A stretch of 64,000 nucleotides of DNA, taken from NCBI GenBank assembly GCA_030737835.1, contig CM060856.1:17029116-17093115 (forward strand), given 5' to 3'. Below the pieces are notes generated by a model that was given only the letters and a program-made list of their open reading frames with translations, did not search any database and was not told the origin of the DNA. The stretch comes from Acorus gramineus. Its lineage: Eukaryota > Streptophyta > Magnoliopsida > Acorales > Acoraceae. A program made the translations under genes and the position numbers. Positions 1 to 64,000 of this stretch are shown here, piece after piece (positions within the stretch are counted from its first letter, which is position 1; each line of letters starts with the position of its first letter).

Positions 1-423
1 ACTCTATCTCTTAGCCCTCTTGGCTCTTGCGGGCCTAGGTTTTATCCAATGGGCCAGCCGGTCCGGGCCCTCTGGACAGAAAAGCCCATGGGCCTGGGCT
101 GCCTACTGGAGACAATTCTTACCAGTGTCAATGGAATTATCTGTCCGGAGACAATGTGAAATCATAATTGCATGTTAAAGTCTTCATCGTAAATGAATGT
201 AACATGAATTTGGTAACAAGAGGACGCCTTTATTTTACTTGGACCCAGAGAAAAATAAAAAAATTGCTTCTCAACAAATATTTAGGTTGCGAGCTGAGAT
301 TTGGTTAATCACCAGGGACCTCCCACCTATATAGAAAGAGGTCTAATGATCAAATTCTGAATAACATTATTTCTTCAAAAAAAAAAAAAAAATTTGGTTT
401 TCTTTGTTTAATTAAAGTTGTAT
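1..423. other. intergenic sequence, no gene seen
   Basis: The first 120 bases are GC-rich; the rest is AT-rich with a 17-base A run near 379-395. No coding similarity or element ends were recognised on either strand. Confidence 0.5.
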
Positions 424-431
424 CTCATAAT

Positions 432-931
432 CAGAGGCGGAGCCAAGATAAAAAGTTAGAGAGAGCTAAACTATATTTTTAGTAAAACATCTACTCTCAT
501 ATTTGACAAGACCATGAGTTTTTTTATAAAAAAAAATTATTTTAATAACAAGTCTTTTTTTCAGTTTTAATTCTAACCCAATACCTTTTTAGCATCATAT
601 ATTAACATTAACGATATAAATACCACAATTTTTTTTTTATCTGATCCATGCAATTCTAGAGTATATATTTCATTTTTATAAAAACATATACCTTATCTAT
701 ATTTAAAGAATTAAAATATGTACAAATTGGAATTAGGACAAGAAAAGAAATATGTAACATCTTCATAACGGTATATTGATATAAGAGATGAGATTAAATT
801 CAGACGAAGATTTTGTTATAAAAACATAAAAACAATACATTATAAAATATATAAATATTATTATACAAAAAGGAATTGTAAAAACTGGTCTGGATTATAC
901 CTCGGCCCAACCTACCTTTGCATCTGCCCTG
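432..931. mobile_element. hAT-like non-autonomous DNA transposon with perfect 8-bp target duplication
   Basis: The element begins CAGAGGCGGAGCC and ends GCATCTGCCCTG, so the ends are short imperfect inverted repeats of the CAGNG type usual for hAT elements. It is flanked by an exact 8-bp direct repeat CTCATAAT (424-431 and 932-939), the target-site length of hAT transposases. The 500-bp interior is AT-rich and has no coding frame, so any movement would have needed a transposase from elsewhere. Confidence 0.8.
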
Positions 932-1055
932 CTCATAATAATTTTTTTAATCTAATTATCTTTTTCTCAACCTGTTTTGAGTTACGTGTGTGTGTGTGTA
1001 TTTATAGTGTAAGTTATTAGGTAATGCTGGCCCCCGCTATAGGCATACTAGGTCA

Positions 1056-1555
1056 TAGGGGTGGTAAACAAGTCGAACGAGTCGAGCTTTGACTTGCTCA
1101 GACTCGGCTCATTTAGTATCAGGCTTGGCTCAGGCTCGGTTCGGCTTAGAGCCGAGCTTCATTTTGTGTTCAAGCTCAGCTCGTTGGGCTTGTGAAAAGC
1201 TCGGTTGAAGCTCGGCTCGACTCGGTTCATTTGTTAAACAAGTCAAGTCAAAGCTCAAATCAAAGCTCGATTCAGACTCGTTTAGCTAAAAAAAACCTTG
1301 TTTAGCATTTGAGACGCTACATTTCACAAATCACAACACCTTATACATGTGAAAGTAACATAAGCTCATGCTCGGGCTCAGCTCGTTCCCTTTTTTTCTG
1401 TTAAATAAAACGGGCTTGGCTCGGGCTCGGGCTCCGCTCGTTTACAAACCGAGCTTTAAAAATTGTTCAAGCTCGACTCGTTTGTCTAATCGAACGAGCC
1501 TGAACAAGCTTTAACCAAGTCAAGCCCGAGCTGCTTGGCTCGTTTACCAGCCCTA
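1056..1555. mobile_element. hAT-like MITE rich in GAGCTCG words
   Basis: Both ends carry an inverted repeat: TAGGGGTGGTAAACAAGT on the left and, read on the other strand, TAGGGCTGGTAAACGAGC on the right. The interior repeats words such as GGCTCGGGCTCGG and GAGCTCG many times and has no coding frame. The flanking 8-mers (ctaggtca at 1048-1055, ctaagcaa at 1556-1563) agree at 5 of 8 positions, compatible with an old hAT target duplication but not proof. Confidence 0.6.
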
Positions 1556-2189
1556 CTAAGCAAACCGCCCATTGGCCCCTCCATAAAGAGGGCCCTCCCA
1601 ATTCCCGGAACAAAATTAATTGAATTTTTTATATATTTTTTTAAAAAAATTAACATATCCTCCTATTTTTTAGTTTATAATTTTTATTCATTGAAATGTA
1701 TCGTAGTTGCAAAATAATTTAAATTTCTTTTAAAAAAATGTATTCGTATTTTTTTCTTTTTATTTTATTTTTTATATTTTTTTTAATCTAATCCCTGTTT
1801 TATAGGGATTTATTTATTTAATAATGATAATCAACATATTTAAAATATAGTTTTTTCTGATTTATTAAAATTTTATCCGTATTTTTCCCTTTTCTTTTTA
1901 TTTTTTTATTTTTTTTTATCTAATCGCTATTTCACATGAATTTATTTATTTATCTATAATAGTAATTATATCGACACATGTGGCGTCGATTTGAGAGCTC
2001 TTGTCATATGTAGGTTTTGAGTGGGGGGTGGGGTTTCATTGCCAACAAATTTTGGGGTGGGGAAGGGTCGGGTTGGGTTAGAAATTGCTGGGGTGGGATG
2101 TGATGGGGTGGGGTTAGTTTCTTTCACAATACAAATAACAAAATTTTCAAGTGGTGGGTCAGGGGTGAATAGCTGATGGGGTGGTATTA
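1556..2189. other. AT-rich repeat field with a tandem duplication
   Basis: A roughly 110-120 bp segment (about 1738-1860) is repeated imperfectly next to itself (about 1860-1970); both contain a T-rich stretch, 'taatc(c/g)ct' and 'tttatttattta'. Then 2020-2190 is G-rich with many GGGGTGGG words. No gene seen. Confidence 0.4.
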
Positions 2190-2960
2190 ATTGTCCCTTT
2201 TATTAGTTGGCTCTGGGGTAATGGAACATCTGAAATTTCTAATCTCAAGCCCAGCCTGGGTATGTGATAAATCGAAGATAGGCATTGAAGCAGTCTTAAG
2301 CCAACACATGAAGTCTATCGCATTCTTCAACAAAAAGTTGAGCAGATCGAAACTCAATTACAGCATCTATGATTTGGAGTTCTATGCCGTCGTCCAGGCC
2401 TTGAAACATTGGTGACATTATATTATTCACAGTGAGTTTGTTATATATTTTGATCATGATTCCTTGAGGTACATCAACAACCAAGACAAACTTGCCTTTC
2501 GCCATGGTAAGTGGGTTGAATATATTCAAGAATTCTCTTTTGTTCATAAGCATAAATGTTGTGCTTTGAATCGGGTAGCTGATGCCCTCAATCGTCATTC
2601 TTCTTTATTAACAAACATGCAAACGAAGGTACTTGATTTCAATTCTTTTAGCGAATTACTTGATATTGACTCATATTTTATTAGTGTCGTGGAGGACATT
2701 AGTACAGGCAAGCCCACAAGCTTTCTCCTTCATGATAGATTCCTCTTTCGAGTGAACCAATTATATGTGCTATTGACCCATACTTTATTAGTGTCGTAGA
2801 GGACATTAGTGCAGGCAAGCCCACGAACTTTCTCTTTCATGATAGATTCATCTTTCAAGCGAAGCAATTATATGTGCCAGGCTATAACTTACGACTCAAG
2901 CTTATTGTTGAGTTACATAGAGAAGGCCACATGGGGAGAGATAAGACCCTACATCGGATC
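2190..2960 (+). mobile_element. Ty3/gypsy retrotransposon pol fossil (RNase H and start of integrase)
   Basis: Translated pieces match the plant Ty3/gypsy polyprotein in order: the RT/RNase H part (words such as AFFNKKLSRSKLNYS, YDLEFYAVVQALKHW), then the RNase H end with RYINNQDKLAFRHGKW, then the integrase zinc-finger start (ELHREGHMGRDKTLH). No gag, no protease and no integrase catalytic core are present here. It is a broken fossil with several breaks. It runs almost directly into the LTR of the next element, so it may belong to a pol-bearing relative that once shared that LTR. Confidence 0.8.
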
Positions 2961-3015
2961 ATGGACCATTCAATCGACAATGATGTAACGCGATCATGGA
3001 CCGTTTGATTGACAA

Positions 3016-3573
3016 TGATGTAACGCGATCATGGATCATTCGATCGATATTGAGGACTACCAAATAGATGATGATGATTGATTTACAATTTTAATAATTT
3101 TTTAGTTTGTTAGAATTTATTTTCTATTTTAGAATATGAATTTTAATTTAGATTTGAATTTTTGAATTGGATTTCGAATTTGGATTTAGTTAGGATTTAG
3201 TTAGATTTATTTGTGATTCGAATTTGGATTTAGTTAGGATTTAGTTAGATTTATTTGTGATTTGAAATATTTAGATATTTGTTGAGATCTTAATTTGTGA
3301 GTACTCTTTGTTCTATAAATAGCTTTATAATCACAAAATTAAAAAAAAAGATTTAGTTAATAGAATTATTTATTTTCTTTATTGTATGTTGTTATCCTAG
3401 GAGGATTAACAACCACATAAATTTTTCATTGTTTGTATTTTTTTCGAGAGATCAACATATTATTGAAACCCACCATTCTAGTATTCTTCTGAAGAATCAA
3501 CAACGTCGTTGGAACTTACAAATCCTGCATCCTTAATCGGATTCATAGAAGAGTGTAGTTCTATGCTACATCA
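3016..3573 (+). repeat. left LTR of the short retrotransposon
   Basis: Contains CTATAAATAG (about 3313), a plausible TATA box. The first bases also occur 35 bp upstream (from 2981), so the left end carries a small tandem duplication or the true start is at 2981. Confidence 0.7.
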
Positions 3574-4587
3574 GCTGATATCAGAGTCTCACTGATTCGT
3601 CGAGGTAATTAAATATCTATCCCTTCCCCGTATTAAAAAAAAACTATCTATCCTATTCTTTTATCCCATCCGTACAGCTCCAAACCGCCCCATAGATTTT
3701 AGATCCCAAGTCCGACCCTGAGAATGAAAAAAAAAATCATCCCCCACACATCCAACCATACCTCTTCATTTTCATGTAAAAAAAAAAAAAAATTCATTTA
3801 AATCCTCACACCCAAGTTTTCATTCCAAAATACCCAATCCCACATATTAATCTTTTTATTCCAGTCCACCACAAACTAAAAAAAAAAAAAAAATACCATC
3901 AAGAATATATCCGGTTCCACGCGAGGTTCCCATTGAAAAAACGCACAACCGCGACATAGCACAACAATTCACTTATCGAATGAACGAGCGATTTGATGTT
4001 TTAACTCAGCAGATGAAAAAGATGACAGTGTTTATGTGATATCAAGAATGACAGCCAACTCCACAATTTGTAGAAGAAGAGCCTATTGATGGTTATTTTA
4101 ACAACCCGTTCAAAGAGGCGAACCTTCCACTTATCTTTGATAAAGAGATTGAAGATCTAGACCTTTCACCTATCTTCGATGAAGATATTAAAAATGCAAA
4201 CTTTTCATCTATCTTCAATAAAGAGATTGAAAATGCAAACCTTTCACAAATCATTGATGAAGTGATTGAGGAGACCGAGCCCAAGAGTTCCCCTTAAATA
4301 TTTGACCCTGTTCAATTCACTCATACCTCTTCATCATCTAAAAAGTCGTCACAAGAAGTATTCTACAAACGTGACCATTATTTTGAGGATCCATTCTTTT
4401 CAGAAATCATGGTTACAACTTCTGTATTATCTACATCAAAATTGTACAAGAAGCGCTGGCCACAAGCACTCGATGTTGACACTAGTTACATAAAAGTCAC
4501 AGGTGAATCCCGTCATCAAATGCTTGGACTACATCACCAACTTCTTCAACCAAACTCGAGGACTAGTTTTTCTCAAGAGGGAAGGAA

Positions 4588-5091
4588 TGATGTAGCGCGA
4601 TCATGGACCGCTTGATTGACATTGAGGACTACCAAATGAATGATGATGATTGATTTACAATTTTAATAATTTTTTAGTTTGTTAGGATTTCTTTTTTATT
4701 TTAGAATATGAATTTGAATTTTTGAATTTGATTTCAAATTTGGATTTGATTAGGATTTAGTTAGATTTATTTGTGATTTGAAAGATTTAGACATTTGTTG
4801 AGATCCTAATATGTTAGAACTCTCTGTTCTATAAATAGCTTTCTAATCACAAAATTAAAAAGAAGATTTGATTAATAGAATTTATTTATTTTCTCTATTG
4901 TATTTTGTTATTTTAGGTAGATTAACAACTACATAGATTTTATATCGTTTCTGGTATTTTTTGGAGAAATCAACAGATTGTTCAAGTCTATCATCCTAGT
5001 ATTCTTCTGAATAATTAATAGTGTCGTTAGAGTCTGCAAATCTTGCATCCCTGATCGGATCTACAAAAGAGCGTACTCCTACGCTGCATCA
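4588..5091 (+). repeat. right LTR of the short retrotransposon
   Basis: Direct repeat of 3016-3573, also with a CTATAAATAG box (about 4830) and ending GCTGCATCA. It follows directly on the purine tract, as expected for a 3' LTR. Confidence 0.7.
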
Positions 5092-5786
5092 GTATGGGAC
5101 TGAAAAAAAATTTATGTGTGTTACAACATCCTTGAATGCAAATCCTCGTTCTCTTTTTAAATTGATAGTTCCGAAATTATTTGTCACTGATATTTATTTT
5201 TCTCTCTACCAATATTTATTTTGGATGAATTGCTCATATGTCCCTTTACCAACAGCCTTATTTTTTCCTACCCCTCAATTTTTTTTATTCTTTTTTTTTC
5301 TCCTCCAGTCTGTTTCCATTTTGTTTTACTCTTGATTAATGTCACATCATACTTTAATACATAAACGATCCCCACCTTATTTTTTAGTTTACAGTCACAT
5401 TATGTGCAGTTATATAATATGTTCAACTAATTACAGCAACTTTGTCTATATTTACAAATATATCATTGTGTATGCGTGAACTTGTCTTTTTAGCTCCTAT
5501 CCATGTAAGCTAAAAAATTAATCGATTGGTTCTCCTGACCCACTACATGCGTAAGCGCAAAGATGAAATTATTAGTGAAGCTAATAAGTTTTTTCTTGTC
5601 TTCAATAATTATGTACATTGACATTTAGTGATTTTGGATTTGTATACAAGTGTATTTGTCATAAGAAACATATGCTTGACTGAGTAACATGGATCAGTAA
5701 TAGTTGATAAATCTATTTTAATGACACTTTAAGAATGTATCTATATAATTATTTTGTGTACATTGAATGCACTTGAATAATGGAAG

Positions 5787-5845
<59 letters not shown>

Positions 5846-6489
5846 CCCTCATAAAATCTTATAGTGTCAAATAGCCTCTATTAAATTCTATTCCGAGCAA
5901 CACCCAATTTTCCGGGTATTTTTGCATAATTGAAAATTTTTAAATTTTGTATGAATAATAAATTAGATATTTTCAAGGGTATATGGAAACAATCCTAATT
6001 GTAATGAGAGAGATTGAAACTAAAAAAATATTACATAGAGTTCCGCTTGCATCCCGGTTAGCATGTATATATATAATTGATTGTTTTGAAGTGTATACTT
6101 ATATAAATAATAAAATATTTTAATCTTGTATAGAAATGACACACATGCTCACATATAATAAATGCATACATTTTATTTACACTTTCTATAATAGTGGATA
6201 TGGAGATTGTAAAATATATACTATGTCAACCAATTCTATATACTGCATTAAACATCAAAAATGAAAATAGGGTTACAAAACAGATTGCATATATTAACGC
6301 CAATTGAGAATTGGACTCATGGGTCATTTAAAAAAAAATTGTGAAAAACTTTGTTTCCAGGGACCATCATAGTATCTAATTTCGAGAGGTTGAAATATAA
6401 TTGATTTGGATGTTTTCATGATTTTTTTTTATTTTGATTTTTCATTGTTACTATCATTATCCTAAATACAGAAAAATAAGTAAAAAAAT
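5092..6489. other. AT-rich intergenic DNA with a long (TA)n tract
   Basis: Positions 5792-5844 are an uninterrupted TA dinucleotide tract of about 26 units. Short T-rich frames occur but none has recognisable protein similarity. Confidence 0.5.
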
Positions 6490-6651
6490 TTTATATGAAT
6501 CGATCGCCATTACTTCAAGAACTCGATCATTATCTAACTGCATGTCTTAATTTTGTCTTAATCTATCATATATCTATAAAAAAAAATGTATTATATTCAT
6601 TCTCTTGGCACTCTGGCCACTCTTTCTTCTAATTTCTGGCTCCGCCCCTGC
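6490..6651. mobile_element. terminal fragment of a hAT-like element
   Basis: The segment ends CTGGCTCCGCCCCTG, the inverted form of CAGGGGCGGAGCCAG, and resembles the right end of the element at 34860-35985 (shared 'ccattacttcaa' and 'tcattat' words before the terminus). No matching left end was found. Confidence 0.45.
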
Positions 6652-7199
6652 TTACAAATGATAATGATAAGACTTACAATTCATGAATATATTGTATCTA
6701 ACCATTTTTGTTTAACCATCTTTGTAGTACGTTGAATGCTCGTTGTATATAACTATTAAATATATGTAATTATATATATAATTTCTGTATATATCATATT
6801 ATATTTATGTATTCTATAACTCTGTCTATAAGAGGTATTTCATGTATTATGAAAAATTAGGGGTAAAAAAAAAAAGACAGCACTTCAAGGGTAAAGAAAA
6901 AAAAAAAAAAAAGTTCATGGACAGAAAACAAAATTAGGCTTTGGTCAAGGGGCACATAAGCAATTCACCTTTTAATTTTTCTCATTGGTAGTTCTGAAAT
7001 TATTTGTCACCAAAAAGCTCCACATTAATAAATGCACTTCCATTAAATCTAGACCGTCGGGGAAGTGGACCCCAGAGCATATTCAGCTCAATAAAACATA
7101 CCACTGAAAAACGAACAACTCCGATGTATCTTTTTTTTAAAAAAATGGATAAGAACAACGGCATAATCAATATGACGTACCCCAGTTAGTCTGGCATAA
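6652..7199. other. AT-rich intergenic DNA, nothing recognised
   Basis: Several A-tracts (for example 6899-6912) and AT repeats; no gene or element end supported. Confidence 0.4.
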
Positions 7200-7640
7200 T
7201 CAATACATAATATTAATATGAGTTATCGTTGAATATATATTTTGATAAAAATAAATATAAATAAAAATAAAATAATTTTACATTTGATTGTGTTTAAAAT
7301 TATATTTTTAAAAAAATATAATAAAATTTTTTTTTATTTGGATAAAATATAAATGTAGTATGAATAAAGATATATATATATATATTTAAAATAATGATAG
7401 TTGATTTAATAAATGATTTATAAGAAGTGATGATAATTGATTTAATAGTCGGACCACATTTTTTTAATAAAATAATATATAATAATTTTAATTATAAGGA
7501 TTGATTAAAAATATATTATTTTACACCAACTTATTCCGATATAATTTATCTTTAAATATTTTCTGCATCTAAGTAAAAAAAAAATTATTTATTCTGCTTT
7601 CTTTTCACTTTTGCCGAGACTATTTCATATCCCAACGGGA
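7200..7640. mobile_element. Tourist-like MITE in the sorbitol dehydrogenase promoter
   Basis: The block is clearly related to 58008-58452 over its length: both contain 'aataatgatagttgattta', then 'gatgatttat', 'ttattccgaYatagtttatc'-like words and a final 'tatttcatatcc(a)aacggg'. The interior is AT-rich and non-coding. It ends about 45 bp before the sorbitol dehydrogenase ATG, so it supplies much or all of the proximal promoter. Edges are approximate. Confidence 0.6.
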
Positions 7641-7651
7641 TAAGTATACAG

Positions 7652-7676
7652 AGGAGAGAGAGAGAGAGAGAGAGAG
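7652..7676. repeat. (GA)n tract in the 5' leader of the dehydrogenase gene
   Basis: About twelve GA units lie just before the ATG. GA tracts in plant leaders and promoters are candidate binding sites for GAGA-binding BPC proteins; that role here is inference. Confidence 0.8.
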
Positions 7677-7684
7677 TGAGTGAG

Positions 7685-10600
7685 ATGGGGAAGGGGGGGC
7701 AATCAGGAGGGGAAGATGAGAACATGGCAGCCTGGCTGATGGGCATCAACACCCTCAAGATCCTACCTTTCAAGCTTCCTCCTCTTAGTACTTCTCCTTC
7801 TCTCCTCTTCTATTCTTGATTAGATTTATTTGGCTCTATATCAAGCACAAATCTTGATTTCTTTCATCTCGTCCAGTAAATCAGTTACAATTGCTACTAC
7901 TAAGAAATAGCCCAATTGTTATTATGATATGATGATCGTAGGTGAACAATCTTTTTCTTTTCTTTTCTTTTCTTTTCTTTTTTAACATTTCAGGCATGGT
8001 TTTTTGTACAAATCGTGTATTCAACCCATTTGGCATCCTCATGCATGGACAGTCCGCACATATTTTAATTCTTTTAAAATAGTAAAGCTAATTTAATGAG
8101 GTATATGTTTTGGTGAAAAGTGTATATCGCTCTATTTTGAATTGATTGGATCAATTTTTAACCAATGTAAAAAAAGTTTTGGCGAGGTATATGCCTCTTT
8201 GTACTGCTATGGATGTATATGGATGGTCCGCAAGGTTGTCCGCATGGACTACGTGTAACAGTGCTCTTTTATGAATGAAGGTCCTCATGAGGTTAGAGTT
8301 CGAATGAAAGCGGTGGGGATATGCGGCAGTGATGTTCATTACCTCAAGGTGATGGAAACCCATTTGGATTAGTTTAAACCTTATGTACTCTTTCTTTCTT
8401 TTTCGTTTTTGTCAAAATTGATTTCTTGTTATGTTTTGCAGACTATGAGATGTGCGGGGTTTGTCGTGAAGGAGCCCATGGTGATCGGGCACGAGTGTGC
8501 TGGGGTTGTGGAAGAGGTTGGTGCCGAAGTGAAGTCCCTGGCGATCGGGGACCGCATCGCCTTGGAACCAGGGATCAGCTGCTGGCGTTGCAACCATTGC
8601 AAGGGCGGTCGGTACAACCTTTGCCCCGACATGAAGTTCTTTGCCACCCCTCCCGTCCATGGTTCCCTTGCCAACCAGGTTCATTCTTCACTCTGTTGTG
8701 TTAAGACAATTTGAACCGAATTTAGTGCATTGTTCTTGTGACAGGAGGCTATAAGTGTTATGTATCTTTGCATAGAGATCAAGAAATCAAATGACATTGA
8801 ATAAACAATGTGAATATGACATTATTTGTTAGATGGATTCAAAGTAAGGGAAAATAGAAGGCTTATCTGATGACTTATAAGGACATACATGGTTTCTAAA
8901 TACGCTGATGGAAAAATTAGGTGTATAAAAGGTGAAAAAATAAGGTTGTGTTTCCATAGATATCGAAGGACCATTATGTGACTCATGGCTTCATGAATGA
9001 ATTAAAAGTGTTGATGAGGGTTCATTAGGTTGTAGGCAAGCACAGAAGCACATCTTAGTTTCTACCCAAATATACATGAGCATTGAAGCAAGTTTTTTTT
9101 TCGGGGGGGTGTGTGGTGGTGGTGTTGTTTGTGTCTAGAAGGTTTAGGAGGAAAATTCATTATTGGAAGCCCTCCTATTACCATAATCATGACAAGACAT
9201 GAAGGATATTGAAAAAGTTGGTCAAGAGGTCAAGGGGATAGTAGAGCATCACACAATTATCAGGAAGCAACCTCCTTGGAAACTGCAAAACAAGGAGAAT
9301 TTAAACAATATATCTACATCAGTACTGGAGGTACCTCACTGCTGATTGCTCCAAATGATCTAGATGAGATGATATCTTCTTTTATATAGTTTCAGATAAT
9401 ATATCTGATTTTATAGAATGGAGTTAGGATTGTTGCTATTGTTTCGCATTTCCAACAATATGTTCTGTGTGGTCAAATGCCATGTAATATGCATATGACT
9501 TTCGCATATGCCATTTCAGAGGTCTCTGTCATGTGTGCTTGTATACTATGTACATATTTTGTAGCATATTTTCACTTTACACTCATGGCACTTTACATTA
9601 TACATTAGTGACATTACATTTTTTGTGTTATTTGAGTGAAGATTATTTTCTTCCCTCTTTCTGAGTTTTTTTTATAGTAGTTTCAGCACTTCCTTTTTTG
9701 AATGTTGCCAGAAATCCCACATTGCCATGCATTGCACCAACTGCATATGCTTTTTTGAATTCATTGAATGTGTGACTCCTAATCCTTTAACTTGCACTCA
9801 AGTAAGTTAATGACACTAAAGGAAAAGAAAAAAACATATGAAACATTCCAGTTCATTGAAATGTTTGTTCATTCTCCTGATTGTTGAACGCCTTATCTAA
9901 AAATGTCTCTGGGATGGTCTCTTGATATGCAAAGTGAATGCCATGATACCTTCATTTTGAAAAACTTCCTGTTTTCTTAATGTTTTTAAAGTGAAAAAAT
10001 CCACCACTCTTCGAAACAACTAATAAAACACAAAGTGATTTTTAGTCCCATCATCTTTTAGCTCACAAAGGAACTAACAATTCTAGTTTTTCTCTTCATT
10101 CCTGCTTCAACAGATCGTGCATCCTGCTGACTTGTGTTTTAAGCTGCCTGATAATGTTAGCTTGGAGGAAGGAGCAATGTGTGAACCCCTTAGTGTTGGG
10201 GTTCATGCCTGTCGCCGTGCTGTTGTTGGCCCTGAAACAAATGTACTGATCATGGGCGCGGGTCCAATAGGACTCGTTACAATGCTCGCTGCACGTGCCT
10301 TCGGGGCTCCAAGGATCATTATCGTGGATGTCAATGATTATCGATTATCAGTTGCTAAGTCTCTTGGAGCAGATGACTGTATTGAAGTCTCCACAAATAT
10401 CCAGGTTTTCTTCGTTCAATCATTCCTTCAACTCTGCTCTATTACAGTCCATCCACTCTAGTCCAGTACAGTTTACTCTAAAGTGATACATTGTTTGTCA
10501 ATATGTTCATATGATTACATATTTTATCAAGAGGTTGCATAAGTAAATACAATCAGTATGAAAATCGATCTTGCCTAATCTGGACCATATTCTCTCAAAA

Positions 10601-12168
10601 TAATTATTAACTATTAAGCTTGCACCAAGTAGATATTCTCCATTCTTGTGCATGGAAAATATCAGAAGTCAGTAATCCATCGTGAGAGAGCAATACAATA
10701 TAATCATTTCTGGAGTCATGATTGAGGTGCTCATCACCATACTTGCCTAGTTAACTCCAAGAAATTCAAAATCAAAATGGCTAAAAATGATATGTCAAAA
10801 TCTATCTAGTTTCAACACTTTGATGTTTAATTATGTTACATTATTTTAAGATCATAACATGAGCTACCTCTGACTTTTTTTTATTGAGCATATATAATTA
10901 ATTTTCCGAAGAAGAAAAAGAAACCGTTCAAAAAAAACTTTGTTTTGGTGGCAATTGAAGTATGAGCTAGATTTTTATTTTTGTGTGTGTTGAAATCATG
11001 ATTAGTGGATCTTATTCCAATTCTAATTATATTAATTTTTAGGTAGCTTAGAACCTGGATGACCATCATTTATGTTCAATGCATGGGCATATTTTTGTTG
11101 CTCAAAGTATCATGCACTGCAAACAGAACAATGGGAGCACCGATTATCTGATGCAAATGATGAGATCACATTTGGTTTGTGCCAATATTAATCACCTGGA
11201 CCGGCCTTTCATGGATGTGGCAGTGTCAGGGTCCTTTACATACTGACATATACCTTTTTTTTTGTGGGTATGATCAATCAATGATACGACTTTGGTTCAG
11301 TTTACTTCGCATGTTAAATAATTGCCTCAGTGATGAACAAAAGTCTTATATCATTTGTGACTTCTTACCTCGTCTATATGTTTTCCATCTATGTAACAAA
11401 GTTAAGTTTTGCTGCTTATCCCAAATGATGGCTATGCACCATATGATGACCAGATAGAAGGCCATCTCCTGCCCATTAGCTAGTCTTCGTGTATAACTTG
11501 TCTCAACCTATAGAGGGTTGATATCAAATAAATTATTTATTGTACAACCACGCCAATCATGCTCTGGAGGATTTTTGGTTTCTCAATCTCATAGTAGATC
11601 CTTCTGTTATTTCTGTGATCATAGCATGATATATGTCATGATTATTGCTGAGGCTAACTATTACGAATGGTTACAGGATGTAGATGAAGATGTAATTAAA
11701 ATACAAAATGTTATGGGGGCTGATGTTGATGTGACCTTCGACTGTGCTGGTTTCAACAAGACCATGTCTACAGCGCTGAATGCTACAAGAGCCGGCGGCA
11801 AAGTTTGTCTTGTGGGTATGGGTCACAATGAGATGACAGTCCCTCTTACTCCTGCTGCTGCAAGGTATTCATTTTCAATTTATTTTCCCGTGCCAAAAAA
11901 AAAAAAAAAAAACTTCTCTCATTCATTTTCCTTCGGTTTCAATAGTTAAGCTTGTTTTTCCATCTGACGAAACAGAGAGGTTGATATCATCGGCATCTTC
12001 CGTTACAAGGACACCTGGCCTCTCTGCCTCGAGTTCCTGCGGTCGGGAAAGATCGATGTGAAGCCATTGATAACCCATAGGTTTGGTTTCTCTCAGAAGG
12101 AGGTGGAGGAAGCATTTGAAGTGAGCGCCAGTGGCGGTACGGCCATTAAAGTGATGTTTAATCTCTGA
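7685..12168 (+). CDS. SDH: sorbitol dehydrogenase (L-iditol 2-dehydrogenase), six exons
   Basis: Zinc- and NAD-dependent enzyme oxidising sorbitol to fructose in the cytosol; plant relatives can also act on L-idonate or other polyols. Exons 7685-7787, 8281-8348, 8442-8678, 10114-10404, 11677-11864 and 11976-12168 join in phase with GT-AG introns to 359 residues, close to the usual 364. It starts [20 protein letters not shown], the plant SDH start. Visible residues: catalytic zinc C49, H74, E75 (GHE); structural zinc C104, C107, C110, C118 (CWRCNHC...C); NAD loop GAGPIGL at 184-190; C-terminus AIKVMFNL. No breaks seen. The largest introns are 1.4 kb (after exon 3) and 1.3 kb (after exon 4). 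It faces NRPD1 tail to tail. An L-idonate dehydrogenase role cannot be excluded from sequence alone. Confidence 0.96.
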
Positions 12169-12508
12169 ATGAGTATATCCTCTTTAAACACTTGTGAGTA
12201 GATGTGATGCCACTCATGTTCTCTTTTAGCCTTGTTGATAGCCCTGATATGAATGATAATATGTTTATCATGGACTATAGTTCCTGCCCATGTTTAGTTA
12301 CCTACATACATGCTCACTGCTGCAGAGTAATTATTATCTGTTCTCTGTTTATCTTGTGCACCAGTGCCAATGGAAATGCAAATGAATCCAATACATATAT
12401 CAATCAGTACTTTCTTTATCTGTAGATAATGTGATGTCATTCTATGTCCATGTTCTTGTTCTGGAAGTCTCACCTCTCTGGTTTTCTTTATCTTTTTTAG
12501 GGAGTTTT

Positions 12509-13008
12509 GCATATATACCCCTGTTATATTCCGATTTTATTAAAATACTCCTTTTGAAAACCCTTGTGCAAAAATACCCTCATAATTCTTTTAGTGAGTG
12601 CAATGATGTCCCTGTGGTCATGTTCCGTTTGGTGTGATTAAGAAACTCTGTTTTTATACCATTAAGGGATAGTGAAATGTCCTAAATACCCCCCATTTGA
12701 AGTAGGTTCTTGTCTTCAACCTCCAACCAAGGCATTAAGCATCTATGTCTTCAATCTCCATATTTTTCACCCCCTCCTGAATGGAATCTTCTCAAAATTG
12801 AGCCTCTTTCTTTTCATTTGGAACTTCTCAATCATTCTTCTACCTCCCACTCTCTGTAAATCAGAAATTGAGCCTTTTTTTTTATTTATTAAAGCATGTG
12901 ATGTAGAGGTACATTTGCACTCATTTAAAGAATTACTGTGTATTTTTGCACAAGGGTTTTAACAGGTTATTTTGACAAAATCAAAATATAACAAGGGTGT
13001 GTATATGC
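12509..13008. mobile_element. fold-back element with about 100-bp inverted ends
   Basis: Left arm 12509-12612 and right arm 12905-13008 are inverted copies (about three quarters identical): both read, outside to inside, GCATATAYACNCCYTTGTTA-like sequence, a 'gattttRtYaaaata' word, then AACCCTTGTGCAAAAATAC. The middle about 290 bp is unrelated and non-coding. Family unresolved; long inverted ends suggest a Mutator-like or other fold-back MITE. It lies just beyond the dehydrogenase stop codon. Confidence 0.65.
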
Positions 13009-13242
13009 AAAAAAAAAATTTAAAAAAAATTATATATATGTACTTATGTCTTGTGAATTTTATCTTCCGTTAGTTGTCTTTGGCCCAGTTGCTTTCTGCA
13101 CTTGCATGTGGATATTTGCAATTGGAGCCCTATGATTATTATTAAAACAAGCGTATTTTTACACTCAATCATTTTTATCAATTAAAATATAATTTTATAT
13201 ATCTTATTAAAAATTCAGTGAAACATATACATCGTTTAACAT

Positions 13243-14002
13243 GACAAAAATTTGCTCCTCCTATGTGCAAATAGGAGTACCGCACAACGTGACACCCGTT
13301 CATGTGGGGTCCACATCATTTTTTTTTCCCAGGTGGAGTCTACATTGTTAAAAAAAAAATTCACAACCTCAAATGCAGTCTTATATATGTCATTAGTCCC
13401 ATCTACTCACTGGAACTATAACTATGTATATATCTTATTGGATTTTTTTTACATTTTCTACAAAATATCATTCAATTCTCACCTATTAAAAATGTACATA
13501 TCTATATAGGATTTAAAAAAAAAAAAAAAAAAAACATGCACGAACTGTGTTTGAGGATGTAAAAAAGTTTTGAGTATAACACTTTCCTAGTTTATATTTT
13601 GACCTTACATTCAAACAAAACCGGCATAAATATTATACTATATCAAGCATTCATCATCCATACATTACCCAAAAAATACAAACTAAAAATCAATGGAAAA
13701 GTATCCCCAAAAAAATAACATTCAAAAACAACAAAAAAAAAATATAATGCACCTGTAGCACCAGAGACAGGAGAAACCTCAAAAAAACATTTTGAGAATC
13801 CTTTTATTTTCTCTATGTTCTTTTAATTTTCCGTCCACACTGTCGTTACTTTGCTCTTGTAAATCAACGTTCAAAGTAACGTGGGCTTTTTGCCAAAAAG
13901 AACAAAAACAAAAAAATGATGTGGACCCCATACGAACATGTGTAGCGTTGTGGAGCATCAATACTCCTATCCACTACACATAGGAGGAGCGTATTTTTGT
14001 CC
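13243..14002. mobile_element. fold-back element with about 88-bp inverted ends
   Basis: Left arm 13243-13330 and right arm 13915-14002 are inverted copies sharing GACAAAAAT, GCTCCTCCTATGTG, ATAGGAGTA and GGGGTCCACATCATTTTTTT. The interior is AT-rich without coding potential. Family unresolved; target duplication not identified. Confidence 0.65.
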
Positions 14003-15055
14003 TTGCAGTATACACTAGGGTTTTTTTTTTTTTTTTTGAGTTACAATAGTATATTTTTTTAATTTTAAAAAAATGAAAATGTTTTTTTACACTTGTTTAT
14101 ACAATTCTTATACATTTCATTTTTAACTAAAGTATATAACAAACATTTTGACCAATTCGATCATATAAAAATTACACATTTTCATTAATATAATATCTAA
14201 TCAATTACATAATATTTCTTATCCTGCACGGATTTCATTCTTCAGGTCCATCTTTTCCTAGCATGTACTAGTATATATTTCATTTTTTTTTTGTAAAAAT
14301 CTACTTCATTAAACAATTCTGTACATTCTTGACCTTCAAAACAAATTCAAAACGTTAGGGGACTACAAAAAGGATTAGAGGAATGACCACCTCTTAACAT
14401 TTTCCAATTAAGGATAATCCACAACCATAAACTGTAAGAAGAAAAATGGATCAAGTTTTGCAGAATTAAAAGTAGAACCGCAAGAAGTCTTTGCATCTCA
14501 TATTACAGTCAGAAACTCACCCTATCATATCACATTCACTGATTAATATTTATTGTATGACCATAGACATACAAAATGCAAATTTTAAAAGAAAACAGTA
14601 TCCTAGACAGAAAAGAGTGATTCCTTGATATGATATGAAACCAGGAACCAAAAAGTGTCTTCCCCTTTAAACACATACAGTGGGATAGTCTGATAATGCT
14701 TGGATTACCTAGAGGAATCCAAAAAATATTCGTCGATAAAAGCGAAATACACTTATGAAGTTAAAGAGACTGGTTGCTAAGGTTTAATATACACTGGGGG
14801 CACAAGACAGCATCCATCTCTCTCAATGCTTGCGAACACGAGGTTTGCTTATGCACAAAAATGCCTCATAAACTCCAAACAATCAAATATTCTGATAGTT
14901 CAGTCATCCTATGCAAGACTTTTCTGATATCTTGTGTTGGATTAAAATGATGAGCTGGTTCTGAAAGTCTAGGTGCAGACAAGTTGTCCATGAAAGCCTC
15001 CAAATATATACAGAACACCACTAACATTTTTGGTACTACAGAGTGCTGACTGGTG
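14003..15055. other. spacer between convergent genes
   Basis: Holds the presumed 3' untranslated region of NRPD1 (right part) and AT-rich spacer. No other gene seen. Confidence 0.5.
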
Positions 15056-18000
15056 TTATCTTTTCCCTCTGGACTTCTTCTTCAGAGGCTTTTCTTGCGC
15101 AAAGAGTTGGGCAGCGCCACGGATACATTTGTGATATGAGAAATCTTCGATGGTCCCATCCTTTCCTACCAAAAAGAAACACCGCGTATCTGGATGGTCT
15201 TTGTTGTAATCAACCTGAATATTTTCAATACATGATTAATAAGAAAATGAATGAATGGAAATTGTGTCAGCCATACATCATACACAGTTGACAACTGTAG
15301 AGAATGGACCGAATCGACCGATATATAAGAACATTCATCTACAGCTGGACTAACTAATATTTCTTTAACTTAAACACTTGTACATTAAATGCCAAAAAAA
15401 GGCGAGATACACAAGATTAACTAGACACCAGATCACATAGAATAGAAAAAATGTAGCCCAAATGAAACTGGACATGTGAGAGTAGAAAAAATTACAATTA
15501 AATGTCACATCTAAAAGAAGATGGCCAAATATGATAGATTCATTCAAACATCAAACATATCATTTTGTCTTTTGCTTTGATGTACCTAGTCAATCTGTTT
15601 TACTTTTCATGTTATTCTGACACACATTCCTAATTTTTAAACATGAAAAATCTGATACTTGTTAAAGTTTTATGCAGTGATAAGTTGAACACAAGATATA
15701 ATGTTGTAGAACATTATTAAAGATTTCGACAAATTGCCTTGGTAGGTTGGGTTTAAACTTATTCTACACGATTGGTCAAACTCTTCTTTCTGGTAAAGGT
15801 GAAATTGCACAAATCAACATTGGAAAAACCACTGTTTAAAAGCGATGTATATAAAACTTCTGAATGCTATTAAAGAAATACCACACTAAACTTCTTCACA
15901 CCATCAATAACTTATATCGACTACTTTCTGCCACTATTGAAACAATTCATTAAGTATATCTTTTATGGTGAGCGCAAAATAAAGTCATTATTAAAAGAAT
16001 ATTAGAAACAATGATCAGCAAAAGAGAATGGAAAATTCACATATGAGAACATTCATATAATGTGCATTATGAAGTTGTAGATAAATGAAAATAAATTAAT
16101 TATAAATAACTGCTCTTAATAATTACCTTGATTTCTTGAGGTTCAAGAGCCAGCTTTGCATCTTTATTAGGATGGTAAAGTAATGCCTCGAATATAATGG
16201 AAGCATCCATCTTATCTAATGAGCTTCCAATTGGGTACCTTAACATTCAAATTGAAAAGAAAATTTCCAAAGGTGGTATGACATAACCATCGCCGATTCA
16301 ACATGAAAAGTACTGAAAATCAAATATATCAGAAGGTTCACTTACTTGAATAATATGCGCTGCAAGGAAGTATGCATGTCCTCCATACTTTTCCATGAAC
16401 CAAAAGATCGCTGGACACGATTCAATTTGGATGTTAAAGGTGCATGCCTTCTGACTTTAGAACCCCTATGAACAGGTATTGACTTTGATCGCCTTTTAAT
16501 ATTTTTCCTTGAAGAGGGTTGCTTCTTTGCTTCAGTGCCTCCAAGAATTTGTGACTGACTGCACAAAGTTTCATATATGTTCTCCGGTTTTTCAATATCA
16601 ATACCCTGCTGATATAAATAAAACTGATTAAACAAAAGTAAATATAACATGCAAGTTGTTAAGATTAAAATTAATCTATAGAAATCCAATGTCCATCATA
16701 ATCATAAACACTTTCCAACTCATAAAATAGCATGATTATATAATCATTTAAGCATGATTAGGATATTTGAGAACCATAATTTGGACATTGACTATTCTTG
16801 TCTATGCATTGTTGCATGTTGGGTTGATGAACATATAAAAATTTAAGCATGGGTAAACCTGGAAATAATTTCTGGCCAATTGGAAAGCAAGTTCCTTTAC
16901 CTAACAGATTAAGCATAAAATTATGAGTCCACTAAGCCCTACAAGGGAATTGATTGTTTAGAAAAAGTAATATAGCACAAATGATCCTATTTATGCGAAA
17001 TATGCCATTCCATAAATCAATATAGTACATATGAATCAGATCATCTTCAAACAGGATGGAGTTTGATACAAGTTTTATGGAATTCATGACCATGTCCATT
17101 CATTAATCCTCATTTCCACTGATACTATCAAGTCTATCATCTATTAGTCCAAAATACTGGAACAGAGAGACCTGTCTGTCCCTTACACCATCCATTAACA
17201 TTTACACACTTAGTCTCATCACTCGTTATCTCCTCCAAAGACAAGTTCATGACTTTGGAATTGAATTGTAACATAGAGCCTCTATACGTAGAACATTTAT
17301 ATTCTGTAAAACAAGTGGCAACCGAAATTTGTTTCACGGTTCACACATGATCATTCTAAATTAAATTTCCAAACTTAAAGCTTCAGATATCACTGAATAT
17401 GACAGAATTAATTATTTACCTTTCCAGTGTATAAAATTTCAAAAGAGCCTCCAGTCCCCACAGGAGTTTTCTTGCCCCATGCAGCTGCATCTATGGCCCC
17501 AACAAGATCATCTCTGGCACCATCTTTAGCTGCTTTAATGAGGCAAGTGCCTGGAGTCTGCCAAATAAAAAAAATCCAAGATTACAATTGTACTTATATA
17601 ATTTGGCAGCGTCCTTAATTAATTTAAAAGTGAACAGAAAAAAAAAACTAACAGAAAAGCAGGATTGCATGAAAGGTGATGAAACTGATGCTTGTTTTCT
17701 TTGCTGCTTAATTGCTTTTGCATTCAGGCCTAGAAACTCTCCAGTGACAGACATACAGTCTGCAGTAATGAGCAAATGCCTTGGATGAATACTCCTCCCT
17801 GCATCAGATGTTGCTGACTTCAACCCCTGCATTATACACAGTACAATAGTTGGTTAAACATTATAAAACAATAGTCAAAATATCAAAAGCCTAAAGAAAA
17901 ATCAATTAGAATCTCACTCCGATAAAATATCTCCACGTTGCATCTATCCCAAAGGAAGAAAACACATCGGACGTGTTGTCCGGATGGCTTCTTCCCCAAT

Positions 18001-21000
18001 CAATCAAATCCATGATTGGGATACAAGCGCTCTGGAGAGTGCTCCAGAAATTCTTCTGCATGCAACTCTCCGACATGATGACCTTCAGAGAAAGTTCACC
18101 AAAAGAATTATTGCGGAACAGACGTGTACTTGGGAGCTCATCCCATAAAATATCAACCTTCTTGAACTCCACAAATCCTGAATATCATACACTAAAGTCA
18201 ATGATTGTATTGCTCCAACTCTTAATCAACAACTAATTGGATGTGAAGCAATTTGACATTATGACCTTTCATGACTGTCTTAAGAAGTTCTGGAATGATC
18301 ACATCTCTGATGGTTTCCAAGGATGTGGAAGTTTTAGAAATTTCAGTCATCGCTCTGATGCAAAATGATCCGTCTTTCTCCAATTCTGAACATTCCCTGT
18401 CCAGGAGTATCAAGTTACACATCAGATAAAACAGAGTTCAGTAACAGTGGTAGACTGGTAATACATGGTACTTGTCTAGTATGTCATATCAATAGTGCAG
18501 TCTAGACATAATCAATTCAATTATAAGCTACAATTAGAGTTCAGGAGATGTCTATACTATGTTTTGACCTCATTAACAGATAGACTAATGGTCTGATTTG
18601 GGCAACAAACCATCAAATTTTTATTTTGCATAAGTATCGTATGTCCAGTGCTGGTAGTGGTAAATGGGTTTATTTTGAGATGGGGAGATTAGTCATTAAA
18701 AAAATTAATTTCTGTGGTATTGGGTGCCCTCGGACTTTGTACATTTCTGCCTTGGGCCATTTCTGTTTCTTTTTATTTTCTCCTTTCTTGTATTTTTATT
18801 TTCTCTTTTCTCGTATCGGCTATGCACTCCATTTACACATTTATGATATGTTGGAAGATAGCATACCGATTTCATAATAAATATAAAAACTCTGGAATAA
18901 AGTTCTAAAACAATTATCTAAAGGAAAGATTTACATCATAAAACAACCAGAGTTTATAATTACTATGAAAATAATCATAGCAGTGACAAATTTTCACAAA
19001 AGCTTCTAGCAGTAAAACGTCTTTTGCCAAGACTTGACATATCGTTCGTGTCTAAAAATATTTCTGAGAGGCATGTTCTATTTGAAAAGCATATAATTAA
19101 ACTGCTTTAAACAATTGACATACTCCTTATATAAGCAGTGTGATTCAGTTTGGTTGGGGTAAATTGAAACGTGAATAATTGGGGTTAATTGTGTCAATCT
19201 TTGTTATTTCATTTTAAGAGTAGCAAAAGTACCTGCTTGAAATGTACAGTCTAGGTGGTAGATCAATTTTTGTTCCTTCTCGAACTGAGTCATACTTCTT
19301 TGTAATCGCATCTATAATAGATTTTAATGTGAGTCCTCTCTTTAGCATCCTTTCCTTGAAATTAGGGAAAAAAATTGCGAAGACATCATGAGTAAACATA
19401 AAATAAAATTAAAAAAACACACATGAGGGTGAAATTCGAAGGAGTGATTAATACCTCACAAACATGAAAATGAGTTATCCATGGGCTGAATTGCATTTCC
19501 TTAGTACTTTGCTTGCACGAACTAAAAAATAAAACAAATATAATTATATTTCGAATAAAGAGAATTGTTGCATGTATTGCACAAAAGAAATTGGACTTAC
19601 AAGATCTCAACTGTAGAGATGATATCAGAAAAAAAAACTCTTTCAAGATGACCCTGAACCTCTAATGCTCCGTACTCAAAACCGTAATTCAATCTTCTTA
19701 ATTTCTTGGATAAATAGAGAGAGATAGTCTCACCTGCAGATGTTTTTACCTGACCGGAATTCAGAACGCTCTGCAGTATTCAAAATAAAACCTTTGTTAT
19801 GAACACATAAATTGAAAGTTAATCAATTTTCACTGTCAGAGTAACACCTTTTTTTCCATAATCCCCTCCTCTCACACACTAAACATATGAAAAGTTACAG
19901 CAGTGATGTTAAGGTTTCATGATGTTGACCAGAAATATATATAAATATATATAGTAAGAACATTTCATCCAAATTTGGTGATGGGCCAATGCTTGACAGT
20001 GAATACACATGCAATAGCAAGTATGATCCATGATTCTAAGCTACAACACTATTGAAACAGTAGTATAATGATTTCTTCCAAATTAGATCACCAGGACATG
20101 GACAGTAATCATTGATTATCCTTCAATGTGAAACATACAAAAATTTGTAAGAGGAATATGATGAAGCAAGAAATGCATATATGATGACCGGATTTAACAA
20201 CAGTTGTTAGGCCATGTCATACATGATACACACTAAAGAGATATATTATGAGTTCCCGACAAATTGCTAAATCCAGAAGATTTGTGTTCGAATATATGTG
20301 CTTGTGTGTGTATACACGTCCATGTAAGTAGTGTAAGGTTTGGTAATGACATTAAGAAGATCAAAGCCATTTACAATTTTGGTAAGACTTGTCCTACGGT
20401 AATGGTTTGGTTGGAAGAACAAATTCCTCAAGTCCCAGCAACAGAACAATAGTTTGGCATGCATAATGAAAAGGAGGTTAGTTAAACTTGTCTTATAAAG
20501 AAAAGGCAAATATTATAAATATGTATAGCATAGCTGCATAAAGCTTATAGAAGCCTGCTAATGTTTCCAACTACAATGAGGTTAATAAAATCGGCAAATG
20601 AATTATTGTTTCCAATAGACGAAGCATGTACAAAACGAAAATATATGATGGTAATTAACTCAAATTCAATTGACAATCAAAACTGACATTATTGACTAAA
20701 TCCATCCCCATGATAATCAGACATCCACTAGGATTTCAGAGCCTCAAACTGCTTCAAATCAATATGTGAGAAACCCGGATATACGATCAAATTCAGCAAT
20801 TAAATCCAGATGGTTTAGAGATGAATGAATTGGATGACAATGACCCATTTGCACTATTAGATTTGTGCTACAGCTCAGAAAATTGTGCCAAGTAGATGTA
20901 ATCATAAATAAATAATGTAACAAAAATGCTCATGTAGCGGAGATAAAGTTCCACAGAACCTTTAAATTCATCAATGGAGAGGCTTGCAACTTAGTAACTG

Positions 21001-24000
21001 GAAATTCCAAAGCACCATAGGCAGCTTCAGAGATGGCAGAAGCAGCCAATGCACCGACAGGTTGGCCAATGAATTTATCACTTTCAGATAACTTATCACC
21101 AGATGTAACCTCAGGGATACCATAGGAGAACTGTATAATTTGATTTCCATAGGCATTTCTTACAGTTCCATCATATGCAACGGAAATATCACACATATAG
21201 TACATAAGCTTACGGTTCAAAGTCCCAGGGATAGCAGCATTTTCACTGAAAAGATTATTTCGACTGACAAGTGCATGGAAGAAACACTCTAGGGGGTTCA
21301 ATCCACTAAGAAACGAGTTCTCCATCACAGCACAAGGAACATTGACACGTTCTTGAATATCCTTTGGTGTTCCATCTGTGGAAGATACCTTCTGTTGAAC
21401 CCAAGTGTCACAAGAAAGCCTGTGAGGAAATTTGAAAGGTAGTGGAATTGCTGGGTGGTGAACACCAAGACATACACCCTGTTGAACTAATTTTGTCATG
21501 CTACCCACACTACCAGAGTGGACCATTGCCAACATTGAGTTTTCCTTGCTTGCATAGCTTTGGACTACATTCTGAATATCGTGAAAAACATCTCTAAAGG
21601 CCCCAAGAGAATCTCGGTTAATTGATGTTAACGTAGAGGATGGATAAGGTCCTTCATCAATATCTTCAGCTTCTAGTGAATCCAGAATGGTTGTTTCTGT
21701 CATTAACTGCCTAACATGACATTTTTCAAGTGCTTCTTGCAACCCGTATCTTACCTCTTCCATCATCTTTGTTCGAGTATTTGAATCAGGAGAGAGGTTC
21801 ATATCACGTAAAGTAACGCTTAAACCTCTCATCGAAAGCCATTCACAGAGAACATCTTGGGCAGAGAATAGGAAATCAAGAGCCTCGCTTTGATAATACT
21901 TGAACAAAGCTGAAAAAATGCCCGAAGAGGTGTTCTGCAACCAGGAAGATCCGTTAGGGGCAAAGAGAAGCTCACCTTTGCGGATTTCAACAGAATCAGA
22001 TATCTTAAGATCTAAATTCTTAGGAAGACACATGCTAAATAACTGGTTGCCCGTCCAAAGAGGAGTCTGAGTTGATGAACTGAAAATTGTGGGATGTTGT
22101 GATTGTCTCGCACAAAGCATTTCCAGCTGCTGCATTTGAACTTTATTCAAGAAAACATCACCTCCTGTGAGCAAATGAGCGGCTGTCAAGCTATCTTGAC
22201 TGAGAGAAAGCAGGCTTCGACCATCTTGACTGTTCAATAACTGGTTATTCATGTGGACAAGCTCTTTAAGCTCTATTCGGCTGGTCAAAGATTGTGGGAT
22301 GTACCCATGAAGGCAGTCACCATCGAAATCTCCAAATAAAGGAGCACAACACAGGGGATTTATAGAAATGACTGAATTTGGGGGAAGGATCCTTACAGAA
22401 AGTGCAATAATAGAATGTTGATGCACTGATGGTGGCCTGTTTATCATTATGACATCTCCATTTTCTAGAGGTCTCCGTATCTCAGTACCTATTTCAAGTT
22501 TGTTCTTAGGATGCTGATGTACGTGTTTACCTCTATCAGATTTACGCCTCCGAGGGTGAAAAGAAAGACGAGTTTTTTTCAACTTTGCCAGGTTCCATGT
22601 ACTGACAAGCTCAAAAATTTCCAAACTTTCAGCAATATCCTCTGAAATCCCAATTTCATTCAATCTTACCTTTGGGTCACCGACAACAACCATACGAAAT
22701 GATGAATCAGTTAGTTTTCCAAAGACAAGTTCTCTAAGATATCTCGCACCGCATTTACTAGCACTTGAATCTGTGCTTGAAGAAGCACGAAGCTGAAATA
22801 ACAAAAATAAAAATAAAAACATGAGAATCAAGCATTAAATAGAAGACAAAGAAGACCACATTTTATATGATAACAATAAAAAAAAACTAATGTCTTTCTG
22901 CTTGCCTTAGTGAGATTAAAGCATTTCAGAGCGTGGCTAGTTGTATTGAAATGGTTTAAGATGGTTTGCCTGAGATCGTAAAACGGAGTATCTTCACATT
23001 TCCTTTTGTGCGCAAGTAAACTGTCAAAGGAAGCATTCCGATCATCCTGCAGCATTCAACAAACAAATTATATGGTTGGTAGAGAAACCAAGAATCTTCG
23101 ACAAGATAGCATTTTAGATGCATTACTTGGCTAATATCTGTGATTCAGAGAGGGAAATTGTGTACCAACTCAAAGAGAAACTCTTACATAATACAAGCTG
23201 GGCCCAGAAGTAGTCATGTTATGTCTCTCTGTCACACGGAAACAGTTAGGAGCAACTGGTAGACTACTGAGGAAAAGAAACTCCGGCCTTTGAACAAACT
23301 TCTTAATAAACTTGGGATCAATTTTCTCCAGCATACATGAAACCTAAACGTGGGAGGGACAGATAAAACGGATGAGAGACAGAACAAATTAAGCTAAACC
23401 TCAAGTAAAGACAAAAGAAAAATATAATCTAACAACAAATTAAACTAAACAAGCTCTTCTTCCAAAGTATTTTTAACATTGATTCGGAGGGGGGGGGGGA
23501 CATTTTTGGGGAACAAATGTGGCAACGATTCAAATCCAAGAAAAAGGGAAATCAAAGTAAACACTCTACATTCATCATTTTATACCTCATGGGGTGTGTT
23601 GCAGTATTTAATATGTGCAATTGTGGGGGAAGGATGGATGATAAATAAAATTGCTTGTACTTGAATGTTTGTAACATGACCAGTCATTTCAGCATTGGAG
23701 ATCCTCCGACTCCTTTGTACTAGGGACATATTTTCATCATTTAATTATATAATGCGATAATTAATTTTAAAGAAAAAACCACAAAAAATAAAAGATACAT
23801 ACGAAAAGCAACCAGCAACAGCTTCTTTTTCATTTTATTTTTTATCCCCTTAAAAATTTAGCACGTTCAATAAACAAGCCGAGCTGAGCACACTACCTGA
23901 TATGGAGTCAAAATGACTTTTGCAGAGGAGGGAGTTGTTTTTGGTTGTCGTGGATCATTTGGAATGAAATCCCAATAGTCTACTGGCAATACATCGCTTA

Positions 24001-27000
24001 CATTTTTAGTTCGGTATTTCCTCGGTGGTATTTCACCCACCTCTGCTATTACTATAACAAGTTTCTTCCAAGACATATCTCGTGAAGAGGCCTTAAACCT
24101 CACCATTGGATGCCACCCACTAGATTCTCCTCTTCCCTACAACCGAAACACATTGCTTAGAAATATGTAAAACAAGATAATGAATACAAAGAAGAAAGTC
24201 TCGTAGACATACAAGACAATACTTGCAACCTGTCTGTTTTTTTGTTGCAGATAGTACTTTTCTGAAGTCCTACAGCACAAGCGGGAAGATAAATTTATTA
24301 TCAAAGAATAGCATAATGATAAACATAAAAAGAAAAAGAAGAGCAAAATAAGCTGATAAGATGTGGTTCTCCTTATCATCATCGGAAACATGATAAAGTT
24401 TGGAAAGAGGTGTACTCACCCATCTCATATATGATGTATGCCAATGTGAATAGCTAATATATATATATATAAAAGCACAACACTTTATTTGAATGTGCTT
24501 TCTCATTTATGTATTTGAAATTTGTTTCCAGCCATATTGATTAAGTAACCATGAACTCAATAACAGATCACTGACTGCTCGATGTCATATGGTTCATGCA
24601 CTGAGATAACAACAAATCAAATTTATAATTACCTGAGTGTGATAAGTAATTTAAATATAAGTTAGAAGAGGTCTTCCTCATAACTCTTTATCTTCTATAA
24701 ATTCAAAGTCAGTAAGAATTTGTTTATAGTATATTTAATCATGACCGACCAACAATACAAATATAAAGCTATAAAGGCTAGTGCACACGCACCAATACGC
24801 TTTCTCTTGGTTAAATTACTAGCAATTAAAATAAAAAGAAAAGAACAGTACTATTCATATGCACGTCTATACAAAACATAATTCAGGGTATCATAAAAAG
24901 AAAAAAAATCTAATCAATGGGACCTAGATGACTAGAGGAGTAAGCCTCTGTCTGTTTTGAGAAAGGTGTTTAACAAGTCATATAAAGCTGGATAAACATA
25001 TAAGGTTATCCCAAACATGAATGGCAAACAAAAATCAGGCCGCCTTACAAGCCAGCAACTGGCCACACCACTTACTCCACAGTATATAAACACCCTCGCT
25101 TTCAATGGTGATCTGCTCCACCTTGACAATATGCCAGACCTAATGCCATAGGAAACAAACTGCATTGGCCCATGTAACTTCAATAGACTTCCTTACCTCC
25201 ATACAACTTCACGTTTCTAGGAGCAGCCCTGACCTTAGATTAGAAGAAAAAAATGCATCCAACAAGAAACTGTCGATATTTTGAACCATGTTCGACAATT
25301 TTTGGAAAAAGTACAAGTGTCAGGGGCACATACAACTGCAAAAAAATGCATATATGCATAAACAAATTATGGACCAAAAGAAAATGTATTACATGATTAA
25401 ATTTTGAATCATGTAATACATTTTCTATGGAAAAAGCACAAAAAGGGATTGGGTATTCTACTACAATGGGGACAGGATACTATTCCAATTTTTTTTTTGC
25501 TTATCCCTGTGTAAAAATCCAGATCTAAGTGAATGGATAAAAATGGATAATGTTATTCGAGCTCCCCCGCCCCAGGGGCCGAATATCTTTCGAGCCAATT
25601 CTTAAGAAACTGAATGTAATATAGGAAAGACTTATCCCTGTTCCATTTTTTATTCAGATTTATTTCCAAACTAAAGGAGAGTTATTCTTTAAATTTTAAG
25701 GTCAATATTTTATTAACATACCAGCAGGCTATTTAGAAGTTCCATATCATAAAAGCTTAATCTATCTAACTATCAAATGCAAACTATATCCATCTTATGA
25801 GCACCAAAATAAAAAACGATGTTTTAACCTTTAAGCTCGCCTCAAAGAAGTCCTTTGTAAATTTTTCAGGAAAATCTGAAATTTCATCATTGCATGGTGA
25901 AAAATTTGTCTTGAATAGTTTCCTCAGCAGCATGACCACTCTCCTCGAATCATCAAGGTTTATGCAAAATGACTTGATGTCATAGACCCTATCAGCAACA
26001 TCTACAATAGCTTCCAAACTCAAAGAATCCTGTAGAATTTTTTATAAAAATTAAGTAATGGAAATGACAGCTATCAGATCTAGATATAACAATCTCTATA
26101 TTGTGATGCAAATGAAAAAATGGGTTTGGAAAAATAGTATCAAAACAGATGTTCGTATTTGATATCAAGAACATTATATATTTAATTTTTCAGGTTTCTT
26201 GGACTTAGATTTCATAGAATTTTATTCTGTGGATTTTATTTTATACATATTTGAACAAAGTTGGGAGTGTGGGACGTCCACGAAAGACTTAAATGGTAAA
26301 AATTCTGAAAATGAATGAGAGGAGATATGTTATCTCCCTAAGAAAAATAACGAATCAGAATAACATCCCACAAAGTAAGATTTTTGAAATTATTTAGTTG
26401 AGGACATAACATGATATTCATAATATTATTATATCCATGAATTGGCTAATTTTTTTAGGATACCCACTCCATTTCTCGCAAATTAAATCATATTCAAGTA
26501 ATAAAGTTGTGTTAGAGTATAAGAAACTGAAACACCTATATGCTTTAATTGAGCTTTTTCTTGTGTAAACAAAAATTTATTTTATTGGCGTGACAACATC
26601 TATCTCACCTTCTTCGTCTATCTCCATCCTCTCCTCTTTCTCTTTCACATCCCCTCATAATCTCTATCACAGAATTTCTTATTGCCTCACAATCTACAAT
26701 AACATCATTAAATACCTTCTATGTTATCAAACGTGATTCACCTTTGGTCACTAAAACAAACTATTCATCTGCTTTCAAACTTAAAAGACCTAAAACTGAT
26801 TCCTAACTCCTAAGACAATAGTGTGTCTATTCAATGTGCATTTGCAAATGAGGAAGATTTTTTTGTTCAAAACTTTATATACGTGGTGTGTCCACTCACT
26901 GGAGTCTTCACACCAAATCATTGTACAAATTCAAGCTGTCCACAGTTACTTTTGGGCCCTTTGTTATATCTGTGAAGGTATTTCAGGTATTGTCGGGGGC

Positions 27001-29155
27001 AGTTTTACGACATCCCTTAAGCGGAGACAAAAGATCCAGATCGATTGAGGTATAAAGCTATTTGCTGTAAGAACAGCAAGACATCCATTTTGATGCTAAG
27101 AGAAGTTATTTGTTTGCTCTACATAAATAGAAAGTTATATTCATAAATCTCTCTCGTAGATTCAAGAAACCCTTGTGGATGCAAGATGGTAATATCCTCC
27201 CTCTCCATGCGCTTATGCTATCATTGAGGTAGAGAAAATCACCAAATTCAACCTGGAATGAAGCCTCTTAAGTCAACAAAAAGTATGCTCGAGTTTCACG
27301 AGAGAGGAAATGTAATACATATTGTAATATATGTAGAGAATAGACAATTGATCCCCAACACGACATACTTTTGAGGAATTGCATCAACGCAAAGTTTAAA
27401 AGCTCCTATTTAGTTATTATAAGCATTTCAAAGTAAAAGTGCCATTGCACAAAATTTTCAAATCCACATCAGATAATGTAAGTACAGCAACAAACATGCA
27501 GCATATAGTAAAGAATAGTGAGCAACATGACCTTGAGTTGTGATTCATGCTCATGCCTGATGGAATTACACCATGGACATATTTTGTTTAAGATTTCAAC
27601 AATCTCTGGAACAAAATATGGGTTAAAAACATCTTCTGGCAATTCAATATATCCAGAGTGACCTGAAAGATTAGTAGCAATTGGTGAACACCCATTACAA
27701 AAGGTAATAATCAGCAAGTGCATGAATAACAGCTGTCTAGGATGACCCGAAATATAAGTAACAAATCCTGGAATATTCTATGAACATTGACTCACCATGG
27801 CAGGTTTCTATGGTAAAACCACCACACGTAGCGCATGAAGGCGATGTTGATGACCATCCCCCGGTATGAGGCGAGGTGTTAGGAATTCCCATCTTAGGAC
27901 TCGTCAGATCACTCTTCACTTCAACTTTTAAAACAGAGAATTTTTCCTATTACAGTAAAAAGATTACCACCATTACATAATGTCAAATGGTATACATTAG
28001 TCCTCATTATCAAGTAAATTTTGGTTTATTCACTAGCTTGAATTACCAATATGTGATAACTGATTTTGAAATCCAAACCATTTGATATCTCAAAAACATC
28101 GATAATGAATGTGTTGTTGAATCACCGATAAAGGCAGACTGAGAAGCTTTAAACTTTGATCATTGATTATTATCTTTTTGAAAAGGTGATGAAGGATGTA
28201 ATCTCATTTAAGTTTTTACAATATTAAATGATTTCAATAGATTTTTAACAGACTCCAAATCAAAGTCTTCATACAAACAGACAAACCAACCGGCCAAGGC
28301 TAGTGATAATTAAGATAATGATATTTCCAGCCACACTTTAATTGATAATATTTAAGCTGCAATGATCTTGGCAAGTTATGCCTGGCTGATAAATAACAAA
28401 GTGAACATCACTACAGCCTGTGCCTTATCTAACACCATATTTTATTGATATTCATGAAATAAAGAAATTCAGAGTTCAAAATGCTTTTATAATTTGGAAA
28501 ATCAATTTAATTTAAGGTCGATAAACTCCATGAGCAATGAAATTGTTGTTCACTAATACCTAGCTTTCTCAGCAAATACCCTCCAGCCATTATCATTCTC
28601 TAAGATAAATGACTCGTTTCCCTATGCATTTGCATTGGAAAACAGAATAAAGGTCCATGATAAACTACTGATAATCATGTCATTGAAATGCAGTTCAATT
28701 TTCTATGCCTTTAAAGAATACGTCTTACCAAGTATTTAAGGACAGCATTCATTACGATATAAAAGAATGCATAATAGACAATTACATATTGACATTGGAA
28801 ATGATTTAAAGTTCAAGTGCTAAATAATTACACCAGAGAGGAAAAGCAAAAGAGAACTTTCCTTGCTCTTACGTGATAAAGCGTCAATAAATATGATTTC
28901 CTAGTATCTATTTAAATCTAATGTACCAAATAAAGAAGCCCCAATCAAATGAGCGGTAAACAAAATTATGCAATGTTCATTATAATGTGCCATCATTCAA
29001 AAGCATATCTTTGTTCCGCCCGTGAGCAAAACAAATGTCCTTACAGAAATTTCTGAAAAAATGCTCACCATTTCTTCTCTGGTCATCATGTCAAATTTCA
29101 TTCCAGTTAGGTGCCCCGGGAGCACCAATTGTTCTTCACGTCGAGCACTTGCCAT
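15056..29155 (-). CDS. NRPD1: DNA-directed RNA polymerase IV largest subunit, 18 coding exons
   Basis: Catalytic subunit of plant Pol IV, which makes short nuclear transcripts that RDR2 and DCL3 turn into 24-nt siRNAs for RNA-directed DNA methylation. Exons, 5' to 3': 29155-29069, 27946-27796, 27662-27532, 24269-24213, 24136-23897, 23343-23188, 23046-22906, 22792-20960, 19770-19601, 19521-19455, 19354-19233, 18396-18266, 18177-17918, 17826-17653, 17557-17420, 16605-16346, 16238-16127, 15214-15056. All joins keep phase and give 1462 residues (Arabidopsis about 1453). Seen: clamp zinc ligands C67, C70, C78, H81 and C108, C111, C138, C141; metal-A loop DFDGD at 476-480 (22330-22316); QDSLTAAHL; a C-terminal DeCL-type region with DFSYHKC at 1434-1440. 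It lacks the WG/GW-rich tail of the Pol V subunit NRPE1. No break is visible. One intron has a GC donor. Confidence 0.95.
22793..22905 (-). other. GC-AG intron of NRPD1 (coding exon 7 to 8)
   Basis: On the minus strand the upstream exon ends ...ACTAAG and the intron starts GCAAGC, a good match to the GC-donor consensus AG|GCAAGT; the acceptor is TTATTTCAG. A weak alternative GT donor 18 bp further in also keeps the frame, adding six residues. Confidence 0.6.
25379..25426. repeat. perfect 20-bp inverted repeat in an NRPD1 intron
   Basis: AGAAAATGTATTACATGATT (25379-25398) is followed after 8 bases by its exact reverse complement (25407-25426). It can fold into a 20-bp stem with an 8-base loop. 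It sits in the 3.3-kb third intron between coding exons. It may be what remains of a fold-back element. Confidence 0.85.
25829..26029 (-). other. candidate 201-bp in-frame cassette exon inside NRPD1 intron
   Basis: On the minus strand this open segment is preceded by TTCTACAG and followed by GTTAAAAC, so it has a plausible acceptor and donor. It is 67 codons long, phase 0 at both ends, and the flanking NRPD1 exons (ending at 27532, starting at 24269) also meet in phase 0. It encodes DSLSLEAIVDVADRVYDIKS, then a hydrophilic stretch ending FFEASLK. I do not recognise the protein, and known NRPD1 proteins have nothing similar here. Inclusion would put 67 residues between the CPWC and CKYC zinc-ligand pairs. 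It could be an alternative exon, a nested gene's exon, or a captured fragment. Confidence 0.5.
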
Positions 29156-31670
29156 GCTTTGAATTGCGGCCGAATGTTTACAGTCAATTGATTCTGCAGT
29201 CCAAAGTTCAAATTTATAATGATTTTTTTCATAACACGATACAAATCAACACATGTAATGAGTGCTCCATGGGCGTAAAAATAACACAGAATTTTAAAAA
29301 AAAATCAACATTAAAAGTCAATGCTAACAACTCATCATATAATCATGTAAACAATAAAGAAAACCTCATTACATCACTAATTGCAAAATCCATATTTCCA
29401 ATGACACGTGAATCGTTTTTTGAGAGTGGATTGGAGCATTCATTATGACACCAGCATTTTGCATTGTGCATTATGTAAACCTTCATCCTGGAAAACTTAT
29501 AGGAAAAATAGAAACCCAAACCTTTTTCTTTTTTATGCAAGAGTATTACCACTAAATGAGGGGACAGAACTTCCAAGACAAGATAAAAGAACTCCTCTGA
29601 ATAATAAAACCACCAATGGTAATAAGGATACAGTAAACACAATGGTGATCACAATAAGAATTTAACTGCATTTTTGTGAGGCCTTGTTCCTGATAAATGA
29701 TAATCAAGTCCCTTTGCATCCATTTGACTGTCAAAAATAAGTCATGTTGCATCAGAATGTCCATCTGATGGTATCATAAAAGGAAATGTATATCGTAATA
29801 CAAATACCAATTCCATCGGTGGTAATAGCTAAGTGAAGACATCTAAGCAGCTGGGATAAAGAGTACTATGATCTTTTATGGAAGAAGATAATATCCATTT
29901 CTATATAGTGAGAAGATGATACTGAATCCAACAGACTTTTGCAATACACCAATACAAACATGTGCGAAGACAAGCACTTTAGCACAATGTATTTATGTCC
30001 TAAAGTTGATTGGTGCTATAAATGTGACAAGGGACTTGTTATTAAGACCTGTGCAGCATAATATTAATTAAAAATGTTCAATCAACCATATTACATTTCT
30101 AATCTAAGAAATATTCCAATTGACTTAACTTTTAAAGAAAGAGGATAATTTTTATTCTATAACAGGAAAGGATTACACGAGAAAAATCACCCTCACCTTC
30201 TCCATCAGGTCTATACATACTTTTCCATTTTTGAGTGTGTTTGTTTACATAGAAACATGTGCTTGACGGACACTTTATCAATGCTATAAACTAAATTAGA
30301 CCTTTCTATATGGAAATAATAATAATAACATAAATAAATATAGCATGCTTTTCAAATCCAATTTCACGACACCTTCATCCATTATTCTTTTCACCCCCAT
30401 TTGGTTCGGGGAAAAGTCATCCGGGCATAAAATAGTTATACATGGATAGATAAGAATTTGATGATGTTCTATTTGGTTGCTATTCCTCTCTCAGTTTTGA
30501 TACATTTTTTTTTCTCTTGTGTGTTTGTTTTATTAGAATATAGTTATAGTTTTGGATGGATAAGTAGGAATAAATTATACTCACCTTCCCAGGTATAGCT
30601 ATCAAATTTTAATCTTACTTATCAATGTATCATTATGGAAATTTATACATACTAAACAAACATTTTTTTTTTAAGATTAACCCTATCTTCCTTATCCACC
30701 CTTTTATTCTTGAAACAAAATGGGGCTTTAACTCTTCGAACCATTCGCAATTCAAGTGTCTGAGTATATACCAAGATTCCCTAACAAATTTTATTTTAGC
30801 TGAGATAATAGAAATACAGTCAATACAACTATCGTACAACTTGTAGGATCGAAACAAAATAAAAACCAAAAAAATATATAAAGAAAGAACTTAAAAGTGC
30901 ACAACCCAACAAAAATGGTGGTCTCTGTAGACTATTCCACCCATCCAAATTCCATGTACGTTTCTCAATTCTCCTGCATTATCTGATCACTCGTTATGAT
31001 TGATTGAAAAGGGCTCATGTTCCTATGAGTTTAAGAACCTCCTCCACCAAGCCAGATCCTTTAAAAGAAAAATTGACCATGAACGACTAGTATAGTGTGT
31101 GCGCTATAGAAGAGAACCCTCGATTCCACTTCTACGGAGTCCATGCTCACCAGCAAAATACAAGCTCTTCAATAATTGACACAGACACAGATCCCCAGTG
31201 AGGAAGAAATCCATAAAAGTTTCACAACACATATTCTACCACATACATTGTTCCATAAAAGCAACTTCTTTATTCACCTGTGAAAGCCCTACCTCCTTCA
31301 AACCCCAACAAATGACCTCTTTCAAATACAACAGAACATGATCAGTTTATCAGATTCCACAAAACAAAAATAAAAACTCCCATTAAAAAAAAAGACACAT
31401 TGAGAATCCTAGAACCAAAACCAACAAAAATAAAAAAAATAAAAACCCACTTTGTGATTCCCACAAAGAAGACCCGAATCGCAAGACATCAATCAAAACA
31501 TAACAAAGTAAATCAAAAAATTAAAAAACCCAAAAAGCAACATTACATAACAGATGATCAAAGTTAAACATGACCCATTATTTAAAAAAAAAAAACAAAA
31601 CCATAAAAAACAAAAACAGAGGTAGATTTTAAAGACCCAAAAGAAAAAAGAAGAGTCTTTGTGTTCATAC
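29156..31670 (-). other. NRPD1 5' untranslated part of exon and probable leader intron
   Basis: The exon holding the ATG has an acceptor CTGCAG at 29194-29199 and 38 untranslated bases. Upstream, a good donor (CAGAG|GTATGAAC on the minus strand) at 31670 could pair with it, giving a leader intron of about 2.5 kb. No other gene is seen in the stretch; about 30395-30620 is a repeat-like block distantly similar to the MITE at 58008-58452. Confidence 0.5.
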
Positions 31671-31800
31671 CTCTGAAAAACGGAGATTCCAAGAAAATCT
31701 GAACCAAATCAACAAAGAAGGATCAAAAAGGGGTCACCCATTTGGAGTCCCAAAATAGGGGAGGTGAAAAGCAAGAGCAGGGTTTTAGAAGACCCAAAAA
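31671..31800 (-). promoter_or_regulatory. probable first (untranslated) exon and start region of NRPD1
   Basis: Inference from the donor at 31670 and from the local rise in pyrimidine-rich transcript-like sequence. The transcription start is not resolved and no clear TATA box was assigned. Confidence 0.35.
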
Positions 31801-32731
31801 GGGGGTTGTTTTTGTGGTTTGTGAGGTTTGGAATCTAATGAGGCCTCGTTTTCACGTGTATTTACGGAGGAATGCCATGTCAGTGGGTGGTGTCAATTTA
31901 TGTGTCAGTCGTTTAGATTCGCTTGTTACGTTGGATTTTTATGGTCAGTGGAAAATGACCATGCTGTCCTCGGTTTCACACGTGGCATTGGCCTTTGACA
32001 GGGTTTGATGTGGGGGCAACTTTTTTCTTCTTATTTTTTCTTTATAGGAGTCAAACCTAGTCTGAACTATTTTGAGTGTGAAATTTTTCTTTTTTTATTT
32101 TTTTTTACTGCGGTTCACAAAGGCTGGGGTGAATACCAGTGATGAGGGCTATCCTGTGTAACAGTGATGATTGCTTTTCATATCTAATACTTGATGTAAC
32201 CATTTACATGTCCCACATTTTTATTTGTGACGACAGCTTTTTTTTTTTTTTTTTTTGGGTGTGTATGTTTTACCAAGGTCCACGGTGGTATTAGTTCGAA
32301 TGTATCAGTTTAATTGGATTTACTGTAAAATCATATTGAATTATATTATCATTCCTTCAAAATTGAATTGAATTGAATTAAAGTTATAAAATCGTAAATC
32401 AAACTAAATCGAATCGAATCGATTTGTTAAATCTCTTTACAAACAAAATTAAAAGATACACAAAACAATAAAAATATACAATATATGAACAAGGTGTTTA
32501 ATGAATATATTTAATATATTATATTTATATTAAAAGAATGTCTTTCATGAATATATTTAAGACAAATAATAATTTATTTAAATTTAATTCGATTTTGTTC
32601 GATTTTTTCAGTTTTTTTTAAATGAAATCAAACTCAAAAAAAAAAAATTCAATTCATACCCAAACCAAACCAAAAGATTATTGACTCAAACAAAAAAAAT
32701 CAGTTTTTGTACCCCTAATCACTACTAGTTT
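31801..32731. other. upstream flank of NRPD1, AT-rich repeats
   Basis: The left part is likely NRPD1 promoter. From about 32280 the sequence is low-complexity with 'gaattgaattgaatt' and 'aatcgaatcgaatcg' repeats. No gene seen. Confidence 0.4.
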
Positions 32732-32978
32732 TGAGACCCTGTTTGAAAACGAGTTTGAGAGTGTTTTTTTTTAAAAAAAACTGGGTTTAAAATTAAATTT
32801 GCAGGAAACCATCTCTTAATATATTATAAAAAAGTAACGAGCATTTTCTTGTAAAAATGTGTTTGTAGCTTTTAATTAAACTACAACCTTTTTATTTCTA
32901 TTTGAAAATGGGATTGGGAAACTCAACTTTCAGCAAACCAAAAAAATATCCTACACCTGTTTTCAAACAGAACCTTAG
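32732..32978. mobile_element. small MITE with CTGTTTGAAAAC ends
   Basis: Left end ...CCTGTTTGAAAACGAGTTT and right end CCTGTTTTCAAACAGAACC form imperfect inverted repeats around about 200 bp of AT-rich non-coding DNA. Family and target duplication are not resolved. Confidence 0.5.
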
Positions 32979-33002
32979 TCTGTTTTACATTCGCACCATC
33001 AG

Positions 33003-33087
33003 TTTAGAAGCGTTCCTCCAACCATCTACAGTATGAGAAGATTTTAGAAGCGGTCCTCCAACCATCTGTAGTATAACAAGATTTCAC
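33003..33087. repeat. two-copy tandem repeat of about 42 bp
   Basis: The unit TTAGAAGCGNTCCTCCAACC continuing to AAGATT is present twice in a row with a few differences. Confidence 0.7.
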
Positions 33088-33454
33088 ATTCCTTTGTCTC
33101 AACGGTTGTTTGGGTTGTTTGGGTCATTTAACTCTCTTGTAATCATCGTATTTTTTTACACGAGAGAATTTGCTTTGAAAGTAAATGAGATATGGTGTTA
33201 AATTTCATAAAAGATTAGGGCCATGCATGCGATGGGGTGAGCCAAGTTCTCTACTCAGGGAGAAAATTATAATCGAAGAAATAGTGTTTTGTTTTTCTCT
33301 TGCATTTTTTTATGTTATCTTGTTTGATCATGTTTCTCTTGATTATTAATTTTGAGGTTGATGCTTCCTATTCTATAAAAAAATATGCGATATATATTAT
33401 ATTATTATAATATATATAAAAAAATTTAAAAACTTTAAAGAAAAAAATATAGGA

Positions 33455-34425
33455 TTTTTTTAGTTTTAAGTCCATGTAAAGATGTCGATTCAGGGATCGA
33501 TCCCTCCCTTCTTCATATTTCTTTTTACGTCTCTAACTTCAACAACCTATTTCATTTTTCAGTCTCTCCGTTAAACGTCCGTCCATATACCATTAGTTTG
33601 TGAAATATGACTTTTTATTTTTAAGTCTATGTAAACTATGTTATTTAATGATCAATTATTCCTTTCTTTATATTTCATTTTAAGTCTTCAACTTTAAACG
33701 CATTTTTCTTATTAGTCCCTCGACAAAATGTCTATATGATTTTATAAGTATTTTGATTTTCAAACTTGTATACAAAATGTTTGGTGAAATGTTTAAACAA
33801 AAACTGCATTTGCATTGTTAAGTGTTTAGTGACAATTTCAATGTTATTCAACACTACATATTTATGCCCACTTAATCCGAGTTTGCATTCTCTTATAATT
33901 TTAGCAGTCTAATTAGGATTGATTACACAAGCAGAAGAAGGATGATTACGTGAGCAAATTTTGAAAATCTTTTCATTATTGAATTTTGATTTAAATTATT
34001 TTTAAAAAAAATTGTGAAATATTAAATTAGATATTTTCAGTATGTTTAAAATTTAAAATTTTAGATGCCATTAAATATTTGTATGCAGTCAATGAAAAAA
34101 TTATTTTGCATGGTTCTAAAGTCTAAATATCTAATCATGCAAACATTTTATACAGTGACTAATAAAAAATGCGTTTAAAGATAGGGACTTAAAATGAAAT
34201 GTGAATAAAGAGGGACTAATCGCTAAATAACATAGTATACAAGGACATAAAAATAAAAATTACATTTTTAAACTAATGGTAATGGACGGACATTTGACGA
34301 AGGGACTAAAAATAAAATAGACAGGTGAAGTTGGGGACTTAAAAAAAACATGAAGAATGGAGGGGTTAATCCCTAAATAGTAAATAGACATGTTTGCAGG
34401 GACTAAAAACTAAAATCTCAAAAAA
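33455..34425. mobile_element. Mutator-like fold-back element with about 265-bp inverted ends
   Basis: Left arm about 33455-33716 and right arm about 34157-34425 are inverted copies, recognisable throughout: outer TTTTAGTTTTTARGTCC, then 'ccctccNttcttcat', 'gtccgtccat', 'taccattagttt', 'actatgttattta', 'tttcattttaagtc' and inner 'aaacgcatttttNttattag'. About 440 bp of AT-rich non-coding sequence lies between. Long inverted ends are typical of Mutator-like non-autonomous elements; the target duplication was not found, so the family is inference. Confidence 0.7.
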
Positions 34426-34851
34426 TTCTCACTATATACTTCATTTTTTATAAAAATATATATATACTTCAATGAACGAGTATATATTATTTAAAAAAAA
34501 AAGAAACTGCTGAAGACTGTGAACTGGGCTACACACAAGGTTGAACATTTCATTTTCCTTAGTCTTATAAACGAGCAACATTACATTCAGCTCATTTCAC
34601 AAGCTTATTTATCTCCCATTAGAAATTTGTTTACACATTCTATAAATAAGTCTATACAATTTATTATAGTGTGTGTGTTTATGTGTGTGTATATTATTTA
34701 CAAAAATGTATATCTCATTTAATGATATTTTTACTATTATTTTAAAAAACCAGAAAGATGTGAATGTTAGAAAGAGAATTGAATCTAACATTTTCTATTA
34801 CTAAACCTGAATCATGATTGGTTCATGCAACTAATCATAGGAACATAGGCC
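34426..34851. other. AT-rich spacer, nothing recognised
   Basis: TA- and TG-repeats only; no gene or element end supported. Confidence 0.4.
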
Positions 34852-34859
34852 CGTGAAAC

Positions 34860-35985
34860 CAGAGGTGGAGCCAGGGAGGGCGGGCTGGGGCTCGGGCCCC
34901 CCAAGGCCGAAATCATGATGAAAGTTATAATATGATATTTAACCGTGAAATATTTCTTTGGTAAATGATATTATTTCATTGGTAAATATTATTCCCAAGG
35001 ACATCATTTCATTGGTAAATGCGATGTTATAAGCCGCCCCATACTGTTTATGCCATTGAAATGATTGCAAAAAAATCCCCTACGAAAATAAATTCCGGCC
35101 TTTGTAAAATATTTCTAGCTAAAAGCATGTATTAATCAAGCGTTGTAAATATATATTACCCTGGAAAACATTTTCTTGAGAAAGACCATTTAGAAAATAG
35201 ATTTTTTTTTTCTTTGTTGGTTTTTTTTTTTTTTTTTTGGGGGGGGGGGGGGGGGGTTGGTTAATGAAATGAGTTGAAAATGTTAGGTGAGCATTGTAGT
35301 TGAAAATTGTTATATTCAATCTAATTCGCAATCCTGTTTACATCTCACACAAATTTTCTTAATTATCTTTTCTCATAAAAATTAAATACATACTCATATA
35401 AATTGGATGCATATATTTTAATTATATTTTTTTCTTATAAAAGGTATACTAAGATAATGAAATATATATTGTATTACGTGATTTCATAGAATGCGTTAGT
35501 GACATGATTACAAATGGGTTGTATTTTTTTCAAATTGTTAAAAACCACGGCTTTTTATTTGTTAATGATTTATTTATTTATTTATTTATTATGTTTTTTA
35601 ATGATCTCTAATTTGAATATCTCAAGCTTTTTTGGAAGTTAATTTTTAAAATTTATGCTTTAAGGTATTCTTTGTTGTGATCAATTATTTTTAAATATTT
35701 ATTTTTTATTTTTTTCAAGCTTAGTTTTAAAAAAATTTGTGAAGGTAAATAATATGATTTCAAATTCTTTTTAATAAAATTTTTAGATTTTCTAAATGTG
35801 AAAGAAGCTGTTAAAAATAATTTTCTATTTAAATTGTCCATTACTTCAAAGATTTCGTCATTATTCGTCAACTTTAATTATCTTGAATTGCCATATAATT
35901 ATATTATTTGATAAATATATTTTTTCTTATTTTAAGTTCATTGATCTCTCGGCCCTCCTTATTCTAATTCCTGACTCCGCCCCTG
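34860..35985. mobile_element. hAT-like non-autonomous element with 7/8 target duplication
   Basis: Starts CAGAGGTGGAGCCAGG and ends CTGACTCCGCCCCTG; inverted ends agree at about 12 of 15 positions. Flanking 8-mers CGTGAAAC (34852-34859) and CATGAAAC (35986-35993) differ at one base. The 1126-bp interior is AT-rich with a run of 18 G near 35240 and no transposase frame. Its right end resembles the fragment at 6490-6651. Confidence 0.8.
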
Positions 35986-36250
35986 CATGAAACAAGTTCA
36001 GTAAGACTTTCAAACATTTTTCAATCCAAGGCAACAATTGTCAATAAGTCACACTAGACGAAAATAACTAAAATGTAATCATTCAAACTGGGTTGGATAA
36101 ATCTCAGCTCAAAAGAAAATTATTGTGTTACATTCCACCTGACACAATGTGAGAACTCTAAATTAGTCTATTGGGTGCAAGTAAGCTGTACAATCTAACA
36201 ATTATCATGCATATTACACCACACATGTCAAAACATAAACACAAATTATC

Positions 36251-36506
36251 GTGCGATCAGGAGGACAACGCGGGGCATCCCAGTATGCCGGGTTAGCCAG
36301 CACGGGTTCCCGTAGGGATTACTGGTGGTGGAATGGCAGATGCCTCTTCTGCGCTCCCATATTCTGTGCGCCGGCTTAGCAGCTCCACTCTATTTTTATT
36401 CTACTTCATGTTCTTCTCTCTTTTGGACTTGGTACTATAATATTTTAATAAAATTCTTTCGTAGCATTGTCTACCTTAGCCTCCATAAAAAAAAAAAAAA
36501 AAAACA
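36251..36506 (+). mobile_element. LINE-type (non-LTR) insertion, 3' end with poly(A)
   Basis: A GC-rich 5' part passes into 'taataaaattctttcgtag' and ends in an A run of about 18. Flanks AAACACAAATTATC (36237-36250) and AAACACAAGTTATC (after the A run) form a 13/14 target duplication, as left by target-primed reverse transcription. The body is only about 235 bp with no coding domain, so it is a 5'-truncated LINE tail or a SINE; clear tRNA-type A and B boxes were not seen. Confidence 0.65.
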
Positions 36507-37053
36507 CAAGTTATCAGTTATCATGCGACATGTCATACATTAATTGATTTTCAATGCGATATCCGGACATTGAGACCATTATTATCAAAAGTTCAGGATT
36601 TATGTCATCATCTTCCCCGTGAAAGAGCCTAAACAGAAGAGTTTAATGATCGAGTATTTCATGTATTTTACTTGCACATCTCATAATGTAAAATTTGAGT
36701 ATATAAAAAAATGCAAGTGCTTGGTATGACTAATAGAACAAACTCAAGTTACATAAATACATGCATCCATACATACATGCAGGGGTGACATTTTGCAGGG
36801 GCAGAGGGAATCAATGCCCGGGGGAGGGGGGGTTGGGTTAGGTGTTAAAAATTTAACACCTAACCAAATCCATCCAGCATATTTTAAGTTTCTTATGTGA
36901 GTACCTGTGTTAAAAATTAATTTCACTGTCCAACCAACCATCCAGCCAAACAAAAAGACAAATCAGCTTTTCCTCTTTCACTACACACGTGCCCAAACCC
37001 AAATTCTTATGAATTCTGAATTGCCGTCAATAATGCCCCCGTTTAAATTTTTA
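36507..37053. other. intergenic sequence, nothing recognised
   Basis: AT-rich with short G/C-rich islands near 36790-36840; no coding similarity. Confidence 0.4.
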
Positions 37054-37829
37054 TCTATATTACTAATCAAAAGTGTTTAAGCTATCATGTTTGTTCTTTT
37101 GTGTGTGTATATAACATTTTTATTTTTTAATTTTATCCTTATCTATTTATGATATTTAATTTTATATTAAAGGATAAGAATGAAAAATATATTTTAATTT
37201 TTTAATGGATGATATGTGATATTTATCAAATTTATCTTTTTAATATCTATCTATGTGATATATTGAATGAATGGTGGTGATCATGCCACATAATCATATT
37301 TTATCATTATTATTATATTTATTAGATTTAGATAAAGATAATCATGGAATATAGATTGATAAATAAAAAATTTCAAGTCAAATATGAGTTTCAACGTTTG
37401 AGCTCACTTTTCATCATTAAATAGTCATTTTTAAGAAAAATATATTTCATAGACATAGGTATATTTTGAAAATCTCTTTCCAACGAGCTATTGATTCCAA
37501 CAATCAGAGCTATGCTTAAAAAGTTATGAATTTTTAAAGAATTTTAAGAATAATTTAATTCTTTTTTTTTAGTTTGAAAGTTTCAAATGGGATATTTTTA
37601 CAATATATATGGGGTTGGTTGAGGGGTATACATGCAAAAAAATAATTTACAATAATGATATATCTCATTTATGTGTAATTTCATAATAAATTTTACAAAT
37701 GATTTATTTAATTATTATTAAAATTTTCATTATAATGAATTGAAAAAAAATTGAGGTATTGATTGTGAGCATCTTTTTTAAAATATTTTTTTTAATTTTA
37801 CACGCACATCGTGCGTGGTGAAAGACTAG
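37054..37829 (+). mobile_element. non-autonomous Helitron
   Basis: Begins TCTATATTACTAATCAAAAG, the start typical of plant Helitrons, and ends with a hairpin CACGCAC-atc-GTGCGTG (37801-37817) followed after 8 bases by CTAG, matching the CTRR terminus. The base after CTAG is C rather than the usual T. There is no Rep/helicase frame; the interior is AT-rich. Confidence 0.65.
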
Positions 37830-38446
37830 CTTTATACTAACCCAAACAATCCTAATTTTAAAACATCAAAGTCACTCACAACATATTTTATCTTCTCCTT
37901 TCCTCTGGTCATATCTTGAAAACAAAAATTATATTTAATTTATTAATCTATTTCATCCATTGAATCAATAAGTGTCTTGCCTTTTTTTTTTTTTGTTCTA
38001 AAGACACATACTAGTAACTACATAAATATATCATTTCTCCTCTGGAGTAATTTTTAATTTTATTCTCTGATTATGATTATTATTATTATTATTTTATATT
38101 TCAGAAGAAAATCTTACATAAACAAATTTTGGAAGGTTTTCTCATCTTGCTAGGTAACCAATAAAGATGACATTTTAAATATTTATTTTATTGATTTTAT
38201 TTCTTGGTTGAAAAAAGTATAAATTTTTTATGTGCTTAAGATTTTATATATAATCAACTAAAAATTTTGTATGATATCAATTAAAATTTTGTATGCAATA
38301 AATCAAAATTTTATTTTAAACTTCTATTGTTTAAAAATCCCATTCATGAAGTTTATATTTTGCTCCCACTAGTATAGAAGTCTAGCGGTCATACTAAACA
38401 TCATTGATAATAATGACCATTGTCTATAATGTTTTGATTTTTAATA
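37830..38446. other. AT-rich spacer
   Basis: No gene or element end recognised. Confidence 0.4.
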
Positions 38447-39272
38447 GGTAAAAATCCATGTAAAACAACCCCCTCCCCCCCCCCCCCCCCCCCCAAAAAA
38501 AAAAAAAAAAACAAAACAGACAAACATATAGAAATTCAGATAAACCCCACATTTTTCAAAAATCCAAATAACCCCCCCCCCCCCCCCCCCAAACATAACA
38601 AAAAGTCAAATCATTCCCCTATATTAAATAACCATTGACAGAATTAGAATATGCTTGAAATATTTCGTTATCCTAACCCAAATAAAATGCAATAATTCAA
38701 ATAACCCCCTGTAAACTAGGAAAAACACAAATAATCCAATCACAAGTATGTTTTTACCCCTCTAAACAACCCAAATTAAAAACTTTGAACTTTAAGAAGG
38801 AGAAGGAGGAGAGAAGAAGAGAATGTTAGGTTTAAGTTTGTTTAAGTGAAGAAAAAGAAGAAGGGGTTGTTATGTTTATGTTTGTTTAGGTGAAGAATGA
38901 AGAAGAAGAAGAAGAAGTAGAATGGGATGTTAGGTTTAGGTTTGTTTAGGTGAAGAAGAATAAAAAAGAAAAGTGGAAGAGGCAGAGGAAGAAAAGGTTG
39001 TTAGGTTTAGGTTTGTTTAGGTGAAGAAAAGGACAAAGAAGAAGAAGAAGAGGAAAAAAGGGATTTTAGGTTTAGATTTGTTTAGATGAGGGTATAAAGG
39101 CAAATTTACATAGTTGGGTTAAATTCAGATATCCATAGTTAACATAACTAATAGAAGGGGTGATTTGGATTTTAGTTATGTTTGTGGGGATTATTCGGAT
39201 TTTGAGAAAAATAAGCAGGTTATCTAGATTTTCATATGTTTGAGGGTTGTTATATGCATTTTTTCCTTTATA
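38447..39272. mobile_element. fold-back element with degenerate long inverted ends and internal purine-rich repeats
   Basis: The left end (AAAAATCCATGTAAAACAAC, ACAAACATAT, then 'ccaaataa' before a C run) recurs inverted at the right end (the other strand reads AAAAATGCATATAACAACCC, TCAAACATAT, 'ccgaataatcccc', 'aacataac'). Homology extends about 150 bp per side with many changes. Two long C runs (near 38463-38492 and 38573-38590) interrupt the left arm. The middle carries the repeat below. Confidence 0.6.
38824..39092 (+). repeat. five-copy repeat TTAGGTTTAGGTTTGTTTAGG plus GAA-rich spacers
   Basis: The 21-base word (one or two changes per copy) occurs near 38825, 38870, 38931, 39000 and 39066, each followed by 'tgaagaa' and a GAA/GAG-rich run of variable length. 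The word resembles the plant telomere unit TTTAGGG but is not a true telomere array. Confidence 0.75.
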
Positions 39273-39330
39273 ATATTACATATTAGTGCAATTAAAAAAT
39301 GCTCAAATATATCATAAATACATCAACCGC

Positions 39331-39882
39331 TAGGGATGGCAATTGAGAGGATTGTGATGGCAATCTCAAATCCAAATCCGCTCATAAAATCATGTCTCAA
39401 ACCCGTGATGGATTTAGCTTTTTCATCTCAAACCTGTCTTAACAAGAATGTAAAAAACCTGAATCCACCCCGACCTGTCTCATTTAGGTCTGTGTGTCAA
39501 GTCGGGTTGGGCCAAGGTAAAATATTAAAATATTTTTTTATCTAATATTTAATCTAAGTTGAAATTTCAAATAAAACTAAATATTTCTTATAATAAATCC
39601 TACAAAATAAGAAATATAAACTTTCAATCTCTATAACAAATGACAAATATAATCTTTCAAATTCTTTTTTGAAATATCAAAAGTCAACCCATGTATGTTT
39701 ATATGATTTCAAATTTTAATTAGCATTTGAGTTTATTCATTCTTATTTTTTTGATACTTTTTTTGGAATACCAAATGACAAATATAAATTATATAATTAT
39801 TATAACAAATATTTAATCTTAATATTAATTGCAACTAGGGCGGATCGGGTATCCTATTGAGACAATCCCACTGCCATCCCTA
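39331..39882. mobile_element. hAT-like MITE with 7/8 target duplication
   Basis: Left end TAGGGATGGCAATTGAGAGG and right end, read inverted, TAGGGATGGCAGTGGGATTG. Flanks TCAACCGC (39323-39330) and TCAACAGC (39883-39890) differ at one of 8 bases. The interior has GGTCGGGTTGG-like words and AT-rich DNA, no coding frame. It has landed close to the plastid-derived fragment that follows. Confidence 0.8.
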
Positions 39883-39979
39883 TCAACAGCCAAGCAAGAT
39901 GTTATGTTAGTAGCACATACACATGCTTTCCACCGTTCCAATGGACGACGAGAACTAGAGCTCAAGTGAAATTTGTTTC

Positions 39980-40126
39980 CTTCGGATAATTCGTCCAACC
40001 CAAGGATAGCTATAATGTCCTGAAGTTCTTTGCAACGTTGTAAAGTTTGCTTAACTCTTTGTACAATTTCATAATGTTCCTCGCCAATGATCCTAGGTTG
40101 GAGCATAGTTGACGTTGAATCTAAAG
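39980..40126 (-). pseudogene. atpB: plastid atpB fragment in the nucleus (NUPT)
   Basis: The minus strand encodes [19 protein letters not shown], then [19 protein letters not shown] and LDELSEG, matching chloroplast ATP synthase beta near its C-terminal third; the mitochondrial beta subunit differs here (it has TSRMLSPHILGEEHY). Only about 147 bp are present, with a few differences from the plastid form (for example TAQ to IVQ, RYKE to RCKE). It has neither a start nor the catalytic regions, so it is a dead transfer fragment. The adjoining 39890-39979 stays open in the same frame but I do not recognise it. Confidence 0.85.
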
Positions 40127-40462
40127 ATCATCATTGTCTAATGAGAAGAAAAAAAAAAACTTGATAGTTCCTTGTTAAAAACATAGGCTTTTATGTATAG
40201 ATCTTAAATCATAATTCATAAAATCAAAATGATGAAAAAGAACTAGAATACATACATTGCTCTATGGAATTTTATCAAGCTAGGAACTTAACTCAAGAAA
40301 TAAGGATGTAAGAGCTTGATTGATATGGTTTTTTCATTGCACAGTGCACACCGAACTTATTTTTTTAAAATGGATTTTGAACTTCTCTCTCTTCACTCTT
40401 CCACTCGTAGAGATTTGTTGGGTATCTCTACAAACCATCTTACCTAGATGATGGAACGGCTA

Positions 40463-40860
40463 CAGATGGTGGAAACAAATTTCTAGGGTTTTAGATCTGC
40501 TCTTATTTGGGAAAAACTTGGTCGAAGGAGAGGGAGAGTGACTGAAAAGTTGGGTTATATTCCCTTCGTAATTGTGGGTAAGTGACAGGGGCTGAGTGAT
40601 CTTTTTGCAAGGGGTTTTAAAAGGGCGGAAGGCGTGTGCGTAAAATAAGTGTGCGGTCAGGTATTTAAAATTCAGAGTAAAAAACGTCTGAAAGCAAAAA
40701 TTTAAGTACAATCAAACACACTTTTCAATAATAAGCGTTGATTAACAGCTTTAAATAAAAGAAGCTCTGATTTTTAATCGAACTAAACGGTGGCCCCTAA
40801 GACTTGCGAATAAGCTAAGGCACAAGAATTGAAAATTCCAATAAGTACATCATACAATAA
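40463..40860 (-). repeat. promoter-like duplicated block, copy A
   Basis: Nearly identical to 61126-61525. On the minus strand it carries a TATA-like AATATAA (forward 40555-40561; TATATAA in copy B), a CT-rich stretch, and AAAACCCTAG (forward 40483-40492), a telo-box as found in leaders of ribosomal-protein and other growth genes. The other side contains AAACGGTGGCCCC, a MITE-like end. No matching gene body follows here. To its right lies the 3' end of an RNase H-like gene fragment. Confidence 0.7.
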
Positions 40861-41225
40861 CACTCCAAGAAGAAATAGCATCTGTCAAAAAAAAAATTAA
40901 ATTGCACTCCGAATGAGCTAATTCATGCAGCAGAACCAGGGTAGTAAGACACTGTAATTTGAAGAAATCTAATTCTCAAACTAGTACACTGTAATTTGAA
41001 GAAATCTAATTCTCAAACTAGCAGTTCCTTTACATTCAGATATGATATTGGAGCCAATTTTTCGTAACACAGCCGGTTGCACACCGCTGATATAGAATCC
41101 TGAAGCTCCTTAAGCTTGATGTAGCTCTCCGCCTTACTCTTGGCTTCGATCTTTGCCTCCACCTCATGCCTGGTTTCGATGATCTTTACCTCCGCTTTAC
41201 GCCTGGCTTTGGTCTCTGCCTCTGT
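40861..41225 (-). pseudogene. C-terminal fragment of the RNase H-like gene family
   Basis: Homologous to 46363-46680. The minus strand reads a charged, coiled-coil-like tail (KARRKAEVKIIETRHEVEAK, then IEAKSKAESYIKLKELQDSI) to NVKELLV and a stop at 41013-41015; everything upstream is missing. Here the tail keeps an open frame, unlike in the main copy. A 37-bp tandem duplication (40949-41022) overlaps the stop region. Confidence 0.6.
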
Positions 41226-41760
41226 CGGAGTGGATTTTGACTAAGTTGTCGTCAAGCCGGGTTCTTTCAAACTTGGATTCGGTCCGTATGCGATGTACCG
41301 AATCACCGTTCAAAGGATCGTCCAAGCTCGCCTGACCGCTCTAGAACGTAATTGTGATCATCACTTACTTTTTCTCAAAAGCAAAAAAAGAGGATGCTCT
41401 TCTGTTAGTCGCTTGTACCGGGAAATTGTGGATTCTCTTCACGTTGATGCAGCTGATCACGCAACGTGGTGAAGCTCAGATAACTCGTACAAAATGATTA
41501 AGATCCAGTTAGAATAAGAGTGTAGTAAATTATTCTAAAATAAAAAATAAAAAGATATTTTAAATATGAATCTTAGACACGTACTGAGTTGGTTTGTTTG
41601 GAGAGTGGATTAATAATGATTTTACTAACCCCTCCCCAAAAGATTTACCCCTTTAAAATGCAATAAAAACTAGGTTTGGATGATAATGCTCTAACTAGAT
41701 GATGTAAATGAGATTAACTAGTAAATAAAAATAAAATAAAATAAAGATAACAGAAGAAAG
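41226..41760. other. unrecognised GC-richer block, then AT-rich DNA
   Basis: Positions 41226-41480 are less AT-rich than their surroundings and look like part of some repeat, but I could not name it. No frame of note. Confidence 0.3.
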
Positions 41761-42253
41761 CCCTGTTTTTTGTATTAGAGATCCTGCATTAACTTCTTCT
41801 TTCTTCTCTCTGTTCTCCCTATTTACTCTCTCTTCTCTTCACTCACGCTCAACTTCTCTCTGTGCTTAATTCCCACACTCACTCAGCACTTTAAACAAAC
41901 AAAACCTTTTTTCTTTTTTTTTCTCCAAACAGCACGGACTCCTTCTTGAACAAACAGTCCACCTCCTCTTGAATAATCAAATACTCACTTGCAAAACAGC
42001 CGGGGTCCTCAAAACAACCAAAAGTACTCCTTCATTTTATAGCCTCTTCAAAACTAGCCGAATGACCACACTGTACTCCTTCCCTCCTTCACTCTCTTCC
42101 TTCCTAAAAAAAACCATCCGAAATGACCAACTGTTCCTGTCACTTCTCCTTTTCTATTTTTTTTATTTTGATTTGTAGTCATCTCAATCTCCCTCTCACC
42201 AGTACTTGTGCCCCCCAAGTACCTTACTTAGTCCCCAACGATCCAGCCAAACC
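41761..42253 (+). repeat. CT-rich direct repeat, copy 1
   Basis: Direct repeat of 44880-45409: both start CCCTGTTTTTTGTATTA and pass through CT-rich sequence, 'cactttaaacaaacaaaacc', 'aaaacagccg', 'ctagccgaatgacc', ending 'ccagcYaaacc'. Copies differ by indels in the simple repeats. They could be LTRs of an unrecognised element, but neither primer site nor purine tract is visible. Confidence 0.75.
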
Positions 42254-44879
42254 TTAAGGCCTAGTTTGGCAAGGGGATAAGGGGTTAGGATAAAGAAAAA
42301 ATTGAATTAAATCATTTGTTATCCCATATGGTATAAAAAAAAAAAAGGGATAAAGTATGGACAATTGTCCACATTTTGATATAAAAAATAAAGATAGTTT
42401 GTTCTGGATAAAAGATGGAACAGACTTTGTCCCAATTTTTTATCCCTATTTTGTAAAATTGAGATAACATTGATGACTACTTTTCCCCAAAAAAAAAAAA
42501 AAGAAAAAAAAAGAATGTGTTCCACTAAATAACATTAATACCCCCATTAATGGGAAGATATGCATGGCTAGTGACTTGTGAGTGTGCATGAGAGGCATGA
42601 AAGAGTGTGAGTGATATATGAGTGTGTGTGATGTATGTATTTATATGGAATGCTCAAGCCAAAGAAGAATTGAAGCTTACAAAGGCACATAAGAGAAATG
42701 CAAGTGATGTAAATTATCCTAAATGCATGCATGCTGGCTTGATTTAAAAAAAAAAAAACATTTTTTATTGCATGTTAGTGGTTTTGAAAACTTGTTGGTG
42801 ACCAAAATTTGGGTCAAGAGTATTGGAAAGGGTCCATCGTCCCCATATTTAGGCCACCAACGGCCATACAAAGCTCGCATTCGCAAATTGGTAAATCATT
42901 GCTTTTGCTGGAGGGGCGCTCACCAGTCAATAAGCAAAAGCAAATTAGGTTTTTGAAAACTTTTTTTTCTTTTTTGTTAAGTTAGTGAGTTAGAGTTAGT
43001 AAGAGATATACCTACACAATTCAAAATATACAAGGTGATCATGCAACAGGCATAAATAGCTTGCAGCTTTATATGAACATGTCATGGAATGATATGAGTG
43101 TGTGCTCAAGTGACATGTATCATGGTGGGATGATGAGCAAGCAGCTTAACATATGAGAGCATGTTGTTTGGAAGAAATATTGGTCTAAGCATGAAAGACT
43201 TCTCTCCAGGCTGATTCATTCCCGTTTGTTTGAAAATTTCAAGTCTATTCAGACAAGCGTAAGATTTCCGTCCATTGGATTAGGCAGCCTTTAAAATGAC
43301 TCACGTGGTGTGTGATGGTGTTGGCTGAGGAGATAGTTCACTGTAGGATGGATCAACCGCTTCGCCAATTTTCTAGTTTAATTAGCTCTTCCAAGGGAGA
43401 AGTAGAATGAATGGGGATGAGGGTAATATCTTCTTAGAACCATCAAAAAATTGCCTCAGTCCTACCACATATCGTAAGTCACTCAGTCCCTCTAGCTTTC
43501 TTCTTTACTGCTTCTCTTTTTGGTGAAGGACATAGACCCGCATTGGACATCTATTTTATCCTCTCTTTTTTTGTGAAATGGCTAACCTTGCCTTATTTAT
43601 CGGGGGGCGCTTCTGTTTTTTACCCACCCTCTTCTTTGTTTTTTTTTTAAAGCATCAATAGTGCTAGAGCTAGCTTCTTTGAGACATGTACCAGGACTAA
43701 GGCATTTTCTATGGGTTGTAGTCAATATGAATGAAAATTTTAAATAAAAAAAAGAAGATATAATTGCCCCAGTCCAATGGTGTGGGCAGCCTTTCTTTCC
43801 TGAGGTGGACTAAATCATAAGCCAATCATGTGTGTGGATAGTGAGATGTTGATGTGAGCCAGGTAAAAGACAACAAATTCTTTGGACATGGTCTATTAAA
43901 AAGTCCAAGCAAATATGAAATAATCAAACAAGCTGAGTAAATGTGACAGTCATGCTCAAACTAATTATTCATTGAAGATTAAAAATTGCCCCAGTCCAGT
44001 ATTAGACTAGGGTGCTCTCATGCTAGAAGATAAATTTCTCAATCTAAGTGTTGGATTGAGTGTCTTTGAAAAAAAAAAATTTGCTTATGAGATATTTTAG
44101 GCACATGAGATGTTTTTTTTTAGGGATTTTTTACCTTTTTTTTTTTTTTTGAGGTTTTGACATATTTGATTTTTTTAGGATTTTTCATTTAAAGAAAGCA
44201 GTAAATGGACAACATGCTATATACAATAAAATAGGGGAGATGGAAGATACTATACATTGTTGGAGGGTGTCCTCCAGAAAATGATGGTGGCGGATGAGTC
44301 CTTCATGGAGGCTCAAATTAAAGCAGCTTCAAAGGAACAACGCTTGAAACGTTTGATGTAACATTGACGGTGCATCGATTCTTCTCCACTTTGAAACGTG
44401 TATGGTGCCTTTTGTATCATTGATCCTCAGCGTCTATCAAAAGCTGTAGGAAACGCGAGTGGCCCCAGATCTGCTATAGATTCTCAGTAGAAAGAAAATA
44501 TTTCCTCACAGAGGAGTCAGTCAACAAAGATGCAGTTATGGAAAAGCAAATCATAGGGGGAATCACTTATCAAACTAATGCAAAGAAAGATGGGGTAACA
44601 TGATACTGAGACCCTAATGATGGTTGGAGTAATGACTCATCAATTAATGAGGGGCCTACGGACCAGATTTGATTTGGATATCAAGGGAATGACTGATTTG
44701 GATATAGCGGGGGAGTGGGGAGGAAAAGGCTCCTTCGATAGATGGGATGACAAGTTGAGCAGATATGGCAATTGGGATTGCTCGACTGCTCCCTCAAATT
44801 GTGCATTCCTAAAGATTAGAGGCTTTGATTCGAGAACATGCGCAATTGGTTCAATCGGATCCAAGTCAACCTCAAAAGG
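42254..44879. other. non-coding interval between the CT-rich direct repeats
   Basis: 42254-42530 looks MITE-like ('tagtttggcaaggggataagg'). The phrase TTGCCCCAGTCCA recurs (near 43776 and 43986, with a variant near 43453). No retroelement protein was recognised in any frame. Confidence 0.35.
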
Positions 44880-45409
44880 CCCTGTTTTTTGTATTATAGA
44901 TCCTGCATCAACTTCTTCTTCTTCCCTCTCTCTGTTCTCCCTGGTTACTCTCTCTTCCCTTCACTCATGCTCAACTTCTCTCTCTCACACACACACTCAC
45001 TCACTCTCTCTCTTTGTGCTTAACTCCCAGACTCACTCAGCACTTTAAACAAACAAAACCTTTTTCTTTTTTTTTTCTCCAAACAACACAGGCTCCTTCT
45101 TGAACAAATAGTCCACCTCTCCTCTTGAATAATCAAATACTCACTCCCCTCACTTGCAAAACAGCCGGAGTCCTCAAAACAACCAAAAGTTCTTCATTTT
45201 ATAGCCCTTCAAAACTAGCCGAATGACCCCAGTGTACTCCTTCCCTCCCTCACTCTCTTCCTTCCTCCCTAAGAAAACCATCCGAAATGACCAACTGTCC
45301 CTGTCACTTCTCCTTTTCTATTTTGACTTGTAGTCATCTCAATCTCCCTCTCACCAGTACTTGTGCCCCCCATTTACCTTACTTAGTCCCTAAGGAAACC
45401 AGCTAAACC
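44880..45409 (+). repeat. CT-rich direct repeat, copy 2
   Basis: See copy 1 at 41761-42253. This copy has extra CT and CA dinucleotide runs (about 44976-45011). Confidence 0.75.
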
Positions 45410-45436
45410 AAGAAAAACAAACCAACCATGCCCTAT

Positions 45437-46240
45437 CTCCTCCTCGAACTTCCCCATAGGTGATCATAGATGATCTTTCATGATAAAAGTTCTCTACGTA
45501 AGCTAGATGATTTGACATTTGAGTTCAAAAACGACAATATTCATGTGTAACATATACTTTGAAGTTTGAAGTGGTACAATTTGGACAAACTGAATTCTAA
45601 ACTGTACTAACCTCACAAATGAACTAAATTCTATTGTGCTATGAATAGGCTGTTCTACGTATGGTTTTTTTTTTTTTTTGAAAACAACAATTAATCTAGA
45701 TCAAACTTAGCACTAACTATGACAACTTTTTCATTCTGAAGTAGCTGGATATCATGATTTAGTTAAAACTGCAGGACTATACATCTGAACAAACATTCTT
45801 GTGTGATGGTTTCATGGCATAGGTACAGCTGCCATGGCTTGTCTGGCCATCTAAAAGTGAAGTGGTGGCAGAGCCTCTTGGCCTCGTGCTTATATTCTCC
45901 TCCTGGAACTTCCACATAGGTGATCATAGGTGATCTTTCATGATAAAAGTTCTCTACATAAGCTAGATGATTTGACATTTGAGTTCAAAAATGACAATAT
46001 TCATATGTAACATATACTTTGAAGTGGTACAATTCGGACAAACTGAATTCTAAACTGTACTAACCTCACAAATGAACCGATTTCTATTGTGCTATGAGTA
46101 GGCTGTTCTATGTATGATTTTTTTTTTTTTGAAAACAACAATTAATCTAGATCAAACTTAGCACTAACTATGACAACTTTTTCATTCTGAAGTAGCTGGA
46201 TATCATGATTTAGTTAAACTGCAAGACTATACATCTGAAC
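45437..46240 (+). repeat. tandem duplication, unit about 350 bp, separated by about 105 bp
   Basis: Copy 1 is about 45437-45790 and copy 2 about 45895-46240; they are highly similar ('tttcatgataaaagttctct', 'gaattctaaactgtactaac', 'gtagctggatatcatgattt'). Between them 45791-45894 is unique and, on the minus strand, stays open (KRLCHHFTFRWPDKPWQLYL), but I do not recognise it. The period is about 458 bp, so the event may have been a tandem duplication with one copy of the spacer lost. Confidence 0.75.
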
Positions 46241-46819
46241 AATTATATACATTTTAAAAACAATTTAAGACTTGCTGATTTCTGAATAAGCTAAGGCACA
46301 AGAATTGAAAAATCCAATTCATACTATGAGTAGCAGAAGGTTGAAGTACATCAAACAATAACACTCCAAGAAGAAATAGCATCTGTCAAAAAACAATTTA
46401 AAATTGCACTCCGAATGAGCTAATTCATGCAGAAGAACTAAGGTACTAAGATACTGGAATTTGAAGAAATCTAATTCAAACTAGAAGTTCCTTTGCATTC
46501 AGATATGACAATGGAGCTAATTTTTCGTAACACAGCCGGTTGTACAATGCTGTAATAGAACTCTGAAGCTCCTTAAGGTTGACGTAGCCCTTTGTCTTAC
46601 GCCTGGCTTCGATCTTTGCCTCCAACTTACGCCTTGCTTTGGCCTCCGCTTTACACCTGACTTTGATCTCTGCCTCTCTGCCTCTTCATCATTCTGAAGC
46701 TCAACTTCAGCCTCTGCCTCTTCACCATTCTGAAGCCCAACTTCAGCCTCTGCCTCTTCATCATTCTTTCCAAGTAAATTCTGAGCCTCAACTGTAGCCT
46801 CTATATCTTCATCAAATTT

Positions 46820-47287
46820 TCTAAGTAGCTCTTTAATTATTTTGCTCACTGCCTTCAGATTTTCAATATCATTGATTTCGGGAGTAAAGTTGACATTTGC
46901 CTTCATCACAGCTACCGCATAATGAACATAAACATCCGTTGCGACATTAGCCGTCCTAGGGACATATGTCAACAAAACATCTTCGCCATTGATGTTTTGT
47001 TTATAATGCTTCTTGTATTTCTTTTCAATTTCGTCATTTGGGTACCTCACATCATTTAACACTTGGGCTACTTGCTGACAATCTACTTCAAGCCATATTT
47101 TTTTAACATGATTGTTGTTTGTCCAAGATAATCCCCATAATGCACCAAAATATTCACCATCAATGACTCTAACCTTTTTTCCTTGGTTACTCCATCCAAA
47201 CCCATGCAGAACATGGTAAAAGGCATCCCTAATGATATACCCAACATACACTGGATTGGTTTTATTTGCATCCGAGTTTGCCTTTAA
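46820..47287 (-). repeat. left arm of 468-bp inverted repeat
   Basis: Reverse complement of 47490-47957 over exactly 468 bp; about five differences seen by eye, so about 99% identical. Both arms keep an open RNase H-like frame. The central spacer 47288-47489 is 202 bp. Confidence 0.92.
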
Positions 47288-47489
47288 GACTAATATCATC
47301 CGGGAGTGTCTTTTTAAACACAAATGTCCACTTTTTTGGTGTCGTCTATGCAACCTAATTACAAATGAAAAAGGATGTAACTCCATGGATCACATTGTAC
47401 ATGAACTAGCATCCAACAAAAAAAAATCAAATGTGCAACCGAAGTATAATGCAATCGAGTTTTGTTCCTTCTTTCCACCTTTCGGTTGG

Positions 47490-47957
47490 TTAAAGGCAAA
47501 CTCGGATGCAAATAAAACCAATCTAGTGTATGTTAGGTATATCATTAGGGATGCCTTTTACCATGTTCTGCATGGGTTTGGATGGAGTAACCAAGGAAAA
47601 AAGGTTAGAGTCATTGATGGTGAATATTTTGGTGCATTAGGGGGATTATCTTGGGCAAACAACAATCATGTTAAAAAAATATGGCTTGAAGTAGATTGTC
47701 AGCAAGTAGCCCAAGTGTTAAATGATGTGAGATACCCAAATGACGAAATTGAAAAGAAATACAAGAAGCATTATAAACAAAACATCAATGGCGAAGATGT
47801 TTTGTTGACATATGTCCCTAGGACGGCTAATGTCGCAACGGATGTTTATGTTCATTATGCGGTAGCTGTGATGAAGGCAAATGTCAACTTTACTCCCGAA
47901 ATCAATGATATTGAAAATCTGAAGGCAGTGAGCAAAATAATTAAAGAGCTACTTAGA
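47490..47957 (+). repeat. right arm of 468-bp inverted repeat
   Basis: See left arm. On the plus strand this arm is continuous with the spacer, in the order shown by the diverged third copy at 48840-49905; the left arm lacks that upstream part. Confidence 0.92.
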
Positions 47958-48839
47958 TGCATCTATCAATTGGGGAAATGACCCTGTCATATTCAACTCT
48001 ACTTCATTTTCACTGCACTTGTTATCTTGCACAACAGCACCTGATGCCTTCCATATTTCAACTAACTTCTTCTCCAAAGTTTTTGTAAACAAATTCTTCT
48101 TAATCCGAAGGTTTCTTAACACATTCTCTTGATTATACATTACAATGTCACCTTGCACCGCATGCAAACTCATATGGTTACTGTATGTTTTCATACAACC
48201 ACATGTACTGCATGTAACAAATGAAATAAATCCTATATAAGCATAAAAGTAATTGTAAAATATTAAGATAATTTTAATAGCAAATGAAAAGAGAGTTTAA
48301 CACCTGAAAAAAGATGAACATAACATTTTTTTCTCACGGGGGTAAAATGATATGACCTGTTAATCAAAAAAACAATTGTTCATTCAGGTCTCATTAAATC
48401 AGCACACAATCATACAAACAAATTTGCTTGAAAGCCCTAAATGGCACAAAATTATCAGAAGCTGAAGAGATGACCTTGGGGGGCTCGGGGGGTTCGGAGG
48501 AGAGGAGGGAGTGGGCCTCAGAACCCGCGACGCGGGTCTGGTTGAGGGCGGTGGGGACTGGTGGTTCGTCGTCGGAGGGCGGAGAGGCGTTCTTCATGCG
48601 GTGTTGGCGTTCTTCCTGAGAAGCGGAGCATTCGTCGTCCATGGGAGGAGGAAGGGATTTGGAGGTCATAATGGGAGGATTGGTTACTCGGATGGGCTGT
48701 TTATTTGGGGGTGTTGATAAAAAACAATGAGGTTGCAAAGTTTTTAAGGGAAAAATCTATGTAGCTCTACGAAAACTTATGAATATTAAAAAAAATCCTT
48801 CTAAAATTGATAAATCCCTTTAAAATGAGGTTGCTGTTT

Positions 48840-49905
48840 ATTTGTTCCTTCATTTTTTTTAAGTGTTAACTTAATTAACCTTTTTAAAATTTACTATTAA
48901 ATTTATTTCTTTATTACTTAATTACTTTTATGCTTATAATAGATTTGTTTAGTTTGTTACATGCAGTTAATGTGGTTGTATAGAGACAAATAGTAGTAAT
49001 ATGAGTTTGCATACAGTGTAAGGTGGTCTTATAATGTATGATCAGGAGAATGTATTACGAAATGGAAAGATTAAAATTAGGGAAAATTTATTTACAAAAT
49101 CTATTAAGAAGAAATTAGTTAAAATATTGAAAACATCAAGAGTTGTTGTGCAAATAAACAAGTGCACTGAATATGAAGTGGAATTAAATTTGATAGGGTC
49201 ATTTCCCTAGTTGATCAATGCGTCTAATATCATTCACGAGTTTCTTTTTCAACAGAACTACCCACTTTTCTGATGTCGCATTTGTAACATAATCACAAAT
49301 GTAAAAAGATGTAACTCAATGGATCACACTTTACATCAACTAGCATCTAACCAGCAAAAATCAAATACGCAGCTCAAGTATGATGCAATCTAGTTTTGTT
49401 CTTTCTTCGCACCTTTTGGTTAGTTAAAGTCAAACTCTCATGCAAATTAAACTAATCCGGTTTATGTTGGTTATATAATTAGGGATGCCTTTTACCACGC
49501 TGTGCATGAGAATGGATGAAATAAACATAAAACGTGTATTAGAGTCACTGACGGTGAATATTACGGTGCATTAGAGGGATTGTTTTGGACAAAAAAATCA
49601 TATTCATAAGATATGGCTTAAAGTAAACTGCTAACAAGTAAATGAAGTTTTAAATAATGTGAGGTATCCAATTAACGAATATGAAAAGATATATAAGAGC
49701 CTTTATAAACAAAATATTAATGGCGAAAATGTTTTGTTGACATATGTCACGAGGACGGCTAATGTTACAACAAATGTTTATGTTTACTATGAAATAGTTA
49801 TAAAGGAGGCAAATGTTAACTTTTCTGCTGAAATTAATGATGTTGAGAATTTGAAGGCATAGACTAAAATCATTAAGAGGCTACTTTGAAAAATTGATGA
49901 AGAAA
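48840..49905 (+). pseudogene. diverged third copy of the RNase H-like gene
   Basis: Head to head with the copy at 46476-48669. Similarity starts in the intron before exon 2 ('attacttttatgcttata', 'gttacatgcagt'), and continues through the basic part, the Cys/His part and the RNase H-like domain (open piece YKQNINGENVLLTYVTRTAN at about 49700-49765) to the point where the acidic tail would start. Several stops and frame changes show it is dead. It keeps the uninverted order and so reveals the ancestral arrangement. Confidence 0.75.
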
Positions 49906-50723
49906 GAAAAACATTAATGTTATTTGTTTTCTTGGCTTTTATCCATCTCAAACAGATATGTGGAGAAAGATAAGTTATTGGGAATACCCCGTCCCCCGAT
50001 CTCCTAGAATGGATTAACTTTTCAGTCTCATGAAGAATGGGGGTCATCTTATTATTAAAATACTTGTGAACTGATTTGAAAATTTAAACAAAGAATCAAA
50101 ACAATCCGACTTTCTAACATGTATTAAATAGCAAAAATAATACATTACTATATAAATGCAATGGCAACGGTTCATTGATGTAGGAATCAGAGAATCAGAA
50201 CATTTAAAAAGTAAAAACACGAATTTGTTATACACGCTGCATATGGTTCTGGTTCAGGTCACAATCAAATGAATCTAGTTTCCGGTGTGCAAACAAGTAT
50301 TCAAATTCAAAGAAACCTAATGTTTGAAGGCAAGGGAACGGATGATTGATGAATGATCATTATAACACTAGTGGCAACCGGTAGAACACGAGGAATCACA
50401 ATGCGACTAGATCAAGTGACTGACTAATCACGATAACATTTTCAACACCTCATCAAGGCATTGCATTTAATTTTGCCAACTTTCTACTTCACTTGTGTCA
50501 CTGTTATCTTACTTTTAATTAGTTGGTTATGTCAATGAACATATAAAACCAATGTTAAATTTTGATATAAGATGTTAATATAGAAATTTTTGCAACCCAT
50601 GGCACAACATTCACATCGATAAGTTCTAAAGATCAAATTCAAGCTCAAACAAGGGTCCTTATATTAGCAGTACCTTTCTATCATGCAAACTCAGGCGGGA
50701 ATCAATGATGCTTCACAGTACCT
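49906..50723. other. intergenic sequence, nothing recognised
   Basis: No coding similarity or element ends found. Confidence 0.4.
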
Positions 50724-51125
50724 TTATGTCATGCCCAGGTATTTTCCTCCCAATTCTAATGTAACAAGAGTCAGATGCTTTGCTGCTGCAGTCATAACAA
50801 TACAACCCACTCGTGCAGTCCCTGTATAGTACAGTTTTCATGATCGAGTGAATGTCTGATTGATAGCAAAAATGCGTAGTGAAACAAAACAGAAAGAAAT
50901 CACCATCTTAGGGACATACCTGTGAAGAAGATTTTATCCCATTTATATTCTAATATTGCTCAGCAACTGATGATCCACCTTTGTAGATCTTCACAACTTT
51001 ACTATCCATGTACATGGAGATGCAGTTTGCCAAGAAATGTGATGATGCTGGAGATTGATCAGAGGGTCTCAATACAACTACATTTCCAGCTGATATTGCT
51101 CCTATTAGACTTTTTAAAGCCAGTC
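50724..51125 (-). pseudogene. aldehyde dehydrogenase family 3 (ALDH3) fragment, two exons
   Basis: Exon a (51125-50920) encodes LIGAISAGNVVVLRPSDQSP, ASSHFLANCISMYMDSKVVK and, after a frame change near 50957, LEYKWDKIFFTG; exon b (about 50831-50724) encodes [20 protein letters not shown] and ELGGK. These are successive parts of the NAD-binding half of plant ALDH3, with the intron kept between them, so it is a DNA-level copy, not a retrocopy. The catalytic cysteine region and both termini are absent. It is a dead fragment. Confidence 0.85.
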
Positions 51126-51726
51126 CTGTAAAAAAACCATCAGTCAATAATGTACCATCAATTGAACAGAAGAAACACCGACGTCGTCCTCACACAATTG
51201 CATCGTTAAGAAGAAAAGTCCATGAAAACAAATCATGCATCAAAATTGGCATTGGCATGGTATCTTTTAGATTTTATCAAATACTCTGCATTAATTGTCC
51301 CACTATAAATTATAATATGTACCCTTAACCCATCTGACGAAAAGATTGAACTGATTGAAGACACAAATCATGCATAGAACACCTCTTTTTGTGGCTTGTG
51401 AGTGGATGGAGCAGAAATCTCTTCTGCTGCTATCCTATTCTCCACTCCAAACCACCCCCCACCCCTCGGCATCTATGTTTCTCCTTTGATTTTTGTAACC
51501 GGTCGGGCATGGGATTAAAAAAAAAAAAAGACGCAAAGGGGGTCTTCTTCTTCACACTTACCCGGCCTGTTCTTCTTCTTCTTCAGCCCACCGCAACCGC
51601 AACGTCTCCTTCGATCTTCTCCTCCGACCGCGACTTCTCCTCCGAGGCTCCGACCGAGACCGCAGCGACCACGTCTTCATCTTCTTCTTCAGCTCGTCTT
51701 CTTCCTCTGTGTCGTCTTCAAGTCTG

Positions 51727-51760
<34 letters not shown>

Positions 51761-52860
51761 TCTCTCTTTTCACTGCTCTTTCTTTGATCTCTCGATTTCT
51801 TTGTCTGTCTCTCTCAAACTTGTAAAGACACCATTTTTATTATTTGTGTCAGTGGTGGGACCCCTCTCTTTTTTTTTAAAGGGCACATTTATTCCCACCA
51901 GTCTATTTGCTTATTCTCCCCACCACCCAGGAACGAGAGAAACCCAAAAGTGTCTTGTCTCTTTGTAATGAGAGATTTACATTAGGACCAGGGACTTTGT
52001 GTGTGTGTGTGTGTTGTTTTAATTCTATTTTAGCTATTCGTAGCTTTGTTAGATTTATATGCAGCTGGTATGAAATATATCAAAGGTATATCTTTTATAT
52101 TCAAACAATTTGGTTAAAATAGAACATTTTAAAAGTTTTTAATTGATTCTTTATATGTATATATTTGACATTTATTTTGATATGTTTCAAAATCATATTT
52201 TTTATAAATAAAAAAACAAAATCGCATATATCCCTACATATACTCTATGCGGTATCTTGACCGCATAAAAATCGCATACCGCATTTTTAAACACTGGTTG
52301 TTTCCAGTGATAGCTCTAGGAATTTTCATAGATAGGATCATTAAAAAAATAAATTTCACAAAATTTTCAAAAAAATCTCCTCTTATCATATGGTTTTGAA
52401 TAGATCTCATGACTTTGATATGGTTGTATAAATAAGTCTCCTGAATGACCCCACCACTTAAAAGTTGGTTTGTTTTTCAAGACACTCAGTCCATTTTACT
52501 GTCTCATATCCTCTGATAACGTAGTATATATTGCGCTATCATAATATATGGAGTTCTATAATAGTATATGCCGCAAAAAATTCAATGCAAAAAAATAATT
52601 AGTGTAATTCAGTATATACTTCAGTTTATATAATTGTATGTACTTCAATTGTAGAATATATGATTTAAAAAAAAATCAGTGAGGATTGCAATTAAGGCTG
52701 ACTATATTATTTTTCTTTTTTCAAAAAAAATTTTTTGATAGGGTTTGGTTGTATAAATGGCTTCGTATTGAATAAAATGGCCTCCTAAATATGGGGTAAA
52801 TTGACCCCACTCAACAAAGCTGACGTGGCCCTTGGTTGTCTCTATACACTATTTCTTTCT
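51126..52860. other. intergenic DNA with a GC-richer island and (CT)n tract
   Basis: 51540-51725 is unusually GC-rich for the area and stays open for 132 codons on the plus strand, but reads as Ser/Thr/Pro low-complexity; (CT)n occupies 51728-51758. The rest is AT-rich. Confidence 0.4.
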
Positions 52861-55800
52861 TTGATAATTGATATAATTTAGAAAAGGAAAAAATTCATAT
52901 AACCCCCTCAAAACTCACTAATATTCATATAATCTCTTAACTTTTTTAAAAAGTCTATATAAACCCCTATAAAATACAAACACATATGAAAATCTAAATA
53001 GCAACCTAAATTATTCTTTCGTTAATAGATAAATGATATTATGTTAGATTAAACTCTAACCAAAAACACTGCATACCAACAACTCTTTATAATATGTTAA
53101 AAATTTAGAAAACCTCCAACACAACATGTTAAAAATCCGTATCGTATCTGCTGATGAAAAACAAATACAGCTAGATATGAAAAATCTTACACTCACACGT
53201 ACGTGATGTACCATGCCAATTGAGTGAGTTCTCACCTTCTTTCCAACCATCCAAAAACCATGACTCATTATATACACATACAGACACAGTACTGTTGTTG
53301 TTGGGACGGGTCAGGTTGGTTGAGGCGCGCATTGAATTCACTGAGGAGGGGGAACAGTACTTGGTCTGCATTAAAAGTGAATTAAGAGTAATGAAGGAGA
53401 GGGTGTACAGCATCCTCTCCATAAAATCGGGATACTGAAAGAGAGGATTTTCTTTTGGGTTAACTGTGGTTTCGTTTGAATCCGCGTGAGCGGATTATAT
53501 GGTGAAAACATAGTAAGCATCTTCAAAAACCTCAATGTTTTCTTATCGTGTGAAAAAAAAAATCACTTTATGATATGTAAAGAATTTTTTTTTTTTTGTC
53601 ACTCTAAAAATCTCATCATTCTTATCCCCGACATTTATTTTAAATGACTCATTTATTTAAATTTATATCTATAAATTACAAGATCTAAAAATACATTTTA
53701 TAAAAAAGATTATCAATAAAAAAATCAAAGAATTACGCATAACAATAAAACTCAAAAGACATATATGAAACACAAAAAGATAAAAAATTTAAACCAATTC
53801 CAACGTAATCAACCTCAACAACCAACCCCCCCCCCCCCCCCCCTTTCAAAAAAAAAAAAAAAAAAGAGTTTTTGTGCCAACACATTCAAAATATTTCTAT
53901 AAAAATTCAAAACCCACAAAAAAAAAAAAACACCCTTAAATCCTATATATAAGATATTGAGCCCACAAAAACCTTTCAAAAAATTAAAAAGGTTTAATTC
54001 AAACCCATTCAAGACCCCTGAGTGAGTGAGTGAGAGAGAGAGAGAGACGTGTGATTTCAAAAGAGAGAGAAGACGGCATTCACATACCAAACCCAGTGAG
54101 TGAGAGAGAGAGAGAGAGAGAGAGTGGAGAGACGGATGGAGGAGATCAAGATTTTTGAAAAGTTGAATTCAAATTTTTTAATTTTTTAATTTTTTTCAAG
54201 GTTATAGGGGAAAGATGAAAATGGGATCCATTCAGGGAGAAAGTTTCAAAATGGGGAGAGAGAGAGACTTGGCTGTAAAAAAAAAAAAAAAAGGGGGGGG
54301 GGGGAGGGGTATTTATTGAAAATTGAAAGAAGCAAACTAATCTTTTTACATTTTTAGTTTTTTCTAAAGAAAAAAATATTGTACGAGCTTGTACCATCTC
54401 TAATCCTTATTCAAATTTATATTTAAATTTTATTTAAAATTTAAGTAAAAATTTGATTTGATATTATGTGTCTCCAACCATTACTTTATGCTTTACTAAA
54501 TTATTTAAAAATTTCACATCTTCTTCTAATTATTTCCTATAAACATTTTCAAAGTCCTTTCCTCAAATATTTTTACTAAATTTTTCTTTCCTTCAAAATA
54601 TTTAAATTTAAAAATTATTATCATCCAATTTCTTTTTAAAAAGGTAAAAGTAATATTTTTTTTATTAGAATAAAAATAAGAAATTAAAAAATAAAGATGA
54701 AGACTTAAGAAAGAAAACCACTTTTTTTTTTCAAGAGATAGTAAAAATTTTTGGGGGTGGTAAAACATTTAATATATTAAACTAAATGTGGAGTTGAAGA
54801 GAAAAAAATGTCACATTGGAAGAAAAATGATAAAGGAAAAAAAAGAGATGTTAAAAATTTGAGTAAAAATTTGAGTCTCCCTTGATTTTGGTAAAGATTT
54901 GAGTAAAATTTTGATTTGGTATGGGTATGGGTAAATGGTTGGAGAGGGTTTTTTGTGATTTTTACTCAACTTTAAGTTTGAGTAAAAGTTTAAGTATAGG
55001 ATTGGAAATACTCTAAGGAATCTCTTAGATCTTTTTTTTAAGTTTTCAGCTCTCATGTTAGGGAATGAGCCTCATAAGGAAGTTTTTAAAGTTATTTCCA
55101 ATGTTTTTAAAAAAATTACAGTTTTTTTAAAATAGGCAGACTATAACTTAACGAGTGTTACATATGTTTGAATGTTGCCATCAAAATGACAAGAGCAAAG
55201 GAGGATAGAGGAAAAATAAACTGAAAATTACAAAAAACAAACTCGTTCCAAGTGAGGAAAAGAACTCACAATTTTTTTTTTTTTTTGAAAAAAATTTCAC
55301 TTGACATTGTTTTTTTTTTAAATCGTACACTCTTCAATTGAATTAGATGTTATATGAAATAAAGTATATACTGAAATATAAAACTATATTTTTTAAATTA
55401 AAAAAATGATAAAAAAATTTGTGTTGTATACTATGATAGAACTACATAAAAGATATAATACACATGTATAAGACTGTAAAACTAGTTATAAAACAGACTG
55501 AGTATATCAGCCCTCGGTGTCCTTTTTATGTTTTTTATTCATTGGAAGTGTCAGCTTTTCAAACTCTTTGAAAACACTATTTTAAGCCTTACGTATGAGT
55601 AGGCCTTTCAACATGTCACAGGTTGACTCAGACTTGACATGAACCCGACTTGATAAAAGGCGTAAATATCAAACTCAAAGGACCCAACAATCAAAACAAG
55701 TCGGGTCTGGGTCCACCCCGACCCAATCCTATGGACCAGGTTGACCCGACCCAAATACTATGTGATTTTTTTATATTTATGATCTAACCCAACACCCATG

Positions 55801-56077
55801 ATCCAACTCAACATTTATAACTAAATACTAAATAATCATTTAAAATTTTAAGAATTTGAAATATATAATAATGAATTTTTTGTTATTTGATTAAACAAGA
55901 ATAAGTTGTGAAATAAAATGTGGATAATGATCTGTAACTTTTTAAATCAATCATTTACTTTCGTACCTTTTTTTATTTTCTTATATATTTTAATCCATCA
56001 CAAATTCAGTTTCATCATGACCATTTATCATATATACGCTACATTATAATCGCCCTCCATCCCCTTTTGATCTTTGA
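52861..56077. other. AT-rich intergenic DNA with simple repeats and half elements
   Basis: 52880-53030 resembles one arm of the fold-back at 38447-39272 ('ttcatataaccccctcaaaa', 'aacacatatgaaaatctaaa'). There are C runs at 53826-53842, GA runs near 54030 and 54105, an A/G run near 54280-54305, and a repeat block with GGTCGGG/CCCGACC words at 55595-55760. No gene seen. Confidence 0.4.
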
Positions 56078-56826
56078 TTGAGAGGTATGACATGGTATCT
56101 CACAAGTGATATGGGTAAATTAATTAAATGTAAACAAATGAGTGAGAGGTATCACATGACTTCTGACAGCTGACATGGGCAAATTAAATGTGAAAAAGTG
56201 AGTGAGAGGTATCACATGACTTCTGACAGCTGACATGGGCAAATTAAATGTGAAAAAGTGAGTGAGAGGTATCACATGACTTCTGACAGCTGACATGGGC
56301 AAATTAAATGTAAAAAAGTGAGTGAGAGGTATGACATGACTTCTGACAACAAATATGCGTAAAGTAAATGTAAAAAAAGTGAGTGAGAAGTATGACATGA
56401 CTTCTGACAACTCACATAGACAAATCAAATGTAAAAAAGTGAATAAAAGATATGATATGATTTTTGACAACTCAGATTGACAAAATAAATATAAAAAAGT
56501 GAGTGAAAGGTATGACATAACTTTTGATAACTCACATGGGCAAAGTAAATGTAAAAAAGTGAATGAGAAGTATGACATGACTTCTGACACCCCACATGGA
56601 CAAATTAAATATAAAAAAGTGTATGAAAGGTATGACATGACTTCTGACAATTCACATGGGCAAATTAAATGTAAAAAAGTGAGTGAGAGGTATGACATGA
56701 CTTCTGACAACTCACATGGACAAATTAAATGTAAGTGGAAAGCCTTACATGACTTAGGGTAAATGTAAAAAAGTGAGTGGAAAGCCTAACATGGCTTTTG
56801 ACAGGAGCAAATTAAATGTAAAAAAG
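56078..56826. repeat. 60-bp minisatellite, about 12 units
   Basis: The unit reads roughly GTGAGTGAGAGGTATGACAT, then GACTTCTGACAACTCACATG and GGCAAATTAAATGTAAAAAA. Units at 56161-56220 and 56221-56280 are identical and the third differs slightly; units to the right diverge more. Because the period is a multiple of 3, long open frames appear on both strands by default. Confidence 0.92.
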
Positions 56827-58007
56827 GTGATGTGATCCAATGGAATAAGCAATCCGAGGGAGACCATGGAATTGTTGTACACTTTTATCCCTTGTTATAC
56901 TAGCATAGGTATACCACATTATTCTCCCTAAACAAACATCAATTTTCTCTTATCCATCCTTATGCTTGTACCCTTCCCCTATTCCACCATCCAAACGGGC
57001 GGGTATAATTGAACATGAACAATTGTGGATAAAATTGATGAATAACACATGGATTAAAATTTATCAAAAAAAAAAATGATTTGACAGGTGGACCGTATAT
57101 TCATAATGATAGGTGATTAGATATGTAAGTCCCTTATTTTCACAAAATAATTATATTCACTTATTCTTTAGTGCCTGTTTGGATAGAGACATAAGCAATT
57201 CTGGAGTTTATACTTATTCCAAGAATAGATAACTTTATTAATGAAATATTTTATTTTCTGTTTAATTATGTTTTCGGTTATTTTCATTGGGAAACGTAAT
57301 AATGAAAATTGAAGTGTTTGGTTTAGGAAAAATAAGATAGGGATAAAATGTGGTTGATGGTTTAAAATTTTTATAATCTTTTGACTTCACGCAAAAGCAC
57401 AATAATCCAAACATATTTCAAATGTTTAATCATAAAACATTAAAAAATCAAAATAGTGAAAACCTATTTATAATACACTAGATTCTATTTTAAAAAAATA
57501 AATAAAATCATTGTAGATCTTTAAAAAATTCATTAATTTTTTTTTATCTGATTTAAATCTGTTAATGAATCGACCTGACTCAATCAGAGATCCAATGTGG
57601 ATCGGATCTAAAATATCAGACAATCAAATGTAATCTAGGGATTTTTTTTTGCTTTTTTTTTTAAAAAGAGGGTTTGATTTGAATTATATTTCATTTAAAA
57701 AGATATATACATTATTATAGATGCTAAAAAGATATGAGGTATACAAGACTGCACTTGAGTTTGTAAAAAAGAGTGAGTATAATAGCGCCAAGGACATTTT
57801 TTTTACAGCTTGATTGAAGTTTGAGCTAGCATTTTTTTTTTTGAAAGAGCGCTCATAAGAACGAGGTATATAATTCATTAGAATATTATTTACATATTTT
57901 ATTAATGTATTCATACAATTATTTGAAGTATGTATTTCATTTTTTTATAAAATATGCATACTTTACTAGATGACGTAAAAAATTATAAAAAAATAAATAA
58001 ATAAGGG
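56827..58007. other. AT-rich spacer with a partial MITE
   Basis: 57165-57370 resembles the left half of the MITE at 58008-58452 ('gtttggata', 'acttattcc', 'gggaaacgtaataatgaaaa'). Nothing else recognised. Confidence 0.4.
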
Positions 58008-58452
58008 TGCGAATAACCGTTTGATACAAAATATGACTTATTCTTGGTTATACAGTTATTCCGGCATAAGTAAGTATAAATAAAGATAAAATGATTTTAT
58101 GTTTGGTTGTGTTTTGAATTATTCTCATCGAGAAACGTAATAATAAATTTTTGTTGTTTGGGTAAAATGTGAATAAAATGTTGATAAGAATTTATAAAAT
58201 GTGAAAAAATAATGATAGTTGATTTAAGAGATGATTTATTAGAGGTGATGACAATTGATTAGAAAGTTGGCCCACATATTCTTTGAGTGGAATAACTTTA
58301 ATTTTTTGTTGAAATCAATATACTATTTCATATCAATTTATTCCGACATAGTTTATCACTGACTATTCTTTGCAATCAAACAATAAAAAACATATATTCT
58401 ACTTTATTCTCACTTATTCCATGGGCTATTCCATATCCAAACGGGGGCTTAA
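58008..58452. mobile_element. Tourist-like MITE, second copy
   Basis: Related along its length to 7200-7640. Ends are AACCGTTTGATA on the left and TATCCAAACGGGGGC on the right, an imperfect inverted pair; TAA flanks on both sides fit a Tourist (PIF/Harbinger) 3-bp target site. No coding frame. Confidence 0.6.
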
Positions 58453-59882
58453 GATTGAATATGGGGCTAAATCTAATATTTTCCTTTTCTTTTCTTTTGA
58501 GAAATGTTACTGGCCAGTTTTGGGCCAAATGCAGTTCTCTATCAGTTTTTCATTTTTTAAAGTATTATATTTTATCTAACAAGAAATATACTTTTTAAAA
58601 AATGTGTGTTAGTGTATTATAGACTTAAAATCTTACAAAATATATGCTTTATTACAATCAATGCATGTGACTAATGATGTGTGAAGATGGTGTTTTCCCT
58701 CGTTAAGTGTAGTAAGGTCGAAGGTCCACCTCTAGGTGAAGATTCGAGTCATCGTGTTTGAGATCACGCACCAAGAGTGTGTTTGTGCAATATGGAAAGT
58801 GATGAAAAATGAGGGAAAGTAAAAACTTTCTCTTTATCCACATAACAACCAGTTCTTCGTGCCAAACAAAAAATGGGAAAAAACTTTCCTACAGTTTCTC
58901 TTTGTTATTGTCTTATTAAGAAAGGAGGAAAAATGAGTTTGCTTTTTTTGAGTTTCAATATTAAATGTTCGGTTATATTGAATATTTTTTGTTTGTTTTT
59001 ATTTTTTTATTTTATAATAAAATAATAAAAGTATTTATTTGAATTTTTTAATTCATTATGTGACATGTCCTTGTTTTTTTTTAAGGGGACATGTCCTTGT
59101 TGATTGTCCTTCAAAATTTTATTTATTTAAAAATTTAATAAGTTAGGTTATTTTTATATTATTTTTAAAGTAGCATACAAATAATATATTTTTTTTATAA
59201 TTTTTCATCGCTTTCTCCAATAACATAAACAATATATTTCATTTTTAGTCATTTTCTTCATAAACACAAAACACAGTTTTTATTTTCCGTCATTTTCCAT
59301 CAAGGCACAAACAACAATTTTTATTTTCTATCACTTTCTTTAACAGGCACAAACAACAGATATACTAGTCAAAAGAAAAATAATTTCTTTTCCATCACTT
59401 TCTTTTAACCCAAATTCCTTCACTTTCCTTTATTTTCTCTTCCCTTTGAGTGCACAAACACACCCCAAGAGAGCCTAGGGGACACCAGTGTGATCCCGGT
59501 CAAAAGGACTCCGACACTCAAGTCAGTGGCGTGAATGAAAAAGAAGAAGATGACTTTAAAACCAGAAAATTAGGGTTTGTTTGAGTGCTTACTTATGAAT
59601 GTTCGTTCTCTCTCCTCTCTCCCTTTTGGTCAAGTGAGCGGCCACACGTCATAACGTCATTTCCTGCCCAAACATAACATATATGAAAATAATGATTAGG
59701 ATGAGAAACGGAAGGACAGATGAAAAACCCCAATGATGGATATTGCTAAAAATACAAATCAAAAAATAATTTATGTTCTCTGTGCTTTTATATCACATAA
59801 AAGAGAAAGTATGCCACAATTGGAATAATAATTCCATGGCAAGACCAGACAAGAATTTGGACAATCTTCTTGATGTCAAACC
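58453..59882. other. intergenic sequence, mostly AT-rich
   Basis: 58680-58800 has a SINE-like 'gattcgagtca' word but no clear A box or tail. 59460-59530 contains 'gatcccggtcaaaaggactc', which looks repeat-derived. No gene recognised. Confidence 0.35.
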
Positions 59883-60314
59883 TCATTCTAGCTTTTCCAA
59901 TTCTCCTAATCACTCGATGATTGCCTGCAAGATGAAACACGATGAATTTAAGTGCCAAGCATTTAATCTGAATAAAAGAAAATTTATACAGGAACTGTGT
60001 TTCATGCCAGGGGGGGTGGGGTTGAAAAGGAGTTACCTTCTTGCTTGTTTCTTGAAGCTCACCGGCGAGAATATATTCATCAAGTATCAGATAAACCTTA
60101 TATATGCAAGGAAACGGTGAGTGGAAAATAAATAGTATGATAATAACAGAATTTAGAAAGTTGAGAGAGTACAGACTTTGTGGAAATTGAAGACTAAATC
60201 TAACTCGCACACGTAGCTGAAGATATGATCCAGTATCTCCATAAATAAGTGGATGCACTCCAAGTATGCTAACTCATTATCTGTGATGTCAACACACATT
60301 GAAAAAAAGCAATC
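59883..60314 (-). pseudogene. AP2S: truncated clathrin adaptor AP-2 sigma subunit gene (last three exons)
   Basis: Exons 60314-60177, 60096-60037 and 59924-59883 join in phase and encode [51 protein letters not shown], then AIIE, a TGA, LGELEKLE and the normal stop. This is the C-terminal half of the AP-2 sigma (small) chain, a core part of the clathrin adaptor at the plasma membrane. The first exons (about 65 residues) are not found upstream within the window, and a CGA-to-TGA type change sits nine codons before the normal end. Introns are kept, so it arose by DNA duplication. If the early stop is real it would lose only eight residues; the missing start is the stronger sign of a dead copy. 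Confidence 0.85.
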
Positions 60315-61125
60315 CTGCATTAACGCCTATAGATGACCTTGTGTGTACGAAACTGCATCATGAAAAGGAATCGAACTCATCATTCTGGACATCAAGTCCA
60401 TTAGATCATAATCACTAAAAAAAAATGCATTTTTTTAATGATAATTACACATGGTAAAAGTGGTCACAACTACCTAAAACTAACACCTTGCATATTACAC
60501 AAATTTTATAAAGTCAAGGTGCAACATAGATTTTAAGGGAGACAGTCGCTGGTTGGGTCAAGGTTCACCAATGGGTTCATGGTGGCAGCATAATCTTATT
60601 AATGAATGCCAGTTGTTAGAGAATGCAATGAATGAACAATATGAAACCAGGTCAACTAATGATCTAGCTCACAAACTTGGGAAGGGACCAGGGATGAGAT
60701 TCTAATTGATGACACCTTAAAATGTTAACAAATCTGTACTAATTCTTTTTTCTTTTCTTTTCTCTTTTTTTCTTCTTGAGTAATATCTCCAACCTTCCCA
60801 GAAGATAAAGAAGACATTGTATGCATATAGTGAAATCTAAATCATCAAGTTATTAGTTAAAACGATGTCTCCATCCTCATTGTCGCATCATAATTCCGAC
60901 ATGTTCAACAATAGGAAGGAATCTTTCCGAACCCTATTTATTTGAAGTTACTGTTCTAGGTCATAACCATGGTAAGTCTAAAGTCTCTTCATGGAGTAGT
61001 TCATCCCTTTTTTAAATAAAATAAAATAAAATAAGATCAGAGGAGATGTCCGTCGAATGTGCTGATGGAGAGGTGATCGGAGAGGTGAACGAGACGGTGA
61101 CGGCGGCTTGGACCTCACAAAGTAT
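60315..61125. other. intergenic sequence, no AP-2 sigma upstream exons found
   Basis: No further coding similarity. 61020-61125 (minus strand) extends the leader-like sequence of the duplicated promoter-like block. Confidence 0.4.
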
Positions 61126-61525
61126 AGCAGATGATGGAAACAAATTTCTAGGGTTTTAGATCTGCTCTTATTTGGGAAAAACTTGGTCGAAGGAGAGGGA
61201 GAGTGACTGAAAAGTTGGGTTATATACCCTTCGTAATTGTGGGTAAGTGACAGGGGCTGAGTGATCTTTTTGCAAGGGGTTTTAAAAGGGCGGAAGGCGT
61301 GTGCGTAAAATAAGTGTGCGGTCAGGTATTTAAAATTCAGAGTAAAAAACGTCTGAAAGCAAAAATTTAAGTACAATCAAACACACTTTTCAATAATAAG
61401 CGTTGATTAACAGCTTTAAATAAAAGAAGCTCTGATTTTTAATCGAACTAAACGGTGGCCCCTAAGACTTGCGAATAAGCTAAGGCACAAGAATTGAAAA
61501 TTCCAATAAGTACATCATACAATAA
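61126..61525 (-). repeat. promoter-like duplicated block, copy B
   Basis: Nearly identical to 40463-40860 (few differences). On the minus strand it has an intact TATATAA (forward 61220-61226) and, about 63 bases on, the telo-box AAAACCCTAG (forward 61148-61157). Downstream a GC-richer stretch to about 61040 looks like leader or early coding sequence, but no protein was recognised. Confidence 0.7.
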
Positions 61526-61760
61526 GGTGCCGTTTGGTTCAGCGGAAAGCTGATTTTAAGTCCTGCTTTATAAGTGCAGATTGTATAAGTTCTGATAAAT
61601 TTTAATCAGTTCAGAAGAAAAACTGTTTGGTTCAGCGAAAATTATAAGCACTTATTGCAAATAAGTGTGTTTGGTTCAGTACTAAAGAGTAGAGCTTATG
61701 ACAAGGGTGTTTTGGTCCATTTAATAAGTGCTGAATGTAATTTGATGTTTGGTTAAAAAC
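61526..61760. mobile_element. MITE-like block with GTGCCGTTTGGTTCAG
   Basis: Directly abuts copy B. Contains GTTTGGTTCAG three times and 'ataagcactta', and resembles the widespread plant MITEs that start near GGGNCCGTTTGGTT. Ends not resolved. Confidence 0.35.
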
Positions 61761-62709
61761 TTGATTATTTGCTTATTTTTTCTATTTATTAAAAAAAGAT
61801 ACTTTGATAAATGTCTATTTAATAAATTATTAGATACTATATTTTGATTACTTGTTAGATTACTTGTTAGAATCTGATACAAGCTTATATAGATTTTAAA
61901 AAAACCTCTCCAGATATATGTGCTTTTTATAATGTGGTAAATATGCAATCTATATTTATCATATTTCAAAAAATAAAACATGAACTAGAACCTGCAGAAC
62001 TAATGACAACTTCAACCGTCACCAGTCTAATGCAAATGAAATGGAAGGCTACAAGTTCTAGTATGTAATGATCCTGTCAGTCTTTCACTACAGAGTCACG
62101 ACAATATATTCGGCATGGGCATTAATACACTGTGTCATTCCTGCAGTTTTGAGTGTCTGAAATCTACAAAAATAAGATGCACACATTGAATTCATTCAGA
62201 GCACTTAAAAAAAAAAATTCAATGCATGTTGGCATTGCAAAAGTGATTGCAGGAACCGAGTGTCCCTCACAGTTTTCCATTCAACATTTCTCCCATTGCC
62301 AGTCAGAACACAATGTCAATGCCACATTATTATAAAACAAGACAGATGTCCTGGGCGTATATACAACTCTGAACAACACCACCTGCTAAGTAAACAACAT
62401 GAGAAATTCCTGAAAAGAAACATTATTCGACAAAAACACAAAATATACATCACAAACAACATGTTTCAGTTTCACAAACTGGACAATAGACAACCCACAG
62501 TTGGATGCCAAAGGAATTGAAATCCAAAGTTTCATAAGTTGGAAGTAACATAATTTTTTTTTAACTCCAAATTGGGTAAAAAAATAAAGAAAGACAAAAG
62601 GAAAGAATAGGTCACTCAGATATGCTTACACACTCCAAACCAAAAGAAGAATCAAGCGTTCCATTCGTAAACCATCACAAAGTATGCGAACTGCAAAATT
62701 TATATAATA
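61761..62709. other. 3' flank of the kinase gene and AT-rich spacer
   Basis: Right part is the likely 3' untranslated region of the kinase gene. No other gene seen. Confidence 0.4.
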
Positions 62710-63260
62710 CTAAACCTCTGGTGCCAGGGCAGGGGCCACAGATTTTTGCATGAGAAGCGGTTGGAGGGCCTTGACCACAATGCTCATGTTCGGCCTGAAC
62801 TCGGACTCATATTGAACGCAGAGTGCTGCTACTGCAGCCAACTATAAAAAATAATTCAAATAACAAAATTAGCTAATCAAGTCACACACAGTTTTCAAAT
62901 CAAGAAATACATGTTGTGCCCACAAGAGAGAAGAAGAGAATAGACAACCTTGGCGACTCCTTCTGGAGGATATTCTCCCTTTAGCTTAGGATCAATGCAT
63001 TGTTTCACCTTATCCTCACTCAATCTCGGAGTTGCCTAGAAAAAAATATCATTTAAAAGAATATGTGCTAGATTAGAATTGGTAGATTCCACGTTAAACA
63101 GTAGTAGTTATCATGCAAAAAAATTACCCAAGTAACGAGACTCTGCTGCCCCCGTGGCATTGTATGATCCACTGGTTTCCTGCCAGTCAGAAGCTCCAGA
63201 AGAACAACACCAAAGCTATACACGTCGCTCTTTTGGGTCAGCTGTCCAGTCATGGCATAC
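62710..63260 (-). CDS. PTI1-like serine/threonine (tyrosine) protein kinase, last three exons
   Basis: Cytoplasmic receptor-like kinase of the PTI1 family, which acts downstream of immune and oxidative signals. Exons 63260-63128, 63035-62949 and 62841-62710 join in phase to [60 protein letters not shown] and [16 protein letters not shown], ending ALAPEV and a stop. This covers kinase subdomains IX-XI with the DVYSFG motif and the conserved FRP arginine. The preceding exons, with the ATP loop and the HRD and DFG motifs, should lie to the right but are not found before the window ends. No break seen in what is present. Confidence 0.92.
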
Positions 63261-64000
63261 CTTCATATAAAAAAATTAAATATCAGGAGATGTGAAATCT
63301 TCGATTATAACTTTCTCTACCATTACCATATATTTGAAGGAAGATATGTAACTATGATGCATTCAGGGCCTACACTAATAATTCACAATTCAGGTTGTGC
63401 AGTTAAAAAGGCGTAAAAGATCGGTTATCACTCTCCTAAATTTATTTTACATGAAGCATTTTTTTTTATCACACAAGCATCATAGAAGCACATAACCACA
63501 TGTCACAAAAAAAGAAACATGGGCTTAAATTTTTACCTTTCATAATAGCAGTCAGTATCATTGTAGTTAAAAATGGCATATATGGTTTGTGTGACAGGAA
63601 ATACTGTGTGTGCAACTGCAATGGCATATGCAGTCTGTGCACCATGCAGTTTGTGCGTGCCAACATATCCCATACTTCCAAAGCATCTAATACATCACAC
63701 TGTATAGACTATTCAAACAAATATGAAATTATTTTGTATATAGAGATTAGCATTTGATCAATTGACCAATGCTGATTCATAACTGGATAATGAGGCTCAT
63801 TAACCAAGAACATAACGCAAAGTTCAATGATTCTGGAAGTGCATCATAATGCAACCACACCTTCTAAAAGAGAATTTTCTTTACAAAAAGAGGCCCCTTT
63901 TGTTGACAATTACAAGTAATGACAAGACATTCTGGTCCTCTCCTCAACCAAAAATCCACTAATCAAACAAATGTGGTAAACTTTGATTACTTGTAACATT
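63261..64000 (-). other. probable intron of the PTI1-like kinase gene
   Basis: The exon at 63260 starts after an acceptor (ATGAAG on the minus strand) in the middle of a codon, so an upstream exon must exist. No kinase sequence is seen from here to the right edge, so this is read as intron. Confidence 0.5.

Follow-up and report, generated by a model that had tools for sequence, protein, structure and literature searches.

A young inverted repeat in Acorus gramineus, most likely the mark of a small inversion that broke an RNase H-like gene

The inverted repeat at positions 46820-47957 of an Acorus gramineus contig segment raises the question of whether it is a young hairpin siRNA or proto-MIRNA locus, as the initial annotation proposed, or a gene broken by rearrangement. 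We favour the latter, and consider it likely that a micro-inversion was followed by a tandem duplication and then by rearrangement of one daughter copy, and that a transcript, if made, would act on its own locus. In the window, the whole stretch of 64,000 nucleotides that was analysed, the arms occupy 46820-47287 and 47490-47957, each 468 nt long, and are separated by a spacer of 202 nt. They agree at 463 of 468 sites, in perfect runs of 225, 76, 14, 104, 10 and 34 nt, so that the arm length, the identity of about 99% and the spacer length given earlier were all correct. An ungapped search with 14-base seeds found four inverted repeats of at least 80 bp in the window, among which this one alone exceeds 83% identity. 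A chance origin of a 468-nt inverted repeat is excluded. The claim that the duplication is young also holds, since divergence at only 5 of 468 sites, about 1%, marks it as recent on the sequence evidence.

The arms were said to derive from a piece of a gene, and they do correspond to the RNase H-like part (Pfam RVT_3) of a host gene on the minus strand; the arm block, X, matches RVT_3 with 36 bits against a curated cut-off of 21.6. The model that we infer for this gene starts with a predicted first coding exon at 48416-48669 on the minus strand (exon C, ATG at 48669) and continues with exon A at 47953-48207 on the same strand. The splice site between them was predicted by eye, the pair consisting of a GTATG donor from 48415 and an AG ending at 48208, picked since it keeps the frame open. 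The C-terminal tail, from 46819 to about 46476 on the minus strand, is charged and carries a 36-bp repeat, and its reading frame shifts inside copy A, the structure present in the window. On the minus strand the predicted first exons precede the arms and the tail frame follows them, so that the repeat would lie inside a gene, in agreement with its earlier placement. Arm 1 (46820-47287, minus strand) appears to be the RNase H-like coding block X in its native position, continuous with the tail. The spacer, S (47288-47489), is inverted relative to the gene and coding on the plus strand together with arm 2 (47490-47957, plus strand; Pfam RVT_3, E 7.8e-9), the inverted copy of X, with which it is colinear in an open stretch of 223 codons. 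S and arm 2 still form an open plus-strand frame of 253 aa, from which a short protein product may be made.

The native arrangement of these parts is exon C, exon A, S (202 nt, with a CxxC motif), X (468 nt, RNase H-like) and the charged tail, while the gene on the left in the window reads tail, X, inverted S, inverted X and exon A. A diverged copy had been described at 48840-49905 and is real: 46806-48285 aligns with 48889-49903 at 77-79% identity. This older copy, R, lies head-to-head with the gene on the plus strand (48889-49903), keeps exon A, S and X in their native, uninverted order, and has the same continuity past X as arm 1. It is interrupted by stops, seven in its two S/X stretches and three in its exon A stretch. 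Substitutions between S plus X and R fall at codon positions 1, 2 and 3 in the numbers 48, 32 and 61, which hints mildly at coding constraint in the past.

A protein search of the genome identified three further relatives, one at C5 and two at C9, which are 29-32% identical. One C9 paralogue aligns across S and X in a single open frame (residues 15-209 of 223, 29% identity, E 1e-21), so that in the native protein X follows S without interruption. The uninverted ancestral order thus recurs in this paralogue for S and X only; no alignment was found between exon A and its upstream reading frame, so the position of exon A before S is taken from R alone. A stretch of the paralogue that resembled exon A when read by eye was dropped when the comparison gave no alignment. 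Nowhere else did the genome protein search find exons C and A in full. Exon C has a partial match at C3 (39 aa, 59% identity; 104 bp at the DNA level), where the resemblance, judged by eye, is limited to exon C, and this 104-bp match was set aside as a target.

The break in the gene can be followed at its two junctions, which, like the anatomy above, are direct observations. At the first, junction J (47283-47297), the inner arm end TTTAA is followed by a 2-nt filler, GA, and then by the start of S, CTAATATC. As far as R and the second copy of the structure described below show, the filler fits neither native neighbour. The second junction (47953-47957) is a 5-bp microhomology, TTAGA: the arm has it at its outer end, and R has it where exon A meets S. 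Past exon A, which ends in LIDAS, the frame of the gene model reads one further codon, K, and then stops, 170 residues from the ATG; the open frame has been lost. An inverted segment, an inverted duplication of its end, and junctions with filler and microhomology are the pattern expected of an inversion by staggered breaks or template switching. A micro-inversion of 670 bp, comprising arm X and spacer S and retaining a second X, would thus have broken the RVT_3 host gene. It could have arisen from staggered breaks that were filled in before end joining, as described for inversions in flies (PMC7584159), or from a there-and-back template switch. Both routes would leave the observed pattern and are indistinguishable here. 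The sequence thus makes it most likely that the host gene was broken by a small inversion and became a pseudogene. Six sites vary among the arms, and five of them alter the protein, as expected without constraint.

The whole structure occurs a second time 24.6 kb downstream, beyond the window, which the initial annotation did not report. The copy in the window belongs to unit A of a tandem duplication (40463-61032, the left limit being as far as it was sought; initial offset 20,665 bp), and unit B, its tandem duplicate, starts at 61128 and continues past the window end. Copy B reads tail, X, native S, junction J, inverted X and inverted tail, and then joins the equivalent of position 49872 through a 5-bp ATTAA microhomology at its outer junction. 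Its arms measure 1,147 bp and are 99.3% identical. Its spacer of 186 nt has a 16-nt deletion and lies in the orientation opposite to that of copy A, and exons C and A as well as R are missing. This recurrence is again observed directly, and as copies A and B have the same GA junction, the inverted repeat most simply arose once.

Divergence between the flanks of the two units is uneven, from 0 to 9% per 300 bp, and we therefore give no date for the events. In a comparison of 49872-57639 with unit B, steps of 300 bp differ by 0.3-2.0% as far as about 51.4 kb. Divergence then rises to 2.7-9.0% until about 56.5 kb and falls again after that point, first to 1.3-3.7% and then to 0-2.0%. This unevenness suggests patchy conversion or mixed ancestry. 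Near its start unit B holds a 3.5-kb insert that is absent from unit A (from 61526 to 64000, the last base of the window, and about 990 bases farther), with the ends GGTGCCGTTTGGTTCA and TGAACCAAACACCCCC and a 3-bp TAA duplication; it resembles a PIF/Harbinger-type element. Both units contain a tandem array of about 10 copies of a 60-bp unit (56122-56734 in unit A), and both contain an older copy of the C-terminal tail region only (40808-41223 in unit A), which is 74% identical to 46284-46677. Two other minus-strand features were seen in the window. One is an exon at 50950-51131, perhaps a fragment, which ends in a stop after SVAEQY and resembles aldehyde dehydrogenase; the other is a reading frame at 39825-40127 with a stretch that resembles part of ATP synthase beta, after which it turns into unrelated sequence.

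The order of events is suggested by site patterns observed among the four arms (A1 and A2 in copy A, B1 and B2 in copy B) and their tails. At two of the six variable arm sites, 47045 and 47137, A1 groups with B1 and A2 with B2. Beside the spacer, site 47253 groups A1 with B2 and A2 with B1 and so tracks the orientation of the spacer; a flip of the spacer through exchange between arms beyond 47137 would produce this pattern. Site 46956 is private to B2, and at 47122 and 47242 A1 alone differs, with the base of R. At 47242 B2 lacks the base of A1, although a clean exchange located between 47137 and 47242 should have given it that base; this implies either a clean exchange between 47242 and 47253 or an added conversion or recurrent change. 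In the tail, B1 and B2 have five substitutions and one length difference in common relative to A1, four substitutions are private to B2, and no site pairs A1 with B2, a pattern which indicates that the arm extension in B came after the tandem duplication. Few as these sites are, they would most simply be explained if the inverted repeat formed first, the tandem duplication followed, and B underwent its extension and deletion last. The tandem event, about 20 kb in extent, would have carried the inverted repeat along, and in the daughter copy B the spacer would have flipped, probably through exchange between the arms, the arm would have extended outwards and the 5' exons would have been deleted.

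The same patterns bear on the reverse history, in which the repeat first formed in copy B as a simple foldback, with tail and arm inverted and the 5' exons deleted, and a piece was later copied to unit A. Such a history requires just two new junctions, and arm 1 and the spacer of copy B do retain their native continuity. However, the pairing of arms at 47045 and 47137 favours an inverted repeat older than the tandem duplication, the tails of B1 and B2 have their common changes relative to A1, and the TTAGA junction of unit A demands an extra event. We regard an origin in copy B as unlikely.

What RNA the structure could give was examined by folding. Over its 1,138 nt, the structure as minus-strand RNA has an MFE of -883.5 kcal/mol, with 465 pairs in the register of the arms. 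It had been claimed that read-through from the exon at 48669 would produce a hairpin, and the placement of the hairpin stands; read-through is not needed, because the arms and spacer sit between exon A and the tail and a native transcript would contain the hairpin without it. We infer a working native promoter, and if it works, the transcript would hold a near-perfect 468-bp hairpin. DCL2, DCL3 and DCL4 would be expected to cut this hairpin into siRNAs of 21-24 nt, which would mainly hit their own locus and copy B, and self-silencing would be the most likely end state. In Arabidopsis, long near-perfect stems are reported to give siRNAs dependent on DCL2, DCL3 and DCL4 (PMC4687873), and hairpin transgenes have been reported as methylated and self-silenced (PMC9263138). 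A long near-perfect repeat within one predicted transcription unit is the structure of an endogenous inverted-repeat siRNA locus, and what the sequence most likely represents is a pseudogene that, if transcribed, would yield endoIR-type siRNAs acting on itself; cis effects only are expected, and a function in trans is not.

A function in trans was nevertheless implied by the initial annotation, which named the diverged copy and other family members as targets. In this reading the locus is a working hairpin siRNA or proto-MIRNA locus, with a native promoter, DCL cutting and regulation of other transcripts. The location of the arms behind the predicted first exons of the gene and the near-perfect fold are as it would have them, and of the 448 21-mers in arm 1, 406 have a perfect counterpart in copy B and the other 42 differ from it at one position. 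In R, which is real though not near-identical, none of the 448 recurs perfectly, while 20 match with one mismatch, 43 with two and 64 with three, and R is burdened with the stops given above. Elsewhere the evidence goes against trans targets. In the 398.6-Mb genome the arm DNA has five matches (all five candidates scored), namely the two arms here, the two in copy B, and R, so that the DNA matches stay within the cluster itself, and the other protein relatives are the 29-32% identical ones at C5 and C9. When 112 of the 448 21-mers were sampled against these three relatives, the best match had three mismatches (one, at C5), four mismatches were seen once at C5 and once at one C9 locus, and all others had five or more. 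One shuffled arm, used as control, reached four mismatches at best, and the similarity of the C5 and C9 loci to the arm is thus close to that of a shuffled arm. In the two upstream tail-copy regions no 21-mer matched with fewer than five mismatches.

Searching the genome for full-length complementary family members returned only copy B, which has the same structure, and the degenerate R, and no near-identical trans target outside the cluster was found by DNA or protein search with the best candidates scored. Apart from the C3 match already mentioned, the extra matches of a further search (best 40 of 366 candidates) trace to one short repeat, at about 792-875 of the query and about 48741-48824 of the window, and were likewise set aside. 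Outside both copies of the inverted repeat, a search with the tail matched its two older copies and, in two places of 102 bp, an adjoining repeat. It gave one further match of 95 bp, at C10:16508169, and one of 35 bp, and none of all these lies in the arms.

Annotated MIRNA foldbacks are short and imperfect, far shorter than the present one of 1,138 nt with arms identical at 463 of 468 sites. An Rfam scan of 44000-52000 gave no matches at gathering scores, although none would be expected for a young locus. Neither was a surviving parent-family target with a near-complementary site found, copy B and degenerate R being the only candidates among the matches scored. A trans-acting proto-MIRNA is unsupported by these sequences because no near-identical member was found besides the tandem copy and R; the assembly itself may lack an intact gene. 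We consider a working trans-acting locus improbable.

One may entertain a bolder version of the history. The inversion might have destroyed the last intact member of its subfamily and made its promoter that of a hairpin siRNA gene, so that the tandem copies, with arms of 468 against 1,147 bp, flipped spacers, and promoter present against absent, would form a natural experiment in the birth of hairpin genes, with siRNAs from A keeping B methylated. This is a speculative proposal to which we give little weight. In appearance the locus is an ordinary though instructive pseudogene.

Two further explanations concern the nature of the repeat itself. The arms might be the terminal repeats of a transposable element or of a Pack-MULE that has picked up part of a gene, and RVT_3 domains are indeed common in this genome, with at least 150 matches (best 150 of 1794 candidates), some in long retroelement-like frames. 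However, no target-site duplication was found at the outer arm ends, the sequences on either side belong to the gene itself, being its tail and exon A, and the arm is not a genomic repeat with further copies, which makes such an element very improbable. That the repeat is a chimeric foldback created in assembly, foldbacks being a known long-read artefact, is the least probable explanation of all, since the arms differ at five sites, the junctions bear filler and microhomology, and the structure is present twice, its copies differing in arm length, in the direction of the spacer and by 16 nt deleted from the spacer, so that the second, structurally different copy largely answers this worry.

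With the inverted, self-acting pseudogene as the preferred reading, the locus belongs with the known inverted-duplication loci. Among the closest are the Arabidopsis endoIR-siRNA loci IR71 and IR2039, which likewise consist of long near-perfect repeats and are reported to give dsRNA from a single transcript without RDR (PMC4687873). Their siRNAs are reported to depend on DCL2, DCL3 and DCL4 (PMC4687873), while the Acorus gramineus locus is known from DNA alone. In rice, long inverted repeats that vary between genotypes have been described at sRNA QTL hotspots as probable sRNA precursors, some of them with short spacers as here; they differ in being linked to sRNA expression, and one has arms of about 7.4 kb (PMC7649420). 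Mu killer of maize resembles the present locus as a partial inverted gene duplication for which a hairpin is proposed, but it silences MuDR in trans, and its hairpin is proposed to come from read-through of a flanking gene (PMC3440606), whereas at the present locus no active target was found and read-through is unnecessary. The pseudogene route in the inverted-duplication model of MIRNA origin also has inverted pseudogene pieces of one family adjoining each other, but in that model, as presented, the parent gene is the target (PMC3237417), and no intact parent was found here. An inverted duplication of a gene piece may thus leave no intact target, and structure alone is insufficient for calling such loci proto-MIRNAs. 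In its making, the locus resembles the inversions studied in flies and yeast, where short inversions with a duplicated end and spacers flipped between copies are reported (PMC7584159; PMC8604942). The present case differs in lying inside a plant gene, and since an uninverted neighbour, an inverted gene and a rearranged tandem copy stand within 30 kb, the path from a gene to a pseudogene capable of forming a hairpin can be read junction by junction.
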